Assembly: GCA_947044405.1 (NCBI GenBank)
Contig: CAMRHE010000077.1
Span: forward strand, 3,410,001-3,474,000
Length of the DNA: 64,000 nt
From: Leptodactylus fallax
Taxonomy: Eukaryota > Chordata > Amphibia > Anura > Leptodactylidae
Reading direction: 5' to 3'
Shown piece after piece: positions 1 through 64,000 of this stretch. Position 1 is the first letter of the stretch. Each line of letters opens with the position of its first letter. Under the pieces are notes generated by a model that did no database searches, was not told where the DNA came from, and saw only the letters and a list, made by a program, of their open reading frames with translations. Both the position numbers and the translations under genes were made by a program.

Positions 1-1
1 G

Positions 2-199
2 TGGGATCTGCGCAATAGAGGTGGATTATCGGCAGCAGTGCGCAGAGCAGCGCTGGGAGAAGCGGAAGCAGTAAGAAAAGAAGGAGGAGCCATCTCGCAG
101 GAAGAAGCCATGGAAGGTAAGTATGATGGAGTGGATGGGGGATGGAGTAGTAGTGACGATCCGTTTCCAGAAATGGAGAAATGGATCGCCTCCGGATAA
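2..199 (+). other. Possible exon or ORF fragment with Kozak ATG and splice donor
   Basis: A frame is open from the window edge to a stop at 197-199 (65 codons). It runs through an alanine- and glutamate-rich stretch, an ATG at 110-112 in a good Kozak context (GCCATGG), and then an acidic tail with SSSDDPFPEMEKW. A consensus splice donor (AAG|GTAAGT) begins at 117, only seven bases after the ATG. The stretch is more GC-rich than what follows. It could be a first exon or the end of an internal exon of the gene whose last exon may lie at 2083. However, splicing this frame at 117 leaves phase 1, which does not match the phase 0 frame at 2083, so another exon or frame would be needed. It could equally be a fragment of a transposon ORF. 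I do not recognise the protein. Confidence 0.25.
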
Positions 200-434
200 T
201 CAGAAAATGTCCCTGGGGCGGTCATATGGGTAAATATACATTTTTGATTAATTATGTTATTTAGAAAGTAGCAGGGGGGAGGCTGTTTAGATTAGTGTAG
301 GGATTTCAATTTATCCTGGACGACCGGGATTTTTAATGTGAAGTCATGCTGTAAAGTGATATAATGTGGACATGGACAAGAAAGGCTGTATGTATGGTAT
401 ATATTGTGTATGGTATATATTGTCCCTTAGTATA

Positions 435-1624
435 CAGTGTCATGTAAAAGTTTGGACACCCCTGGTCAAAATGACTGAACAGTTAAGCAAGTTGAAGAAA
501 TGATCTTCAAAAGGCATAACATTAAAGATGACACATTCCCAGTGTATTTTTTGGGGAAAAAAAAATATTTTCATATTTTACATTTTCAATATAACAAAAA
601 ATGAAAATGGCCGATGCAAAAGTTTGGGCACCCTACATGGTTATTTCCTAGTAGCACCCCCTTTGGCAAGTATCACAGCTTGTAAATGCTTTTTGTAGCC
701 AGCGAAGAGTCTTTTAATTCTTGTTTGAGGGATTTCCATCCATTCTTCCTTGGAAAAGTCTTCCAGTTCTGTGAGATTCCTGGGTCGTCTTGCATGCACT
801 GCTATTTTGAGGTCTAACCACAGATTTTCAATGATGTACAGATCAGGGGACTGTGAGGGCCATGATAAAACCTTTAGCTTGTGCCTTTTTAGGTAGTCTA
901 TGGCAGATTTTGACGTGCATTTAGGATCATTATCCATTTGTAGAAGCCATCCTCTTTTCAATTTCAGCTTTTTTACAGATAGTGTTATGTTTGCTTCAAG
1001 AATTTGCTGAAAATTCATTGAATCCATTCTTCCTTCTACCCGTGAAATGTTTCCTGTGCCATTGGCTGCAACACAACCCCAAAGCATGATTGATCCACCA
1101 CGATGTTTAATGATTGGAGAGATGTTCTTTTCCTGAAATTATGTGCCTTTTTTCTCAAAACATACCTTTGATCGTTGTGGCCAAAGAGTTCTATTTTAAC
1201 CTCTTCAGCCCACAGGACTTGTTTCCAAAATGCATCAACTTGTCTAGATGTTCTTTTGCAAAATTCTGATGCTGAATTTTATGGTGAGGACGCAGGAGAG
1301 GTTTTCTTCTGATGAAGGTTAGAGGAGGCTGGGTATTTATAATGCTGTAAAATTTGCATCACTTGGCCTTTCCTAATGATGATAGTGAACAAGCCATAAC
1401 CCTAACTGGCTAATGAAGGTCTGAGACCTTGGTTAAAGCTATCTGAGCACACAAATCTACAAGGGTTCCCAAACTTTTGCAAGGTAATCCTTTCCCTTTT
1501 TCACTCTAATATTGTATTCAAACATAATAATACACTGATATTGCTTAAAATTATAGAAAGTGTGTTTAATCTTTAACTTTTATGTCATTTTGACCAGGGG
1601 TGTCCAAACTTTTGCTTGCTACTG
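435..1624 (-). mobile_element. Tc1-type transposon copy A, internally deleted
   Basis: The ends are inverted repeats: the left starts CAGTGTCATG and reaches AAAAGTTTGGACACCCCTGG, and the right end has the same core reversed. TA dinucleotides flank both sides (433-434 and 1625-1626), the usual Tc1/mariner target duplication. At 1190 bp it is shorter than the usual 1.6 kb. The missing part is the N-terminal paired-like DNA-binding domain of the transposase, since the sequence jumps near 1310-1325 from the catalytic region to the 5' leader. The transposase remnant reads on the minus strand. Confidence 0.9.
641..1310 (-). pseudogene. Tc1 transposase, C-terminal catalytic remnant (copy A)
   Basis: The DDE transposase would cut and paste the element by its terminal repeats. 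The open part (641-1087) holds MLWGCVAANGTGNI, the second catalytic aspartate region MDNDPKCTSK, the glutamate region SPDLYIIENLW and the usual C-terminal end LAKGGATRK. Upstream, in another frame, lies VLWAEEVKIELFGHN. This corresponds to the family's LWSDETKIELFGHN, so the first catalytic aspartate has become glutamate or been lost, and a frameshift separates the two parts. The N-terminal helix-turn-helix domain is absent. It is inactive. Confidence 0.9.
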
Positions 1625-1669
1625 TACACATTGACTCCTATGTATAGTAATTATTTATGTAATTATTTA

Positions 1670-1733
<64 letters not shown>
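1670..1733. repeat. (TG)n(TA)n microsatellite
   Basis: About eleven TG repeats run directly into about twenty TA repeats, starting some 45 bases after the right end of Tc1 copy A. Confidence 0.95.
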
Positions 1734-1737
<4 letters not shown>

Positions 1738-2082
1738 GCTAACTACTGATGGATTCTATAATATTTGAAATGCTATTAAAGAGGACATGTCAAATCACGG
1801 TATACTAGTGACAATGTGGTTTCTTTGGGGGCAGGATCTCTGTGTGTGCTGTGTATGTCATGCAGTATTTCCGCCCACATGGATACTTGGCCAGTATATC
1901 CTGAATTGCATCAACACTAAAATGGCTTATATCTTTGGAATGGCTGAACAGATTTGGATAAACATAACACTGGCATGCTCAGGGTGACAGCACCTATCAG
2001 ATGATGTATGTCATTCACACAGGTAGAATAAAAAATAGCAAATGTGGCTTCATTGGTGAACTTTTTTCTCCTTCATTTTTAG

Positions 2083-2265
2083 GGTCAGGGAGATTTGCTA
2101 AAGAATGCAAAAAATGAAGCAATGGAGAACATGAGACAAATCCAACAGGCCTGTCTTTCCAGTGGTCTAAGCAAAACTTCAAGTACAGCGACTGACGCAA
2201 AATCCAAACGAGGACTAGAAGCAATTGAAGAGAAAGATACTGGGGAGGAAAATGGCCGCTTGTGA
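2083..2265 (+). CDS. Probable 3'-terminal coding exon of an unidentified host gene
   Basis: A pyrimidine-rich tract (2061-2080) and AG (2081-2082) precede an open frame in phase 0 that starts GQGDLLKNAKNEAM and ends EEKDTGEENGRL followed by TGA at 2263-2265, 60 codons plus stop. The peptide is hydrophilic and looks like real coding sequence: a helical, Lys/Glu/Gln-rich first half (NEAMENMRQIQQACLSS), a Ser/Thr-rich linker, and an acidic end. It has no transposase or repeat similarity that I recognise. No splice donor is needed because it carries its own stop. I could not assign the gene. Function is unknown; it is the C-terminal tail of a protein whose other exons would lie upstream, mostly outside the window. 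Confidence 0.6.
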   Translation, partial: GQGDLLKNAKNEAMENMRQIQQACLSSGLSKTSSTATDAKSKRGLEAIEEKDTGEENGRL

Positions 2266-3255
2266 GGAAGAGAACCTTCCGTGCCGCTTGGCCCACCAGA
2301 GCTGCTGTCAGGTGTAGAAGGGTAGTCCGATATCCACGAGTAGGGAAACATTCCAAACTGAGATGGTAGCACTTATTGTGGTTACTGTTTCAACCTCACC
2401 TTCACAATTATGCCTACAAATTTTTGTAACAGTGAATGAATGTGTGAAGAGGATATTTTGACACTGACCACAAAGGCTTGAATTGAACATTTCCAAATGA
2501 CAAATTGTGCCATTTCATATCCATGATATGTACCATGCTGGGCTTCATTACATCTGACATCATTTTGGCAGGAAATGAAGGACACGTTTTATAAAAAGTT
2601 GAAGGCAAGGTATTCTCTCGGTTCTCTGTGATGTCTTGATATGGAACAGCAGAGTCTAGTTAGTCATTTAGTGAGTAGTGTATAAAATCCAGAGACTGCT
2701 TGTACGATGAACCTAATATGTTCAGGTTTCACAGAGCTTACAAAGATACATGGGTGAAGAAAACAAGCAGCCGCCATGCTTCTAATTCTGGCTATTTTAT
2801 GAGAAAGAGACAATTTCTGTCAAGATATTCAGCCTTTGACTTTACATTTATTACATGTTTTCACCATCAGTAATAATTTAACATTCTAACATTTCACTTT
2901 CTAATAACTAGTATGGAGACCTCTGCCGGAGACAAGCTTTTAGTTCTAAGATACCCAGATCATGTGATGTTCTTCAATCTAACAACATGCATTCGTGAGT
3001 CGCTTAGGTACAAACTTAGCCCATGTGAAACAGCAGTCACATTCTTCCATGAGTGCAATAGTGTAAAGAACCAATGTACAAGGAGCTGTCTATGTCACCT
3101 GGTCCAATGAGCAATAGAAAAGCTTCTCAAGGGGTTTCCTAGGCTCATGGTATTGATGGCCTGTCCTCTTGGCACCACTATTGATCAGCTCCTCAAAATG
3201 ACCTTTAGTGTCCATCAAAGCGATTTTCTGGGATCACAATGTTAAAGGCCTATCC

Positions 3256-3499
3256 TTAAAAGGATTGTCAAGTTGCAGCAAAGAAAACTTATTATTTGCG
3301 TAATGAAAAGTTATACAATTTTCCAGTATACTTGACCATGGTCTGATATTTATCCGCTGAAAGTAAGCAGAATGAATGACAGTAAGCAAAGATCTAGAAA
3401 ACCATAAGAAATTGGTACAGAAAGTACATTGGCGGATTGTATAATATTTCATTATACAAATAATATCATTTATTTGCTGAAACTGAACAACCCCTTTAA
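3256..3499. mobile_element. Foldback MITE, TTAAAGGGGTTG family
   Basis: The left arm (3256 to about 3320) is TTAAAAGGATTGTCAAG followed by a stretch with ATTATTTGCGTAATGAAAAG. The right arm is its approximate reverse complement and ends CAACCCCTTTAA at 3499. A related half copy is at 55701 and a relative at 29795. No coding capacity. The ends suggest a short nonautonomous DNA transposon; the superfamily is not certain. Confidence 0.65.
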
Positions 3500-6088
3500 G
3501 ATAGACCATCAATATCAGATTGGTAGGGGTCCACCTCCAATCTGGGGTCCATTTACTGTATTTACTACTGTAGTGCAGGTCCCTAAAGAGGAACTAATTT
3601 ATTTTAACTCAAAATGCCCCAATACGGTATTTGTATAGGGGTTTCCTGACCCAGACAACGCCTTTCAAATGTCATTGACGTGATGAATGTGAATAAAACT
3701 GGTGTTGCGTCCAATAAAATTCATGATGCACAGTCTGAACTGAAAGCTAGAAGACCGAAGCATGGCTACAGTAACATAGGTAATGACAGAAGGGTTAATG
3801 TAAAAATCATATCTGTACAATAGCTGTAACCAGTGTCTTGCTAAGAGTCCTGTACTGTAGTGAATAACCAGATCTCCCACCGTACATGGGAGATCTGTCA
3901 AGGCTAGGAGATGAGCTACTGAACCAAACCAGGGGGCAATAAATAAAAGTCGCACATTTTTTTTTACATTTCCCCATCATTTCGGATTATATACATAACC
4001 ATTATATGTAAGTTGTGAACGTGTTCTTCAGGCATAGAAGTGAAGTGACTGGTTTATAACTGGTTTATTCACAAACTTCAGATCAACCTAAATAACTGAA
4101 TGTTCCTGTATATTTGGGAGTGGCTGTGACTACTCTTCAGCAGTTTAATGAAACAGTAGGGAACCAAGCACATACATCTAAGTACTTATGCATAAGAGTC
4201 TGTCGTAGATGCCACGCTTTAAATAACTCTCAGCTTTTGTATACCTGCTAATACATCAGGTTAACGCCGACTACACAAGAGATAGCTGATCCAAGCATTC
4301 AGTGCACAGCTATTTATCCAGACTCCTTAGACATTAGTGACACAGGGGTGGTGGAAGTCTTGTCCAGTTCCCCTGCTGATGCGCCAATTCTTTGTCACAT
4401 GACCACCCCTGCTGTACTCCAAGGATAAGCATCAAGAGTAGAGCAAGGTCAGTCATGTGACTAAGAGTTGGAATGTCAGGAGAGGAGATCAAGCTGCAAG
4501 ACTAGCACCCCCCTTCCCCCAATGCAATGAAAACCTCAGAATCAGAGAGACAGGAGGCGGCATCTATATTAAGTATGTGTAGTGAGTACACTGCTGAAAG
4601 TTTATTATCCCGCACATAAACTGTATGAAACTGTACACCTAAAACTCGTCTCTCAGGTGAGAGCAGAGGAGAGACAATGAGTCACAACAGCTGAGTAGTG
4701 GTACCCCTTAGTTTTAGCGATCAGTGGGGTTCTCAGGTCCCTCACCAGATAAAACCCTGACATGTCAGATGTTTGCAGCAATAGGGCACTTACAGTATTC
4801 CTAGCACAGTAAATGAATATATTATAAAGATTTCCTCAGAAGAGCTACAAAAATCCTTCAGAAATTTGCACCCAAAAGATTTATTTTTGACTTTTTAGGA
4901 CGGGGAGAAGAACCACACAGTGCCCCATAGTAGTCCATGAAAGAAACATACATATGCTATTTGGAACATACAGGGTAAACCATGAAAAGCAGGATTCTGT
5001 TTGCCTTGTGTGGATATGCTTATCGGCCTGTCATCTCCTGTCTTACAGTAACACTGTATTTATTGCCTGTAGCGCTCAGAGCTTTCATTTTACCAGAGCG
5101 GTTTAAGCAATGAATAATGTCCATTGTATCCTTCCCTGCCAGTTGAGTGATACTATTTGCGGAGGGCAGTAGTGTTGTGCATGAGGGTGGCCAACATGTA
5201 TTCCATGCAACAAAGAACTGCAGTGATAGAGGCCTACTGTACGTAGCAGGCTCCGTAAAGAAACACAAGACTGTTCTCATGGTCAGTTTCCAGACATTCC
5301 CATTCCAGCAAAAGCATCTTATATTGTTTGGTACTGAAGTTGTGTAACGCAGGATCACGTCAGCAGAACAACATGTCAACATTTAATGAACTCACGCCGA
5401 GTGTCAGTTGTGCAAGAGTTATAGGAGAGGGATAAATGGAAACATGTGGCATATTTATAATGTTTTCTGGATATGATGGTAGATGGCCATTTCAACCAAT
5501 TGCAATACATCATGCAACATGTATCATGAACATTTGGTATTGGCACACAGAAAATCCAGATGAGCTGCCCCGGTGGCCACTTCATGATTCAGAAATCCCT
5601 GTTGGGCACACATTTAACTTGGTGTTGCAGAAAGTGTTCCTGAACGTATTAAAATTGGCACAGCTTCTAGCATCTTCTGTATCAGGTAAGTATGTCATTC
5701 TTCCATTATCCTATACAAACCACACAAGGCCAACAGAGGTTTGTTTTCATGGGCCGCCCTGTAGAAGTAATATCTATAATAAAAAGAAGAGAATCAATAG
5801 AAGAGTATCCAGATGTACACAACGAAACCCAGAACTGTTATAGGACTATTCCAGGATTTAGATACTGATGACCTGTCCTAGCTGCAACTCCGCTCCTATT
5901 CACCCAGGCATGGAGCCGTGCACTGTCAGCTCTGTACACTGTGTACTTCTGGCACCATGGCTGCTGATATCAGGATAAGCCATGAATATCTAAAACCTCT
6001 TCAATGTACCAAAATTAAAAACACATTGGAGAGATTTGTGTCCAGCGCCAGTCTTCATATCTTCCACACATCAACCGGGTGCCCGTGT

Positions 6089-6089
6089 A

Positions 6090-6151
<62 letters not shown>

Positions 6152-6180
6152 TGAAGATATATATATATATTATATATATA
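6089..6180. repeat. (TG)n(TA)n microsatellite
   Basis: TG repeats followed by TA repeats, broken once by ATGAAG near 6150. It has the same TG-then-TA order as the tract at 1670. Confidence 0.95.
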
Positions 6181-7849
6181 TTGGTCTGTAATATATGATA
6201 TTGTTCATAGTAGCCCCATTGAGGCTATTGTATATCTGTGTGCTGAAACGTCAGAATTCTAAACCTCAGGAGATTCAGCATTGGATTGCACGTCAAATTT
6301 GTTTTGTATACAGTGTGAACATGCCCTTACTGCTTTTCTAATTGGAAAATAAATGTATTTCTGTACATTTTCTAAAACAAAAATAAATGGTGCCGACCCC
6401 TTCTTAAATTAGAGATGGGATGGTGCAGTAGTAGACATCTGATAAAATGATGCCCACCTGCAGTCAGGGTAGGGTGCCACTCTAGCTGAAATGCTTCCCT
6501 CACCTCATGGATGGTGCACCCCTAGATAACTTTCCATATATAAGCTGTATAATTGGAAGTTATCACATTTGTTCATGCATTGCAACAAAGCCAAAGGAAG
6601 CTGCAAAACACTTACTTTTGAAGGAATTTTTCCAACTGTATTTGATCTTGACTTTTCCTACAGACACAGATCAATCTGTAGAACCACGCCTTACCTGAAA
6701 TGACAGCCATTATGTGAAATTGAGGAGTCTAATAAAAAGTGAATCATCAGATTAGCAATCCAATAGCAAAAGGACTGAAGAACATTCATTCATCACTGGA
6801 AGTCTTTCCCAAAGTATAGAGTAGATGGTTTGTAGTGTGTACCAGCATTGTGTTCACCCTAGTGATCACATACCTGTACCTGGACAGTCTTACAGTCTGT
6901 CATCACAACTGAAGCTCATTGAACCGGGTAGTCCTAGCAAGCTCCTGACAGTAGTGACCTGTGGCTCTCTTGTGGTTGTCACTGTAAAGTACCGGATGAC
7001 CGGGAATGCTTTGGCTCACATAGTTCTCTATATTCTAGAATAAACGCTTAGGACACAGTAGATGAAACCCATGATCTGTCCAGTTATTCCCTATGGACAG
7101 CTGTACTGTGTGTGGGATCTTTGCTTGGTAGATCAGTAGATGGGTACTCTGTTGGCATTTAACCCAGTCCTGCACCTTTGGTTAATAATGCAGCGTTCTA
7201 CTCTGATGTAAACCTGTCCTGGTGTTAGAATTCATTGTGTGTAGTTCTAGCTCCTGCCTCTGACTACCTACGTCTCTTCGGTACTTTGCTTGAGTGTAAT
7301 ATTAATGTGCTCATTCAACTAGTCTGATGCCAGGAGGACAGACACATAACCAAGGCAGATGGGAGTTTCAGACCAAGTCCCTTCCCATGAAATGGCAGTA
7401 TACTGGAGTATATATACTGTAGTATATGCTTTTTTACTGCCTGAGGGAGTTCTGCCTTAGTTATAGGGATATATTGATACCATATTTTGTCTTGGTGGGA
7501 ACAGGACTCAGGGCATGGGCCTGCCCCCTGGCTTCAGAAGGGATACCGGGGCTGTGCGTTCTCTAAGCAGGATAAGATACAAATCTATTTATTGAAGAGC
7601 ACAGCTTTTATTTTGAAAAGCTACCTTTTTAATGTATTTGATGAAGAGAGATATAATGTGCTAACTTTCTGAACTGACGTGATAATTTAATATTTTGTTC
7701 TGATTTTATTGTTTTCTCTTTGTGTTAATCCCTTTGTATCCTTGAAGGTCTGCTTAACATTAAGAGATTTCTTGGCAGTGATGGGGTTAATTTATTCTTA
7801 ACCTTGTTTTCTGATTAACACTAACATGTTATTTTGCACATTACTGGGA

Positions 7850-7900
7850 AATAAAACTATCGATGAAATGACACGTGTTGTCCTCCTGTGTGGTCTTTTC
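7850..7900 (+). promoter_or_regulatory. Candidate polyadenylation signal
   Basis: AATAAA at 7850-7855 is followed after about 20 bases by a GT/T-rich element (GTGTTGTCCTCCTGTGTGG, about 7875-7893). This is the canonical arrangement for vertebrate cleavage and polyadenylation. The preceding 200 bases are T-rich, as in many 3' UTR ends. It is a plausible end for the plus-strand transcript whose last coding exon is at 2083-2265. Confidence 0.45.
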
Positions 7901-8752
7901 AGGTTATATATTGATGCATTCTATAGATGGAGATGTATGAATCACTAGGGCATGGATTCAGCGGCACCCGGGGCTGGACGGATGAGCACAGAGACGTAAC
8001 TAGAAGCTCCAGGGCACTGATGCAAAATCTGTACCAGGCCCTCACTTACCATATTCTATATATAATACTGGTGTCTTCTTATGTTGTAGAGGCCTTTGGG
8101 CCCCCTCAACCTCCAGAGCCCAATAGCGACTGCTACCACCGCACTCCCTGTAGCTGTGCCCCTGGATGAGCAGGATCAGGATGTGGCGCCACAATGCTAA
8201 ATGACTGAATACAGCATCACTGGGTGCAGATTAGTTTCACGATACTGGTGCTGCAGAGTCTTCCCACAATCAGCTTGGAAAACAACTTGATTTTGGAGAC
8301 AGATTCAGATTTTTTTTTTTTACCTGCAAAAACCTCAATATGAACATACCCTTATACTGTCACCAAACACCACTCCATCCTACAGCACAGAAGGGTCTTG
8401 TTACTTCATGTCTGCATATTGATAGACAGAGGTTACCCTCAATTAAAATGCTCAAGACATCTTTAATAGCTTAGAGCAGAGGTGGTCAAACATTTGTAGC
8501 TCACGAGTCACTTCTAAATACAACAGAGTGTGCTGAGACACACCAAGTATTAACTGGGTAAATATGTCTTAAAGAACACAGCATATAAACGTAGCCCTGC
8601 AAATAAATTGGTCAATCAGCCTCGGTGCCTTTTGTTGCTCTTTTTGTCAATATGCAATCAGCTCTTTGGAGCAATGAGATCATAGTTCCTCATTGCTCCA
8701 AAGACTTCATTTCCATATTGAAAAAAAAGAGTGATATCTCTTTAAACACTGT
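7873..8752. other. Stretch with no gene; old repeat fragments
   Basis: The part at 7970-8110 (ACGTAACTAGAAGCTCCAGG, then GGGCCCCCTCAACC) resembles decayed hAT-like frog repeats. AGAGGTGGTCAAAC at 8476 looks like a hAT terminal motif. A short inverted pair around 8655-8705 (CAATCAGCTCTTTGGAGCAATGAG and its mirror) can form a hairpin. No supported gene. Confidence 0.35.
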
Positions 8753-9192
8753 TTAAAGAGAACCTTGCACCACCCAACTCCAGTTGTTAGCATCTGTTAA
8801 TAGGCGCTGCTCCACTGATTCTGGAATTTTTTCTCTAGCCCCCACCATTCCTGAGCAATCAATGCTGTTAGTTTTGGTGCTTTATATGGTATTTAGGGTC
8901 TGTACTGTCAGGAGGGCGGTGTCAGGCAGGAACAGACAAGGGGGTGTGATTCTTAGCTCTGACACTGGCTGCCTCTGCTCGGAGCTCTGAATCACACCCC
9001 CCTGCCTGACACTGATCTTCTGACATTACAGAGCTTAAATAGCACATCAGGCTCCAAAACTACCTGCGCTTGTTACTCAGGAATGGTGGGGGCTAGAGAG
9101 AAAATTCTAACTGTGCTGGAATCAGTGGACTGGGGACTATTAACAGATGCTAAGAACTAGAATTGGTGGAGGTCGTGAAAGGTACTCTTTAA
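8753..9192. mobile_element. Foldback MITE of about 440 bp
   Basis: The left arm starts TTAAAGAGAACCTTGCACC and continues through GTTAGCATCTGTTAATAG, CCACTGATTCTGGAAT and CTAGCCCCCACCATTCCTGAG. The right arm carries the reverse complement of each of these in mirror order and ends GGTACTCTTTAA. The arms are each about 170 bases around a core holding GGGGGTGTGATTC and its mirror GAATCACACCCCC. It is noncoding; the short ORF at 8784 is accidental. Confidence 0.8.
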
Positions 9193-9869
9193 TTCAGGTG
9201 ACCCTAACCTATCTGTGGGACTGGGTTTATATATTGGATTCTGGTGACAGATTCCCTTTAAAACTTTGACAAGGTGATTTAGCCTATAGTTCATGGTGTA
9301 TTTTGCTAATAATGTATACTCTATCAAATGGATAGGGTATAATTGCTAGTCTGGGGGTTCAGCTGCATCATGTGAATGGAGGTCCTTTATACCATGCATG
9401 AATGTAGTGGCATGTCATGTTTCCACAATCCTGCTCTCTATCTTCATTTCTATGAGACTATTACTATTTCATTCAGTTCCTTAGAGATGAATGCAGCAGC
9501 AGTGCACATACAGTTCCATTAATACAGGGCAAATGGAACTTCTATTGTTGTGATTTGTAGGGGCCTCAGCAGTCGGATCTCCACTGATCAGACACTTATC
9601 TCTTATTCTATGAATAGGGGATACATTGAAATTTCCAATCCTGAGAACCAGGTACCAAAATTCCCAATTTACAAAATTGACAAACATGCACATTATCACT
9701 CTATTCACTATGGAACTGACGGAGACTGAAAGGTATGGCAGTGTGCATGCTCGGCCACTGCTCCATTTAGATGGGAAACTCAAGTCCCTCGTTTTCATCA
9801 TCAGAGAATAAGTGATAATGTGTTATTTACCAGAGTACCCCTTTAAGCTCTTGTGATATGGTTCTGACT
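9193..9869. other. No gene seen; repeat-derived sequence
   Basis: It contains GACAGATTCCCTTTAA at about 9247-9262, a terminal motif of the next MITE family, and a stretch at 9560-9620 (GGATCTCCACTGATCAG) resembling widespread frog interspersed repeats. Open frames on both strands overlap and show no domains. Confidence 0.35.
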
Positions 9870-10372
9870 TTAAAGGGAATCTGTCAGGGCAATCTGGTAC
9901 ACTAAACCACCCACACGTCCATATGGACCTGGGGTTTAGTGTCCCAAATCACCCTGTTATAACGCAATCCATGGCCGTATTAAAAATAAAAAAGCTTTAT
10001 ACTCACCCTGCCGCTGTACTCCCTGAGCCTGCGCAGTTCTTCAATGAAGCCAGAGGAGCACTCCTCAGCTTCAGTGCGCATGACCTGTACTTCCGGCAAT
10101 TGCGCGGTCAAGCCGGGGTGTCCATCTTCGGCTTCACTGAAAAACAGCGCGGGTGTCGGGAGGTGTGCCAACAAAGAAGCTCATGAATAAGCCGGACTGT
10201 TCTCGCGAAACAGTGTCGATCGGACCCTTCTCTAGGTAAGTATAAAGGTTTTTTATTTTGAATGCACCTGCGGATTGCATTACAACAGGGCGATTTGGTT
10301 CACTAAACCCCAGGTCTATAAGGACCTGTGGGTGGTTTAGTGTCCCAGATTGACCTGACAGTTTCCCTTTAA
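9870..10372. mobile_element. Foldback MITE, copy 1 of a two-copy family
   Basis: The ends are TTAAAGGGAATCTGTCAGG-like and mirrored (ending CTGACAGTTTCCCTTTAA). Each arm has CACTAAACCACCC, GACCTGGGGTTTAGTG, GCAATCC and an AT-rich ATTAAAAATAAAAAA stretch. The core is GC-rich. A second copy is at 57432-57902 in the opposite orientation. Both arms carry an outward-pointing splice donor consensus (9995-10010 on minus, 10233-10247 on plus). Noncoding. Confidence 0.85.
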
Positions 10373-11216
10373 GTACCTACTGTAGCTCTAGCAATGCTAG
10401 CCATATCAACCTTGGTGCCACTAGTACATAATAGTTTCTGGTGCTGCCTAAGGCTTCGAAGCCTCATATCAGAAGGTAAGTGGAAAACAACACAGCTACA
10501 ATCTAAAGTAAATGAACAGCACTATTCTTGCCAAGATGGGATTGTGTATAAGTAAATGGGATCCATCATACAAAAGATCGGTACATATGTGATCAGAGAA
10601 TAAATTGCAGTCAAGCATTATATATGTAACATATGGAATAGCAGGTGTCCAAGTAACTGATGACTACCCTATATACCAAAGTACTAATCCCCACTGTATG
10701 TATATGCACTCTCCAGGAGAAACACATCAGAATTACTAAAGAATAACTTCTGTCAGTTTTCAAGATCTTTACTTGTAGTCATTGCATAAGAATTTATATT
10801 ACTTCCAGAAGATAAAACTGCGTCCTGGTCAGGCATTGAATGTATTGTTCTGTAAGTATATAGCTAATACAAGGCAGAGCCCAGATGACAGTACTGCAGT
10901 AGCTGCCCATGTGCATAAAATAGCTGTTGGGTGAACACATGTATAGCCAAGAGTTATCTTCCCCGACTTACTTCATCTGAGCACACATGGAATTGCCCAT
11001 GATTCATCATAAAGTTGTGTGTCATTGTGTCAATTGTAAGCAACATATGCAAAAATTCTGATATTGATCCTTGTTACTTTAGTCTTCTAGAGATGGAAGT
11101 CATGAATTGGTAGCAGTTATGCCATGGTTTTACCAAAACCATGAAGATATATGGGGAGAACAACTATGGGGGCATCTGATGGGAGAATCTTTACGGCAAT
11201 CCTTGCTTCCTAGATT
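10373..11216. other. Stretch with no recognisable feature
   Basis: AT-rich unique-looking sequence on both strands. I see no gene, repeat array or transposon end. Confidence 0.4.
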
Positions 11217-11955
11217 TTAGAGTAGGGGTTGGCAACCCATGGCATGGGGCCGCTATGGGACTTTATACTGTGTGGAGCATCTGCAGTGGGACATTATACT
11301 GTGTGGAGGGGCTGCAGTGGGACATTATACTGTGTGGAGGGGCTGCAGTGGGACATTATACTGTGTGGAGGGGCTGCAGTTGGACATTATACTGTGTGGA
11401 GGGGCTGCAGTGAGACATTATACTGTGTGGAGGGGCCACTATGGATCATTACACTATGTAGAGAGGCCACTATGGGATGTTATTCTGTATGACGGTGTGT
11501 TCTTTTAAAAAACAAAAAAAAAGACAGTTTTCCAAAAAAAAGGCATTTTTTGTGCAAAAACGCACTATGTGAATGCAGCTTTACATCGAAGTGAAAGTAC
11601 CTGTGGCCTAGGACTGGATGTAGCTATAGCTGTGTCACTACCCTAAGGATGCCGCCATACGCTGCTCCTGCACACATACATTTACCACTAATTGGGAGGC
11701 TGCACATGTACTTTCATTGCTTCTAATGGGAAAGTACAGGTGCGTCCTGGGAAATAGTAGCAAACGCATGTGTACAGGAGCATCTCGTGGCAGCACTTCT
11801 GTGTTATGGTTTGTACTATATGACTTTAGTATAGGGATCTTCAGCCTTACAATTATTACGCTGCACTCCAAATACCATCTGTGATTTTTTTTTCATTTAA
11901 ATCAGCACGATGTGCAAAAGTGCAAAAAACGGTTGCCAACCCCCGTGTTAGAGTA
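11217..11955. mobile_element. Nonautonomous hAT-like element with internal minisatellite
   Basis: The left end GGGGTTGGCAACCC (from 11225) and right end GGTTGCCAACCCCCGTG (to 11947) are inverted repeats of the CAGGGGTTGGCAACC type typical of hAT transposons. TTAGAGTA occurs directly at both borders (11217-11224 and 11948-11955), the 8 bp expected of a hAT target duplication, although the left copy overlaps where the first bases of the element should be. The subterminal right part (from about 11835: CAGCCTTACAATTATTACG) matches the element at 43255-43504. No transposase. Confidence 0.7.
11265..11480. repeat. 30-bp minisatellite
   Basis: About seven units of a 30-base repeat with the core GGGACATTATACTGTGTGGA then GGGGCTGCAGT. 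The first and last units are degenerate. The unit lies inside the hAT-like element and shares its core (reverse complement CCACACAGTATAATGTCC) with the arrays at 43.27 kb and 58.44 kb. It creates accidental open frames in two phases that repeat a ten-residue pattern; these are not genes. Confidence 0.9.
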
Positions 11956-13324
11956 TAGTCAAGGGAGCTCTAACACAAATGAGATTGGCAGAGGATCCTG
12001 CTGTCATTCTCCTGATGTGTATGGGCAGCTTCTCGCGAAGGAGTTGTGTATCTATATGTTCCTAAACTGGCCAAAACATATTTCACCCTCCAGTGGTAAA
12101 CAATGGTGGGTTCCAATCAATGACTAAAAGCTGAGATCATAAAGAGTAGGATAAGTAGGATAACTTTACACTATTGAGTAAAATGTGACTTGTCATTACT
12201 GGTGCCATATTGATAGATAATACATATAGGTGAATGCACAGAAATGTACAGTATACCATAAGTCCACAGACTATGGCAGATTTATTAAGCTCCTACACCA
12301 AAAAAGTGACAAAATTTATCACAAATTGCATTTTGCAAACTGTCCTCACCACTTTTCCTGAAGGGGGTGGAGGGTGGTGCTTGGGCAGGGCCATAGGCCC
12401 TGTCAGATTGGTGTAAATGTTGCTTGAAATGTACACCAGGTACAAGATAGCGTAGATTTCAGCGTGGGCACACAGCCCACCAGAGAAGGCACCTGATTTA
12501 TTTCATCATAAATCAGGTGCATGCATGGGCAGTGAGGGATTATCAAAACCCCCCTCCCAAATGTATTCATTTAGGATTAGGGACTACATAGCATCTCACA
12601 AAACAAATGCTGTTTTGGCATATTCTCCATTGCCTGATGTGGAGCAGTCATACTCACCAACATCTGTACTGCACATCAGTAATACATTAGGTCATGTAGT
12701 ATAGCATGAGGCATTAACATGCTGCCAGAAACCTCTGTGAAGACACACAATGTGACAAGAAACATAACATGGGTGGATTACGTAATTCTGGGCACTGACT
12801 GTATACAACTGCTTTACATCTGAATCAGTTGTGCATGTGTACTACATAGCTGTTAAATAAAAGTCTGGGAAATTGGCAAAATATGTTACCATGGGATTAG
12901 ACTCAGCACAAGCAAACATCAAAAATAACACAAAAAACAATATGCAGACTAAAGCCACTTTTAGTTCTTTAAGTGCCGCCATAAGGGATCTCCAAGCTGT
13001 GGCTCTCCTTCTGTTGTTCTACTATTATTACAGTTCAGGTCCTTACATATAGCAAAGCATTTACATTATATAGTTTTATCTATGTTCAGTTGGATACCAG
13101 AACTATAAGAGATTCAGAGTAAGGTTTTGGTCATACCCCAGTTTCCTACACTGTTCAGCATATATGCGCCTAATGTACAGTATATGCTGAAGATATAGCA
13201 TACAGTTGTATACATCATACCCTTAATGTATACAACTATGCCATACAGTTGCATATGTCAACATGACTCCCATTGTAGAAAGAACATACAGTATATCATG
13301 TAATATATTTTCTGGTTGATCCCC
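11956..13324. other. No gene; scattered repeat fragments
   Basis: The region around 12275-12560 (GCAGATTTATTAAGCTCC, a GGGGGTGGAGGGTGG segment, and mirrored CCTGATTTATT...AATCAGGTGC) looks like an old interspersed repeat. The rest is AT-rich and unfeatured. Confidence 0.35.
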
Positions 13325-13700
13325 TTAACGCCCTCCCTAACTGTACTCATCCATAGCCCTGTACTGGGGGGCGTTCCTCACAGCTCAGCGTCATCATTGG
13401 GCGGTAAGGAACGCCCCCTCTCTCTGTCCTCATCCATAGCCGAGTACTATCAGAGGGGGCATTCCTTACAGCCCAGTGATGACGCTGAGCTGTGAGGATC
13501 GTCCCCCATTACAAGTCTATGGACGGGTACTGTAAGGGAGGGCGTTCCTCACAGCGCAGCTAGACTGTCAGGAATGCCCTTCTGACAGTGAACGGTGAAA
13601 TTTAGACCCCTGATATCTCCAGCCCTGGGGCACATACCAGGAAATCCGGCAGCTTTCTAGCGGTATGTAAAACCGCATATACATGAGGACGTGAAAGGTC
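13325..13700. mobile_element. GC-rich foldback repeat
   Basis: TCCTCACAGCTCAGCGTCAT (13375-13394) is mirrored by GTGATGACGCTGAGCTGTGA (13475-13494). Three forms of GGGCGTTCCTCACAG/GGAACGCCCCC and of CATCCATAGCC are spread through it. The composition is clearly richer in G and C than the flanks. The likely identity is a nonautonomous DNA element; its exact ends are unclear, and the right end may be ACGTGAAAGGTCCTCTTTA near 13690-13708. Confidence 0.5.
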
Positions 13701-13708
13701 CTCTTTAT

Positions 13709-14513
13709 GGTAAAGTGTAATATAGAACCCAAATGTACGACGAAAAGATATTGGATGTTGGAGAGGTTGCGGAGAGGTAGACCCCACTGGTCCGATATTG
13801 ATAACCTATCCTATAGTTTAGGGATTAACTTTACAGTCCCTTTAGGTGTTCTCAGAACAAGCAGTAAAGCATCTCCTCTGTATTTAGATCAGTCTGTATA
13901 TGTCTGATTTTAGTTTACAGCTAGGCTAAGCATGTGCCGTGGAGAATCCCAGCATGTATCTGGAGCAGGCGGTAAGAGGATGCAGAGATTTGTTATTGTC
14001 CCATGACAGCTGCCCTACTTACCTGGCTGTTCCATGTCACTTCTCTGGACTGGAAGAGGGATGCTCCTTTAAAAATAGATCCTGGGGGCTTCTGCTCACG
14101 CATTTTAGCTCAAGTGAGACAGTCAGAGAAAAGAATAATTGAGAGGAACAATAATATGTAGCAAACACCCACTTCTCCTCCAGCGTGTTCAAACATCCAT
14201 GCAATTGTCTCTTGTTGCGGCATTCAAGCTATCAAATTAGACAGGTTCTCGAGACGTTATTATCTTCTTTATTTACCACTTATTCCCTTCCTTGTCAAGT
14301 AAAGTATATGGATGTTTTGTGAGTAAAATGGAATATTTTGATTTTGGGATGATTTTGTAACTACAAACCTGGAAGATCTACGTAAATCTGAATATTTTGC
14401 CAAACAAACCTATAAGGGAAAATGTCTTTAGGCACACAAATTCATCTTCATCCCCTCACTGTACACTAAGGTAGCCCACATTATACTGTATGTCCACAAA
14501 AACTCCCCATGTA
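13709..14513. other. No gene seen; possible conserved noncoding part
   Basis: 13709-13850 looks like an old repeat (GATATTGATAACCTATCC). The stretch 14150-14300 is unique-looking, with balanced composition and sites such as CCATGCAATTGTCTC and TATCAAATTAGACAGG; it could be regulatory but nothing proves it. Confidence 0.3.
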
Positions 14514-14654
14514 CAGTACTTGGCAAAAGTTTTAGGCAGGTGTGCAAAGTAAGAATGCTTTCAGAAATAGAAGTGTTAATAGTTTAACGAATTGACAAAA
14601 GAGAGCTCTAAATGACATCAGTATTTGGTGTAACTGGCTATTGGAGGAGGAGTC

Positions 14655-14872
14655 CTGGAAGTGATGATATGGCCCCCTCAGAGCCCTGATTTCCACATCA
14701 TCCAGTCTGTCTGGGATTACATGAGGAGATAGAAGGATTGGAGCAAGCCTACATACAACCTCCCTGCCGAGTTCCTTCAAAAACTGTCTGCAAGTGTACC
14801 TAGGAGAATTAATGGAAGGCAAAGGGTGGTCACACCAAATATTGATGGGATTCCCATTTCTCTCTTGTTCGT
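14655..14872 (+). pseudogene. Tc1 transposase C-terminal fragment
   Basis: The plus strand reads MIWPPQSPDFHIIQSVWDYMRR, a stop, then after a frameshift NLPAEFLQKLSASVPRRING-like sequence (20 residues or fewer shown). This is the end of a DDE transposase. The catalytic glutamate in the usual NIIESVWDYM has become glutamine (codon CAG). Only the last quarter of the protein remains. Inactive. Confidence 0.75.
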
Positions 14873-14910
14873 TCACTTTGCATTTTATTAATTGACCAAA
14901 ATAAATTATT

Positions 14911-15240
14911 AAGGCCTCATGAACATAACCATGTTCACAGTCAATGAGCTAGCTGTATTTTTCACGACTAGCACACTGATCCATTCATTAGTAAGACCTC
15001 ATACACACGACCTTGTATTTACACGGTCCAGTGTATGGGGGCCTTAGCTATAAGCAAAACTCAGGACAGGTCCTATTTCTGTCCATTTTGCAGACCGTGC
15101 TTACTGGCCCCAATGAATGGGGCCACGGAGGCATGGACGGCATGCAGACGACATCCATGTGCTGCCCGTGCCATTCAATCACAGCCGGCGATACGCACAC
15201 GGTTATGTGCATGCTGCCTAACACTATTTATGAAAGCATT
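14911..15240. mobile_element. Short element inserted in the Tc1 remnant
   Basis: AAGGCCTCATGAACATAACC at the left, with a second GACCTCATACACACGACC start at 14994, and CACACGGTTATGTGCATG at the right. This CCTCATGCACACGACC type motif is a recurring MITE end in frog-like sequence. The inverted relationship of the ends is only partial, so the identity is tentative. Confidence 0.4.
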
Positions 15241-15291
15241 CATGCTTTGCAGCATTTTTTCCATACCTGTCTAAAACTTTTGGACAGTACC

Positions 15292-16874
15292 GTATCCTTC
15301 CAACTGATGGTAAACATGATGTGAACAGAGCTTTAGGTGCTGCTTTACCTCTATAGTGGAGACTATAGACCTTTGGTCCCTCCTGTCCTTTTGTGGATAC
15401 ATTTTTTCCCCTCTAAATGTCTTTCAATGTCATTGTGTATTTTATCATTAATACCATCGCCAAGCTAATAGCAAATAATCTTTACAGAGCTCATCTGTGA
15501 TGCGAAGAATTCCAGTGTTACAGAGCAGTCTATGCCTGATGTGATGTTATATAATGGACAGATGGTCTGTAAAGGGAGCCGTGTGAGGGGCCAGAATCAT
15601 CCCCTTCTGACTTATCCTTTGGTTTGTATCGTCAGATTGTCACAAATCACAAAAAATATTGTGCATTATATTACTTCTAAGTACGACAATTCATAAGTAT
15701 TTTACTTTTAGAGAAAAGTTATTTCCTGAACTGAGCTCTCAGGGATGTTGGCTTCAGGATTTTGCAGCATGTGTACTCTGAACTATATGTATGCAGCACA
15801 ATTTTATAGATGGCTGTACGTGCAGGGTCAGACTGGCCCACCAGTGTATCAGAGGGTCCAATGGAGGTGACTTTGAAGTAATGAATTAACTTTGCTATTT
15901 TATGGGATGAATCACAAATATTGCAGTTTATGTGATGTTATTGATAGGATGTCCTACATGGACATGTACAGACCTCATATAGATGAATGGTGGGCCCTCA
16001 GAATCATCATCCCTGGAGGGCCCAAGAAACCTTGGACACCATGTCCAAAGTACTATAAGGCTTAATTCACTACATATTTCTGGTGTACTGTCGGCATATA
16101 AGCCAGAAAAAAATCTAACGTAGTATACATTGGTTTACATTTGGATATGTCAGGATACTGCACTCTCAATTGAATTGAGAAGGTATATTGCAATTGGTGG
16201 CAGATTTAAGCAACTATTAAAGGGTACCTGAGTTTTCATGGGTCTTGCTGGGCAGTCTATTCTATGACTGTATAAGCCTTCATACATGATGTCCTATCAG
16301 GTTTTCTACTGCTCATAATCACATTATGGCTGCATCACATTTTATATTTGTCTGTGAGGCTGTAGGCATGTACAATATGGAGCAGTTTGCCCCCTTCCCT
16401 TTCCATTACTGATACTGTTCTGCCATACTGCCAGGAGTAAATGTATAATAACAAAAAATAGCTGAGAAAAGCCCAAGTGACCATAATATAGGAGATCCAA
16501 CCTTTCACATGTGCATTGACTGTAGGAAGACAGAATAGACCCAACATTTCCACTCCATGTGATCCATTGAGTCTTGCTTATCTAATGTATCCATGGACAG
16601 ATCTTGGCTAGCAACAGGGATTCATCTGCAATTTAGCTAGAAGGGAGACAGCTAGTGGCAGAAAATTTAGAGAGGTTTTTCAGGCAGAAAGCTGCCACAT
16701 TTGTAGTGCATTACATTTTGGCCCAGGATCACATGCTCTATGAAATGAGACAAAGTTGTCTGAAAGGTTAGTGACCACTTAAGGCATATACTAGCATTTC
16801 TATCTATATATTCAGATTGACTGATAGAAAAGTTCCTGCACTGACTAACACTGAACATGGTGTGAATCTAAACT
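15292..16874. other. No gene seen; candidate noncoding conserved part at 15420-15640
   Basis: 15420-15640 is unique-looking with many short AT-core motifs (TTATCATTAATACC, CTAATAGCAAATAATC). The part at 15830-16040 (GTCAGACTGGCCCACCAGTG, then GGGCCCTCAGAATCATC) resembles an old repeat. No coding signal. Confidence 0.3.
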
Positions 16875-17179
16875 TTAAGGGTTTTTCCAGGCTAAAATTA
16901 TTGATGACCTATCTTAAGGATGCAGACAGTTCCATTCTCTGTACAGTGGCTGAACCAAGTCACTGCAGTTTAGCTCCTATTCATGTAAATAAGTGCTGAT
17001 GTGCGGTAACTTGGTTTGGCCACTACACAAATAACAAATCTGTCTGCTTCCTGCTCCATTCTCTGTGTATCAGCTACAGAGAGCAGATGATTGGTGGGGA
17101 TCCCAGATGTCAAGCCACCACCAATCTGATATCCTTAAGATAGGTCTTCACTATTTGTAGCCCTGAAAACCCCTGTAAG
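16875..17179. mobile_element. Foldback MITE of about 305 bp
   Basis: The left end TTAAGGGTTTTTCCAGGCT is mirrored by GCCCTGAAAACCCCTGTAA at the right. GATGACCTATCTTAAGGAT is mirrored by ATCCTTAAGATAGGTC, and CATTCTCTGTACAG by the CAGCTACAGAGAG segment. Noncoding nonautonomous DNA element. Confidence 0.75.
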
Positions 17180-18208
17180 CCAGTCTTTAACACCACATCT
17201 AAGAGACTACAGCCACTGGCTGGCAGTACAAAGACATGTATAGAACAGATAGCATATCACTTTGTAATATCATGTTGTGATAGCCACATATTTCTTGTCA
17301 CATATCCAGACATGTCCAGCCAAGAGGAAATGTAAAGGAGTGACATTGGTAACTGTATAAAGTAATAATTGTGGTCAGTGTAAGATGACTTTGGCTGATA
17401 AGTAACTGACACTAGTGGTGTCAACATCTGGAATACTTGGATATCTGCCAGCGTCCACCTGTCGCAATCTGAGTAAACATGCGCTAAAATTGTCAAGTCA
17501 AGGGTGATGTAGACAGGGCACCTACTGAGGCCATGTCACCCTAGCTCTCACATACTGTAGACCTGAATCCAGCCTAGAAATTCGACCAGCCTAAGAGTTG
17601 AAATGGACATTAGCAGAGAGAGTGATCTAGAGTTACTGGTAAGCCTTGAATGCACTTCCACTCTTTCACTATAATCATGACAATGTTGAGTGTGCTAATA
17701 GCTCTATTTAGTTCTATTTATTAGATTATTATATGCTGCAGGAGTGCAGAATACTGTAATATTAATCTATAGTTGGTATAACCAAGAACTCGAGGCCGTG
17801 AATAGGCGCATACATTTTAACAGCAGGAGAGCCCCTCTACCCACTAAAAAGGTTGCCTGGCTTCATTGTCCTAATGAAGATCTCCAGATTAGGAGCACTT
17901 GATACAAGTACAATTATACGCCATCTACATAATCAAGAGTATAATTAATAGCCTGTACAACCCGCGGGGAGTTTGTGAACTATGAATGTGATAATTATAC
18001 AGGATGAGTGGATGGCAGGAGGCTCTAGCAAAGAGTTATCACGAGCACGGCCGTTTCAGATTATATGGAGGGTTCGCAAGACTAAGTAATACTGTGTGGA
18101 ATATATGTTTAGGACTTCTTCACACACCAGTGATCAGTTTTTCTCCCATCTCTCTCTGCATCTCTATAAGCAGACCACCCCTTTATTAAAGCAGAAAAAA
18201 ACTTTTTT
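17180..18208. other. No gene; candidate conserved noncoding part at 17780-18000
   Basis: 17780-18000 contains unique-looking sequence with several TAATTA and ATTATAC motifs (GTATAATTAATAGCC, GTGATAATTATACAGG) and a CCCGCGGGG palindrome. It does not resemble the surrounding repeats. No coding frame is convincing. Confidence 0.3.
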
Positions 18209-18551
18209 AGGCTGAAGCCCCACGTGGCATAAACCGCGGCGTTTTACAGTCCCTGCAAGATGGACGGGATTCTAGCGAATCCCATGCACACATTACAGAA
18301 AAATACCTGCAGCAGAAATGCTGCAATTTCCAAAACCATTGCGTTGTTGGAAATAGGAGCATGTGAATTATACCTATGTAAACGCTGGAGGTTTCCCTAT
18401 AGGTATAATTGAAGCAGAAAGTCTGCAGAGGAAAAGGAAAAGTCTGCAGATTTTCTGTGAAAAACTCTGCGAGACGAACCATGATGCATTTCCACCGCAG
18501 TTTTTCCCACAGTGCTTTTTGGCTGTGGCTCGCTACGTGGGGCCTTAGCCT
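18209..18551. mobile_element. MITE of the GGCTAAGGCCCCACGT family
   Basis: The left end AGGCTGAAGCCCCACGTGGC is mirrored by GCTACGTGGGGCCTTAGCC. The interior carries the family's GATGGGATTCTAGC-like segment, TTTCCCTATAGGTATAATTG and TTTTTCCCACAGTGC. This is one of about ten copies in the window, and one of the complete ones. Confidence 0.8.
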
Positions 18552-18769
18552 TAAACAAAAAAATCAGTGGGAACCTCTTTGAAAAGACCGCACATGGGAC
18601 TTACATACGGTGTAAGATTAATATGGACACAGGTCTGTTCTGTGCCACATCACTGGACAGCAGCAAGCAAGAGCAAGAGACTTGTAAGGGGAGAAAAGTC
18701 GCCAGCCCATGTCATAGGCAATGCAGTCTGCCACTGAGGTGCTGAACATACATGCACATAGTCTCAATT

Positions 18770-18960
18770 TTGGTGTTCAAAGTTAAAGGATAGACCATAA
18801 ATATCTGATTGATAGGGGGCCAACACCTGGCCCTCGGACTGATCAGCTGTATGGACCGCTTCCAGTGCCTGTCCAGAACACAATATGGGGCTGGGGCTGT
18901 ATAGCGACCGGGCGCTTTCACTGCAGCATGGCACCCACTGATCATATTGCTAAAATGGAT
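18770..18960. repeat. Old interspersed repeat fragment
   Basis: AAAGGATAGACCATAAATATCTG and GATTGATAGGGGGCCAACACC, then ACTGATCAGCTG, are typical of a family that occurs as worn MITE-like copies in anuran DNA. The ends are not defined. Confidence 0.35.
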
Positions 18961-19049
18961 ATAATATACAAAAAACATATAACATAGAATAGCCTATTGG
19001 TCACGTCCCACACTATTAGATCAGGCAGGCTGTCCAGCACCTTAGCATG

Positions 19050-19480
19050 TGCTAAAATGAAAAGGGGAGTCATGTTGTGGTCTAGGAATGAGAGGAGAGT
19101 CATGTTAGGGACCAAGAATGAGAATGGTAGCCATGCTGGAGTCCAGAAGGGGAACCATGCTGAGGACCAAGATTTAAAGAGACATTATGCAGGGGACTAG
19201 GAATGAGAGGGGTAGCCATGAGAGGGACCAAGATTTAAAGGGATATCATGCTGGGGACTAGGAATGAGAATAGACTATGCTAAGGACCATGATTTAAAGG
19301 AATACCATGTTGGAGACTAGGAATGAGAGAAGAACCATGCTGAGGAACTCAATTTAAAGAGTTACCATGCTAGAGACCAGGAATAGGGAGAAGGTATGAT
19401 GATGAGTAGGAATAAGAGGAAAGCCATGCTGGGGACCAAGATTTAGAAAGATGCCAAGCTGGGGAACAAGAATTATGGGG
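19050..19480. repeat. Degenerate minisatellite of about 26/52 bp
   Basis: A repeating pair of half units: GGACTAGGAATGAGAGG(A), then GCCATGCTGAGGACCAAGA, then TTTAAAGGGATACCATGCTG. Around eight double units are seen with 10-25% divergence. The composition is purine-rich on the plus strand. No coding function is inferred. Confidence 0.85.
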
Positions 19481-20845
19481 CCATCTTGAACTAGGAAATG
19501 TGCAGGTCACCGGGGGAGTAAGAAAGAGTTGAGGACTATGTGTGAGTTGTAGTGGTTTGTTCACAGTAGTATGGCTATTTACTAGTCCCAGTCTAAGCCT
19601 GGTTCTGTGTGATATGCTGAAGCATAAAATACATGTTTTTTGGCTCTTTCATCATTATTTGGGGGTTTGGGTTGTACATGCTTGCTGAGGGGGGCCCATT
19701 TGGGTGGAGTTGGAGTTGGTAATAAAATGATTATACAATTATCTATATTAATTAGATGCCTAGTTAGCTGCATGTTTACATTTATAAGAATTCAATCACT
19801 GGTATGATTTTTGAGGAGCTGCACTACTTCTGTCTGACCATGGCTGTCAGCCGTTTATGAAAGAATAGCAGTCAATGTTTTGGCCTACCAACTTCACAGG
19901 ATGCACCGCTATATACAGTGCCTTGCGAAAGTATTCGGCCCCCTTGAACTTTTCAACCTTTTGCCACATTTCAGGCTTCAAACATAAGGATATAAAATTA
20001 AAAATTTTTTGGTGAAGAATCAACAACAAGTGGGACACAATTGTGAAGTGGAACGAAATTTATTGGTTATTTTAAACTTTTGTAAAAAATAAAAAACTGA
20101 AAAGTGGGGAGTACAATATTATTCGACCCCTTTACTTTCAGTGCAGCAAACTCACTCCAGAAGTTCAGTGAGGATCTCTGAATGATCCAATGTTGTCCTA
20201 AATGATTGATGATGATAAATATAATCCACCTGTGTGTAATCAAGTCTCCGTATAAATGCACCTGCTCTGTGATAGTTTCAGGGTTCTGTTTAAAGCGCAG
20301 AGAGCATCATGAAGACCAAGGAACACACCAGGCAGGTCCATGATACTGTTGTGGAGAAGTTTAAAGCTGGATTTGGATACAAAAAGATTTCCCAAACTTT
20401 AAACATCCCAAGGAGTACTGTGCAAGCGATCATATTGAAATGGAAGGAGTATCAGACCACTACAAATCTACCAAGACCCAGCCATCCCTCTAAACTTTCA
20501 TCTCAAACAAGGAGAAGACTGATCAGAGATGCAGCCAAGAGGCCCATGATCACTCTGGATGAACTGCAGAGATCTACAGCTGAGGTGGGAGAGTCTGTCC
20601 ATAGGACAACAATCAGTCGTACACTGCACAAATCTGGCCTTTCTGGAAGAGTGGCAAGAAGAAAGCCATTTCTCAAAGATATCCATAAAAAGTCTTGTTT
20701 AAAGTTTGCCACAAGCCACCTGGGAGACACACCAAACATATGGAAGAAGGTGCTCTGGTCAGATGAAACCAAAATCGAACTTTTTGGCCACAATGCAAAA
20801 CGATATGTTTGGCGTAAAAGCAACACAACTCATCACCCTGAACAC

Positions 20846-20908
20846 ACTATCCCCACTATCCCCACTATCCCCACTATCCCCACTATCCCCACTATCCCCA
20901 CTATCCCC
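20846..20908 (+). repeat. In-frame 9-bp minisatellite in the transposase
   Basis: Seven perfect units of ACTATCCCC encode seven TIP tripeptides after PEHTIP-type sequence of the transposase. The unit matches the native transposase sequence at this place (ACTATCCCCACTGTCATAC resumes at about 21411), so the array is an expansion of the target sequence on the left side of the insert. Confidence 0.95.
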
Positions 20909-20910
20909 AC

Positions 20911-21000
20911 TAAGCCAGCCAATTCACTTTGCTCTGTACTGATGAAGGACAACAATCCGGAAACAGCGCTGTATGCAGATAAGTGAAATTGGCTTGGCTA
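20911..21000 (+). ncRNA. Type I hammerhead ribozyme, copy 1
   Basis: Core CTGATGA at 20939-20945 and GAAA at 20960-20963. Stem I: TCTGTA (20933-20938) pairs with TGCAGA (20974-20979) and is extended by AAGCCAGCCAATTCACTT against AAGTGAAATTGGCTTGGCT (20981-20999). Stem II: GGA/TCC around a CAACAA loop, with a non-canonical A-G pair next to the core. Stem III: ACAG (20963-20966) pairs with CTGT (20969-20972) around a two-base loop, CG. The GTA cleavage triplet gives a cut after A20973. All invariant core bases are present. Very short stem III ribozymes are usually poor as monomers and work better as dimers. Confidence 0.85.
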
Positions 21001-21222
21001 AGATCCCTTTTGCTGTCTCAAGGCTCGGTGAGTCAAAAGCAAATTGAGGATCTGTTACATCCAATAGAGGGCGCATGAGCTCCCCAGCTCCTTTCCCATA
21101 ATGCCTTGTGATATGTAGATGCTAAGTAGAGGGCGAAAGGCAATTAAAATCTCTACACACCTTCACTGGTGCTCTCCTCAATGTGAGAGATTCTTGTCCC
21201 TAACCCACTCATTGCCTCCCAC

Positions 21223-21312
21223 TAAGCCAGCCAATTCACTTTGCTCTGTACTGATGAAGGACAACAATCCGGAAACAGCGCTGTATGCAGATAAGTGAAA
21301 TTGGCTTGGCTA
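21223..21312 (+). ncRNA. Type I hammerhead ribozyme, copy 2
   Basis: Same fold as the first, with CTGATGA at 21251-21257, GAAA at 21272-21275 and a predicted cut after A21285. The two cut sites are 312 nt apart, so self-cleavage of a transcript across both would release a 312-nt RNA with ends suitable for circularisation. It shows no change in the core compared with copy 1. Confidence 0.85.
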
Positions 21313-21981
21313 AGATCCCTTTTGCTGTCTCAAGGCTCGGTGAGTCAAAAGCAAATTGAGGATCTGTTACATCCAATAGAGGGCGCATGAGCTCCCCAGC
21401 TCCTTTCCCACTATCCCCACTGTCATACATGGTGGTGGCAGCATCTCTGGGATGGAGATTTATCTTCCAACAAGACAATGATCCCAAACATAAAGCAAAA
21501 TCTACAATGGAATGGTTCACAAATAAACGTCTCCAGGTGTTAGAATGGCAAGTCAAAGTCCAGACCTGAATCCAATCCAGAATCTGTGGAAAGAGCTGAA
21601 AACTGCTGTTCACAAACGCTCTCCATCCAACCTCACTGAGCTCCAGCTGTTTTCCAAGGAAGAATGGGCAAGAACTTCAGTCTCTCGATGTGCAAAGCTG
21701 ATAGAGACATACCCCAAGCGACTTGCAGCTGTAAGCGCAGCAAAAGGTGGCGCTACAAAGTATTAACTTAAGGAGGCCGAATAATTTGGCACGCCCCACT
21801 TTTCAGTTTTTTATTTTTTACAAAAGTTTAAAATATCCAATAAATTTCATTCCACTTCACGATTGTGTCCCAGTTGTTGTTGATTCTTCAACAAAAAAAT
21901 TAAAATTTTATATCCTTATGTTTGAAGCCTGAAATGTGGCAAAAGGTTGAAAAGTTCAAGGGGCCGAATACTTTCACAAGG

Positions 21982-21984
<3 letters not shown>

Positions 21985-22022
<38 letters not shown>
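21985..22022. repeat. (TA)n microsatellite at the Tc1 border
   Basis: About nineteen TA repeats directly after the right end of Tc1 copy B. The transposon's TA target duplication merges with this run. Confidence 0.9.
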
Positions 22023-22026
<4 letters not shown>

Positions 22027-22060
22027 TATATGTTAGTAAGTAAGCTCATCCAGTGCAGAG

Positions 22061-22735
22061 AATGTACTAATAAGCTTTTTCTTTCCCCACATAACCACTT
22101 TAGACTAAGGCCCTATGCAGCGAATTGCAGAGAAAAAGCGCTGTGGAAAAGACCGCGGCAGAAACACAAGCAAACTTTCTGCCCCCATTATACCTATACA
22201 GAAACAGCCAGCATTTCCATAGGTATAATTGACATGCAGCGATTTACAAAAACACAGCGGTTTTTGAAATTGCAGCATTTCCACTGCAGATTTTTTTCTG
22301 CAATGTGTGGATGGGATTAGCCAGAATCCCATACACTTTGCAGGTACTGTAATATGCAGCGTATTACAGAGAATGTACTAGTAAACTTTTTCTTTCCCCA
22401 CATAACCCCTTTAGGCTAAGGCCCCATGCAGCAAATCGCTGCAAAAAACACTGCGGAAAAGACAGTGGTGCAAACACATCGCATTTTTTTCCGGCAGCAT
22501 TGTTTACAGAAAGTCTTTCTGCTTCTGTTATACCTATACGTAAAGTGCCAGCATTTCCATAGGTAAAATTGACATACTGTAATTTAAAAAAACACGAGCA
22601 TTTTTAAAATTGCAGTATTTCTGCTGCAGATTTTTTTCTGCAATGTGTGGATGGGATTAGCTAGAATCCCATCCACTTTGCAGGTAATGCAACACATTGC
22701 GTTTTTTCAATGTGGAGCCCCAGCCTTAGTGTGGC
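22061..22735. mobile_element. Tandemly duplicated MITE, GGCTAAGGCCCCACGT family
   Basis: A segment beginning AATGTACTAATAAGC is repeated with a period of 311 bases (22061 and 22372). Each copy has CTTTTTCTTTCCCCACATAACC, then the left MITE end (TTTAGACTAAGGCCC at about 22100; TTTAGGCTAAGGCCCC at about 22411). The interior carries CAGCATTTCCATAGGTA and GCAATGTGTGGATGGGATTAG. The first copy lacks a right end; the second ends near 22730 with GTGGAGCCCCAGCCTTAG. Confidence 0.8.
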
Positions 22736-22850
22736 TACATATGCTTATTCTATTGAATGTTCATATATAGGCCCATAAGTCATGGATGACTACAGATGTA
22801 GTAGACTTTAACTTGATTTTTTTTTCCAATGGCTTTTATTGTGTTAAGTG

Positions 22851-23122
22851 AGGGTGGGTTCACACTTGCGGCGGCACTCCGTCCACCGCGAATCCGACCT
22901 AAATGTTGGAAAACTGGATAGGCACTGGATAGGGAAAGGTTTGCGACGCTTTGCTTAAAACCCCATTCACTTAAATGGGTTTTTAAAGCAATTCGCGGGT
23001 GTGCGCTTACACCCTCTGCGCTGCGAAGCCGTTTTTTTTCATCGGACACAAAGTCCTGCATGTCCGACTTTGTTTCCGATGAAAAATAACGGCTTTGCCG
23101 CCGCAAGTGTGAACCTACCCTG
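22851..23122. mobile_element. MITE with GGTTCACACTTGCGGCGG ends
   Basis: The left AGGGTGGGTTCACACTTGCG is mirrored by CGCAAGTGTGAACCTACCCT at the right, and the interior is GC-rich with GTCCGACTTTG and CGGATTCG-like parts. Noncoding; a minus open frame across it is accidental. Confidence 0.8.
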
Positions 23123-23682
23123 ATAAGTTATCACACTGCAGCAGGTTACCAGTGTCAAATTAAAGTTAGCGATAGGTATACAAAGTTCAACTCGACTCTG
23201 TAAACATGTGTGGATCTGTTATTCTAACTTTTAACTTAATAAAAATATAATTTGACATATTAACAGGAAAATTCTATCATGAGTCTTACGCCTACTTATC
23301 GTCCTGCATTCGCTTGCTTCAGGTTGTGTTTTCAGCCTTAATAATTGTCAAGCAGCTCCCTCTGCTGGAAATGAAAAAGAATTATAGAAAATATGAAACA
23401 AAAGCCTGTAAATTAATTTTATGAATGAGAACGTAATCATAGGTAACAGTGAAATAACAAAACGGGAATGTAAAGCCTAACATGATATGGATGTCAAATG
23501 CAGGGGGCTGCAGCAACTTCTCCCTGGACTAAGATTTACAATGTTGTACACCAGGTGCATTCACAGACATTTTAAGGCACCGTTATGAAATGTAGTAAGG
23601 GCCCCCCTTGATGTTTTTTGAAAGTCAAAGAAGTTTTTCAATTGAAAAAAAAATCACTCTCGACCTCACCCACATGCTTTAT

Positions 23683-23905
23683 TCGGCTAAGGCCCCACGT
23701 TGCAGAAAAGCAGCCTTTTTTTGTTGCAGATTTTGCTACAATTTGAGTCAACCCCAGGAGTGGCTGCAGAAGGAATGGGAAACATAAAGGAAGTTCTTAT
23801 ACTTCAGCCTTCTGCTCAATCCACTCTTTGGCTTTGGCTCAAAAAAGCGCAACAAAATCTGCAACAAAATACAACTTTTCCACAACGTGGGACCTTAGCC
23901 TTAGT
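23683..23905. mobile_element. MITE of the GGCTAAGGCCCCACGT family
   Basis: The left end GGCTAAGGCCCCACGTTGC is mirrored by CACAACGTGGGACCTTAGCC. The interior has the TTGTTGCAGATTTTGC subtype, shared with the copy at 31158. Confidence 0.8.
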
Positions 23906-24112
23906 GTGGTGCTCATTCTGAACACCATGGGGACAATTTATTAAGAATGGTATACGCCAGTCTTAATGATCAGCCGTGTCAGACTGAAGCATCTCAGGTG
24001 ATCCATGCTCTAGAAACTGAAATCTATGATAGCTAGGGGCTAGTGTATATTTAAGCCATTATTTGCTCCAGTAAAATTCTTGGGGTGTAAAGCCCTACCA
24101 TTCCTTGACCCC

Positions 24113-24442
24113 TTTTAGGCTGGGGCCCTACATGGCATAAACGCCGAGGTTTGGCAGCGGCAAAAACCATGGCGTTTTACAATCCCTGCAAGGTGGATGG
24201 GATTCTAGCAAATCCCATCCACACATTGCAGAAAAATATGCGCAGTGGAAATGCGGCAATTTCCAAAATTGTTGCGGTTTTGGAAATCACAGCATGTCAA
24301 TTATACCCACGGAAATGCTGGCAGTTTCCCTATAGGTATAATTGAAGCAGAAAGTGCTGCGGGAAAAACCGCAATGCGTTTCTGACGCAGTTTTTCCCAC
24401 AGCGCTTTTTCTCTCCAGCCCACTATGTGGGGCCTTAGCCTA
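24113..24442. mobile_element. MITE of the GGCTAAGGCCCCACGT family
   Basis: CTTTTAGGCTGGGGCCCTAC at the left and CACTATGTGGGGCCTTAGCC at the right. The interior closely follows the copy at 18209 (GTGGATGGGATTCTAGC, TTTCCCTATAGGTATAATTG). Confidence 0.8.
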
Positions 24443-25735
24443 AATGAAAATAGCAAGTTCAGTGCAAATGGGGGTTAGTTGCAGTTTTATGTCTGTGCGC
24501 CAAATATTGCTACTTTTGACATGCTTGGTTCATTTGAATTAATGTCCATATTGACATACCGCATTTTTATAGTTCACATCACTGCCTAATTTTCTCTGCA
24601 GATTTTTCTATGTCATATGAATGAGATTTAATCCACTTTATAATACTGTAATAAACTGAAGATATTTATGCCCAAACAATAAAACTGACTTTGCTGCACA
24701 GTGACCAATCACAGCTCAGTTAAGAAAAATGTGTTACCCACAGTGACCAATCAGAGCAGAGAAAATCACACCCTCATTAACCGTGAGCTCATGCTGTGAT
24801 GTCATAATGCCACAACACACATATTCCACACACACAGTGCACCCGCTGCATCGTGTCCTGTCAGCACAGAGATGCGCACCCTTCAGCTGCAGCTCCTGTG
24901 AACCATCCAAATTTACACCTATGGATAGTCTACATACCTCCAGATATACTAAAAGGTAAGTAAATCAAAAAATACAAAATAGGTCAAGGGCTTGTCAAGG
25001 GGTGTAGCTAAGTGGGGCTGGCAGCTCCTGTGCCCAGGGTAGTGGGTACCAGGTAGACAGTGGGAACAAACACAGCAGTCCCTTTGTCAGAATATTTAGA
25101 GGTTTATGAGGTGGAATTCATCTTAAGTCAAGGTGAAGGAAAGCCTAGATACAGCTCTGCAACCACTTCCTCTGAACCCCGGCCATCTGTAGACCTCTAC
25201 AGATCCGACCACTGGTGATTCCTATAGGGCATATATATAGCAATTACTCTGATGGGTCATGTACCACTGAAGTCTATATATCTTAGGACTGGACCCATTA
25301 GAAAGCCAGTTTGGCTCTCTGAAATGTGTTAATTATTATATAATGAATCCATATTTATGGCTCCAATTTTACCAGCGCCAAAAATTTTGTAACTAGGGGG
25401 CATTCACACTACTGTTTAAAAAAAAAAAAAAAAAAAATGGACGTTTATCTTAAAGGACACTAACTGATGTTAATGTGTCCGTTTTTTAACTGATCCATTT
25501 ATGGGCACTAACAACAGTAGTTTTAATGTCCCCTTGGTAAAACTTTTTTCAAAAATGTAAAAATCGGTGTCAAAAAATGTGCCTATGTTATAGTAACCAA
25601 TCAAAATAAAGCAGTGGTCTGACTGGTTACTATGACAACCATAGAACTCTTTGTTGCAGTAGTGTGATGTAATAGACAGGTGTGGTTATGAACATAAACA
25701 ACTAGTATAGTAGCTGTATATACCACAATTATATA
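24443..25735. other. No gene; short duplicated motif and poly-A tract
   Basis: ACAGTGACCAATCACAGC (24699) and ACAGTGACCAATCAGAGC (24740) are a short direct pair containing CCAAT boxes in either orientation, with TGACATAA nearby. A 20-base poly-A lies at 25418-25437, within a stretch (25390-25560) of MITE-like look. I see no coding signal. Confidence 0.35.
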
Positions 25736-27372
25736 CTGTTGTGCTAAAAAGTTTACATACCCCTGCAGTTTTTTTGTTTTTTTGGCCTTTTTTTCAGAGA
25801 ATATGAATGATAACACAACAACTTTTTCTCCACTCATGGTTAGTGGTTGGTTGAAGCCATTTATTGTCAAACTTCTGTGTTTTCTCTTTTTAAATCATAA
25901 TAACAACCAAAAACATCAAAATGACCCTGTTCAAAAGTTCACATACCCTGGTGATTTTGGCCTGATAACATGCCCAGAAGTTGACAGAAAGGGGTTTGAA
26001 TGGCTACTAAAGGTAACATCCTCACCTGTGACCTGTTTGCTTGTAATCGGTGTGTGCACAAAAGCTGAGTGAGTTTCTGGGATCCAGACAAACTGTTGCA
26101 TCTTTCCTCCAGTCACTGACATTTCTGGATTGTGAGTCATGGGGAAAGCAAAAGAATTGTCCATGGATCTACGGGATAAGGTAGGTGAACTGTATAAAAC
26201 AGGAAAGGGATACAAAAAGAAGGAATTGATAATGCCAGTCAGCAGTGTACAAACTGTGATTAACACATGGAAACTCAGGGGCTCTGTAAAATCCAAACCA
26301 CGGTCAGGTAGACCAAAAAAAATTTCGGCCACAACTGCCCGGAAAATTGTTCGGGATGCAAAGAAAAACCCACACATAACATCAACTGAAATACAGGACT
26401 CTCTGAAAACTATCGGTGTGGCTGTTTCAAGATGCACAAAAGGAGGCACTTGAAGAAAAATGGGCTGCATGGTCGAGTTGCCACAAGAAAGCCATTACTG
26501 CGCAAATGCCACAAAGAATCTCGCCTTCAATATGCCAAACAGCACAGAGACAAGCCTCAAAACTTCTGGAACAAGGTAATTTGGAGTGATGAGACAAAAA
26601 TCGAACTTTTTGGCCACAACCATAAATGTTACATTTGGAGAGGTGTCAACAAGACCTATGATGAAAGGAACACCATTCCTACTGTAAAGCACGGAGGTGG
26701 ATCACTGATGATGTGGGGATGTGTGAGCTTCAAAAGCACAGGAAACTTGGTCAAAGTTGAAGGAAAGAAGAATGCAGCACGTTATCAGCAAATACTGGAG
26801 GCAAATTTGCACTCATCAGCCAGGAAGCTGCGCATGGGACGTACTTGGACGTTCCAACATGACAAAGATCCAAAACACAAGGCCAAGTCGACCTGTCATT
26901 GGCTACAGCAGAAGAAAGTGAAGGTTCTGGAGTGGCCATCTCAGTCTCCTGACCCCAATATCATTGAGCCACTCTGAGGAGATCTCAAGTGCGCAGTACA
27001 TGCAAGACAGCCCAGGAATTTACAGGAACTGGAGACTTTTTGCCAAGACGAATGGGCAGTTTTACCATCTGAGAAAATAAAGAGCCTCATCCACAACTAC
27101 CACAAAAGACTTCAAGCTGTCATTGATGTTAGAGGGGGCAATACACGGTATTAAGAACTGGGGTATGTGAACTTTTGAACAGGGTCATTTTGATGTTTTT
27201 GGTAGTCATTATGATTTAAAAAGAGAAAACACAGAAGTTTGACAATAAATGGCTTCAACCAACCACTAACCATGAGTGGAGAAAAAGTTTTTGTGTTATC
27301 ATTTATATTCTCTGAAAAAAGGCCAAAAAATCAAAAAATCTGCCAGGGTATGTAAACTTTTTAGCACAACTG
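25736..27372 (+). mobile_element. Tc1-type transposon copy C, IR/DR type, nearly full length
   Basis: TA flanks both ends (25734-25735 and 27373-27374). The ends begin with CTGTTGTGCTAAAAAGTTTA and its mirror. About 210 bases in, an inner repeat GTTCAAAAGTTCACATACCC repeats the outer core AAAGTTTACATACCC, the double direct repeat arrangement seen in Sleeping Beauty and Frog Prince type elements. The size of 1637 bp is normal for the group. It holds one transposase copy on plus with a frameshift and a stop. Confidence 0.95.
26139..27154 (+). pseudogene. Tc1 transposase, frameshifted (copy C)
   Basis: The start MGKAKELSMDLRDKVGELYK begins the paired-like domain; the linker carries SKPRSGRPKKISATTARKIV, a GRPR-like motif. 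A frameshift lies near 26435 (between AVSRCTK and the KKNGLHGRVATRKP frame). The catalytic WSDETKIELFGHN is intact. The second aspartate region is HDKDPKHKAKS instead of DNDPKH. The glutamate is kept (SPDPNIIEPL), but the tryptophan right after is TGA, so a stop cuts off the last 60 residues, which end VRGGNTRY. A few changes only, but inactive. Confidence 0.93.
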
Positions 27373-27559
27373 TAACTCTTGCATATACAGTATTAACATA
27401 TAAAATTATAAAAACAACTAATAATAAAAGTATAACTTATAATTATGTATTTCAGATAATCAGGTTGATGGGGTTAAAGAAAGGACAATAAGATCACCAG
27501 GAGGACACAAGACACAAACATGCACAAGAAACCAAAGTGACCGTTGTAAAAGTTCTCTT

Positions 27560-28790
27560 GAACTGTGACTACATAGACAAACCTTGGTAAAGGCTGTCGT
27601 GGACAGTCACACACAGACGGGAAGGCAGAGATATGTGAAGGCTGTCTTAGACAGTCACTATATAGACTTGGGAAGCGTGACTTGGACAGTCCTGTCATAG
27701 ACTTGGGAAAGCTGTCTAGGGCATTTACTACACTGATGTATGTGAAAGCTGTCTTGGACAGTCACTGCATAGATATTTGTAAAGGATGTCTTGGACAGTC
27801 AGTACATAGACTCTTGGGAAGACTGTCTTGGACAGACACTATATAGACTTGGAAAGACTGTCTTGGACAGTCAGTGCATGAACATTTGTGAAGGCTGCCT
27901 TGGATAGTCACTACACAAACCTTTTGTGAAGGCTGTCATTGACAGTCTCTACAGTATATAAACTTGGGAAGACTGTCTTGGATAGTCAGTACATAGACAT
28001 TTGTGAAGGCTGTCTTAGAAAGCCACTACACAGTCCTTTGTGATGACTGTCTTAGACACTCTCTACATACAGCTTTATGAAGTCTTGGACAGTCACTAGA
28101 TAAACTTGGAAAGACTGTCTTGGATAGTCAATATATAAACTTGGGAAGGCTGTCCTGGACAGTCAATATATAGATTTGGAAAGGCTGTCTTGGATAGTCA
28201 GTACATAGACATTTGTGAATGCTGCCTTTGAGAGTCACTAAATTTTGGGAAGTCTGTCTTGGGAAGTCAATACAGACTTTTCTGAAGGCTGTCTTGGGAA
28301 GTCAGTATGTAAACTATTGTGAAGGCTGTCATTGACAGTCTCTATATAAACTTGGGAAGACTGTCTTGGATAGTCACTATATACTTGGGAAGGCTGTCTT
28401 ATACAGACAATATATAGAAATTTGTGAAGACTTTATTGGACAGTCAATAGACAGAATTTTTTGAAGGCTGTCATGGACACTCTCTACATACATATTTTTG
28501 AAGGTTGTCTTGGACAGTCACAACATAAATGTTTGGGTAGACTGTCTTGGGCAGTCACTATATACTGTAGAGTTGTGAAGGCTGCCTTGGACAGTCACTA
28601 TTTAGGCTTGGGAAGGCTGTCTTTTACAGTTTCTACATACACATTTTGTGAAGGCTGTCTTGGACAGATACTACATAAAAACTTGTGAAGGCTGTCTTGG
28701 ACAGTCAATACATATATTTTGTAAGGCTTTCTTAGACAATCACACTACACACCTGCTCTGGATAGTCAAGACAACTTGGACAGTCATTAA
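27560..28790. repeat. Hairpin-rich minisatellite of about 45 bp units
   Basis: About 27 divergent units of TGTGAAGGCTGTCTTGGACAG followed by TCACTACATAGACAT-type spacer, 43-50 bases each. Every unit contains GACTGTCTTGGACAGTC or a close variant, an inverted repeat with arms of seven bases around TTG. The array starts about 185 bases after the right end of Tc1 copy C. Short open frames inside are accidental. Confidence 0.95.
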
Positions 28791-29794
28791 ATTAAATCTG
28801 ATCAGGTAACAAATGGGTGTTTACTCCTTTAACGGCTGGCTGGAGCCCTCTTTATACAGGCTAGTACTCAGGAATGAGTGCCAATGTGACTGCTCTTTTG
28901 CCTCATCACTGGTCCCTGTAAAAGGATCTTAGGTACTGAGTTCATGCAAGTTGATGCTCAATAATTTGTAGCAAAGGTAACAATAATAATGTAGTAAAGG
29001 CCAACAATAAGTTACTATTTGTTTTTTACAACGTCTTAATGCCCAGAGGGAAGGGCAGTCCGTCAGCCATGGTTCCCCAGAGGTTTCCTCCACAGGGGGT
29101 TTTCCTCTCCTGAGTGCTGGTGGATGACTCTTCGTGAGTCAGGCCTGGGGATATAACTGGTCCTTTTAGGACCTCATCAAATAATTGGCATTATAATTAT
29201 TAAAAATAAATCTGTTTTTATTGGCAAAAAATGTGTCTGGTTCATTAGTATCAGTTTATAACATAAGTGTTATATATCTTCCAAAACACCTAACAACAAT
29301 AATAGCACAAAAAACCTTTATATACATTCTGTATATAGGGAGGCAAACAAACATAATATATCCAGTTCCAATTGAGGTTGGACCTCTATTTATCAATCAT
29401 TCAGGAGTCCAGAAAGCCACATTTGAGAGAAGAATGAATAGGCGGCCGCACATGCCCATTGCATTTGGTATAGTAAGTAATAATCTGCACACATATGTAG
29501 ACCTGGTATGGTGGTACAACATTTATAGACACTATCATGGATTTATTTGCTAGTGGTATAGGTACAATATTTGGGCACTCTATGGACACATCATTTATTA
29601 CTGTATGGCAATGTAGTATCAATAAGTTCATTGGTGTCCATTAATAAGAAATTACAGTAAAATTGTAAAAATCCAGCATGTGTGGGAATGCCAAGGTGCT
29701 GGGTTACTGGAAATTCAGCCCACCTAAAACTTCTGCGGTAGACACAATATTAATACAGCTGTCACTCAGATCCAGCCCATGTACTGCTGTTAAT
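28791..29794. other. No gene; possible LINE-derived fragment at 29040-29180
   Basis: The segment CAGAGGGAAGGGCAGTCCG, GGTTCCCCAGAGG, GGGTTTTCCTCTCCTGAGTG and GAGTCAGGCCTGGGGATATA looks like a common vertebrate retroposon fragment, but I cannot fix the family. The rest is AT-rich. The frames 29221-29553 and 29401-29631 overlap on opposite strands and have no domains. Confidence 0.3.
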
Positions 29795-30075
29795 TTAAAG
29801 GGGTTGGCCACTTTCAGACCAATATTGAGAGCAAGATCTCTGCTTGCTGTCATTCATTCTGTTACTTCTAGTGGATAAAATTCTTACCATGGTCATGTGA
29901 TTTACGGTCCATGGTCATGTGATATACAGTCCATGGTCATGTGATGAGCACACAGGTGCACAGCTCGTTACAGTCACAGCACAGTAATCAGACATCTGCC
30001 TGGTAATGAGCACCTGTGTGTTCATCACATGATCATGGTCAGAGTTGTATCCACTAGAAGTAACAGAATAAATTT
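29795..30075. mobile_element. Foldback MITE of the TTAAAGGGGTTG family, right end lost
   Basis: The left end is TTAAAGGGGTTGGCCACTTT at about 29795. ATTCTGTTACTTCTAGTGGAT (one arm) is mirrored by ATCCACTAGAAGTAACAGAAT (30048-30068). The CATGGTCATGTGAT motif of the left arm is tripled (about 29888-29945, period about 23) and mirrored once as ATCACATGATCATGG. GCACACAGGTGC and GCACCTGTGTG form the inner stem. The right outer end is missing. Confidence 0.7.
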
Positions 30076-31157
30076 GACTATTAGATCACAGCTATGATCT
30101 TCAAGACTGCTATTCAGAAGTCACAATAACACCTATACAGGAAGCTTTACATTTTGAGTGGTGTTGGGTCATGTAACCTGTCAGAAAGGAAAAAAAACCC
30201 TATTAATGCCAAAAGGAGCAATTGGCCAGCAGCATTTAGTCGAGGGATTTTGTGGAGGGAGGCCGTGGCACAAAAGGGGAATGATTATTATGTGGGGGAT
30301 AACTGACAATGTATGGTAATGATGGAAAGCTTGTGTGCAGAGACATGTTGTGAACAGTCTCCATAGGGGGCCTAGAGAAGGACAGGGAGATGAAAATGTT
30401 GCTAAAATGTACAGATGGGAGTGGATGAGAAGTTATGAGGTGAAGCTGCATGTGGGACTAAGCTGAGGGGCCTATGATCCTTTTGTTACGTAACTGTTAT
30501 TGTCCCGTATATATTTATACTGCCAACAGTTACCCTTTTATATAAAAATGCTCCGCTTCTTGCTTTCTTGTAGGCTACAAGCCATTCCAGGCAAGCAGCC
30601 AACAAAGCACCAGGACCACAGACAAAGATTAGCCGTAGTCAGGGCACCTCCTGGGCCGGAAGCCTGAAGTAGAGCAGGAAGTCAGAGACTTCCTTCTCTC
30701 CTGTGTATTTCAACTGTATTGGTGTCCTGCAGACGCTGATATGTGTACACTATAACAGTATTATTAAGGCTATCATATGGTAGACCATATTGGTGGTCTG
30801 GGGAAAGAACTGACCATAAGATGTAACCTGCGAGTTACTAGATTTATACATTTTGTGTTTCCTATATAAAACATTCTTGTTTCATATATAAATTGTGGAG
30901 ACAAAAGGAAACATTTTGGACAGCGCATTGCATCCACTTCTTCCCATCTGAGTCTCCAATATATACCCTCTATATACCCACTGCACATATCTCTTGTCAC
31001 AATCTCCGAGACCCCCACATTATCCGGATTGAATTTCTGGGTGTAGCCCTGATGGTGATGTAGCAGCGGTAACTGAGATTTACAGTATACATTACCTGAA
31101 TAGGAGCAATATTTGCACAGAGCTTGCACGGCTATAAATTACAGCTGAAATCTGAGC
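30076..31157. other. No gene seen
   Basis: Mixed AT-rich sequence; 30225-30480 is purine-rich on plus (many GGGA and GAAG). Open frames on the minus strand there reflect this composition. No motif or domain is recognised. Confidence 0.35.
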
Positions 31158-31350
31158 CTTAGGCTCAGGCCCCATGTTGCAGAAAGGCAGCATTTTTTTG
31201 TTGCAGATTTTGCTGCGTTTTTTTGAGCCAATGGGAAATATAAAGGAAGCTCTTATATTTCTACCTTCTGCTCAATCCACTCCTGGCTTTGGCTCAAGAA
31301 AACGCAACAAAATCTGCAATAAAAAAAAGCTGCGTTTCCGTTGAGTAGAG
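31158..31350. mobile_element. MITE of the GGCTAAGGCCCCACGT family, right end worn
   Basis: The left end TTAGGCTCAGGCCCCATGTTGC and the interior CAGCATTTTTTTGTTGCAG match the copy at 23683. The right side reaches AAGCTGCGTTTCCGTTGAG without the usual GGGGCCTTAGCC. Confidence 0.65.
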
Positions 31351-32099
31351 CAAGAAAAGAAGCCCTATTCCTAAAGATGTCCACATGCTACTGAAGCGCA
31401 TCAGTAAAACTGGGACTAATAAAAAATATAAAAATAAGTTTAAAAAAATGTAAAAAGTGAAAATAAAAAAATGAAAAAAAGAAGCCTACACATAATTGGT
31501 ATTGGTAATGACCCAAACTAAAAAGTTAACATATCCAATAGAGATGAGCAAACCCAACAAATTGATTTTGACCCGAATTTTCCAAATGTTTCCACTTTTG
31601 ATCAAACTTTTGTGATTCATCTTGGACAAACTAAAATGCCCGCTGCCATATGTAACACAAGGCAGAAAAGAAGAAGAGGAGGAGGATGACATGGTCTCTG
31701 TGACCTGGGAGAGCTTCTGGCATCACCTGACAGCCTCTCAGCCAATCACGCGTAACAGGTAGGTGGAGAGATTACAGTGCTGATGTCATAGTTTGTATAT
31801 AAGATACTGTAAGCAGTATAGAGAAGAGCCATTCTGTGACAGACAGCCAAGGAGAGAAAGTTGTTATCAGTCGCTGCATAATTCAAAGCAATTGCTGCTA
31901 CATTGCTATAAGAAAAATAACACCAAGATTACAATAGACCTACAGAACTTTAGGACAGGAGAACTTGTCTTGAGCATAGTTTAGTTACATTTAATCAATA
32001 TTAGATAGATAAGGAGAAAATCATAGGAGTGGGTGGGGGAGCTCTGCACTGTGCTGTGTGACTGCAGTGTTCACCCTTTCATTGCCAATAATCTTCTCT
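31351..32099. other. No gene; purine tract and worn repeat
   Basis: An A-rich tract at 31380-31480, then CCAATAGAGATGAGCAAACCC at 31537, a motif common in old frog repeats. Nothing coding is supported. Confidence 0.3.
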
Positions 32100-32432
32100 C
32101 ATCTCAGAGAAAGATTGTCTCCAGCAGCTCACAGCAGACTGTAGGGGGAATATTGTCTACAGCAGTTCACAGCACACTGTAGACAGAAAATTGTCTATAG
32201 CAGCTCACAGTACACTGCAGGGGGAGTATTGTCGACAGCAGCTCACAGCACACTGCAGGGGGTGTCTACAGCAGCTCACTGCACACTGCCGGTTGAGTAT
32301 TGTCTGCAGCAGCTCACTGCACACTGTAGGGTAAGATTGTCTATACCAGCTCACAGCACACTGCAGGGGGAGTATTGTCTGCAGCACTCACTGCACACTG
32401 TAGGGGGAGATTGTCTATAGCAGCTCAGAAGG
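32100..32432. repeat. Minisatellite of about 43 bp
   Basis: About eight units with GTCTACAGCAGCTCACAGC followed by ACACTGCAGGGGGAGTATT. One unit (32260-32280) is shortened. Open frames on both strands reading QQLTAHC-like repeats are by-products. Confidence 0.92.
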
Positions 32433-33114
32433 GGGGGGGATGTTGTCTACATTAGCTTTTAATAAGGCAGCCTATATGCCAGATTTAACATGAGCCACTG
32501 TGATAAAGTTGGTCCATTTTCAGACTGCCTTTCTAAGTTGCTTAATTGTTAATGTGGGCCTTAATATTGTCATTGGACTCTTTTGCATACTCCAGGTTCA
32601 CCACAAGATGTCACTAAAGTCCTATAGATTCAATTGCATCCACCCTGCCTACAAACAAAATACCAGCTCAATTGCACTGAGTACAGTTTAGCTCAACTCA
32701 GTTTTCTATTAAATTGTATTGTACAGCAGCAAAATATACTAAATCTACTGGATTGTGTACTAGATTGTACCATAGATTAGTACATCATAGTATATAATAC
32801 CAGCAACAAATAAAACATACCAGTATACAATATATATACAAATAGTGTATTAAACAACATAGCATAATATGATGCAGTATAAGTGTTGTATATTACATAC
32901 AGACCACTATATTGTTTAAGATTGCCATTCCATGATAATATATACAGTATGTTAACACATCGGTGTCCTGCCAGAGGGAGATATTTAACTCTTCACATTA
33001 AGGTGTAAAAGAGTGGGGAATATGCCTCATATGGGAATGTATACAGGAAGTATGTTAGTTTTAAGGCTCTTTTCATCAGGGAGAGAAATCCACAAACAAA
33101 GAAAATCCTAGTGT
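32433..33114. other. No gene seen
   Basis: Unique-looking AT-rich sequence with frequent TATA and ATAC words. No repeat end or coding frame is supported. Confidence 0.35.
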
Positions 33115-33503
33115 TACGCCTTATTCACATGACAGTGACAATGACAGTGAATTAATTCACCTGTGTTTTTTTGACAGACAGAAAATATGGCCTGTTGAAA
33201 AAAAACGGACATGTTCTATATTTTCCTTTTTGACATACCCAATAGAAATTAATGGGCCCATTTTTGCATGTATTTATGTATTAACGCCCAAGTTATGTCC
33301 ATTAAAAATGGATCAGTGGTTTGGGTTAAAAAAAAAAGACCAATGAAATTCATCAGTTTTTTTTAATGATTTAAAAACAGATGCAAAAGGGAAGACTCAG
33401 CTAAAAAAGCAAACACAAAACGGATGCAAACTGGCCTTAAAAATGGACTGAATAGTTCAATTTTCATAGCCGAAAAATGAACAAGGTAGTGTGAATATTA
33501 CTT
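33115..33503. mobile_element. Probable MITE with CACATGACAGTG ends
   Basis: The left side ACGCCTTATTCACATGACAG and right side GTAGTGTGAATATTACTTT are approximate mirrors, and the interior holds AATTAATGGGCC and GTCCATTAAAAATGGATC. The divergence is high. Confidence 0.4.
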
Positions 33504-33880
33504 TAAACTATGTATAAACCAAAAAGTCCACCAATAGACAATTCAGTATCCAGTGGAAAGATCTTATACAACTACACATACTACAAACAACATCTGAAAA
33601 ATATTCTAATTACATGTAATATGTAATAAAACATGTAGAAGATAAGAAATATAAACATCAATAAAAATAACATAAAAGTCTGTACATAACGTTAATAAAA
33701 TGATACACGTGCCAGGGAACCATAATACTTAATGCATAAGTATAAACAATATATACAATCCTATAATTCATTGTGTGTAATAATTATACATTTCACTACC
33801 ACCCCTCACAAGATATCTTGTAAGGGGTGAAAATAAGCCAAGCTGTTAAGGAAACTAAAAAAGTCATGGTATATTCTGTA
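33504..33880. other. No gene seen
   Basis: AT-rich sequence with many TATAA words and one short palindrome (CTCACAAGATATCTTGTAAG). No feature beyond that. Confidence 0.35.
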
Positions 33881-34592
33881 ATGTGCAAAAGTTTTAGGCA
33901 TAAAATGCAGCAAAGTAAGAATTATTTCAAAAATAGAAGTGTTAATAGTATATTTCTGTCAATTAATAACATTAAGTAAATGAACAAAAGAGAAATCTAA
34001 AGCCCATCAATATCTGGTGTAACCGTCCTTTAGTCTTTCATCAATCCTTCTAGATACACTTGCACAGTTTTTCTAGGAATTCGGCAGGGAGGTTGTTCTA
34101 AACATCTTGGAGAACTAAGCACAGATCTTCTGTGGATGTAGGCTGGCTCAAAAATCCATCTGTTTCTTCATGCCATAATAATAATAATAACTTTATTTAT
34201 ATAGCGCCAACATATTCTGAAGCACTTTACAAATCAGAGGACACATGAACAGACAATATGAGACATTACAATGTGACAGAGAAATAAACATATCAAACAA
34301 TAGGAGTGAGGGCCCTGCTCGCAAGAGCTTACATTCTATGAGGAGATAGGGGGAATCCCAAACAGACTAGATGATGTTGAGATCAGGGCTCTGTGGGGGC
34401 CATATCATTCCTTCTAGGACTCCTCCAAAGGATGGTCACAAGAAATATTGATGGAATTTAGATTTCTATTTTGATCATTGACTTCATTTTGTTAATTGAT
34501 ACAAAAAAACAAACAAAACAAAACTATTATCACTTCTATTTTCAAAAACATTATTTCTTTGCAGCAGTTTTCCACATCTTCCGTTTGCACAG
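33881..34592 (-). mobile_element. Tc1-type remnant, AAAAGTTTTAGGCAGG family, with LINE insertion
   Basis: The left TGTGCAAAAGTTTTAGGC and right GTTTGCACAG (then TA) ends are mirrors, with long inverted arms (AAATAGAAGTGTTAATAG left, CTATTATCACTTCTATTTT right). The interior on minus includes the transposase tail region around GGCCCCCACAGAGCCC and TCCCTGCCGAATTCC. A LINE tail (34175-34362) splits it. All coding capacity is gone. Related copies lie at 14514 and 46958. Confidence 0.75.
34175..34362 (-). mobile_element. L2-like LINE 3' tail with TTATTA microsatellite
   Basis: On the minus strand the fragment runs from AGAATGTAAGCTCTTGCGAG through GGGCCCTCACTCC to GTTGGCGCTATATAAATAAAG and ends in TTATTATTATTATTA. 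This is the well-known 3' end of an L2/CR1-type retroposon common in amphibians, inserted in the Tc1 remnant. Confidence 0.75.
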
Positions 34593-36830
34593 TACTATGT
34601 AACCCTAGAAAAATACATGTAGTTAAAGAAGCAGAAAATAGTCCCAGGTAAATTTCCTTTTTTAGTAAACATTTTGAAAACTTGCATGACAAAACTTTGC
34701 GTAAATCCAGGTACATGCTTCCTTCAAGATCCCAACCAGAAGAAACACCTATCTTTCCAATTATCAAACCTAATTAACATATTCATCTATTTATTATAGT
34801 CATTTATTTACTAGCTTACTGTACTATCATTTCTATAGTTTGGACTGCAATATATGTCCATAACTGTAATTTATAATTTAATTCTTAGTACTTTTTTGGA
34901 CTTGATTTATTGGAATGTGTTCACATTTTTAATGAGTTTTTAGCATTTTCATATTTTTATTTACTTCTTAGACACTTGTTTACTTTGGTAGCACTTGTTC
35001 ATATTTGCAGTATGCACATATCACGTGGTGTTAGTGTGACAAACATATATTAAATCTCAGTATTGGTGGGCAGGGATTATTTTTGTGGTTTATGGTTTAT
35101 GATGTCTCCTTCCACAGTACTTTTGTTGGTTTACTTTATTGAGTTTCTCTAGCAGGGCAATAACCTGGCACACGCATGGTAGGCATGATGGCTGCAAGTC
35201 TCTTTGCAGGGAATGCCTATGTGCCAAAGAAGCTGAGAGGAACCTAGACCTAGAGGATTTTTACATTTTGGTTGAGTATTGAATGGCCTCCGATAAAGGG
35301 TCAGTATGAAATCATGTTCCAATATTATAGGTGTGTAGGACCTATAGATCTCGGTAAGTTATGTCATATATTCTGTACAAATAGATCCCTTGAGGCCAGA
35401 GTAAATAGAGCCTTATTCATATTAATGCCAGGATGCCAATTGCTACTAATGCCAGGTCTGGCCACTACTGTAATATCAGCCAGTATTCCAGATACCAGAT
35501 ACAGCTCATGAACAAGAAGTGGCGCTGTTTCAGGTTAAAAAAAAAACCTAAGTGGCAAGCAATATAAACTAATACACGTATTATACAGTTTTTGACATGC
35601 CAATGCACTTTTACTAAGCTACAGAAAGAGTATTATATAATACCAATGATCTTTTACAGCTAGAGGCATATGGTCACATTTATCAGGACAGTTAAAGGGA
35701 TATTCCCAAATCATACATTGATGATATCTACAGAATAAGCCATAAAACTGTCATGGGATGGGACCATGACCTGTGTTGATAATGAGGGACCACTATCCCC
35801 TATCCTATATTTTAAGTTGACTGCCGTATATAGGCTGAGTGCGAATGGAGAGGTGGCCATGCATGTGCGTCTGCTTCCATACACTTTATAGGAGTTACAG
35901 CAGCAGTAGAGCAAAAGGTATAGCCTGAAGAAGCCGAGAAGGCAAGACCCAGGTTTGGACTGATACATAGTGCATTACATGTATTTTCATTATGAACTGT
36001 GAGTATTGTAAAACCATATTTCTAACACAAAAGTATCACAATGTTATACTATGTTAGACTGTGTTTAAAATATGTAGAACTATAGAACGCATGCCAGGTC
36101 TTTGGGTAGAACTCCAAGGATCACCACAACCATACATAAGACACCATACTCTAAATGCACTCACTGGGGGGTCTGCATCATGGTGACAGGAATGGAACAT
36201 CATGTAAGGAATTGATTTATGAAAGCTAGACCCTTCCATTACCTTACACGACCTCTCAGCTTTCATATGTGTAATGTGTTTAGCCCTGTCTCTTTTATGT
36301 ATTCTTGCACATTTGTCATATGTGTTGTAAAACATATACATTTTCTTTAATAAATGTGACACAAGTCTCTTGCAGGTTCCCTCTGAGGCACAATACATCA
36401 CTTTACTGTCACATTCCAGTTGTTAGAGGAATAATATTTTTTTGCTCTTAAATATTCTACATTTAAACAAAACCTACAATATTATCCTATTTAATATTTA
36501 CCGGTAAATCTTTTACATTCAGCTCAACTGAAAATGTGGAGCCTCATGAAAACCTTTCCAAAATAATAAATGCATCACATACTTCCTCAACCTCAGAAGC
36601 CTGGATAAAGCAGACAGACCCTCTGCCGCCATGCTGTTGGTAATGGTAATTAAAAAAATAGAAAAAAAGCCTCCTCCTAAAACCTCCTGTGATTTTAATA
36701 AACATTGGTAATCATCATTATAACTTCAGACCAGGAATTTCCAGCAATGTGTACTGCCCCGACCCACAACATTCCTGCAACAAAGCTGCAAAATCATAGC
36801 TAATTATTACTTGTGTGATACGTGTGGCGA
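34593..36830. other. No gene; worn repeats and a possible conserved noncoding stretch
   Basis: 35695-35960 (GGGATATTCCCAAATC, GATGATATCTACAGAATAAGCC) is an old repeat of the 'gatgacctatcct' kind. 36590-36830 is unique-looking: GCCGCCATGCTGTTGGTAATGG, then AAACATTGGTAATCATCATT and CATAGCTAATTATTACTTG (given here in pieces), with several homeobox-type cores. Open frames at 35711 and 36054 on minus have no domains. Confidence 0.3.
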
Positions 36831-36875
36831 CAACACTGAGTGTAACAACGCTGAGTGTAACAACGCTGAGTGTAA
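36831..36875. repeat. 15-bp tandem triplication
   Basis: Three units of CAACGCTGAGTGTAA, the first with one change. Confidence 0.95.
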
Positions 36876-36916
36876 ACCCTCCTATGCTAAAGCTAAAAAC
36901 GCCATCAAACTAAATA

Positions 36917-36924
<8 letters not shown>

Positions 36925-36974
<50 letters not shown>

Positions 36975-37008
36975 CTGCATGTCTCTATAAAGGATATAAA
37001 ATCCAATT

Positions 37009-37039
<31 letters not shown>
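36925..37039. repeat. (TA)n(GA)n microsatellite and poly-A tract
   Basis: TA repeats to about 36952, then GA repeats to 36974, and after 38 bases a 27-base poly-A at 37013-37039. Confidence 0.95.
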
Positions 37040-37559
37040 GCAGGAAATTCTAGCAACATTAATATTTCAGCCAAATTTCAAGGTTTCAGTAATTTCTCTA
37101 TATCAGGGTTTTCAGGATTCTGTATGTATCTGTTAAGCTTTTTTTACAGTCAGAATTTACATGATCAGGGTATTGAGCTGTCAATCAAATGGAAATGTTA
37201 TAAAAGACTCAAAACCATCTACTGAGGCAAAATGCAAAGACAAGACTAGATAAATATTCACTTATAATCTGAATTTATTTTCATTCACCACATATACAAA
37301 TGTATAAAGAGATGTCAGACTGAATCGTACAGTACATTGTCAGTTCCTACAATTACATATGGTCAGTGATTATTGTAGGTATTACACTTTGTCCAGGTTG
37401 GCATGTCATTGCATGTCAAGGAACTGGTGAAGTATTGCAGTATGTTATATATATCTGTGATTTAATTATATCTTTTATAAGAAATGTTTATTTCTAAAGT
37501 TGGATGTGTTATGTCTAAAGCTATATATCTATATCGATATACTGTACATTCTATTACAT

Positions 37560-37590
<31 letters not shown>

Positions 37591-38265
37591 AGTTTTATGG
37601 CAGCACAGGGCTTTGTCATTTTCTGTCACTCTTGTGAATGCAATGAGCAGGACAGTCATCCCAAATTATAATTTTATGTAAGTATTGTTAGGATAGTAAA
37701 TATTACTGTATGTTATTTCAATATGTTTCACCATCATCAGCCCTTAGTCCCTGATCAGTTTGAGCAGGAGATTCTTGTTATGTGCTACATTTTCTTTTTC
37801 TTCTTAGTAACCAGGTCCATGAAGCTTATGTGCGTCTTTTATTATACTTCTTGTTTCTAGATGTTTGAAAAGCTGAAAATAAACTGTAGTATACTAGATA
37901 AACATGGTACACTACTATCAAATATTCACTATAGGGAAGTTAGGATGAAAAAAGTGGGGAAAAGTAAGTAAAGGAAGAGGTGGAGAAAAAAATATGGCAT
38001 TCCATAACCATTACAAAAAGTGTAATGACATAAAGTATGGTAAGTGGCAATAAACCTGAGTATAGGTCATGGGTACAGTACAAAATATAATAGAGAAGGT
38101 ATATGGGGAACATACATAGGGAACATATAGTGCATGTCAGTGGGGATTACCACAGGACAGCTAAGTTATATAATGTCAAAAGAGAGAATGCTGGCATTTT
38201 GACCAAATGGATTTGTATTTTGGCATTTTACCCTCTAGAATAGCAATAATAACTTTATCCTTTCT
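37040..38265. other. No gene; one TA microsatellite
   Basis: AT-rich sequence. A (TA)n tract of 29 bases lies at 37559-37587. AACCAGGTCCATGAAGC at about 37810 and other parts show no coding pattern on either strand. Confidence 0.4.
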
Positions 38266-38840
38266 AAGGCTAAGGCCATATGTAGCGGAAAGCAACTAGA
38301 ATTGCTGTGGAAAAAAATTGAAGCAGAAATGCAGCAGAAAGAAATGAAGCAAATACACTTACCACTATCTTTTTCACTGCTTGTGTGCAGTATTCTTCTT
38401 CATTTTTCCTCCCCCCCCTATAAGCATATGGGAAAAACACAGAGTTTACGCCGGTATCCTGCGTTTTTCACAAAAGAAAGGGGTTTTCCACAGCGTTTTT
38501 AAACTGAAATGTGTGGATGAGATTAAATGAAATCTCATTTGCTTTGCTGCGATTCTGAAATGCTGCATTTTTTTTCCCACTGAGTTTCCGCGACTGCCAG
38601 AAACAGTACGTACAGCTAAGGCCACAGGCTAAGGTCACGTTGCAGAAATGCAGTGGAAAAAAAAACTCCACCAAAGTGAATGAAATTTCACTTAATCTCA
38701 CCCACACATTACGGAAGAAAAAATGCTGCAGAAAACACAGCATTTTCTAAACTTCGAGAAACGCAGCATGTTCATTTTATCTGGGTAAGTGCTATGTTTT
38801 ATTCAGTCACATTTCGCTATACGTGGCCTTAACCTAAAAT
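38266..38840. mobile_element. MITE of the GGCTAAGGCCCCACGT family, compound or double copy
   Basis: The left end AAGGCTAAGGCCATATGTAGC is at about 38267; a second pair of left-like ends (AGCTAAGGCCACAGGCTAAGG) is near 38614, and ATACGTGGCCTTAACCTAAA at 38820-38838 is a right end. Two head-to-tail worn copies, or one nested in the other, fit best. Confidence 0.65.
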
Positions 38841-40139
38841 AGTTTTCTTGAATTGGAAAGAGATTTTCAAATTAAAGTTAGAATCCATTTGGCTGCAGAT
38901 GAAACGCAAACAATTTCTCTACTATTTTCAGAATACCAAGTAGTAAAGGTGTCCAAGGATTTAAGCTAACCTGTAGGTTCATCCTAACTAACGTGTCCTA
39001 AATGGTCTTTAATGGGGGAGATTTCTTATTAATTTAAGCCAGAAATCTGGCAACTGTTACAACAGGTGTTTTTGTGCCCTCCACGTTCATGAAAGCAAAA
39101 CTAGAATGGATGTTCCACTACGTTCAGTATCATATATACCTGTTTACTGGTGCAAATGACCACTAGAAGCTGGCGTAGATTACATCACAAGTGCATGGGC
39201 GTACACCTCATCACAGATGAGGGGGCTCTACCGTCGACGTGGGGATATGAAGACTGGCATTGAATACACTACTCTTCATAGATATCCCCCGATGTGTTTA
39301 ATGTGCCCTACTGTAGCTACAGGGCAAGCCCAACCAATGTGGGATGTAGTGGCCGGTTCTCCGCATCCTCAACAGCAGAGACATTATTGGAAAGGCAAAA
39401 TTTTACCTATCCTATTTGGGGTGCGATACAATTGGGATAAGTTTATTTGTTTTTTCTTTAATAGGTATGAGAACACACATGTGCGTTGTCCCATATTTAC
39501 TGCCATGTAAAACCATCCAGAATTATTTCTCCCAAGCTAAGACATAAGACTATGGGGGTCTGTTCCTATATAGACTGTGTAGAGATTATTCTATAGTTCA
39601 CATGGGCCAGCCTGCCAATGTGATAATCCTGAGATTGGGCAGAGAAAGATCTAAAATATTGGATTTGAATACATTTGTATTGTTCTCTCAAATGGATTTG
39701 ACTATTATTATTTTTACTATTACTTTTAGTATACAATTATAATTATTATTATTTCACATACTCATTACAAAAGTAATATATTAGCACAACATAGCAGAAG
39801 ATATCATTTGTAAATGCAGATGTTTTTTTATGTAGGAGTGCAACAGCAATGGGACATGCAATAACAATTACACTTTAGCTGTGAAAGCAGAAAACTACAA
39901 CTAAATTGCAATGGTAAGAGGAAATGGATAAATAATTGTGAAAAATGAAAAGACATACTAGATCAACTGACTGAGATATTCTGTTGGATGAACATATAAG
40001 GTGCAACTGCTTATTGATCGTCACATGGATCCATAGTTACTTCTTGAGACCTACTTGGGGGTAGGGGGTTGTGGTGTATGGCCCAGGACCAGTTAGAAAA
40101 AAAACATAGGTAGGAAACTGACCTAGCTTTGTTGCAGAG
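38841..40139. other. No gene seen; worn repeat fragments
   Basis: 39005-39200 (GGGGGAGATTTCTTATTAATTT, CAGAAATCTGGCA) belongs to an old repeat seen also near 12275 and 23930. The plus frame 39217-39510 has no domain. The rest is AT-rich. Confidence 0.35.
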
Positions 40140-40143
40140 TTAA

Positions 40144-41313
40144 CCCTGCTGTTCTGTTCGGTTCTACTATACACATATAATGTTCCGGTCATTTTTGCCC
40201 GGGCCTATTAAAGTCTGGATTTTTAACTAATTTAAGTGTTTTATTTGAATTTATTTTGCATTATTATACTGTATGTGAACATGGTTGTTCATAAACAAAT
40301 GAAAAATGAAATCAAAAACTTAATTTTTATTTTTTTTGTGTCAAAAAATGTTACATGGCCTTATTGCATTATTCATATATATTTTACATTTGCACAAAAA
40401 AAAAATCTTTATAATAAAAAAAAAATAAAATAAAAAAGTCTAGTTTTTTCTATATAAAATGTGAAATAAGGTTCAAGGTGCTAAATTTACTGTTTGCATT
40501 CGTCACAAGTATAATTTACATGTCTTTTTCATAAGTACTTTGCACATTTGCAACATATCACATTTGATTTGTGATTACTTGATGTTGGACAGAAGGAGCA
40601 TCGTTTCCGTTTTAGGCTGGTTGTACTGCTGGTGGAGGCCGTAGGTATCGTCGCAGTGCTAGCGAAAGCCCTTGGTTCACTTTCTTCAGCATGCTGTTGG
40701 ATCCTGTGGACAATGGCTGCAGCTCCATCATCTCTGGGTGTTACTTTTCTTTGTTCAATATATGGGCTAACCAGTGATTTTCCCAACTCCTCTAAAAAAA
40801 TTCTTCTTTTATATAGTTTATTTTTGTTCCAATTTGGGTCTATTTCACGCCATAACACAAATGCATTGTATGCCGACACATCAAGAATGTTGTAAAAATC
40901 AACCATTGGCCACCGATTAGTTTTGCGTTTACAGGTGTCCATCTACAGTATCATAATTTGAAAATGTATGTATGTGTAACTCTGCATGGACCAAAAGGAC
41001 CTAGATAAATTGATAAATAGTAGTAGATGAACTAAATAGACCAAAATGAGTTTATAACTCCTTTATTTAAAAAAAAAAATGGCTGGAGATTAGTATAAAA
41101 GGCTATCGGTCATTTTTGACCGAACAGTACAAGTGTAAAAAAAGACGTGGAGCAAAAAGTAAACAAAAAATAAATAAATAAAAACTGCTATTAGTAAGAA
41201 CCCCTCAAATGAGGAAAAGTCAATGAACCACAAGTTTCAGAACTGCATAATGAATATTTTAAAAAATATTAAATTTCAAATTCGGTCATTTTTGACCGAA
41301 CAGAACAGCAGGG
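40144..41313 (-). mobile_element. piggyBac-type deletion derivative with TTAA duplication
   Basis: TTAA at 40140-40143 and 41314-41317 flanks exact inverted ends CCCTGCTGTTCTGTTCGGT (left) and ACCGAACAGAACAGCAGGG (right). TTAA duplication is the hallmark of piggyBac. The imperfect palindrome CGGTCATTTTTGACCG lies at the right end (41283) and again at 41107; a variant CGGTCATTTTTGCCCGG is at 40186. At 1170 bp it is about half the length of an autonomous element; only the C-terminal part of the transposase remains. Confidence 0.95.
40529..40942 (-). pseudogene. piggyBac transposase, C-terminal 137 residues
   Basis: The frame starts MDTCKRKTNRWPMVDFYNIL, which matches the conserved end of the catalytic domain in piggyBac and PGBD proteins (the KRRTNRWP type motif followed by a D-x-x-x-x-NAF-x-x-W segment). 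It goes on through YKRRIFLEELGKSLVSPYIEQR. After a Ser/Thr-rich linker, the end is a cysteine-rich module with CSFCPT, CCKCAKYL and one more cysteine, the usual C-terminal zinc-binding domain. All catalytic aspartates upstream are deleted. The frame itself is not broken, so the truncation looks recent. Confidence 0.93.
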
Positions 41314-41317
41314 TTAA

Positions 41318-42067
41318 ATATAATCTAAAAAAGCCAGGGAAAAGTTTTATTGGGTGTATTTAGTACCATGGGAAAATACTGCACTGCTATGGAGTCCAAC
41401 ACTCTATACTCCAACACGACTATTAATAATCCTAGAAGCAGTTCACTCATGGATGAAGGTGCTTAAATAAGACATATGGATCCCAAGTTAAAAGCAAAGA
41501 TCCTTGTGTAGTATCAGGATATGTCGCCTAACAAAGCAGATAACATGCAGCCAACCTCAGAGAGAGTTATAGTGTAAACCAGACACATTCAGGAGATGAC
41601 ATGTGTGATATATATGCTAAATGCAGTTTATACTTGACTAAATCTACTAAAATTACCCCAAATTCCTTCAACAAACTACGCATAGGGAAGCCCAGAATCC
41701 CTAAAATCACTTTAGGTGGGGGAACTTGGTACAACTAAAGCTTGAGTACTCTAGTGGGAAGTATCAGGATCATGCAATTTTATTTTCATGATAAAAGTTG
41801 AAAAGTGGAGAAAAATAATATATTATTGTTGGTACTTTTACATTTATTTACCTCTCTATCTCTAATTCTGCCATAATTTTTCCAATTTGTGTAAGCCTGA
41901 CTTATATGTACTCATTTCTTTTATGAAAATGATTTTTTGATAGCAAGGACCACCGAGACAGCGGTGCTGAAACAGCGGGAACCTAGACAGGTGAGTAAGG
42001 CTTCTTTTGTATTTTCAGAACACTTTCTGCCTTTTCCTAAAATTTTTTAAATCTCAGAAAACTTCTT
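41318..42067. other. No gene seen
   Basis: AT-rich unique-looking sequence; GCGGTGCTGAAACAGCGGG (41961-41979) is a small GC island followed by GTGAGTAAGG, a splice-donor-like word at 41991, without a coding frame to support it. Confidence 0.35.
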
Positions 42068-42402
42068 TTGGCTAAGGAGCCACATACCGATTTGCAGCGA
42101 AAAAGCACTGCGGAGAAGACAGTGACAGAAAGGCATCACGTTTTTTTCGCAGTGCTTTTCACAGATAGTTTTCCTCTGCAGACTTTCTGTCCCGATTATT
42201 TCTATGCGGAAAACGCCAGCTTTTCCTTAGGTATAATTGACATGCTGCTATTTGCAAAAATGTAACGTTTTTGGAAATCGCAGCATTTCCGCTGTGGATA
42301 CTTTTCTGCAATGTGTGGATGGGATTAGCCAGAATTCCATTCAGTTTTTAGGTACTGTAAAAGTCGCAGCGTTTACGCTACATGGGGCCTCGGCCTTAAA
42401 CA
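42068..42402. mobile_element. MITE of the GGCTAAGGCCCCACGT family
   Basis: TTTTGGCTAAGGAGCCACATACC at the left end and GCTACATGGGGCCTCGGCC at the right. The interior has GCAATGTGTGGATGGGATTAG and TCCTTAGGTATAATTGAC, like the copies at 22.1 and 24.1 kb. Confidence 0.8.
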
Positions 42403-42834
42403 TGTATTTTACAAAGGGAAAAAATGTGTGCCTTAATACAATGCACAAAATGCGATGAGGCTGGACATATTAGCGTATAGGTGCATCTCAATAAATTAGA
42501 ATATCTTTGAAACGTTTATTTATTTCAGTAATTGAATTAAAAAAGTGACCTCCTATATTTTCTAGATTCTTTACACACAGAGTGTTCTATTTCAAGTGTT
42601 TTATTTCTGTAAATGTTGATTATGGATTACAGGTAATGAAAACCAAAATCTAAGAAAATTTGAATATTTTGAAAAAGTTCAGTATTGTAAATTCAGTGTG
42701 TCACCTGCCAAGGTTTCCTAAGCCTTTAAATCACACGTGCAAAGAGTGGCAAACGAGGCTTATTTACCTGGCACGGGCAGCCAGAGTCCTCACCCAGCAA
42801 TTTCGATCGGACCAAACACGGCCAAAATGAAACT

Positions 42835-43222
42835 GCTATTATTATACTGTGGGATCTCTTCAGACCCCAGAGTATAATAAGCGGAGGGCCAAGAGAGATG
42901 ACAACCATAAAAAACAATGTTAACTCACCTTTTCCTGTGCTCTGCAGCCACTCTGTGCTCTTCGGGCGCTTCTGCCTGATATAAGAGACAGCTGACAGGG
43001 CCTCAGGGGTGACGTCCGATGTTGTTACGCATAATGACGCGACGTGACCCCTAAGACTCAATAAGCGGTCGCTGGCTACAGGCAGAAGTGCCCGAAGACA
43101 ACAGAGTAGCTGCAAAGCGCAGGAAAAGGTAAGTTAACATTGTTTTTTATGTTTGTCATCTCTCTTGGCCCTCCGCTTATTATACTCTGGGGTCAGAAGA
43201 GATCCCACAGTATAATTATAGC
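42835..43222. mobile_element. Foldback MITE nested in the Tc1-type element
   Basis: Arms of about 115 bases: ATTATACTGTGGGATCTC, CCCAGAGTATAATAAGCGG, GGCCAAGAGAGATGACAA and AACAATGTTAACTCACC on the left, mirrored in order on the right to GCTATAATTATACTGTG read in reverse. The core is GC-rich (TGACGTCCGATG, CGCGACGTGACC). Both arms hold an outward splice donor consensus (GGTGAGTTAAC on minus near 42920-42930, GGTAAGTTAAC on plus near 43129-43139). Confidence 0.9.
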
Positions 43223-43254
43223 TAGTGAGTGGGGACAATTGGAATATTATAAAA

Positions 43255-43504
43255 GTTAGAATATTATACCGTGTGCAGGGTCCACTATGGGACATAATAC
43301 CATGTGGAGGGGCTACTATGGGACATAATACCGTGTGCAGGGGCCGCTATGGGACATACTACCGTGTGCAGGGGCCGTTATGGGACATAATACCGTGTGC
43401 AGGGGCCGTCAGACTTACAATTATAGACCGGCACTCCGAGTACCTCAACTTTGATTTTTTAATCAAAATCGGCACGCCAAACAAAAAAAAGTTGCCTACC
43501 CCTG
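43255..43504. mobile_element. Truncated hAT-like fragment with minisatellite
   Basis: Five units of about 31 bases (CCGTGTGCAGGGGCCGCTAT and GGGACATAATA) are followed by CAGACTTACAATTATAGACC, AATCAAAATCGGCACGCC and the end GTTGCCTACCCCTG. The right end and subterminal sequence are those of the element at 11217-11955, so both are copies of the same family; the left terminal repeat is missing. Confidence 0.75.
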
Positions 43505-43634
43505 CTTTAAATGGTCCCTCAGTTTGGTTCAGTAGGACACACAATCATGGAAGACGCTGATTATGAATTGTATTACTGAATTACTGAAATGAATGAACGT
43601 TTCAAAGATATTCTAATTTATTGAGATATACCTG

Positions 43635-44404
43635 TAGACTCTGTCCACACTGTGATCCTATAGTCCCTACACCATACAATTGTCAGATACGTTTCACCTT
43701 TTTTAACCTGTATTAAACAAATGCACAAAGTCTTAGGTTAACTTCACAGTTGTTTTACAATTCCTCACCATATGTTATCCTTTACCTGAGGACACATTGG
43801 CTTCTTCTTCAAATTTCTTTTTTTTTTTTTACCAGTTTTGGGCCAATTTTTAAACTTACAAAATAAATAGACGTATCACGAGTAATAAAACATGCATTAA
43901 AACATGCAATAAACATGCATTATTGCATGTTTATTGGCGTGTTACTCCAGCGAAATCGACAATCTCTGTACTGCGGTTTTGCAATAGAATTACAAAGTGT
44001 ACTACAACATTTTAAACGTCCGCAAGTCTCCTGTTCTCATTTTACCTGCCTGGTATTCTTTAGATATGTTGTGTGGTCAATGTGGCTGCCTTAATGCTGC
44101 CAGCCTACTGACTTGATACCACATCTTGGGACCAAAGTGAGATTCCCTGGAGGGAAACCAGATCTTTGTTCAAGGGTTAAAGGATGAATACCAGGGAATC
44201 ATTAAGGTTGCGATTATGATTTTTTGTTCGAGCGCTGATCTGACAATAGAGACCTTATTACACAGTGTGATGTGCTGCTGACCAAAAATGATATTTAGTT
44301 CTGCCGAAAAAAAAAGCCATCACCCAATAAATGAGCAAATGGTCTTTCATTGGGTGATTAGCTTCACTATTAGACAAGGCTTTTATCAGGAACAAGTGTT
44401 CCTA
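43635..44404. other. No gene seen
   Basis: AT-rich sequence; CATGCATTAAAACATGCAATAAACATGCAT at 43890-43920 (shown in short: repeated CATGCA words) can fold on itself. No coding frame. Confidence 0.35.
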
Positions 44405-44580
44405 GGAGTGCGGACTTTCTGTCCCTATTATGCCTATAAGGAAAACACCAGTTTTTGAAATTGTAGCATTTCCGCTGTGGATATTTTTCTGCAATGTGTG
44501 GATGGGATAAGCCAGAATACCATCCACTTTGCAACTAGTATAAAACTCTGCGGTTTCGCGCAGCGGGGCCCTGGCCTAAT
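44405..44580. mobile_element. MITE of the GGCTAAGGCCCCACGT family, left end lost
   Basis: The interior GGACTTTCTGTCCCTATTATG and GCAATGTGTGGATGGGATAAG, then the right end CGCAGCGGGGCCCTGGCCTAA. A partial copy. Confidence 0.65.
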
Positions 44581-44599
44581 AGGGTCTTTAGATTCTGCT

Positions 44600-44850
44600 C
44601 CTGGGTTTAACCCATTGAAACCTAGCAGGGCACACCCACTCAGGAAGCCTTATACAATATTAACACAGTTGAAGAGGTTGAATAAAGACACAAGTGCATC
44701 AAGTCTAACCTATAAACTAACCAAGTTGATCTAGAGGAAAGCAAAAGTCCCCATGAGGCTGATGCCAATTGTCCCATCAGTAAAGAAAATTCCTTCTCAA
44801 CTCCACTTACAGCAATTGGACTAAATTCTATGTATTTTCTGTCTTTATCT
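44600..44850. repeat. Interspersed repeat of amphibian type
   Basis: GTTGAAGAGGTTGAATAAAGACA, CATCAAGTCTAACCTATAAAC, GAGGAAAGCAAAAGTCCCC, ATGAGGCTGATGCCAATTG and AATTCCTTCTCAACTCC follow one another in the order known for a widespread anuran retroposon-like repeat. No protein frame. Confidence 0.5.
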
Positions 44851-45297
44851 ATATATCTCTCTTGAACTCCAAAGTAAAAGGTAATTAAAAGTAAAAAATT
44901 TTATAGTACATCCCGAGCAGGTTTCTGTAGATTTTGACCTAATGCCAGTTTTGCACAGTTAAGTTTGGGTCTGAAGCTCTGTCCCTGTATCCATTAGATT
45001 TGCCAGCCTGAATGCAGCTGAGCCGAACTGAAGAAAGTGGGGCAGACATATTAAACTATGTAAAATCAATAAGGTCTTAGTTGCCCATAGCAACCAATAA
45101 CAATGCAGCTTTTATTTTTCAGGAGCAGAATACAAAATGAAAGCTGTGTTGTGATTGGTTGCTATGGCCTTCTAAGACAGTTTTGCTTTTGGACAATTTT
45201 AATAACTCTGCCCCACCATGTCAGTTCGGATCAGCTGAGCCGGTAAATCCAGCCAGACACGGACCCTGTTCCTTGGCCCAAACTCAACCATTCTAAA

Positions 45298-45592
45298 CTA
45301 AAGCTATATTCATCTGATAGTGAATAATGGGCGTGTGATATCCATTTGTTTAATGGACGCCACAGGGCAGCATTAAATACAATGTCTGTGAATGGGGGAT
45401 ATTTATATGACCGTTATTTTGATGATCCATTTGTAACAGACTAGCAAAATATAGGTCATGTCCTATTTTTGTCCATTTTCAGGGACCCCTCCATCCACTC
45501 AAATGAATGGGGGATCCAATCGGGTGCCCCGGGGGTACAATGCCCATTTTTCACAGCCATTTTGCACCTCAATCATGTGGATGTAGCTAAAG
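45298..45592. mobile_element. Probable MITE of about 295 bp
   Basis: CTAAAGCTATATTCATCTGA at the left is an approximate mirror of CATGTGGATGTAGCTAAAG at the right. The interior holds CATTTGTTTAATGGACGCC and its partner GTCCATTTTCAGGGACCC. Confidence 0.5.
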
Positions 45593-45951
45593 TATTGCGA
45601 AGTGTGAAATTCCACAAGGGAAAACCCGTAACATAAATGGACATGCTGTGTATTACTGTGGGATTTTTTTGTTGTGTGTGGATAATATTTTGTGAAACTT
45701 CATCCACTTTGGTGGTACTGTAATACACTAGGTTTTACACCCACAATTCCATGGTAGAAAATCCACAGGATATCTGTTACACGTGAACCCATCCATATCT
45801 TTCAAGTGTTCAAGTATAAAATGTGTCAAGAATGTCTGCTTTTCTTTTTCTCTAAATAATATTTATTAGTGCTGTGTTATTGAATGAATAACCATCATCA
45901 TATATAAGATATAAATATGGATTGATATAGTCATATATGTACATAAATTAA

Positions 45952-45990
<39 letters not shown>

Positions 45991-46957
45991 TTGGCAGTTT
46001 AATCATTTATTGTTATAAAGTGTTATAAATAGATTCCATTTGATTCAGAGTGTTGTTTAATTTGGCAGTACAGGATGGATACGAGGAATATTCCATGATA
46101 AATGTTTAATTTTGTTTTACAACTAGGTATTAAAAAAATGGCAGAAATTATCTTTTTTTATTATTCATAAGTGCAGCTGCTTTTCTATTTAATTATAGGT
46201 ATCCGACAGGCGCAATTCCACCTTAATACGCTTATCTCTGAAGTCAGAAAATTGCTCCTTTTTAAAACTGACAATAGCACGGTATGTTTCCACAAGAGAA
46301 AGACAAATTATACGAAATCATTGCTTTAAATATATTTAAATGGCCAGGAAGAAGTCCAAATTGCAAAGTTTCGAGATGCTTTTTTTTCTTAACTTTCATA
46401 ACAATTTGTGTAATTTCCTTATGTAAGGAGATCTATGGGCTCCAGAAATTAACAATTGTAAGGCTTGAGAAGTTTTCAAGATAATGACCACCTGTTCCCT
46501 GAGAGCAAGTATCAGTGATAAATTACACTCATGCCAATATTGCAGAACCCAAAGTATCGGTATTGAAATATATTTGCAAAATGGAAAATTTATCATTCAT
46601 AAGGCTTAAAGTGTTGCGAGATCTACCAATAAGACTGATTTCACACAGTGTTTTTCAGCAAAAAGTCACGTTTCTTGGGGCATTGTCATGGAGTTTTTAC
46701 ATTCATTTTTTACCAATTTTTTGCAATTTCTTCTCTTCATTTTCGTTTGTATCATTTTGGGGTCAGTATGGGTATGATGTTTCTTTCTAGCATTTCTCCA
46801 ATAGGCTTCTCTACAGGACCCAATGAATGGAGGAAAAACATGTAACAAATGTAACAAAATAAAAAATTCCACTAAAAAAAACTTGGTAGAAAAGTCATGA
46901 AAATCATTTGGAACTGATGGCAGCATAGTAGGTTCACTGTTTCCATCAAAGAATGTA
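45593..46957. other. No gene; ATT microsatellite and candidate noncoding element
   Basis: (ATT)n of about 15 units at 45948-45993. 46160-46300 looks unique (TATTTAATTATAGGTATCCG, TAATACGCTTATCTCTG) and could be regulatory. ORFs around 46.3-47.0 kb overlap on both strands without domains. Confidence 0.35.
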
Positions 46958-47150
46958 CAGTGATGTGCAAAAGTTTTAGGCAGAGGTGGAAAATGCTGCA
47001 AAGTAAGACTAAGACCATAAGGTTAATAAAATTAAGTGAATGAACAAAAGAGAAATCTAAATCACATCAATATTTGGTGTGACCATTCTTTCCCTTCAAA
47101 ACAGCATCAGTTCTTCTAGGTACACTTGTACACAGTTTTGCCCAATGACC
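46958..47150 (-). mobile_element. Tc1-type remnant, left end only
   Basis: TA then CAGTGATGTGCAAAAGTTTT, AGGCAGAGGTGGAAAATGC, GAAATCTAAATCACATC and ATATTTGGTGTGACC, the same order as in copies at 14514 and 33881. It stops around GTACACAGTTTTGCCCAATG, and no right end is found nearby. Confidence 0.75.
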
Positions 47151-47886
47151 CCAAGGCATACCCTTGAAGAAGCTGCAGGAAGTGATAAATGATGATGTCA
47201 CAGTATTCACATTATATGTAACGTCTCGTGATATAATGGATTAAGCTAGTATTGGTATCCCCAGAGGTTTCTAATTATTGTGGATAATCTTTTACCTTAA
47301 AAGGTTTTTTATATCTGTTTTACATATTTATAAGTGTTGTTACCCTTGTGTGAGTATTGTATATTTCTGTGACATTTTCACTCCAGTGGTAAATTTACAG
47401 TTAATGGTATTTATAGACATCCATTATGAAAAACAAGTTCTGTAGGACTATTTGCGTACTGACAGAGAAAGAAGTTGGCTCGGTCTACATTCAGTTATTG
47501 TGATGACCAATTTACATTGCACATTGTAGACCAACAGCATTGTGGATAGGAAATAACATCTGATGCAAGGATCAATTATACCCTTGAGAGTCTTATATAA
47601 TTGGTACAACGCAGTTGACTTCCAGTGAAAGCAGGCTGGATCAACTGTGTGCAAGTCATTCATCCATGTGTAAACTGAGAAAGGGACAATGTGGTTTTTA
47701 TGTAGCCAAGATAAAGGGTGGCAAGCCTTGTTGCCTAACTAAGCAACCGTCTTTCTTGGGAACTAGAAACATACCAATAAATGTGAAAGAAAACTATTTT
47801 ACACACAGATTCTGCAGCAATTTTTCAAAGTCCATCCATGCATTTTAATGTGTATGTCCAACATAGTGAAGGCACATTGCACCCTT
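47151..47886. other. No gene seen
   Basis: Unique-looking mixed sequence. Frames at 47448 and 47615 are on opposite strands and short; no domain. Confidence 0.35.
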
Positions 47887-47990
47887 AGGCTAAGACTACA
47901 CATTGCAGCATTTTTTGCCACTGCAGAAACATAGCAGAAAAAAACACTGCTTTTTACTGTTACCACAATGCGTGGCTTTAGCTTCACCAT
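47887..47990. mobile_element. Short MITE of the GGCTAAGGCCCCACGT family
   Basis: TTAGGCTAAGACTACACATTGC mirrored by CACAATGCGTGGCTTTAGC; only about 100 bases long, an internally deleted copy. Confidence 0.65.
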
Positions 47991-50900
47991 GAAGACAATA
48001 ACAAACCTCGTTCTCACATGGTAGGTACAGTGTAAGATCTTTGGTTGCTTTGAGTAAGTAAGTAAAAAAATTTCTACAATTGTATCCAGTCTTGGCAATA
48101 CTCTTTGAGCTAAAGAGCACAAATCTCTCCCTGTCCTGATAGCAATGTTCCACAGTAAGTGCACTGGGACATCTCCAATGACAAGTCAGAGTATCTTTTC
48201 TATCCAACCTCCCCTTTTCTGACCTACCCTCCTTCTCCCCTATCTTTCTGTTCCCCTTCTTGTCGGCTGTGGGCTTTCACGGCATGCTATTGTTAAAATC
48301 GCATAAAATGTGTTCATGTCGAAAAAATATATTACCTTGAAATTAATGATATTCTGAGTACTCCATTACCTGAGAGCAAAAATAAATCTGGAAGATGGTG
48401 AGGAATTGAATATGGGGTGTATGTTGATACATCTTAAGTCACACCTCAGGATCTTGCTGTCAGAAAATAATGCTAACACTAGATATGTCTAAAAGTAACC
48501 TATTTTAGACTAGAATCCAGGCACCACCACCACAGTACATTCCTCCGATTTTTTTTTTAATTGTGGCTGGACAATTGTAAAAGGAAGCCAGCTCTAATGC
48601 TGATATATCAGAACGAAATGAATGGAATTCTACGGAATAATTGAATTTGTTAGAATGGGACCAGTTTATGTCAGTAGCTCTCCATACATGCTATTGGAAG
48701 TCCCAAGCAGGGATCACTCGCTGTGACGTACATATTCCCTAGGAAGACAAATAAATGTTGGATGTTATCTTCATGACACAACTGCCTTAAAATAATATTA
48801 TTTGACATTGATGATTATTATATTGAAGCTCATCTTTACATGGTAGTATTTTTTATGACATGAGCTGACTGCCATTTACAGTAAGTAATATATACAGTAA
48901 TACATATAGTAGTAATGAACACAATGTCGGTCAGGTGGGGCCTGTCCATTATACTTTATTATAACACATAATTAATGGCATAACTGATATACTTTATCAT
49001 TTATACTGTCAGACCTTCATGATCGACGGAGGTGAAAGTCAGAGAACTGCTAGTGACACAAAGCTTCAGAATTTTACTGTAGAAGTGGGAAGCCTACTAT
49101 ATAGCATGCTAATACTAGTGGTTATCATGCTGTAGATAGTAGACATACAGACAATGATGTACTGTGCAAGTTAACTATTTCTGGTGTTTATTTGCAGAAT
49201 TAAAAGATGATTTTTGCAGTTAATATTTCCAATGTATTATTAAGCTAATTGGCTGGGCAACATTTCAGGAAGATAGAAAGGAGAAGCTTGAAAAAAATAT
49301 AATGTACAGACAAAAAATTTCTCTGTAAGGAAAAATGGAATCTAATCCCTTTATACCGTATTCTAATGATTCATACAAGCGTCTTTAATCCCATTTTCAA
49401 TTCAATCCTTCTATGTAAAGCCTTGCTGCTCCCAGCCATGATATTAATATCTCAAGCTGGTTATTGTAGACTGCGCTTTAACAAAACACATCAGGGGGCG
49501 CAATTTCCCGTGTACTCTCTCCATGGACGCCTATGGACTGCATTAATTATCAAGGTGCCATTTTCAAAGGCACTGCCGTCCCTCTTTGAAAGCACTCACG
49601 CATTAGCTGAAATTGGTAAAATTATGGCCGGCCTGCGGTCAAGCTAGCTGAGATTTGTCACAATCGAAATAAAATGTTTTTTTTTTTTTTTTTTAACAAA
49701 GCACTGGTTCATTTCTACTCCCAGCTCATCTTCAACACCTTTCTCTTCTTCTTTCCACTGCCTCCCTCCTTAAACATGCAAAAGGAATACTTTAGAACAG
49801 AAGTTGTAAGAGCAAATGCAATCACAAAATAGCTGGATGTCTTTGTCTATAGGAAGAACATAGTAATTTCTTATGGCCTACCACAGGGTGTCAACCTTTA
49901 CCTCTACTACCTTCTCGCATTTCGGATGGCCAAGCTGATTATCTAAAACAGAAAATTAGCACACAATGGCTATACTCTGAGATATCCCTTATGCAACTAA
50001 TGGCAAAGCTTGTTAATTGGTTGTAAATGCCAGCTGGGTGCCATGATAATACTTTAGAAATAAGCAGGTATTCTGATAATTACAGCAATCTTCATCTATA
50101 AAAGCTTAAGCAGATGAAGAACAGGGGGCTGGCTGAAAACCAAGATTTACCCTGCTGCACTCACATTAAAAAACAAGAAAGAAAAAAACATATAGACAAT
50201 AATGCAACAAAACAATTATATAGCAGGAAGCTGAAGAGATGGTGAAAATTCAGAAAACGGTAACGGGGAATGTAATAACCAGCTATGGAAAAATGGCCCA
50301 TTTACCATTGTGTATAATTAAATAGTGGGCTAGGCGATTCCACTTTTTAAAGTATCATCTCTGTTTTTTTTTTTTATTTCTTTTGTTTTCTACTCTCTCG
50401 TGTTTCTGCTCATCAACAGATGATAATAACTTTTTAGAGTTTATTGAGAAAATAGAAATGATTAATGCAAGAAACAGATTGTGACGACAGGGACTCTAAC
50501 AAAAGAGTCAAACGTGGACATCACTGACAATTGGCAGTGATAGATATTGTTGTTTTAGTAAATAAAGAAGTAATAATTTCTTTTAATTGTGGCTTATGAT
50601 TCATACATTATTGTACCATGCATGTGCAAGCAATCATATTATACATGGCAGGGACAGCTCATTTGATAAAATTCTTTACAAAACTGGAGGGAAAAAAACT
50701 TATCATCATGATCTAAAGATATTTTTACAATTTTTTGCAAAAAGACTCCATTAAAATAAGAAAGCAAATTGGACTGGTTTTGTTTTATTTCAGGCCAGAT
50801 AGGAAGTCTATGGCTTGTGGCTGGAGCAAGGCATTGTAGAGCTATCAGGGTCAGCAGGTTGTGGACCCACTGTGATACCAAACTGGTTTGCCTTTGGGCC

Positions 50901-51010
50901 ATCTCTAAGGGCATTGTTTAAGCAGACCCCCTGGTATTTATCCTTTAACTCCTGTACATGAATGTGGACTTAGCTGCCAGGAGGCTGATCACTACCCCCT
51001 AAGGTGGTGC
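47991..51010. other. Repeat-poor stretch with candidate conserved noncoding elements
   Basis: No transposon end or array is seen over 3 kb. 49375-49670 combines CTTGCTGCTCCCAGCCATG, CATTAATTATCAAGGTGCC and TTAGCTGAAATTGG-type words; its composition and lack of repeat similarity are what one sees in vertebrate noncoding conserved elements. 49990-50110 has GTTAATTGGTTGTAAATGCC, an E box CAGCTG and CTGATAATTACAGC. A plus frame at 49366-49647 crosses the first but has no coding evidence. A poly-T of about 17 lies at 49678. Confidence 0.3.
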
Positions 51011-51330
51011 CAACATTGGAAACAGCTGGCCCAGCAAGCCAAGAGATGTGGGTGCAAAGCACAAGGAGTCAGACATGAAAATGGCTTGGTGCAGGCAGAT
51101 GGTCAGGGCAAGTGGTAACAGTTCAGGACTCTGTAACAAACATGTGGTCAGGACAGGTGGCAAGGGTTCAGAGGGTGAAACCAAGAGTCAGGCACGAGTA
51201 TCAGGCAGGACTGGCAAAGTACTGAAGAACATACTGAGGGATAATACTCTGGTTGGGAGAGGTCAGATAACAGGCACACCTACAGCAAGTCGTGTACCTT
51301 ATTTAGGCATATGGCAAGAGGCTTAGCACA
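51011..51330. repeat. Probable interspersed repeat fragment
   Basis: GGTGCAGGCAGATGGTCAGG, GTGGTCAGGACAGGTGGCAA and GGTTCAGAGGGTGAAACC form loosely repeated modules, resembling a common amphibian repeat. The ends are not defined. The frames at 50999 (minus) and 51048 (plus) overlap and mirror the repeat's composition. Confidence 0.35.
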
Positions 51331-54300
51331 CTTTTATAGGAAAAGGCAAGCATCAATTGACTGCGTACCAAATTATTGGAGAGTGTACTGGACTTTAAGA
51401 GGCTGAGAGAGCCAGTACGTGCACTCTATGGGTGAGACTATCAGGCAGGAAGAAGAGGGTGCCAGACAAGGGCAAAGGGGAACAAAACCAGGAGGACATG
51501 GCAGAGAGTTGAGATGGTGGGTGCTACAAGGAAGGAGGAATAGAACATGGGCAGCAATAGCCCACCTGCGTTACAAGAGCACAGAGTAACCAGTCCTGGC
51601 GTAAACTGTATTTACCCTTCTATTGATATTGGAGCAACTTCCATGTTCGAAATGAAAGTTCTTTCAACCTATATTTATTCTTCCAGTCTTCTCTGTGTTG
51701 AGTTAGAGGCTGGTTCCTCTTCTTGTAGATAAATCATATTTCTGAATGGGATACGCTAGGTTTACAGTGTATCACTTTATTCTTAATCATAGCATCTGCC
51801 TCTATCTATAACACCTCTACGATATATTCACCCTTAGATCTTACCACTAATCACGATGCATACTGAGTTAAACTCCATATATAAAGTTATAGAGAACCCT
51901 TTAAGCTTTTAGGGTAGAAATACATTACTGAGTACAGACTGTCACTTCTGCAGCTAGATTATTGCCAGTATGTCCAGGATTGACCAGCATAATGCTCATC
52001 GGAAATTAGTGAAATATTTTTGAAAAAAATGAATTCAATACTACAATTAATACGTCTGTCAATACTACAACCAATACTACAGCTTGTCAGATTTAGTTTC
52101 TCCAGAGAGTGTGACTGTGTTCGGGATGCTACCACTGCTTCAAGTTTAGCAATATTCCAGCAGGTAAAGGGTTTAGGTTTTATCTGTTTATCTAGTGTAT
52201 GATGTCTCACAAACTGCCTGGCTTCACAATATTTTTATGGCTTTATTAATTAAACGTTTTCCAACAAGCTAGCTGTGCCATTTCTTATCATCAAGGGTTC
52301 CATTACTTTTTAATGGTGTGAGACCAAATTACCTTTCTACCAGCACGCAATTTAAGAAGTGTCGTTAGGAGAGGAAATGCACCTGGTGGAATAACTAATA
52401 GAAGCTAAGAAGATACTTCTCTTTTTCTTTTTTTTTGGATTATGGAGAGTAAATGAACACCCAAGGATAACTGCCATGTACCACCCTGTTCAATATGTTT
52501 TCATGTGGTTAACTATACTTGAACAATGAAATATTCGGGTTCACACATAGTTACAAAAAGTATTAAATAAAAAATAAGTAGGATGTTGAATGGGTAGTAA
52601 TGATATAACAATATATTCTCCCATCATACAATCATCATCCAGTTTGCACCCCTTTACACCACTATGTGGTTTACCCCTTCCCATTGCAGTCATTTTCAGT
52701 TTTTGCATTTTCGTTTTTTACTCCCTACTTTACAAAAGCCATAACTTTTTTATTTTTCCATTCAGAGAGCTGTACAAGGACTTATTTTTCATAGGACATA
52801 TTGTACTTCATAATGGTATCATTTAACATGCTGTATGATGAACTGGGAAGCTGGAAAAAAATTGGGCATGGATGGCTTAACAGCAGGGCAATATTGGACA
52901 CTAAGCCTCCAGTTGTATTTGTATTTTTGATCAAATGTGTGTAAGTGGTCAACGTTCACCGGCCAGTGTATACAGATGTCCATACACATGGGTGGCTGAC
53001 TCTCTACAATATAAGAATGGTAGTGTGCCAAATATCCTCCAACAGGTGATGTCAGAGGAAGGAAGGATTGGGCGTGCTGTAATTCAACATACCTAGTCCT
53101 TTGATTTCAAGGGAAATATAAGTCAGAGGTTTGTGACATTGGCTTATTCCACTCTCCTCATTGAAATGCAGGTATGTGAAGAAATATGGATGAATAGGTG
53201 ATGGATGAAGGAGTGTATAATGTTGTGGTATGGATGCTGGGGATACCAAGGAACCCTGACAGGAATAACTGGTTACAGGATCAGAGAACACTTTATTCCA
53301 TGCCTTTCTCCATTGATCTGTCTGTAGTATCTGCCTCTACTTGGTCTCCTCCTCCCTAATACTTCACTATTGCTGGCCAGAACATGCTGATAACTTAAAA
53401 ACAAACACGACTGGAGAACATTAGAACAGTTCTAACAAATCACGGAGTGCCAGGTGCATGGCCAGATTTACAAATATTGGACATCACTACCATACTGTAG
53501 ATCTAAAATCTCAGGTGAATTGACCCATTCTAAGAAATGCGACTTCGCTTAGGCGACATTCAGTAAACCTGTGGTTTAGGTATAATTATAGAAGTAGATT
53601 CCTTATATCTAAAAGATCATTTTTATTTTGTTACTTAAAATGATATAATGTGTATACACTGATATGTGATACACTAGAAGGTATTTCCATTCAGTATATA
53701 ATCATAGGAGAGTGTGACCGTTCTGATTAGTTTCTTGTGAGATAATGGTCTATTTTTTGTCAGCATAACCCTGTGATGATATCCCAATGCACACATAGGA
53801 TATTATGATGTCACTGTGTGCATGTAGCATCACACTAGGTATGCACTGACATGTAAGCAGGGTAATATTTGGCTGACCATAATAAACATCAATCACTGCA
53901 GCCGGACATATAGCTTGCCCTCCTTATTGTGGCCGGGCTGCCTACAATGAGCCCCACTTAAAAGAGTATCTTCATTAGACTAGTGCTGTCTGAAAGGTTG
54001 TAATAATTTGCCCTGAAAGGCTTATAGGGGATTATTCTAGGCTCTCTGAAATCCCCACCTTGGCCTGAACACCTCTCCCAACACCTCATTGCTATTCCCT
54101 ATAAATAGATCTGCTTTCCCTACTTCTTCTACATGTTTCACCACTTTGTCTGTGGCTCTTCAGGGAATAGTTGAGATAGGATTAGTATCAGATAGCAACA
54201 GTAGTGGCCGCTCACCAATGTCACAGTCTTCTATGATTAATTATATACCCAATGGAAATCCATTCTACTGTATTACACATCAGTGTATATACAATATATC

Positions 54301-55700
54301 ATTTTTAAGTAACACAAAGTGATGTTTTATATATGGGGAATGTACTTCTATAATGATACTCTTGTGCACTAGTAGCTGCCTATGATCGCACCAGGGACTA
54401 TTGTGCAATTGATCGCCATTTATATTGTGGTTTACGTTACTGAACTTGTATTAGCAAGGACAATAGAGGAAGTTTCTTTGACTTTTATATAATCTTTCAA
54501 AGCAGCAATGTACGTATTATATATAGCCATAGCTCTTAATTTAATAGCCTTTTACCTCATCTGTATAGATTTAACCCATGTAGATCACAGTTTTCTTTCC
54601 AACTTTATGTGCCGTCTATTATATTGTAGTACTGTATATTCTTGGATTACAGATCTTCTTTAAAGTGGACACTAGGTGGAATGTCCAAGTGTTTTTCTAG
54701 GAGGAGGTGGCAGTAATTTTATTATTTTGTCCCAGGTCTGTAACAATTAAACTTTTCCTTGAGGTCCCATTGGAATAAATGGACTCTTGCCGTTAGCACT
54801 TATAAATGAAGGATTATAACACTCACATCCATAATTTTCAGGTGGAAATGTGTTCTAAAGGTTGCTTCAAAAGGCGCTCTAGTCTATTAAAGATAATTAA
54901 AAGCAAAATATTATTACCTCAAGAAGATGTTTGTCTCTCAATGAGTCACTGTGGGGTCTTTTGGCACAAATTTGCTTACAGTAAATAGATCATACCTTGC
55001 AGAATCCATGATGCCCCAGAGATCCCAACAGTTTGCACAACTGCTCCCTTAATAGCCATAATAGCTCATACTTAAATTCTGGTATCGTTCATCAGATTCT
55101 AAGGGCACCAAGGACAGAAAACTTCGAAGTTATGATTAATAACAAAATTCTTCTCTTTTTGGAATTCGTTCACCATAATGAAAGTAGAAAATTCTCACAA
55201 TTCTATATTAATACCCTCACCTGCAGTTGCATCTCTTACATATTAGATAACTTTTTGAAAATAGCGTAGGACTGAATTTTTTTCTAATTTACTGAAATAT
55301 TAGACTGTACGGTGAATTTTATAGGCTGTATTGCCTTGATAAATGGTGCACTCTGCTTAAAGGCATTGTCCGATTGATGCCCTGGGCTATCAGCTGATTG
55401 CAGAGGGTCTGGGTTCTCTAGAGTCTGCAATATCAGCTTGAAATGAAAGAAATTTCCTTACCAGGAGTAATGCAATTTAATGCAGTTTTGATTCAAGAAA
55501 ACAATAGGACACATTATTTAAAACCCAACCATAAAAGGTGCAAATTTGTCCAGGACACACATGGTATACTTACAGTGGGTTAGGCACTACAAAATAATCA
55601 GTGGTTAACCATCCACACACTACTTCTGAAACTGTCTTGCACTGCATTGCCCCTAGATTTCCCAAGATGCACCACAATTATTAAAAAAAAACTATGCTTC
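51331..55700. other. Repeat-poor stretch without a recognisable gene
   Basis: No transposon end is recognised. 52140-52420 is a candidate conserved noncoding stretch (GGCTTTATTAATTAAACG, CTAGCTGTGCCATTTC, ACCAGCACGCAATTTAAG). Short frames at 52819, 53052, 54089 and 55033 lack domains or splice context. Confidence 0.35.
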
Positions 55701-55790
55701 TTAAAGGGGTTGTCCAGTTTTAGACCAATATTGATCGACAAATGATATTGTTTGCATAATGAAAAGTTATGTAGCAAGATCTATCCCAAA
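55701..55790. mobile_element. Half MITE, TTAAAGGGGTTG family
   Basis: TTAAAGGGGTTGTCCAGTTT and ATATTGTTTGCATAATGAAAAG match the left arm of the foldback element at 3256-3499. The other arm is missing. Confidence 0.6.
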
Positions 55791-55979
55791 ATGTGAGTGT
55801 AAGGGAATTGCTAGAGGAGCTATTCCCCAGTAGCTACTGGTGAATCCTGGGGGGTGGGGCATGACAAGACAGTGAACCCTAAGCTGAACCCCCCCACTCT
55901 CCCTGGCTACTTGCCTGAACTGCCTTAGGTGACAGCCGGCATCTGGGCGTCAATCCCTTCTTGATATAAGTGATAACAC

Positions 55980-56250
55980 AGAACACAGAAAGGACAAACA
56001 ACAACAAAAGGGAGGTCAGCTAGCCAAGGGGTCGGTAACAGTCAAGCAACACAGTACAGAATCAAAATCCAAGAGAATAGTCAAAGGTAAGCCAGAGGTA
56101 ACAAAACAGCAAGGAGTAATAGCCAGTACGCACAAGGCAATAACAAGTGCCAATGTGAATGTGAGCAAACAATAAATAGGAAGGAAGAACCCACCCCAGA
56201 CTTGATAAGAAGATAGGCTGTCAATCACACAGGTAAGACTAAAATTAACT
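55980..56250. repeat. Probable interspersed repeat fragment
   Basis: GGTCAGCTAGCCAAGGGGTC, GGTAACAGTCAAGCAACACAG, AATCAAAATCCAAGAGAATAG and CAAAGGTAAGCCAGAGG run together in the manner of an amphibian repeat; the same style is at 51011. Boundaries are unclear. Confidence 0.35.
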
Positions 56251-56702
56251 ATTAGTGGAGCAGAGGGAAACCAAGGTGAAGTAGATGGGTATGGTGGAAA
56301 ATCAATTAAGGAGGTGAGGGAATAGGAAAGTGTTCAGACAATAAAAGAAAAACCCAAAGGAAGGAATGAGGCCGGATGGTGCAGAAGTTCGAACGGGTGC
56401 AGACGCAACAGTGAGCCACTGTAATAAATTTGGTATACCTGCTGCCTGTCTAAATTTAAGATGGGTATTCCGATGTCAGTACTCATAACTATATTCAAAT
56501 AATATTCCATAAATATCTCTGGAACCCACATCCACCTATGAGTTTTGAGAAGTGAGAGGAGAAAGGGGCCGCGCAAGTGGACATTACCAACATCTATCAT
56601 GTCCTATAGGATATAGCTATATCTGCTGAGATGGATCTAGTCCTTTAATATTGTAATTCATATACAATTCTGGATGCAACATGAAATATAAACCTATTCA
56701 GC

Positions 56703-57130
56703 AATGCTTGCAAGTTTGTGAACTTTTCACAATTTTCTATATTTGTGCATAAATGTGACCTATAACCTTATGAGATTTTCACATAAGTCCTAAAGTAGAT
56801 GAAGAGAACCCAATCAAAGAAATAAGTCAAAAATATCACTTATCTGTGAATGGCAAAAGTATGTGAATTGTGAACCTTTAGGATTAGAAATAATTTGAAG
56901 GTGAATTTACAGTCAGGTGTTTTCAGTCAATTTGATGACATTCAGGTGTAGGTGGGTGACCTGTTTTATGTAAAGAACATGGATCTATCCAAGGCTGATC
57001 GTCACAACACATGTTTGTGAAACTGTATCATTGGCCAAACAAAGGAGATTACCGAGGAACTCAGAAGTGGTGTGACTATCCAGATAATGTGGGTGATGCA
57101 GCAAGCCAATGACCCTAAACACACAAATCA
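56703..57130 (+). mobile_element. Tc1-type remnant copy D, left part
   Basis: TGCTTGCAAGTTTGTGAAC at the left, TAAATGTGACCTATAACC, GTGAATGGCAAAAGTATGTG and CTGTTTTATGTAAAGAACATGG follow the known order of a widespread vertebrate Tc1 family. Then AACAAAGGAGATTACCGAGG is a worn start of the transposase, and CAATGACCCTAAACACACAA belongs to its DNDPKH region, so almost the entire middle is deleted. Confidence 0.8.
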
Positions 57131-57431
57131 TTCTGCAGAAACATAGACAGAGGAATAAGTGTGTATATCAGCTCACCACCTTGGGTGCTGTCATCCCAGG
57201 GATTTGTCTCTCAGTGCACAGAGAAGGAGGAATCATCAGCCCAGTTCCCAGGTAAGTAGTGGGAATAGTAGTAGCAATCGGTATAACTACAGACCTATTA
57301 TCCTGTAAAAATATCCAGGGTTTATTGAAGAAGCACATTAAAAACAAAGTAGGGTGCACATCCATAAAATCCAGAAAATGCATTCTCATATTGATGACCT
57401 ATCCCCATGATAGTTTTTCAGTATTTTTAGC
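57131..57431. other. No gene seen
   Basis: Mixed sequence between a Tc1 remnant and a MITE. The minus frame 57168-57389 has no domain. Confidence 0.35.
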
Positions 57432-57902
57432 TTAAAGGGAATCTGTCAGGTCACTCTGGGACACTAAACCACCCCACAGGTCCTTATAGACCTGGGGTTT
57501 AGTGTCCCAGATCGCCCTGTTGTAATGCAATCCGCGGGCGCATTAAAAATAAAAAACCTTTATACTTACCTAGATAAGGGTCCGATCGACGCTGTTTGGT
57601 GAGATCGGTTCAGCTTATTCATGAGGCGCTGCGCTGTTCTTCAGTGAAGCCAAAGATGGACACCCCGGCTTCACTGCGAAATTACGGGGCATGCCCACTG
57701 AAGCCAAGGAGTACTCCTCTGGCTTCACTGAAGAATTGTGCAGGTGCGGGGAGTACAGCGGCAGGGTGAGTATAAAGCTTTTTTATTTTTAATGCGGCCA
57801 TGGATTGCATTATAACAGGGTGATTTGGGACACTAAACCCCAGGTCCATATGGACGTGTGGGTGGTTTAGTGTCCCAAATTGCCGTGACAGATTCCCTTT
57901 AA
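57432..57902. mobile_element. Foldback MITE, copy 2, inverted relative to 9870-10372
   Basis: The ends TTAAAGGGAATCTGTCAGG and CTGACAGATTCCCTTTAA-type mirror match copy 1. The core runs in the opposite direction: TTGTGCAGGTGCGGGGAGTA is the reverse complement of copy 1's TACTCCCTGAGCCTGCGCAG region. Both arms have an outward splice donor consensus (minus near 57561-57573, plus near 57762-57775). Confidence 0.87.
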
Positions 57903-57985
57903 GTCCAGGACTTTGACTTGACCATTAAAAAACTTTAACTTTACTCTTCTTTAACCATTTTTTGGTAGAATGATAAGTGTACTGT
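57903..57985 (-). mobile_element. Tc1 copy D fragment, opposite orientation
   Basis: GTCCAGGACTTTGACTTGACC, TTTAACTTTACTCTTCTTTAACC and TTTTTTGGTAGAATGA read on minus as the WPSQSPD-type segment and the region before it of the same transposase family as 56703. Because the two pieces face opposite ways, the copy is rearranged. Confidence 0.7.
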
Positions 57986-58439
57986 ACTGTATATGACAGG
58001 GCTTGGATTTGCAAACAGCTTTTCAGAAAATGAACCAAAGCTGAAAGACTGAAAGTAAAAGATGTAATTTATCATAAAGAAGAGACAAGGCTAAAAAACA
58101 AATGTTAATATACAGTACCAGGCACAGAGCAACATTGATAGTGCATAGTACCATATGTTATATCAGGGCCAGCTACAGGTTTGTATGGGCCCTTGGGCAA
58201 CAGAGCCTTAATGGGTACCTTTGTGGCGCAACTCATGCCGTGGCAGTTTGCTCCTCTAAAAGAGGCAGCAGCATAAAACACCTGACATTGAAGGATTATT
58301 GCTATGGCATATATGCTAGAATTGCAGTAGGACCTCTGCAGATTTCCATGTTTGTGTTGCAAAGGTTTAAAATCGTGGGTCCTTTCTCTTGTGAGTTTAA
58401 AACTGTCTGTGATTTGTTCAAATCTAATCTAAGTGTTGC
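57986..58439. other. Worn hAT-like element start; no gene
   Basis: CAGGGCCAGCTACAGGTTTG (58165) is a hAT-like terminal motif, followed by GGGCCCTTGGGCAACAGAG. The plus frame 58102-58488 starts before it and runs into the minisatellite, so it is not a gene. Confidence 0.4.
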
Positions 58440-58890
58440 TATAGTGCACAGTATAATGTCCAGTTTAGTACCCACACACACAGCATAATTCCCTCTTGTG
58501 GCCCTCACACAGTATAATGTCGCTCCTTATGCTCAGAGACAGTATAATGGGCCATTATGACCCCACATACTATATTAGCCCTTATGCTCCCACACAGTAT
58601 AATGCCCTCTTATTCTTCACCCCAGTATAATGGCCCCATTATGTGCCCATGAAGTATAATGGCCCACTTATTTCCCTCATAGAGTTTAATGACCCTCTTA
58701 TACCCAGACAAATTATAATAGCCCTCTTATGCCCAGACACAGTATATTGACACCCTTATGCCCTATACACCGTAATAGCCGTCCATAGACCCCCACATTA
58801 TAGTTTGTCGACAAACTATAATGGTCCCCTAATGCCCCACAAAGTATAATGGACTCCTTATGTCCCAAAACAGTATATTAGCCCCCTTAT
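58440..58890. repeat. Degenerate minisatellite of about 31 bp
   Basis: About fourteen units built on CCCACACAGTATAATGGCCC followed by CTTATGC. It is preceded by a hAT-like terminal motif. The core CACACAGTATAATG is the reverse complement of the unit in the 11.27 kb array. A looser series with CACTCAGTAATGGTGCC continues at 58979-59060. Confidence 0.85.
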
Positions 58891-59354
58891 ATTCTTGTAG
58901 ACCCTACACATCACAAACCACACCGCCAAAATATCACACCCTCCAAACCTAGAAACCATTTTCAAGTGTTAACAACTGTGCACTCAGTAATGGTGCCATT
59001 TAGTGCCCCCACTCAGTAATAGTGCCCCACATTTGGTAATGGTGCTCCCTAGGATTAGTGGTCTAATAGGTAATAAATCCAATACTCTCCTAGATCCATT
59101 CCTGCAATGAATGCAGCTGCTTTAGGCCTGAGCCTATGAGGTATCCCTGTGAAGGTCAAAGCAATGAAAAGACATCATTGTGCTGGTCTGCGCAGGAGTC
59201 TTTTATAGCCTCTTACAGTCACCCTCTCCTCCTTTTTGTCAGTGTGCTTCACATATTGTGATTTTGTTGAAGCTTATTTTGTTGAGGAACAAATGCAATA
59301 AAACAGTGATGTGTGAATATGCCCTGATTTCATTGTATCAATGTGTTGAGGACT
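58891..59354. other. No gene; decayed tandem repeat and flank
   Basis: Contains the loose CACTCAGTAATGGTGCC repeats (58979-59060); no coding signal in the remainder. Confidence 0.4.
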
Positions 59355-59606
59355 AAGGCTAGATTCACATGACCAAGTTACACTCCTATGATTATAGGAG
59401 TCTCTGCCTCCCAGTGACATACTGTCTCGTACTGTAATCGATATGGGACAGTATGTTGCTGGGAGGGAGGGACTCCAAGCATTATAGATGGTGAACTATG
59501 GTGCTAGGAGTCCCGCTCCTGGAATAAAGGTCAGGGTGGTAAATCCAGCGAACACGGGGTATGAGTTTCACGGGTAAAACTTAGTTGTGTGAATTTAACC
59601 TAAAAT
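59355..59606. mobile_element. Foldback MITE of about 250 bp
   Basis: AAGGCTAGATTCACATGACC at the left is mirrored by TAGTTGTGTGAATTTAACCT at the right. Inside, TATAGGAGTCTCTGCCTCCC and CATACTGTC are mirrored by GACAGTATG and GGGAGGGAGGGACTCC. Confidence 0.65.
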
Positions 59607-60189
59607 AAGCTTACCATGTGTATTAATATATTGGGGGCACAACTGAGTGGCTAAAGTGTATCCACCTGGCCCCCAATAGCAGCTGCAATATCTGCCTCCT
59701 TTGAAAGTACATTATGGTAGCTAGTTACTTATGCTATGCTCGTGACCAAGGGTCTATATCAGATTTCAGTGACTTCTCGGCCACATGACCATGTGAATAC
59801 TGTATCACACAGGCAGGTTCTGCAGGATAAGGGTAGGACTCTTGCTGGATGGAGTAATATGGACATATAAGCATGCGTGTATATGAACAAAGGACCAAGT
59901 GCCCAGCCATGGGTATTTAAATGAAAGAGCCCAGAGTGTTTGGATAAATTGGTTTGTGGCTGGCTCTGGTTGTTAGCACAGAGTGATGGAGCACCTGGCA
60001 CTGCATTGGAGAGAACTGTCAGTTGCATCCCCTATGGCCAGGGACGGTTTTAGACAAACTGAGACCCTGGGCAAAATTAAAAGTGGGGCCCCAAATGCTG
60101 ATATACCAACAACGCCATCATATTTCCAGTGGCAGCTCCCACACACAATTCAAATGACCACCTTTGTACCGCCTAATAGATTTTTGCAC
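59607..60189. other. No gene; hAT-like terminal sequence at 60039
   Basis: CCAGGGACGGTTTTAGACAA (60039-60058), then ACTGAGACCCTGGGCAAAAT and GTGGGGCCCC, is a typical hAT-like left end. The tandem array starts about 150 bases further in, as in the elements at 11.2 and 58.2 kb. Confidence 0.45.
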
Positions 60190-61000
60190 CCCCCTCATCA
60201 GTTATTATAGTGCCTCCTTATAAATAATAGTCCCTGCTTATAAATAGTATCTCTTATCAGTAATAGCTCTCCCTTATCAGTAATACCCTGTTATAAATAA
60301 TAGTACTTCCTTATAAATAGTTCCCCCTTATTAATAATAGCCCTCTTATAAATAATAGTTCCTCTTAGAAATAATAATCCACATTATCAATATTAGCCCT
60401 CTTAAAAATAATACCACTTATAAATAATAGCTGCTTTAACAATACTCACATTATAATGTTTCCCTCTTATAAATAAAAGCTCCCACATTATAATAGCCAC
60501 CTCGTATATAAAATAATTTCCCCCCTTATTATAGGTCTTTTATATATAGTTCCTCCATTATATAAAATAGCCTACCGTATGAGTTTCCCACTTATAATAG
60601 CCCTTCTTATATGTAATAATTTTCTCTTATAATAGCCCCTTTATATTTAATAGCGTCCTCTCCTCCCTTATAAATAATATCCCCCCTGATATATAACAGC
60701 CACCCCCATATATAAAACAGTCTCTTCCATTATAAATAATAGCCCCCTTCTAAATAATAGTTCCCAGTTTATATATAATAGTTCCTTTATTTTATATAAT
60801 AGCCCCCTATATATCAGTATCCCCTTATATATAATAGTTACCCCTTATATAGCCCCCTTTATATAGATTATTTTCCCCCTTTCAATAGCACCCTTAAATA
60901 TAATAGTTCCCCTTATAATAGCCCCCTTATACATAACTGCCTCCCCCTTATAATAGCCCCCCTTATATATAACAATCTCCCCTTATAACAGCTCCCCTTA
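60190..61000. repeat. Degenerate minisatellite, left block
   Basis: Units of about 20-25 bases built on CCCCTTATAATAGCCCCC and CTTATAAATAATAGTT, with much variation in length. The array is split by Tc1 copy E and goes on at 62624. Confidence 0.9.
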
Positions 61001-61002
61001 TA

Positions 61003-62621
61003 CAGTACAGACCAAAAGTTTGGACACACCTTCTCATTCCAAGAGTTTTCTGTATTTTCATGACTATAAAAATTGTAGATTCACACTGAAGGCCTCAAAA
61101 CTATGAATTAACACATGTGGAATTATATACTTAACAAAAAAGTGTGAAACAACTGAAAATATGTCTTATATTCTAGGTTCTTCAAAATAGCCACCTTTTG
61201 CTTTGATTACTGCTTTGCACACTCTTGGCATTCTCTTGATGAACTTCAAGAGGTAGTCACCTGAAATGGTTTTCACTTCACAGGTGTGCCCTGTCAGGTT
61301 TAATAAGTGGGATTTCTTGCCTTATAAATGGGGTTGGGACCATCAGTTGTGTTGTTCAGAAGTCAGGTGGATACACAGCTGATAGTCCTACTGAATGGAG
61401 TGTTAGAATTTGTATTATGGCAAGAAAAAAGCAGCTAAGTAAAGAAAAACGAGTGGCCATCATTACTTTAAGAAATGAAGGTCAGTCAGTCCGAAAAATT
61501 GGGAAAACTTTGAAAGTGTCCCCAAGTGCAGTGGCAAAAACCATCAAGCGCTACAAAGAAACTGGCTCACATGAGGACCGCCCCAGGAAAGGAAGACCAA
61601 GAGTCACCTCTACTGCGGAGGATAAGTTCATCCGAGTCACCAGCCTCAGAAATCGCAGGTTAACAGCAGCTCAGATTAGAGACCAGGTCAATGCCACAGA
61701 GTTCTAGCAACAGACACATCTCTACAACAACTGTTAAGAGGAGACTGTGTGCAGCAGGCCTTCATGGTAAAATAGCTGCTAGGAAACCACTGCTAAGGAC
61801 AGGCAACAAGCAGAAGAGACTTGTTTGGGCTAAAAAACACAAGGAATGGAAATTAGACCTGTGGAAATCAGTGCTTTGGTCTGAGGAGTCCACATTTGAG
61901 TTCTTTTCTGTGTCTTTGTGCGACGCAGAAAAGGTGAATGAATGGACTCTACATGCCTGGTTCCCACCGTGAAGCATGGAGGAGGAGGTGTGATGGTGTG
62001 GGGATGCTTTGCTGGTGACACTGTTGGGAATTTATTCAAAATTGAAGGAATACTGAACCAGCATGGTTACCACAGCATCTTGCAGCGGCATGCTATCCCA
62101 TCCGGTTTGCGTTTAGTTGGACCATCATTTATTTTTCAACAGGACAATGACCCCAAACACACCTCCAGACTGTGTAAGGGCTATTTGACCAAGAAGGAGA
62201 GTGATGGGGTGCTACGCCAGATGACCTGGCCTCCACAGTCACCAGACCTGAACCCAATCGAGACGGTTTGAGGTGAGCTGGACCGCAGAGTGAAGGCAAA
62301 AGGGCCAACAAGTGCTAAGCATCTCTGGGAACTCCTTCAAGACTGTTGGAAGACCATTTCAGTTGACTACCTCTTGAAGCTCATCAAGAGAAATGCCAAG
62401 AGTGTGCAAAGCAGTAATCAAAGCAAAAGGTGGCTACTTTGAAGAACCTAGAATATAAGACATATTTTCAGTTGTTTCACACTTTTTTGTTAAGTATATA
62501 ATTCCACATGTGTTAATTCATAGTTTTGAGGCCTTCAGTGTGAATCTACAATTTTTATAGTCATGAAAATACAGAAAACTCTTGGAATGAGAAGGTGTGT
62601 CCAAACTTTTGGTCTGTACTG
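61003..62621 (+). mobile_element. Tc1-type transposon copy E, full length, inserted in the minisatellite
   Basis: TA (61001-61002 and 62622-62623) flanks the ends CAGTACAGACCAAAAGTTTG and its mirror. About 190 bases of inverted arms match closely (GAAGGCCTCAAAACTATGAA, CACATGTGGAATTATATAC). At 1619 bp it is complete. The match to a Tc1 family known from fish, frogs and lampreys is recalled, not searched. Because flanking repeats are of one type, the insertion into the array is certain. Confidence 0.95.
61417..62458 (+). pseudogene. Tc1 transposase, frameshifted and point-mutated (copy E)
   Basis: The start MARKKQLSKEKRVAIITLRN opens the paired-like domain with the helix-turn-helix GQSVRKIGKTLKVSPSAVAK, and the linker is DRPRKGRPRVTS. 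A 2-base loss near 61700 shifts the frame (NATEF then stop; the other frame goes on from SSNRHISTTTVKRR). The first catalytic motif is VLWSEESTFEF: aspartate has become glutamate. A short deletion follows. FQQDNDPKHTS and SPDLNPIE are intact, but the tryptophan three residues after the glutamate is TGA. A further one-base insertion precedes the C-terminus, which returns to frame at KAKGGYFEEPRI. Inactive. Confidence 0.93.
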
Positions 62622-62623
62622 TA

Positions 62624-63300
62624 TATAAAATAGTTCCCCCTTATAATAGCTCCCTTATATAACAGTCTACCCCTTATAATAGCCCCCTTATATGTAACAG
62701 TCTCCCCCTTATAATAGACCCCTTATATATAATAGTTCCACTTATAATAGTCCCCTTATATATAACAGTCTCCTCCTTATAATAGCCCCCTTATAAATAA
62801 TAGTTTCCCTTTATATATAGTAGCCCCCTTATATATAACAGTGCCACCTTGTAAATAATAGTTCTTCCCTTATATATTAGTTCTTCCCTTATAAATAATA
62901 GTTCATCCCTTATTTAGAATAGTTTCAACCTTATAATAGCCCTCCTTATTTGTAATAGTTCTCTATTACATTTAAGGGGGAGCTATTGTATATTATATAT
63001 AATATATTATATATTGCCCCCTTATACAAATTCCCTTATATATTATAGTTCCTCCCTTACTTATAACAGCACCTTTATAAATAATAGTTCCCCCTTATAA
63101 TAGCCCAATTATACATAATTGTATCCCCTTATAATAGCCCCCATTATAAATAATAGTACCCCCTTATAATAGCCCTCCTCATAAAGGGGGGGTACTATTA
63201 TTTATAATGGGGAATATTATAAGGGGGTACAATTATTTATAATGGGGGCTATTATAAGGGGGAACTATTATTTATAAAGGTGCTATTTTTAATAAGAGAG
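62624..63300. repeat. Degenerate minisatellite, right block, with inverted end
   Basis: Same unit type as 60190-61000 (CTTATAATAGCCCCCTTAT). From about 63180 the units are on the other strand (GGGGGTACTATTATTTATAA), so 63120-63290 is a large imperfect hairpin. A short TATA-rich palindrome lies at 62985-63015. Confidence 0.9.
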
Positions 63301-63313
63301 GAACTATGATATA

Positions 63314-64000
<687 letters not shown>

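Follow-up and report, generated by a model that had tools for sequence, protein, structure and literature searches.

Judged from its sequence, the 64-kb window (the whole stretch of Leptodactylus fallax DNA that was analysed) holds a non-autonomous retrozyme, inserted in full and flanked by a target duplication of its own. Insertion scars, start sites of copying and, at most informative loci, a uniform template can be seen directly in this element and its relatives in the genome. Our preferred explanation, to which we assign a probability of about 0.8, is a non-autonomous non-LTR retrozyme whose RNA serves as template for a Penelope-like RT/GIY-YIG enzyme, starting at the two 3′ ends left by a cut staggered by 13 nt. 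The observation made in an earlier sequence-only reading, two tandem hammerhead ribozymes inside a Tc1 transposase, was confirmed, and its interpretation as a truncated Penelope-like or retrozyme copy was supported in part.

The insertion and its Tc1 host

The retrozyme insertion occupies positions 20909–21410 (+), as delimited by alignment of its copies and comparison with other loci; each edge (~20909 and 21410) is uncertain by a few nucleotides because of short target overlaps at both junctions. These 502 nt amount to 1.6 identical copies of a 312-nt unit, laid out as 65 nt, one full unit between the predicted ribozyme cut sites (20974–21285, +; GC 46.5%) and 125 nt of the next unit, and the insertion is of the single-arm type described below. 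The two unit copies are identical over 193 bases (20906–21098 and 21218–21410). Units alone make up the insert and an RT/GIY-YIG reading frame is absent from it, in agreement with the earlier remark that it holds no reverse transcriptase.

The host is a decayed Tc1 element (19912–21992, +) that is interrupted by the insert and ends in terminal inverted repeats (19940–20134 and 21769–21963) with 92% identity in blastn. Pfam domains HTH_Tnp_Tc3_2 and HTH_SB were found in 20294–20986. The best protein matches of the element show 89–93% identity over ~82% of the query, the named ones being mostly from fishes and some from Xenopus.

The right copy of a 13-nt target duplication, CACTATCCCCACT, lies at 21409–21421 (+). 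On the left, the same 13-mer starts at 20845 (20845–20857) and again every 9 nt, at 20854 and onwards to 20899, before it recurs at 21409. Joining the flanks at one CACTATCCCCACT copy restores HTIPTV, the reading of uninterrupted Tc1 relatives, from which we conclude that a 13-nt duplication flanks the insert and that the left copy of this duplication has expanded to 7.6 repeats of a 9-mer (20845–20912, +; 9-nt period, 100% in TRF). Among the 120 Tc1 relatives listed of 1,017 found, the motif [TS][IV]P[TS] with its flanks is present in 80 and IPTIPT in none. The perfect array, CACTATCCC × 7.6, matches the Tc1 frame and reads IPT seven times; its 9-mer is obtained when copies of the 13-nt duplication overlap by their 4-nt terminal repeat. 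A search of viral contigs for the empty Tc1 site found none.

As the Tc1 terminal repeats have diverged by 8% while the two unit copies show no difference, the insertion is probably much younger than its Tc1 host, though the Tc1 repeats need not have been identical at the outset.

Hammerhead motifs and their predicted folds

Two type I hammerhead cores of the form CTGATGA ... GAAA ... GTA lie where they had been placed before, at 20939–20973 and 21251–21285 (both +), and the predicted cut sites, after A20973 and A21285, are 312 nt apart. Each copy combines a 23-bp stem I, CTGATGA, a 3-bp stem II, GAAA, a short stem III and the GTA triplet. The earlier description of stem I as 6 bp with a further extension stands, the extension being 17 bp long and following an internal loop, while an A–G mismatch at the base of stem II (10.1/11.1) had been missed. 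A 4-bp stem III with a two-base loop, as originally drawn, fails: it is disallowed under nearest-neighbour rules, the monomer alternative being 3 bp with a four-base loop. Stem III plus its loop, ACAGCGCUGU, is a perfect 10-nt palindrome able to pair between copies (ACAGCGCTGT, at 20963–20972, +, and again at 21275–21284), and would form the common stem III of a predicted dimeric hammerhead; alone, such a palindrome is weak evidence, with odds of ~1 in 4 given a 4-bp stem and two loop bases.

A type I descriptor (stems I, II and III of at least 5, 3 and 2 bp, mismatch permitted at the stem II base), written after the motif had been seen, matched these two sites alone when both strands of the window were searched, and 300 first-order Markov resamplings of the window gave a mean of 0.013 matches. 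The 93-nt fold had z = −4.2, with 0 of 200 shuffles equally stable. The covariance-model search suggested along with the sequence-only reading proved uninformative: Rfam found no hammerhead in the window, at the gathering threshold or at E ≤ 10, and equally missed the hammerheads of three minimal-motif Penelope loci and of a 22-unit retrozyme locus, so its null result in the window is no evidence against a hammerhead and Rfam was dropped as an arbiter. Exact hammerhead patterns run against prokaryote and viral contigs gave three core-letter matches, which on inspection had no stem I and were taken as chance. The insert had no blastn match in phages and plasmids, two translated unit frames had none in the protein database, and the longest open stretch in six frames of the doubled unit was 65 aa.

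Folds were predicted with neither tertiary contacts nor core energies. On these terms, a single copy folded as a hammerhead is 3.0 kcal/mol less stable than its best fold, where C3-U4-G5 is base-paired to the stem III strand. Two copies, co-folded without constraint, adopt the dimeric hammerhead (−76.9 against 2 × −31.7 kcal/mol); a gain of stability from dimerising is common to all self-complementary hairpins. This dimer, now between two copies within one molecule, is also the minimum-energy structure predicted for the 502-nt insert transcript, with pair probabilities of 0.92–1.0 in stem III (20963–20972 with 21275–21284), 0.75–0.98 in stem I and 0.73–0.85 in stem II. A tandem transcript is thereby predicted to fold as a dimeric hammerhead. 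In a monomeric circle the blocked form has a pair probability of ~0.94, and the complete circle shows no excess stability over shuffled sequences (z −1.0, 12 of 100 equally stable). Since the stem III strand of a monomer is predicted to block that monomer's core, the ribozyme would be off in the circle and on in the multimer, which makes dimerisation a candidate on/off switch for a natural circular RNA.

Small Penelope-associated hammerheads reportedly cleave as dimers. The present motif resembles those of Lunse 2017 in its predicted dimeric action (going by the title) and is unlike them in its 23-bp stem I with an internal loop and its non-autonomous unit. In the available portion of PMC7229834, amphibian retrozymes are described as having a weak helix III, with a palindromic loop in one axolotl family, and as acting better as dimers; the newt satellite hammerhead described there, with its ~330-bp tandem unit and dimer-dependent ribozyme, is alike by description.

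The retrozyme family, its scars and its template

The 312-nt units form a young, dispersed, near-identical non-coding family with more than 1,000 ribozyme copies, and the repeat family anticipated from the window is thus real. In the 2.50-Gb genome (2,215 contigs), at least 219 unit matches were found with 40 of 594 candidates scored, those listed being mostly 99–100% identical. Exact matches to a 29-nt ribozyme stretch numbered 1,860 genome-wide, and the reversed control gave 0. By hand count, the first 100 listed 29-nt matches formed 57 clusters on contigs C1–C8, 12 of them minus-then-plus and none plus-then-minus.

We examined 39 loci, namely the window and 38 others fetched from the best-scoring list, a sample biased to intact copies. 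They hold between 1.6 and 22.6 units each, and 67 of their 118 full units, window included, are identical to the window's. The 312-nt monomer proposed in the sequence-only reading holds. At the 38 other loci, the blocks consist of units alone, besides short central filler and one 175-nt filler at L036. The latter (L036:3453–3627) is G-rich and A-rich low-complexity sequence between the arms and possibly an assembly artefact.

A direct flanking repeat of at least 10 nt, with a mode of 13, bounds 33 of the 39 loci, and was found in 3 of 780 mismatched left–right flank pairs; these 33 repeats have an AT fraction of 0.69. A duplication of this length is absent at the other six (L015, L022, L031, L033, L037 and L046). 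Locus L021 sits in a Tc1 element, and its uninterrupted site was found once in the window, from 21687.

Single-arm insertions account for 16 loci. The remaining 23 are two-arm, head-to-head twins, every one of them minus-then-plus with the 5′ ends inward. At the other loci, arm 3′ ends gather at two positions, which we take as starts of reverse transcription: the main site A at monomer positions 138–144 (21111–21117, +, in the window; 27 of 62 arm ends) and a second site B at 223–234 (21196–21207, +; 18 of 62). Single arms ended 13 times at A and three times at B (n = 16), the window's own end, at 125, lying off both main peaks. With bins set after the arm ends had been seen (A 125–145, B 216–234), exactly one arm fell in the A bin in 22 of the 23 twins, compared with a mean of 11.7 under random pairing (P 1e-5, 200,000 trials). 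The combination A plus B was present in 17 of 23, the exceptions being L019, L020, L030, L031, L035 and L040. A bin-free test agreed: twin ends lay within 20 nt of each other in 1 of 23 pairs, against 9.5 under random pairing (P 1.5e-5).

Arm 5′ ends are scattered over the unit, and 58 of the 62 arms cross a cut junction. More than one lap is covered by 55 arms, with a median of 2.1 and a maximum of 15.3 laps. The central joins of the twins show an overlap of 1–6 nt in 16 of 23 cases and filler of 3 to 175 nt in the other seven. In L019 the minus arm stops at the predicted cut site (monomer position 1), which is where a run-off from cleaved linear RNA would stop. Five blast-defined 5′ ends read 1, though some of these continue through the palindrome.

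Variants within loci bear on the template. C46T, A192T or C44T is present in every covering unit at six loci (L039, 9/9; L042, 3/3; L044, 3/3; L045, 7/7; L046, 7/7; L049, 3/3), and both arms carry the variant at the five of these with two arms. At L036 the variant is found in 6 of 7 units, the odd one adjoining the low-complexity filler. L016 carries G73T in 2 of 5 units, one per arm, which indicates a mixed template. At eight loci some but not all units lack T35, and 185 further variants were seen once. Since units of both arms have variants in common, one RNA, circle or multimer, appears to have been copied round and round at most informative loci. Clusters of single-base deletions in one arm of L024 and L045, next to perfect or near-perfect units, are probably long-read errors.

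Penelope elements and a proposed route of copying

A search of the genome for GIY-YIG found at least 112 matches among the 150 candidates scored of 647. Our sample of Penelope families consists of 26 stretches taken around GIY-YIG matches (25 places), plus one edge. When six long frames were scanned with Pfam, RT and GIY-YIG both exceeded the cut-offs in L052, L054 and L055, GIY-YIG was accompanied by a weak RT in L051, and GIY-YIG was found alone in L050 and L053. Long uninterrupted GIY-YIG frames of Penelope type are present in L050 (882 aa) and L051 (790 aa), so that autonomous Penelope elements may still exist in this genome.

One family, that of L053–L057, accounts for 18 of the 26 stretches, and CTGATGAAG...GAAA is intact on the element strand in eight; the Penelope hammerhead of this genome, too, begins CTGATGAAG. 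The 3′ ends of the L053–L057 family (n = 21) fall into two classes ~40 nt apart, with seven at reference positions 1118–1124, 11 at 1152–1166 and three elsewhere. Three Penelope twins had both flanks in view. Two of them, L056 and L053, have exact 13-bp duplications (TTGCTGATACTAA and GTGTGAATAAGAC, respectively) and one arm at each end class; the third, L057, has a 17-nt match, up to 7 nt of which may belong to an arm end, with arms at the longer class and at 1100. L054 shows a 9-nt flank match, and L055 none. Retrozymes and Penelopes of this genome therefore have in common the duplication length, the head-to-head arms and the two alternative 3′ start sites (Penelope twins n = 3), as insertion by Penelope machinery would leave them, and this match of scars points to who moves the retrozymes.

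The Penelope link drawn in the sequence-only reading holds for the scars and does not extend to sequence likeness: blastn of the unit against the 26 fetched stretches (E ≤ 10) gave matches of at most 20 nt alone. Derivation of the unit from a fetched Penelope was accordingly rejected. The proposal that the window holds a truncated Penelope copy gives way to that of a complete retrozyme insertion with its own 13-nt duplication, as the insert has neither an RT plus GIY-YIG frame nor relatedness to the sampled stretches. The retrozyme start sites A and B carry the motif CTTGTnnnTA; that Penelope ends have it in common with them was also rejected, as it is absent from the fetched Penelope ends.

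From these observations we infer transcription, ribozyme cutting, circle formation and the identity of the enzyme, as follows. Tandem transcripts would fold as a dimeric hammerhead, which would cut itself into 312-nt RNAs that are then closed into circles. The two strands of the target would be cut 13 nt apart by a Penelope-like RT/GIY-YIG protein. Each 3′ end so exposed would then act as a primer on the RNA, one starting at A and the other at B, and be extended through at least one lap. In a twin copy, the two cDNA ends would join by microhomology; in a single-arm copy, as in the window, one cDNA would join the other side of the break.

The template may instead have been linear, a multimeric transcript read from a genomic array and left uncut, with Penelope machinery still doing the copying, a possibility that we take seriously without favouring it. 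Unprocessed RNA is the main template in the purified Penelope system, where ribozyme mutants insert normally (PMC11167929, in its available sections), and genomic arrays are themselves near-identical, so that variants common to the units of one insert are no proof of a circle. At L016, moreover, the units next to those with G73T lack it, as a mixed multimer would give; this locus points rather to a linear template and slightly lowers our probability for the preferred explanation. A circle accounts more simply for single insertions whose arms run to 15 laps (L023, where every unit equals the window's) and for 5′ ends spread over the unit, and single-unit RNAs are the expected ribozyme product. 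We consider it unlikely that the ribozyme is a non-functional relic with no part in the spread: despite the A–G mismatch at the stem II base, the weak stem III and a monomer hammerhead fold 3.0 kcal/mol above the best one, only 4 of 159 units show a core-position change, albeit at loci selected for high identity, and the best predicted fold of a tandem transcript is the dimeric hammerhead. In the sections available, the Penelope ribozyme is dispensable for insertion in vitro (PMC11167929), which would suit a relic, but an axolotl ribozyme with a U–U mismatch at the same place still cleaves (PMC7229834).

Other movers fit less well. Spread of a satellite through unequal crossing-over or DNA circles could yield tandem identical units, up to 15 laps per arm, and is nevertheless hardly credible given that a target duplication encloses 33 of 39 loci, all of these being dispersed insertions, that arm ends cluster at two positions and that 23 loci are inverted head to head. 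LINEs produce target duplications in this length range together with inverted 5′ ends. Movement by a LINE through L1-type twin priming, which these features would allow, is still very unlikely in our view: no poly(A) or simple tail was seen by eye at any of 62 arm ends, a LINE-mobilised SINE being expected to carry a 3′ tail, the outer ends fall mostly at two internal sites, and the layout is common to the Penelope twin copies of the genome (n = 3). A more elaborate form of the preferred explanation seems improbable as a whole. In it, the Penelope RT/endonuclease opens 13-nt 3′ overhangs, both ends roll round the same ribozyme circle (at A and B), retrozymes are the 'SINEs' of Penelopes and, in the window, the telomerase-like RT also added the 9-mers by re-annealing the CACT ends of the overhang (13 minus 4 = 9). 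A telomerase-like origin of the 9-mer array, taken alone, was set aside, a pre-existing or later slipped minisatellite in the Tc1 being simpler; no 9-mer array accompanies the duplication of L036, which likewise has a 4-nt terminal repeat.

The element itself is of a known kind, a retrozyme, and Penelopes have already been proposed as its helper. With its type I hammerhead motif, tandem 312-nt units, GC content of 0.465 (above 45 and below 50%), lack of a long frame and dispersed insertions with target duplications >4 bp, it is like the metazoan non-LTR retrozymes, such as axolotl Rtz331 and Rtz353, for which the accessible text of PMC7229834 gives a type I hammerhead, a non-coding tandem unit of 150–450 bp, GC <50% and duplications >4 bp. 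That text makes no mention of head-to-head twin inserts that combine two start sites with a ~13-bp duplication, and the likeness is one of description. The same text names Penelopes as a strong candidate helper of retrozymes, both having type I hammerheads, being in tandem and coexisting. As excerpted, a 2020 review states that the repeats show no motif that reveals the partner, and a 2024 review still lists LINEs or Penelopes as partner.

In the available sections on Penelopes, the purified Anolis enzyme (Poseidon) cuts and extends both target strands, and two internal RNA starts define a 'tail' (PMC11167929); an Adineta Penelope has an inverted pLTR, with a tail on one, and duplications of 8–10 bp at several copies and none at others (PMC3846280). 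The retrozymes are like these Penelopes in their type I hammerhead and target duplications, and also in two internal RT start sites, putative cutting and extension of both strands, inverted copies and an optional tail on one. They are unlike Penelopes, as far as those sections go, in that A and B lie ~88 nt apart whereas the Penelope tail measures 30–40 nt, and in having no RT/GIY-YIG frame; their duplications also differ from the 8–10 bp of Adineta. We found no description of a Penelope-type scar on a retrozyme in the literature searched, most subscription papers lying outside that search. The 13-bp duplication with head-to-head, two-start arms, common to the Penelopes of the same genome, is direct structural evidence for one candidate mover, and the scar test is applicable to any genome with retrozymes. 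The loci also document, in many natural examples, the way in which a Penelope-type enzyme would finish its reactions.

Elsewhere in the window, further decayed Tc1/mariner-like pieces were detected with Pfam at 641–1138 (−), 26136–26977 (+), 61243–61707 (+) and 63669–63965 (+), and dense minisatellites, TATAATAGCCCCCTTATA-like and related, fill 60207–63277 and 58447–58890. An open frame at 40529–40942 (−) had no Pfam match, and its cysteine-rich end looks like that of a piggyBac transposase.
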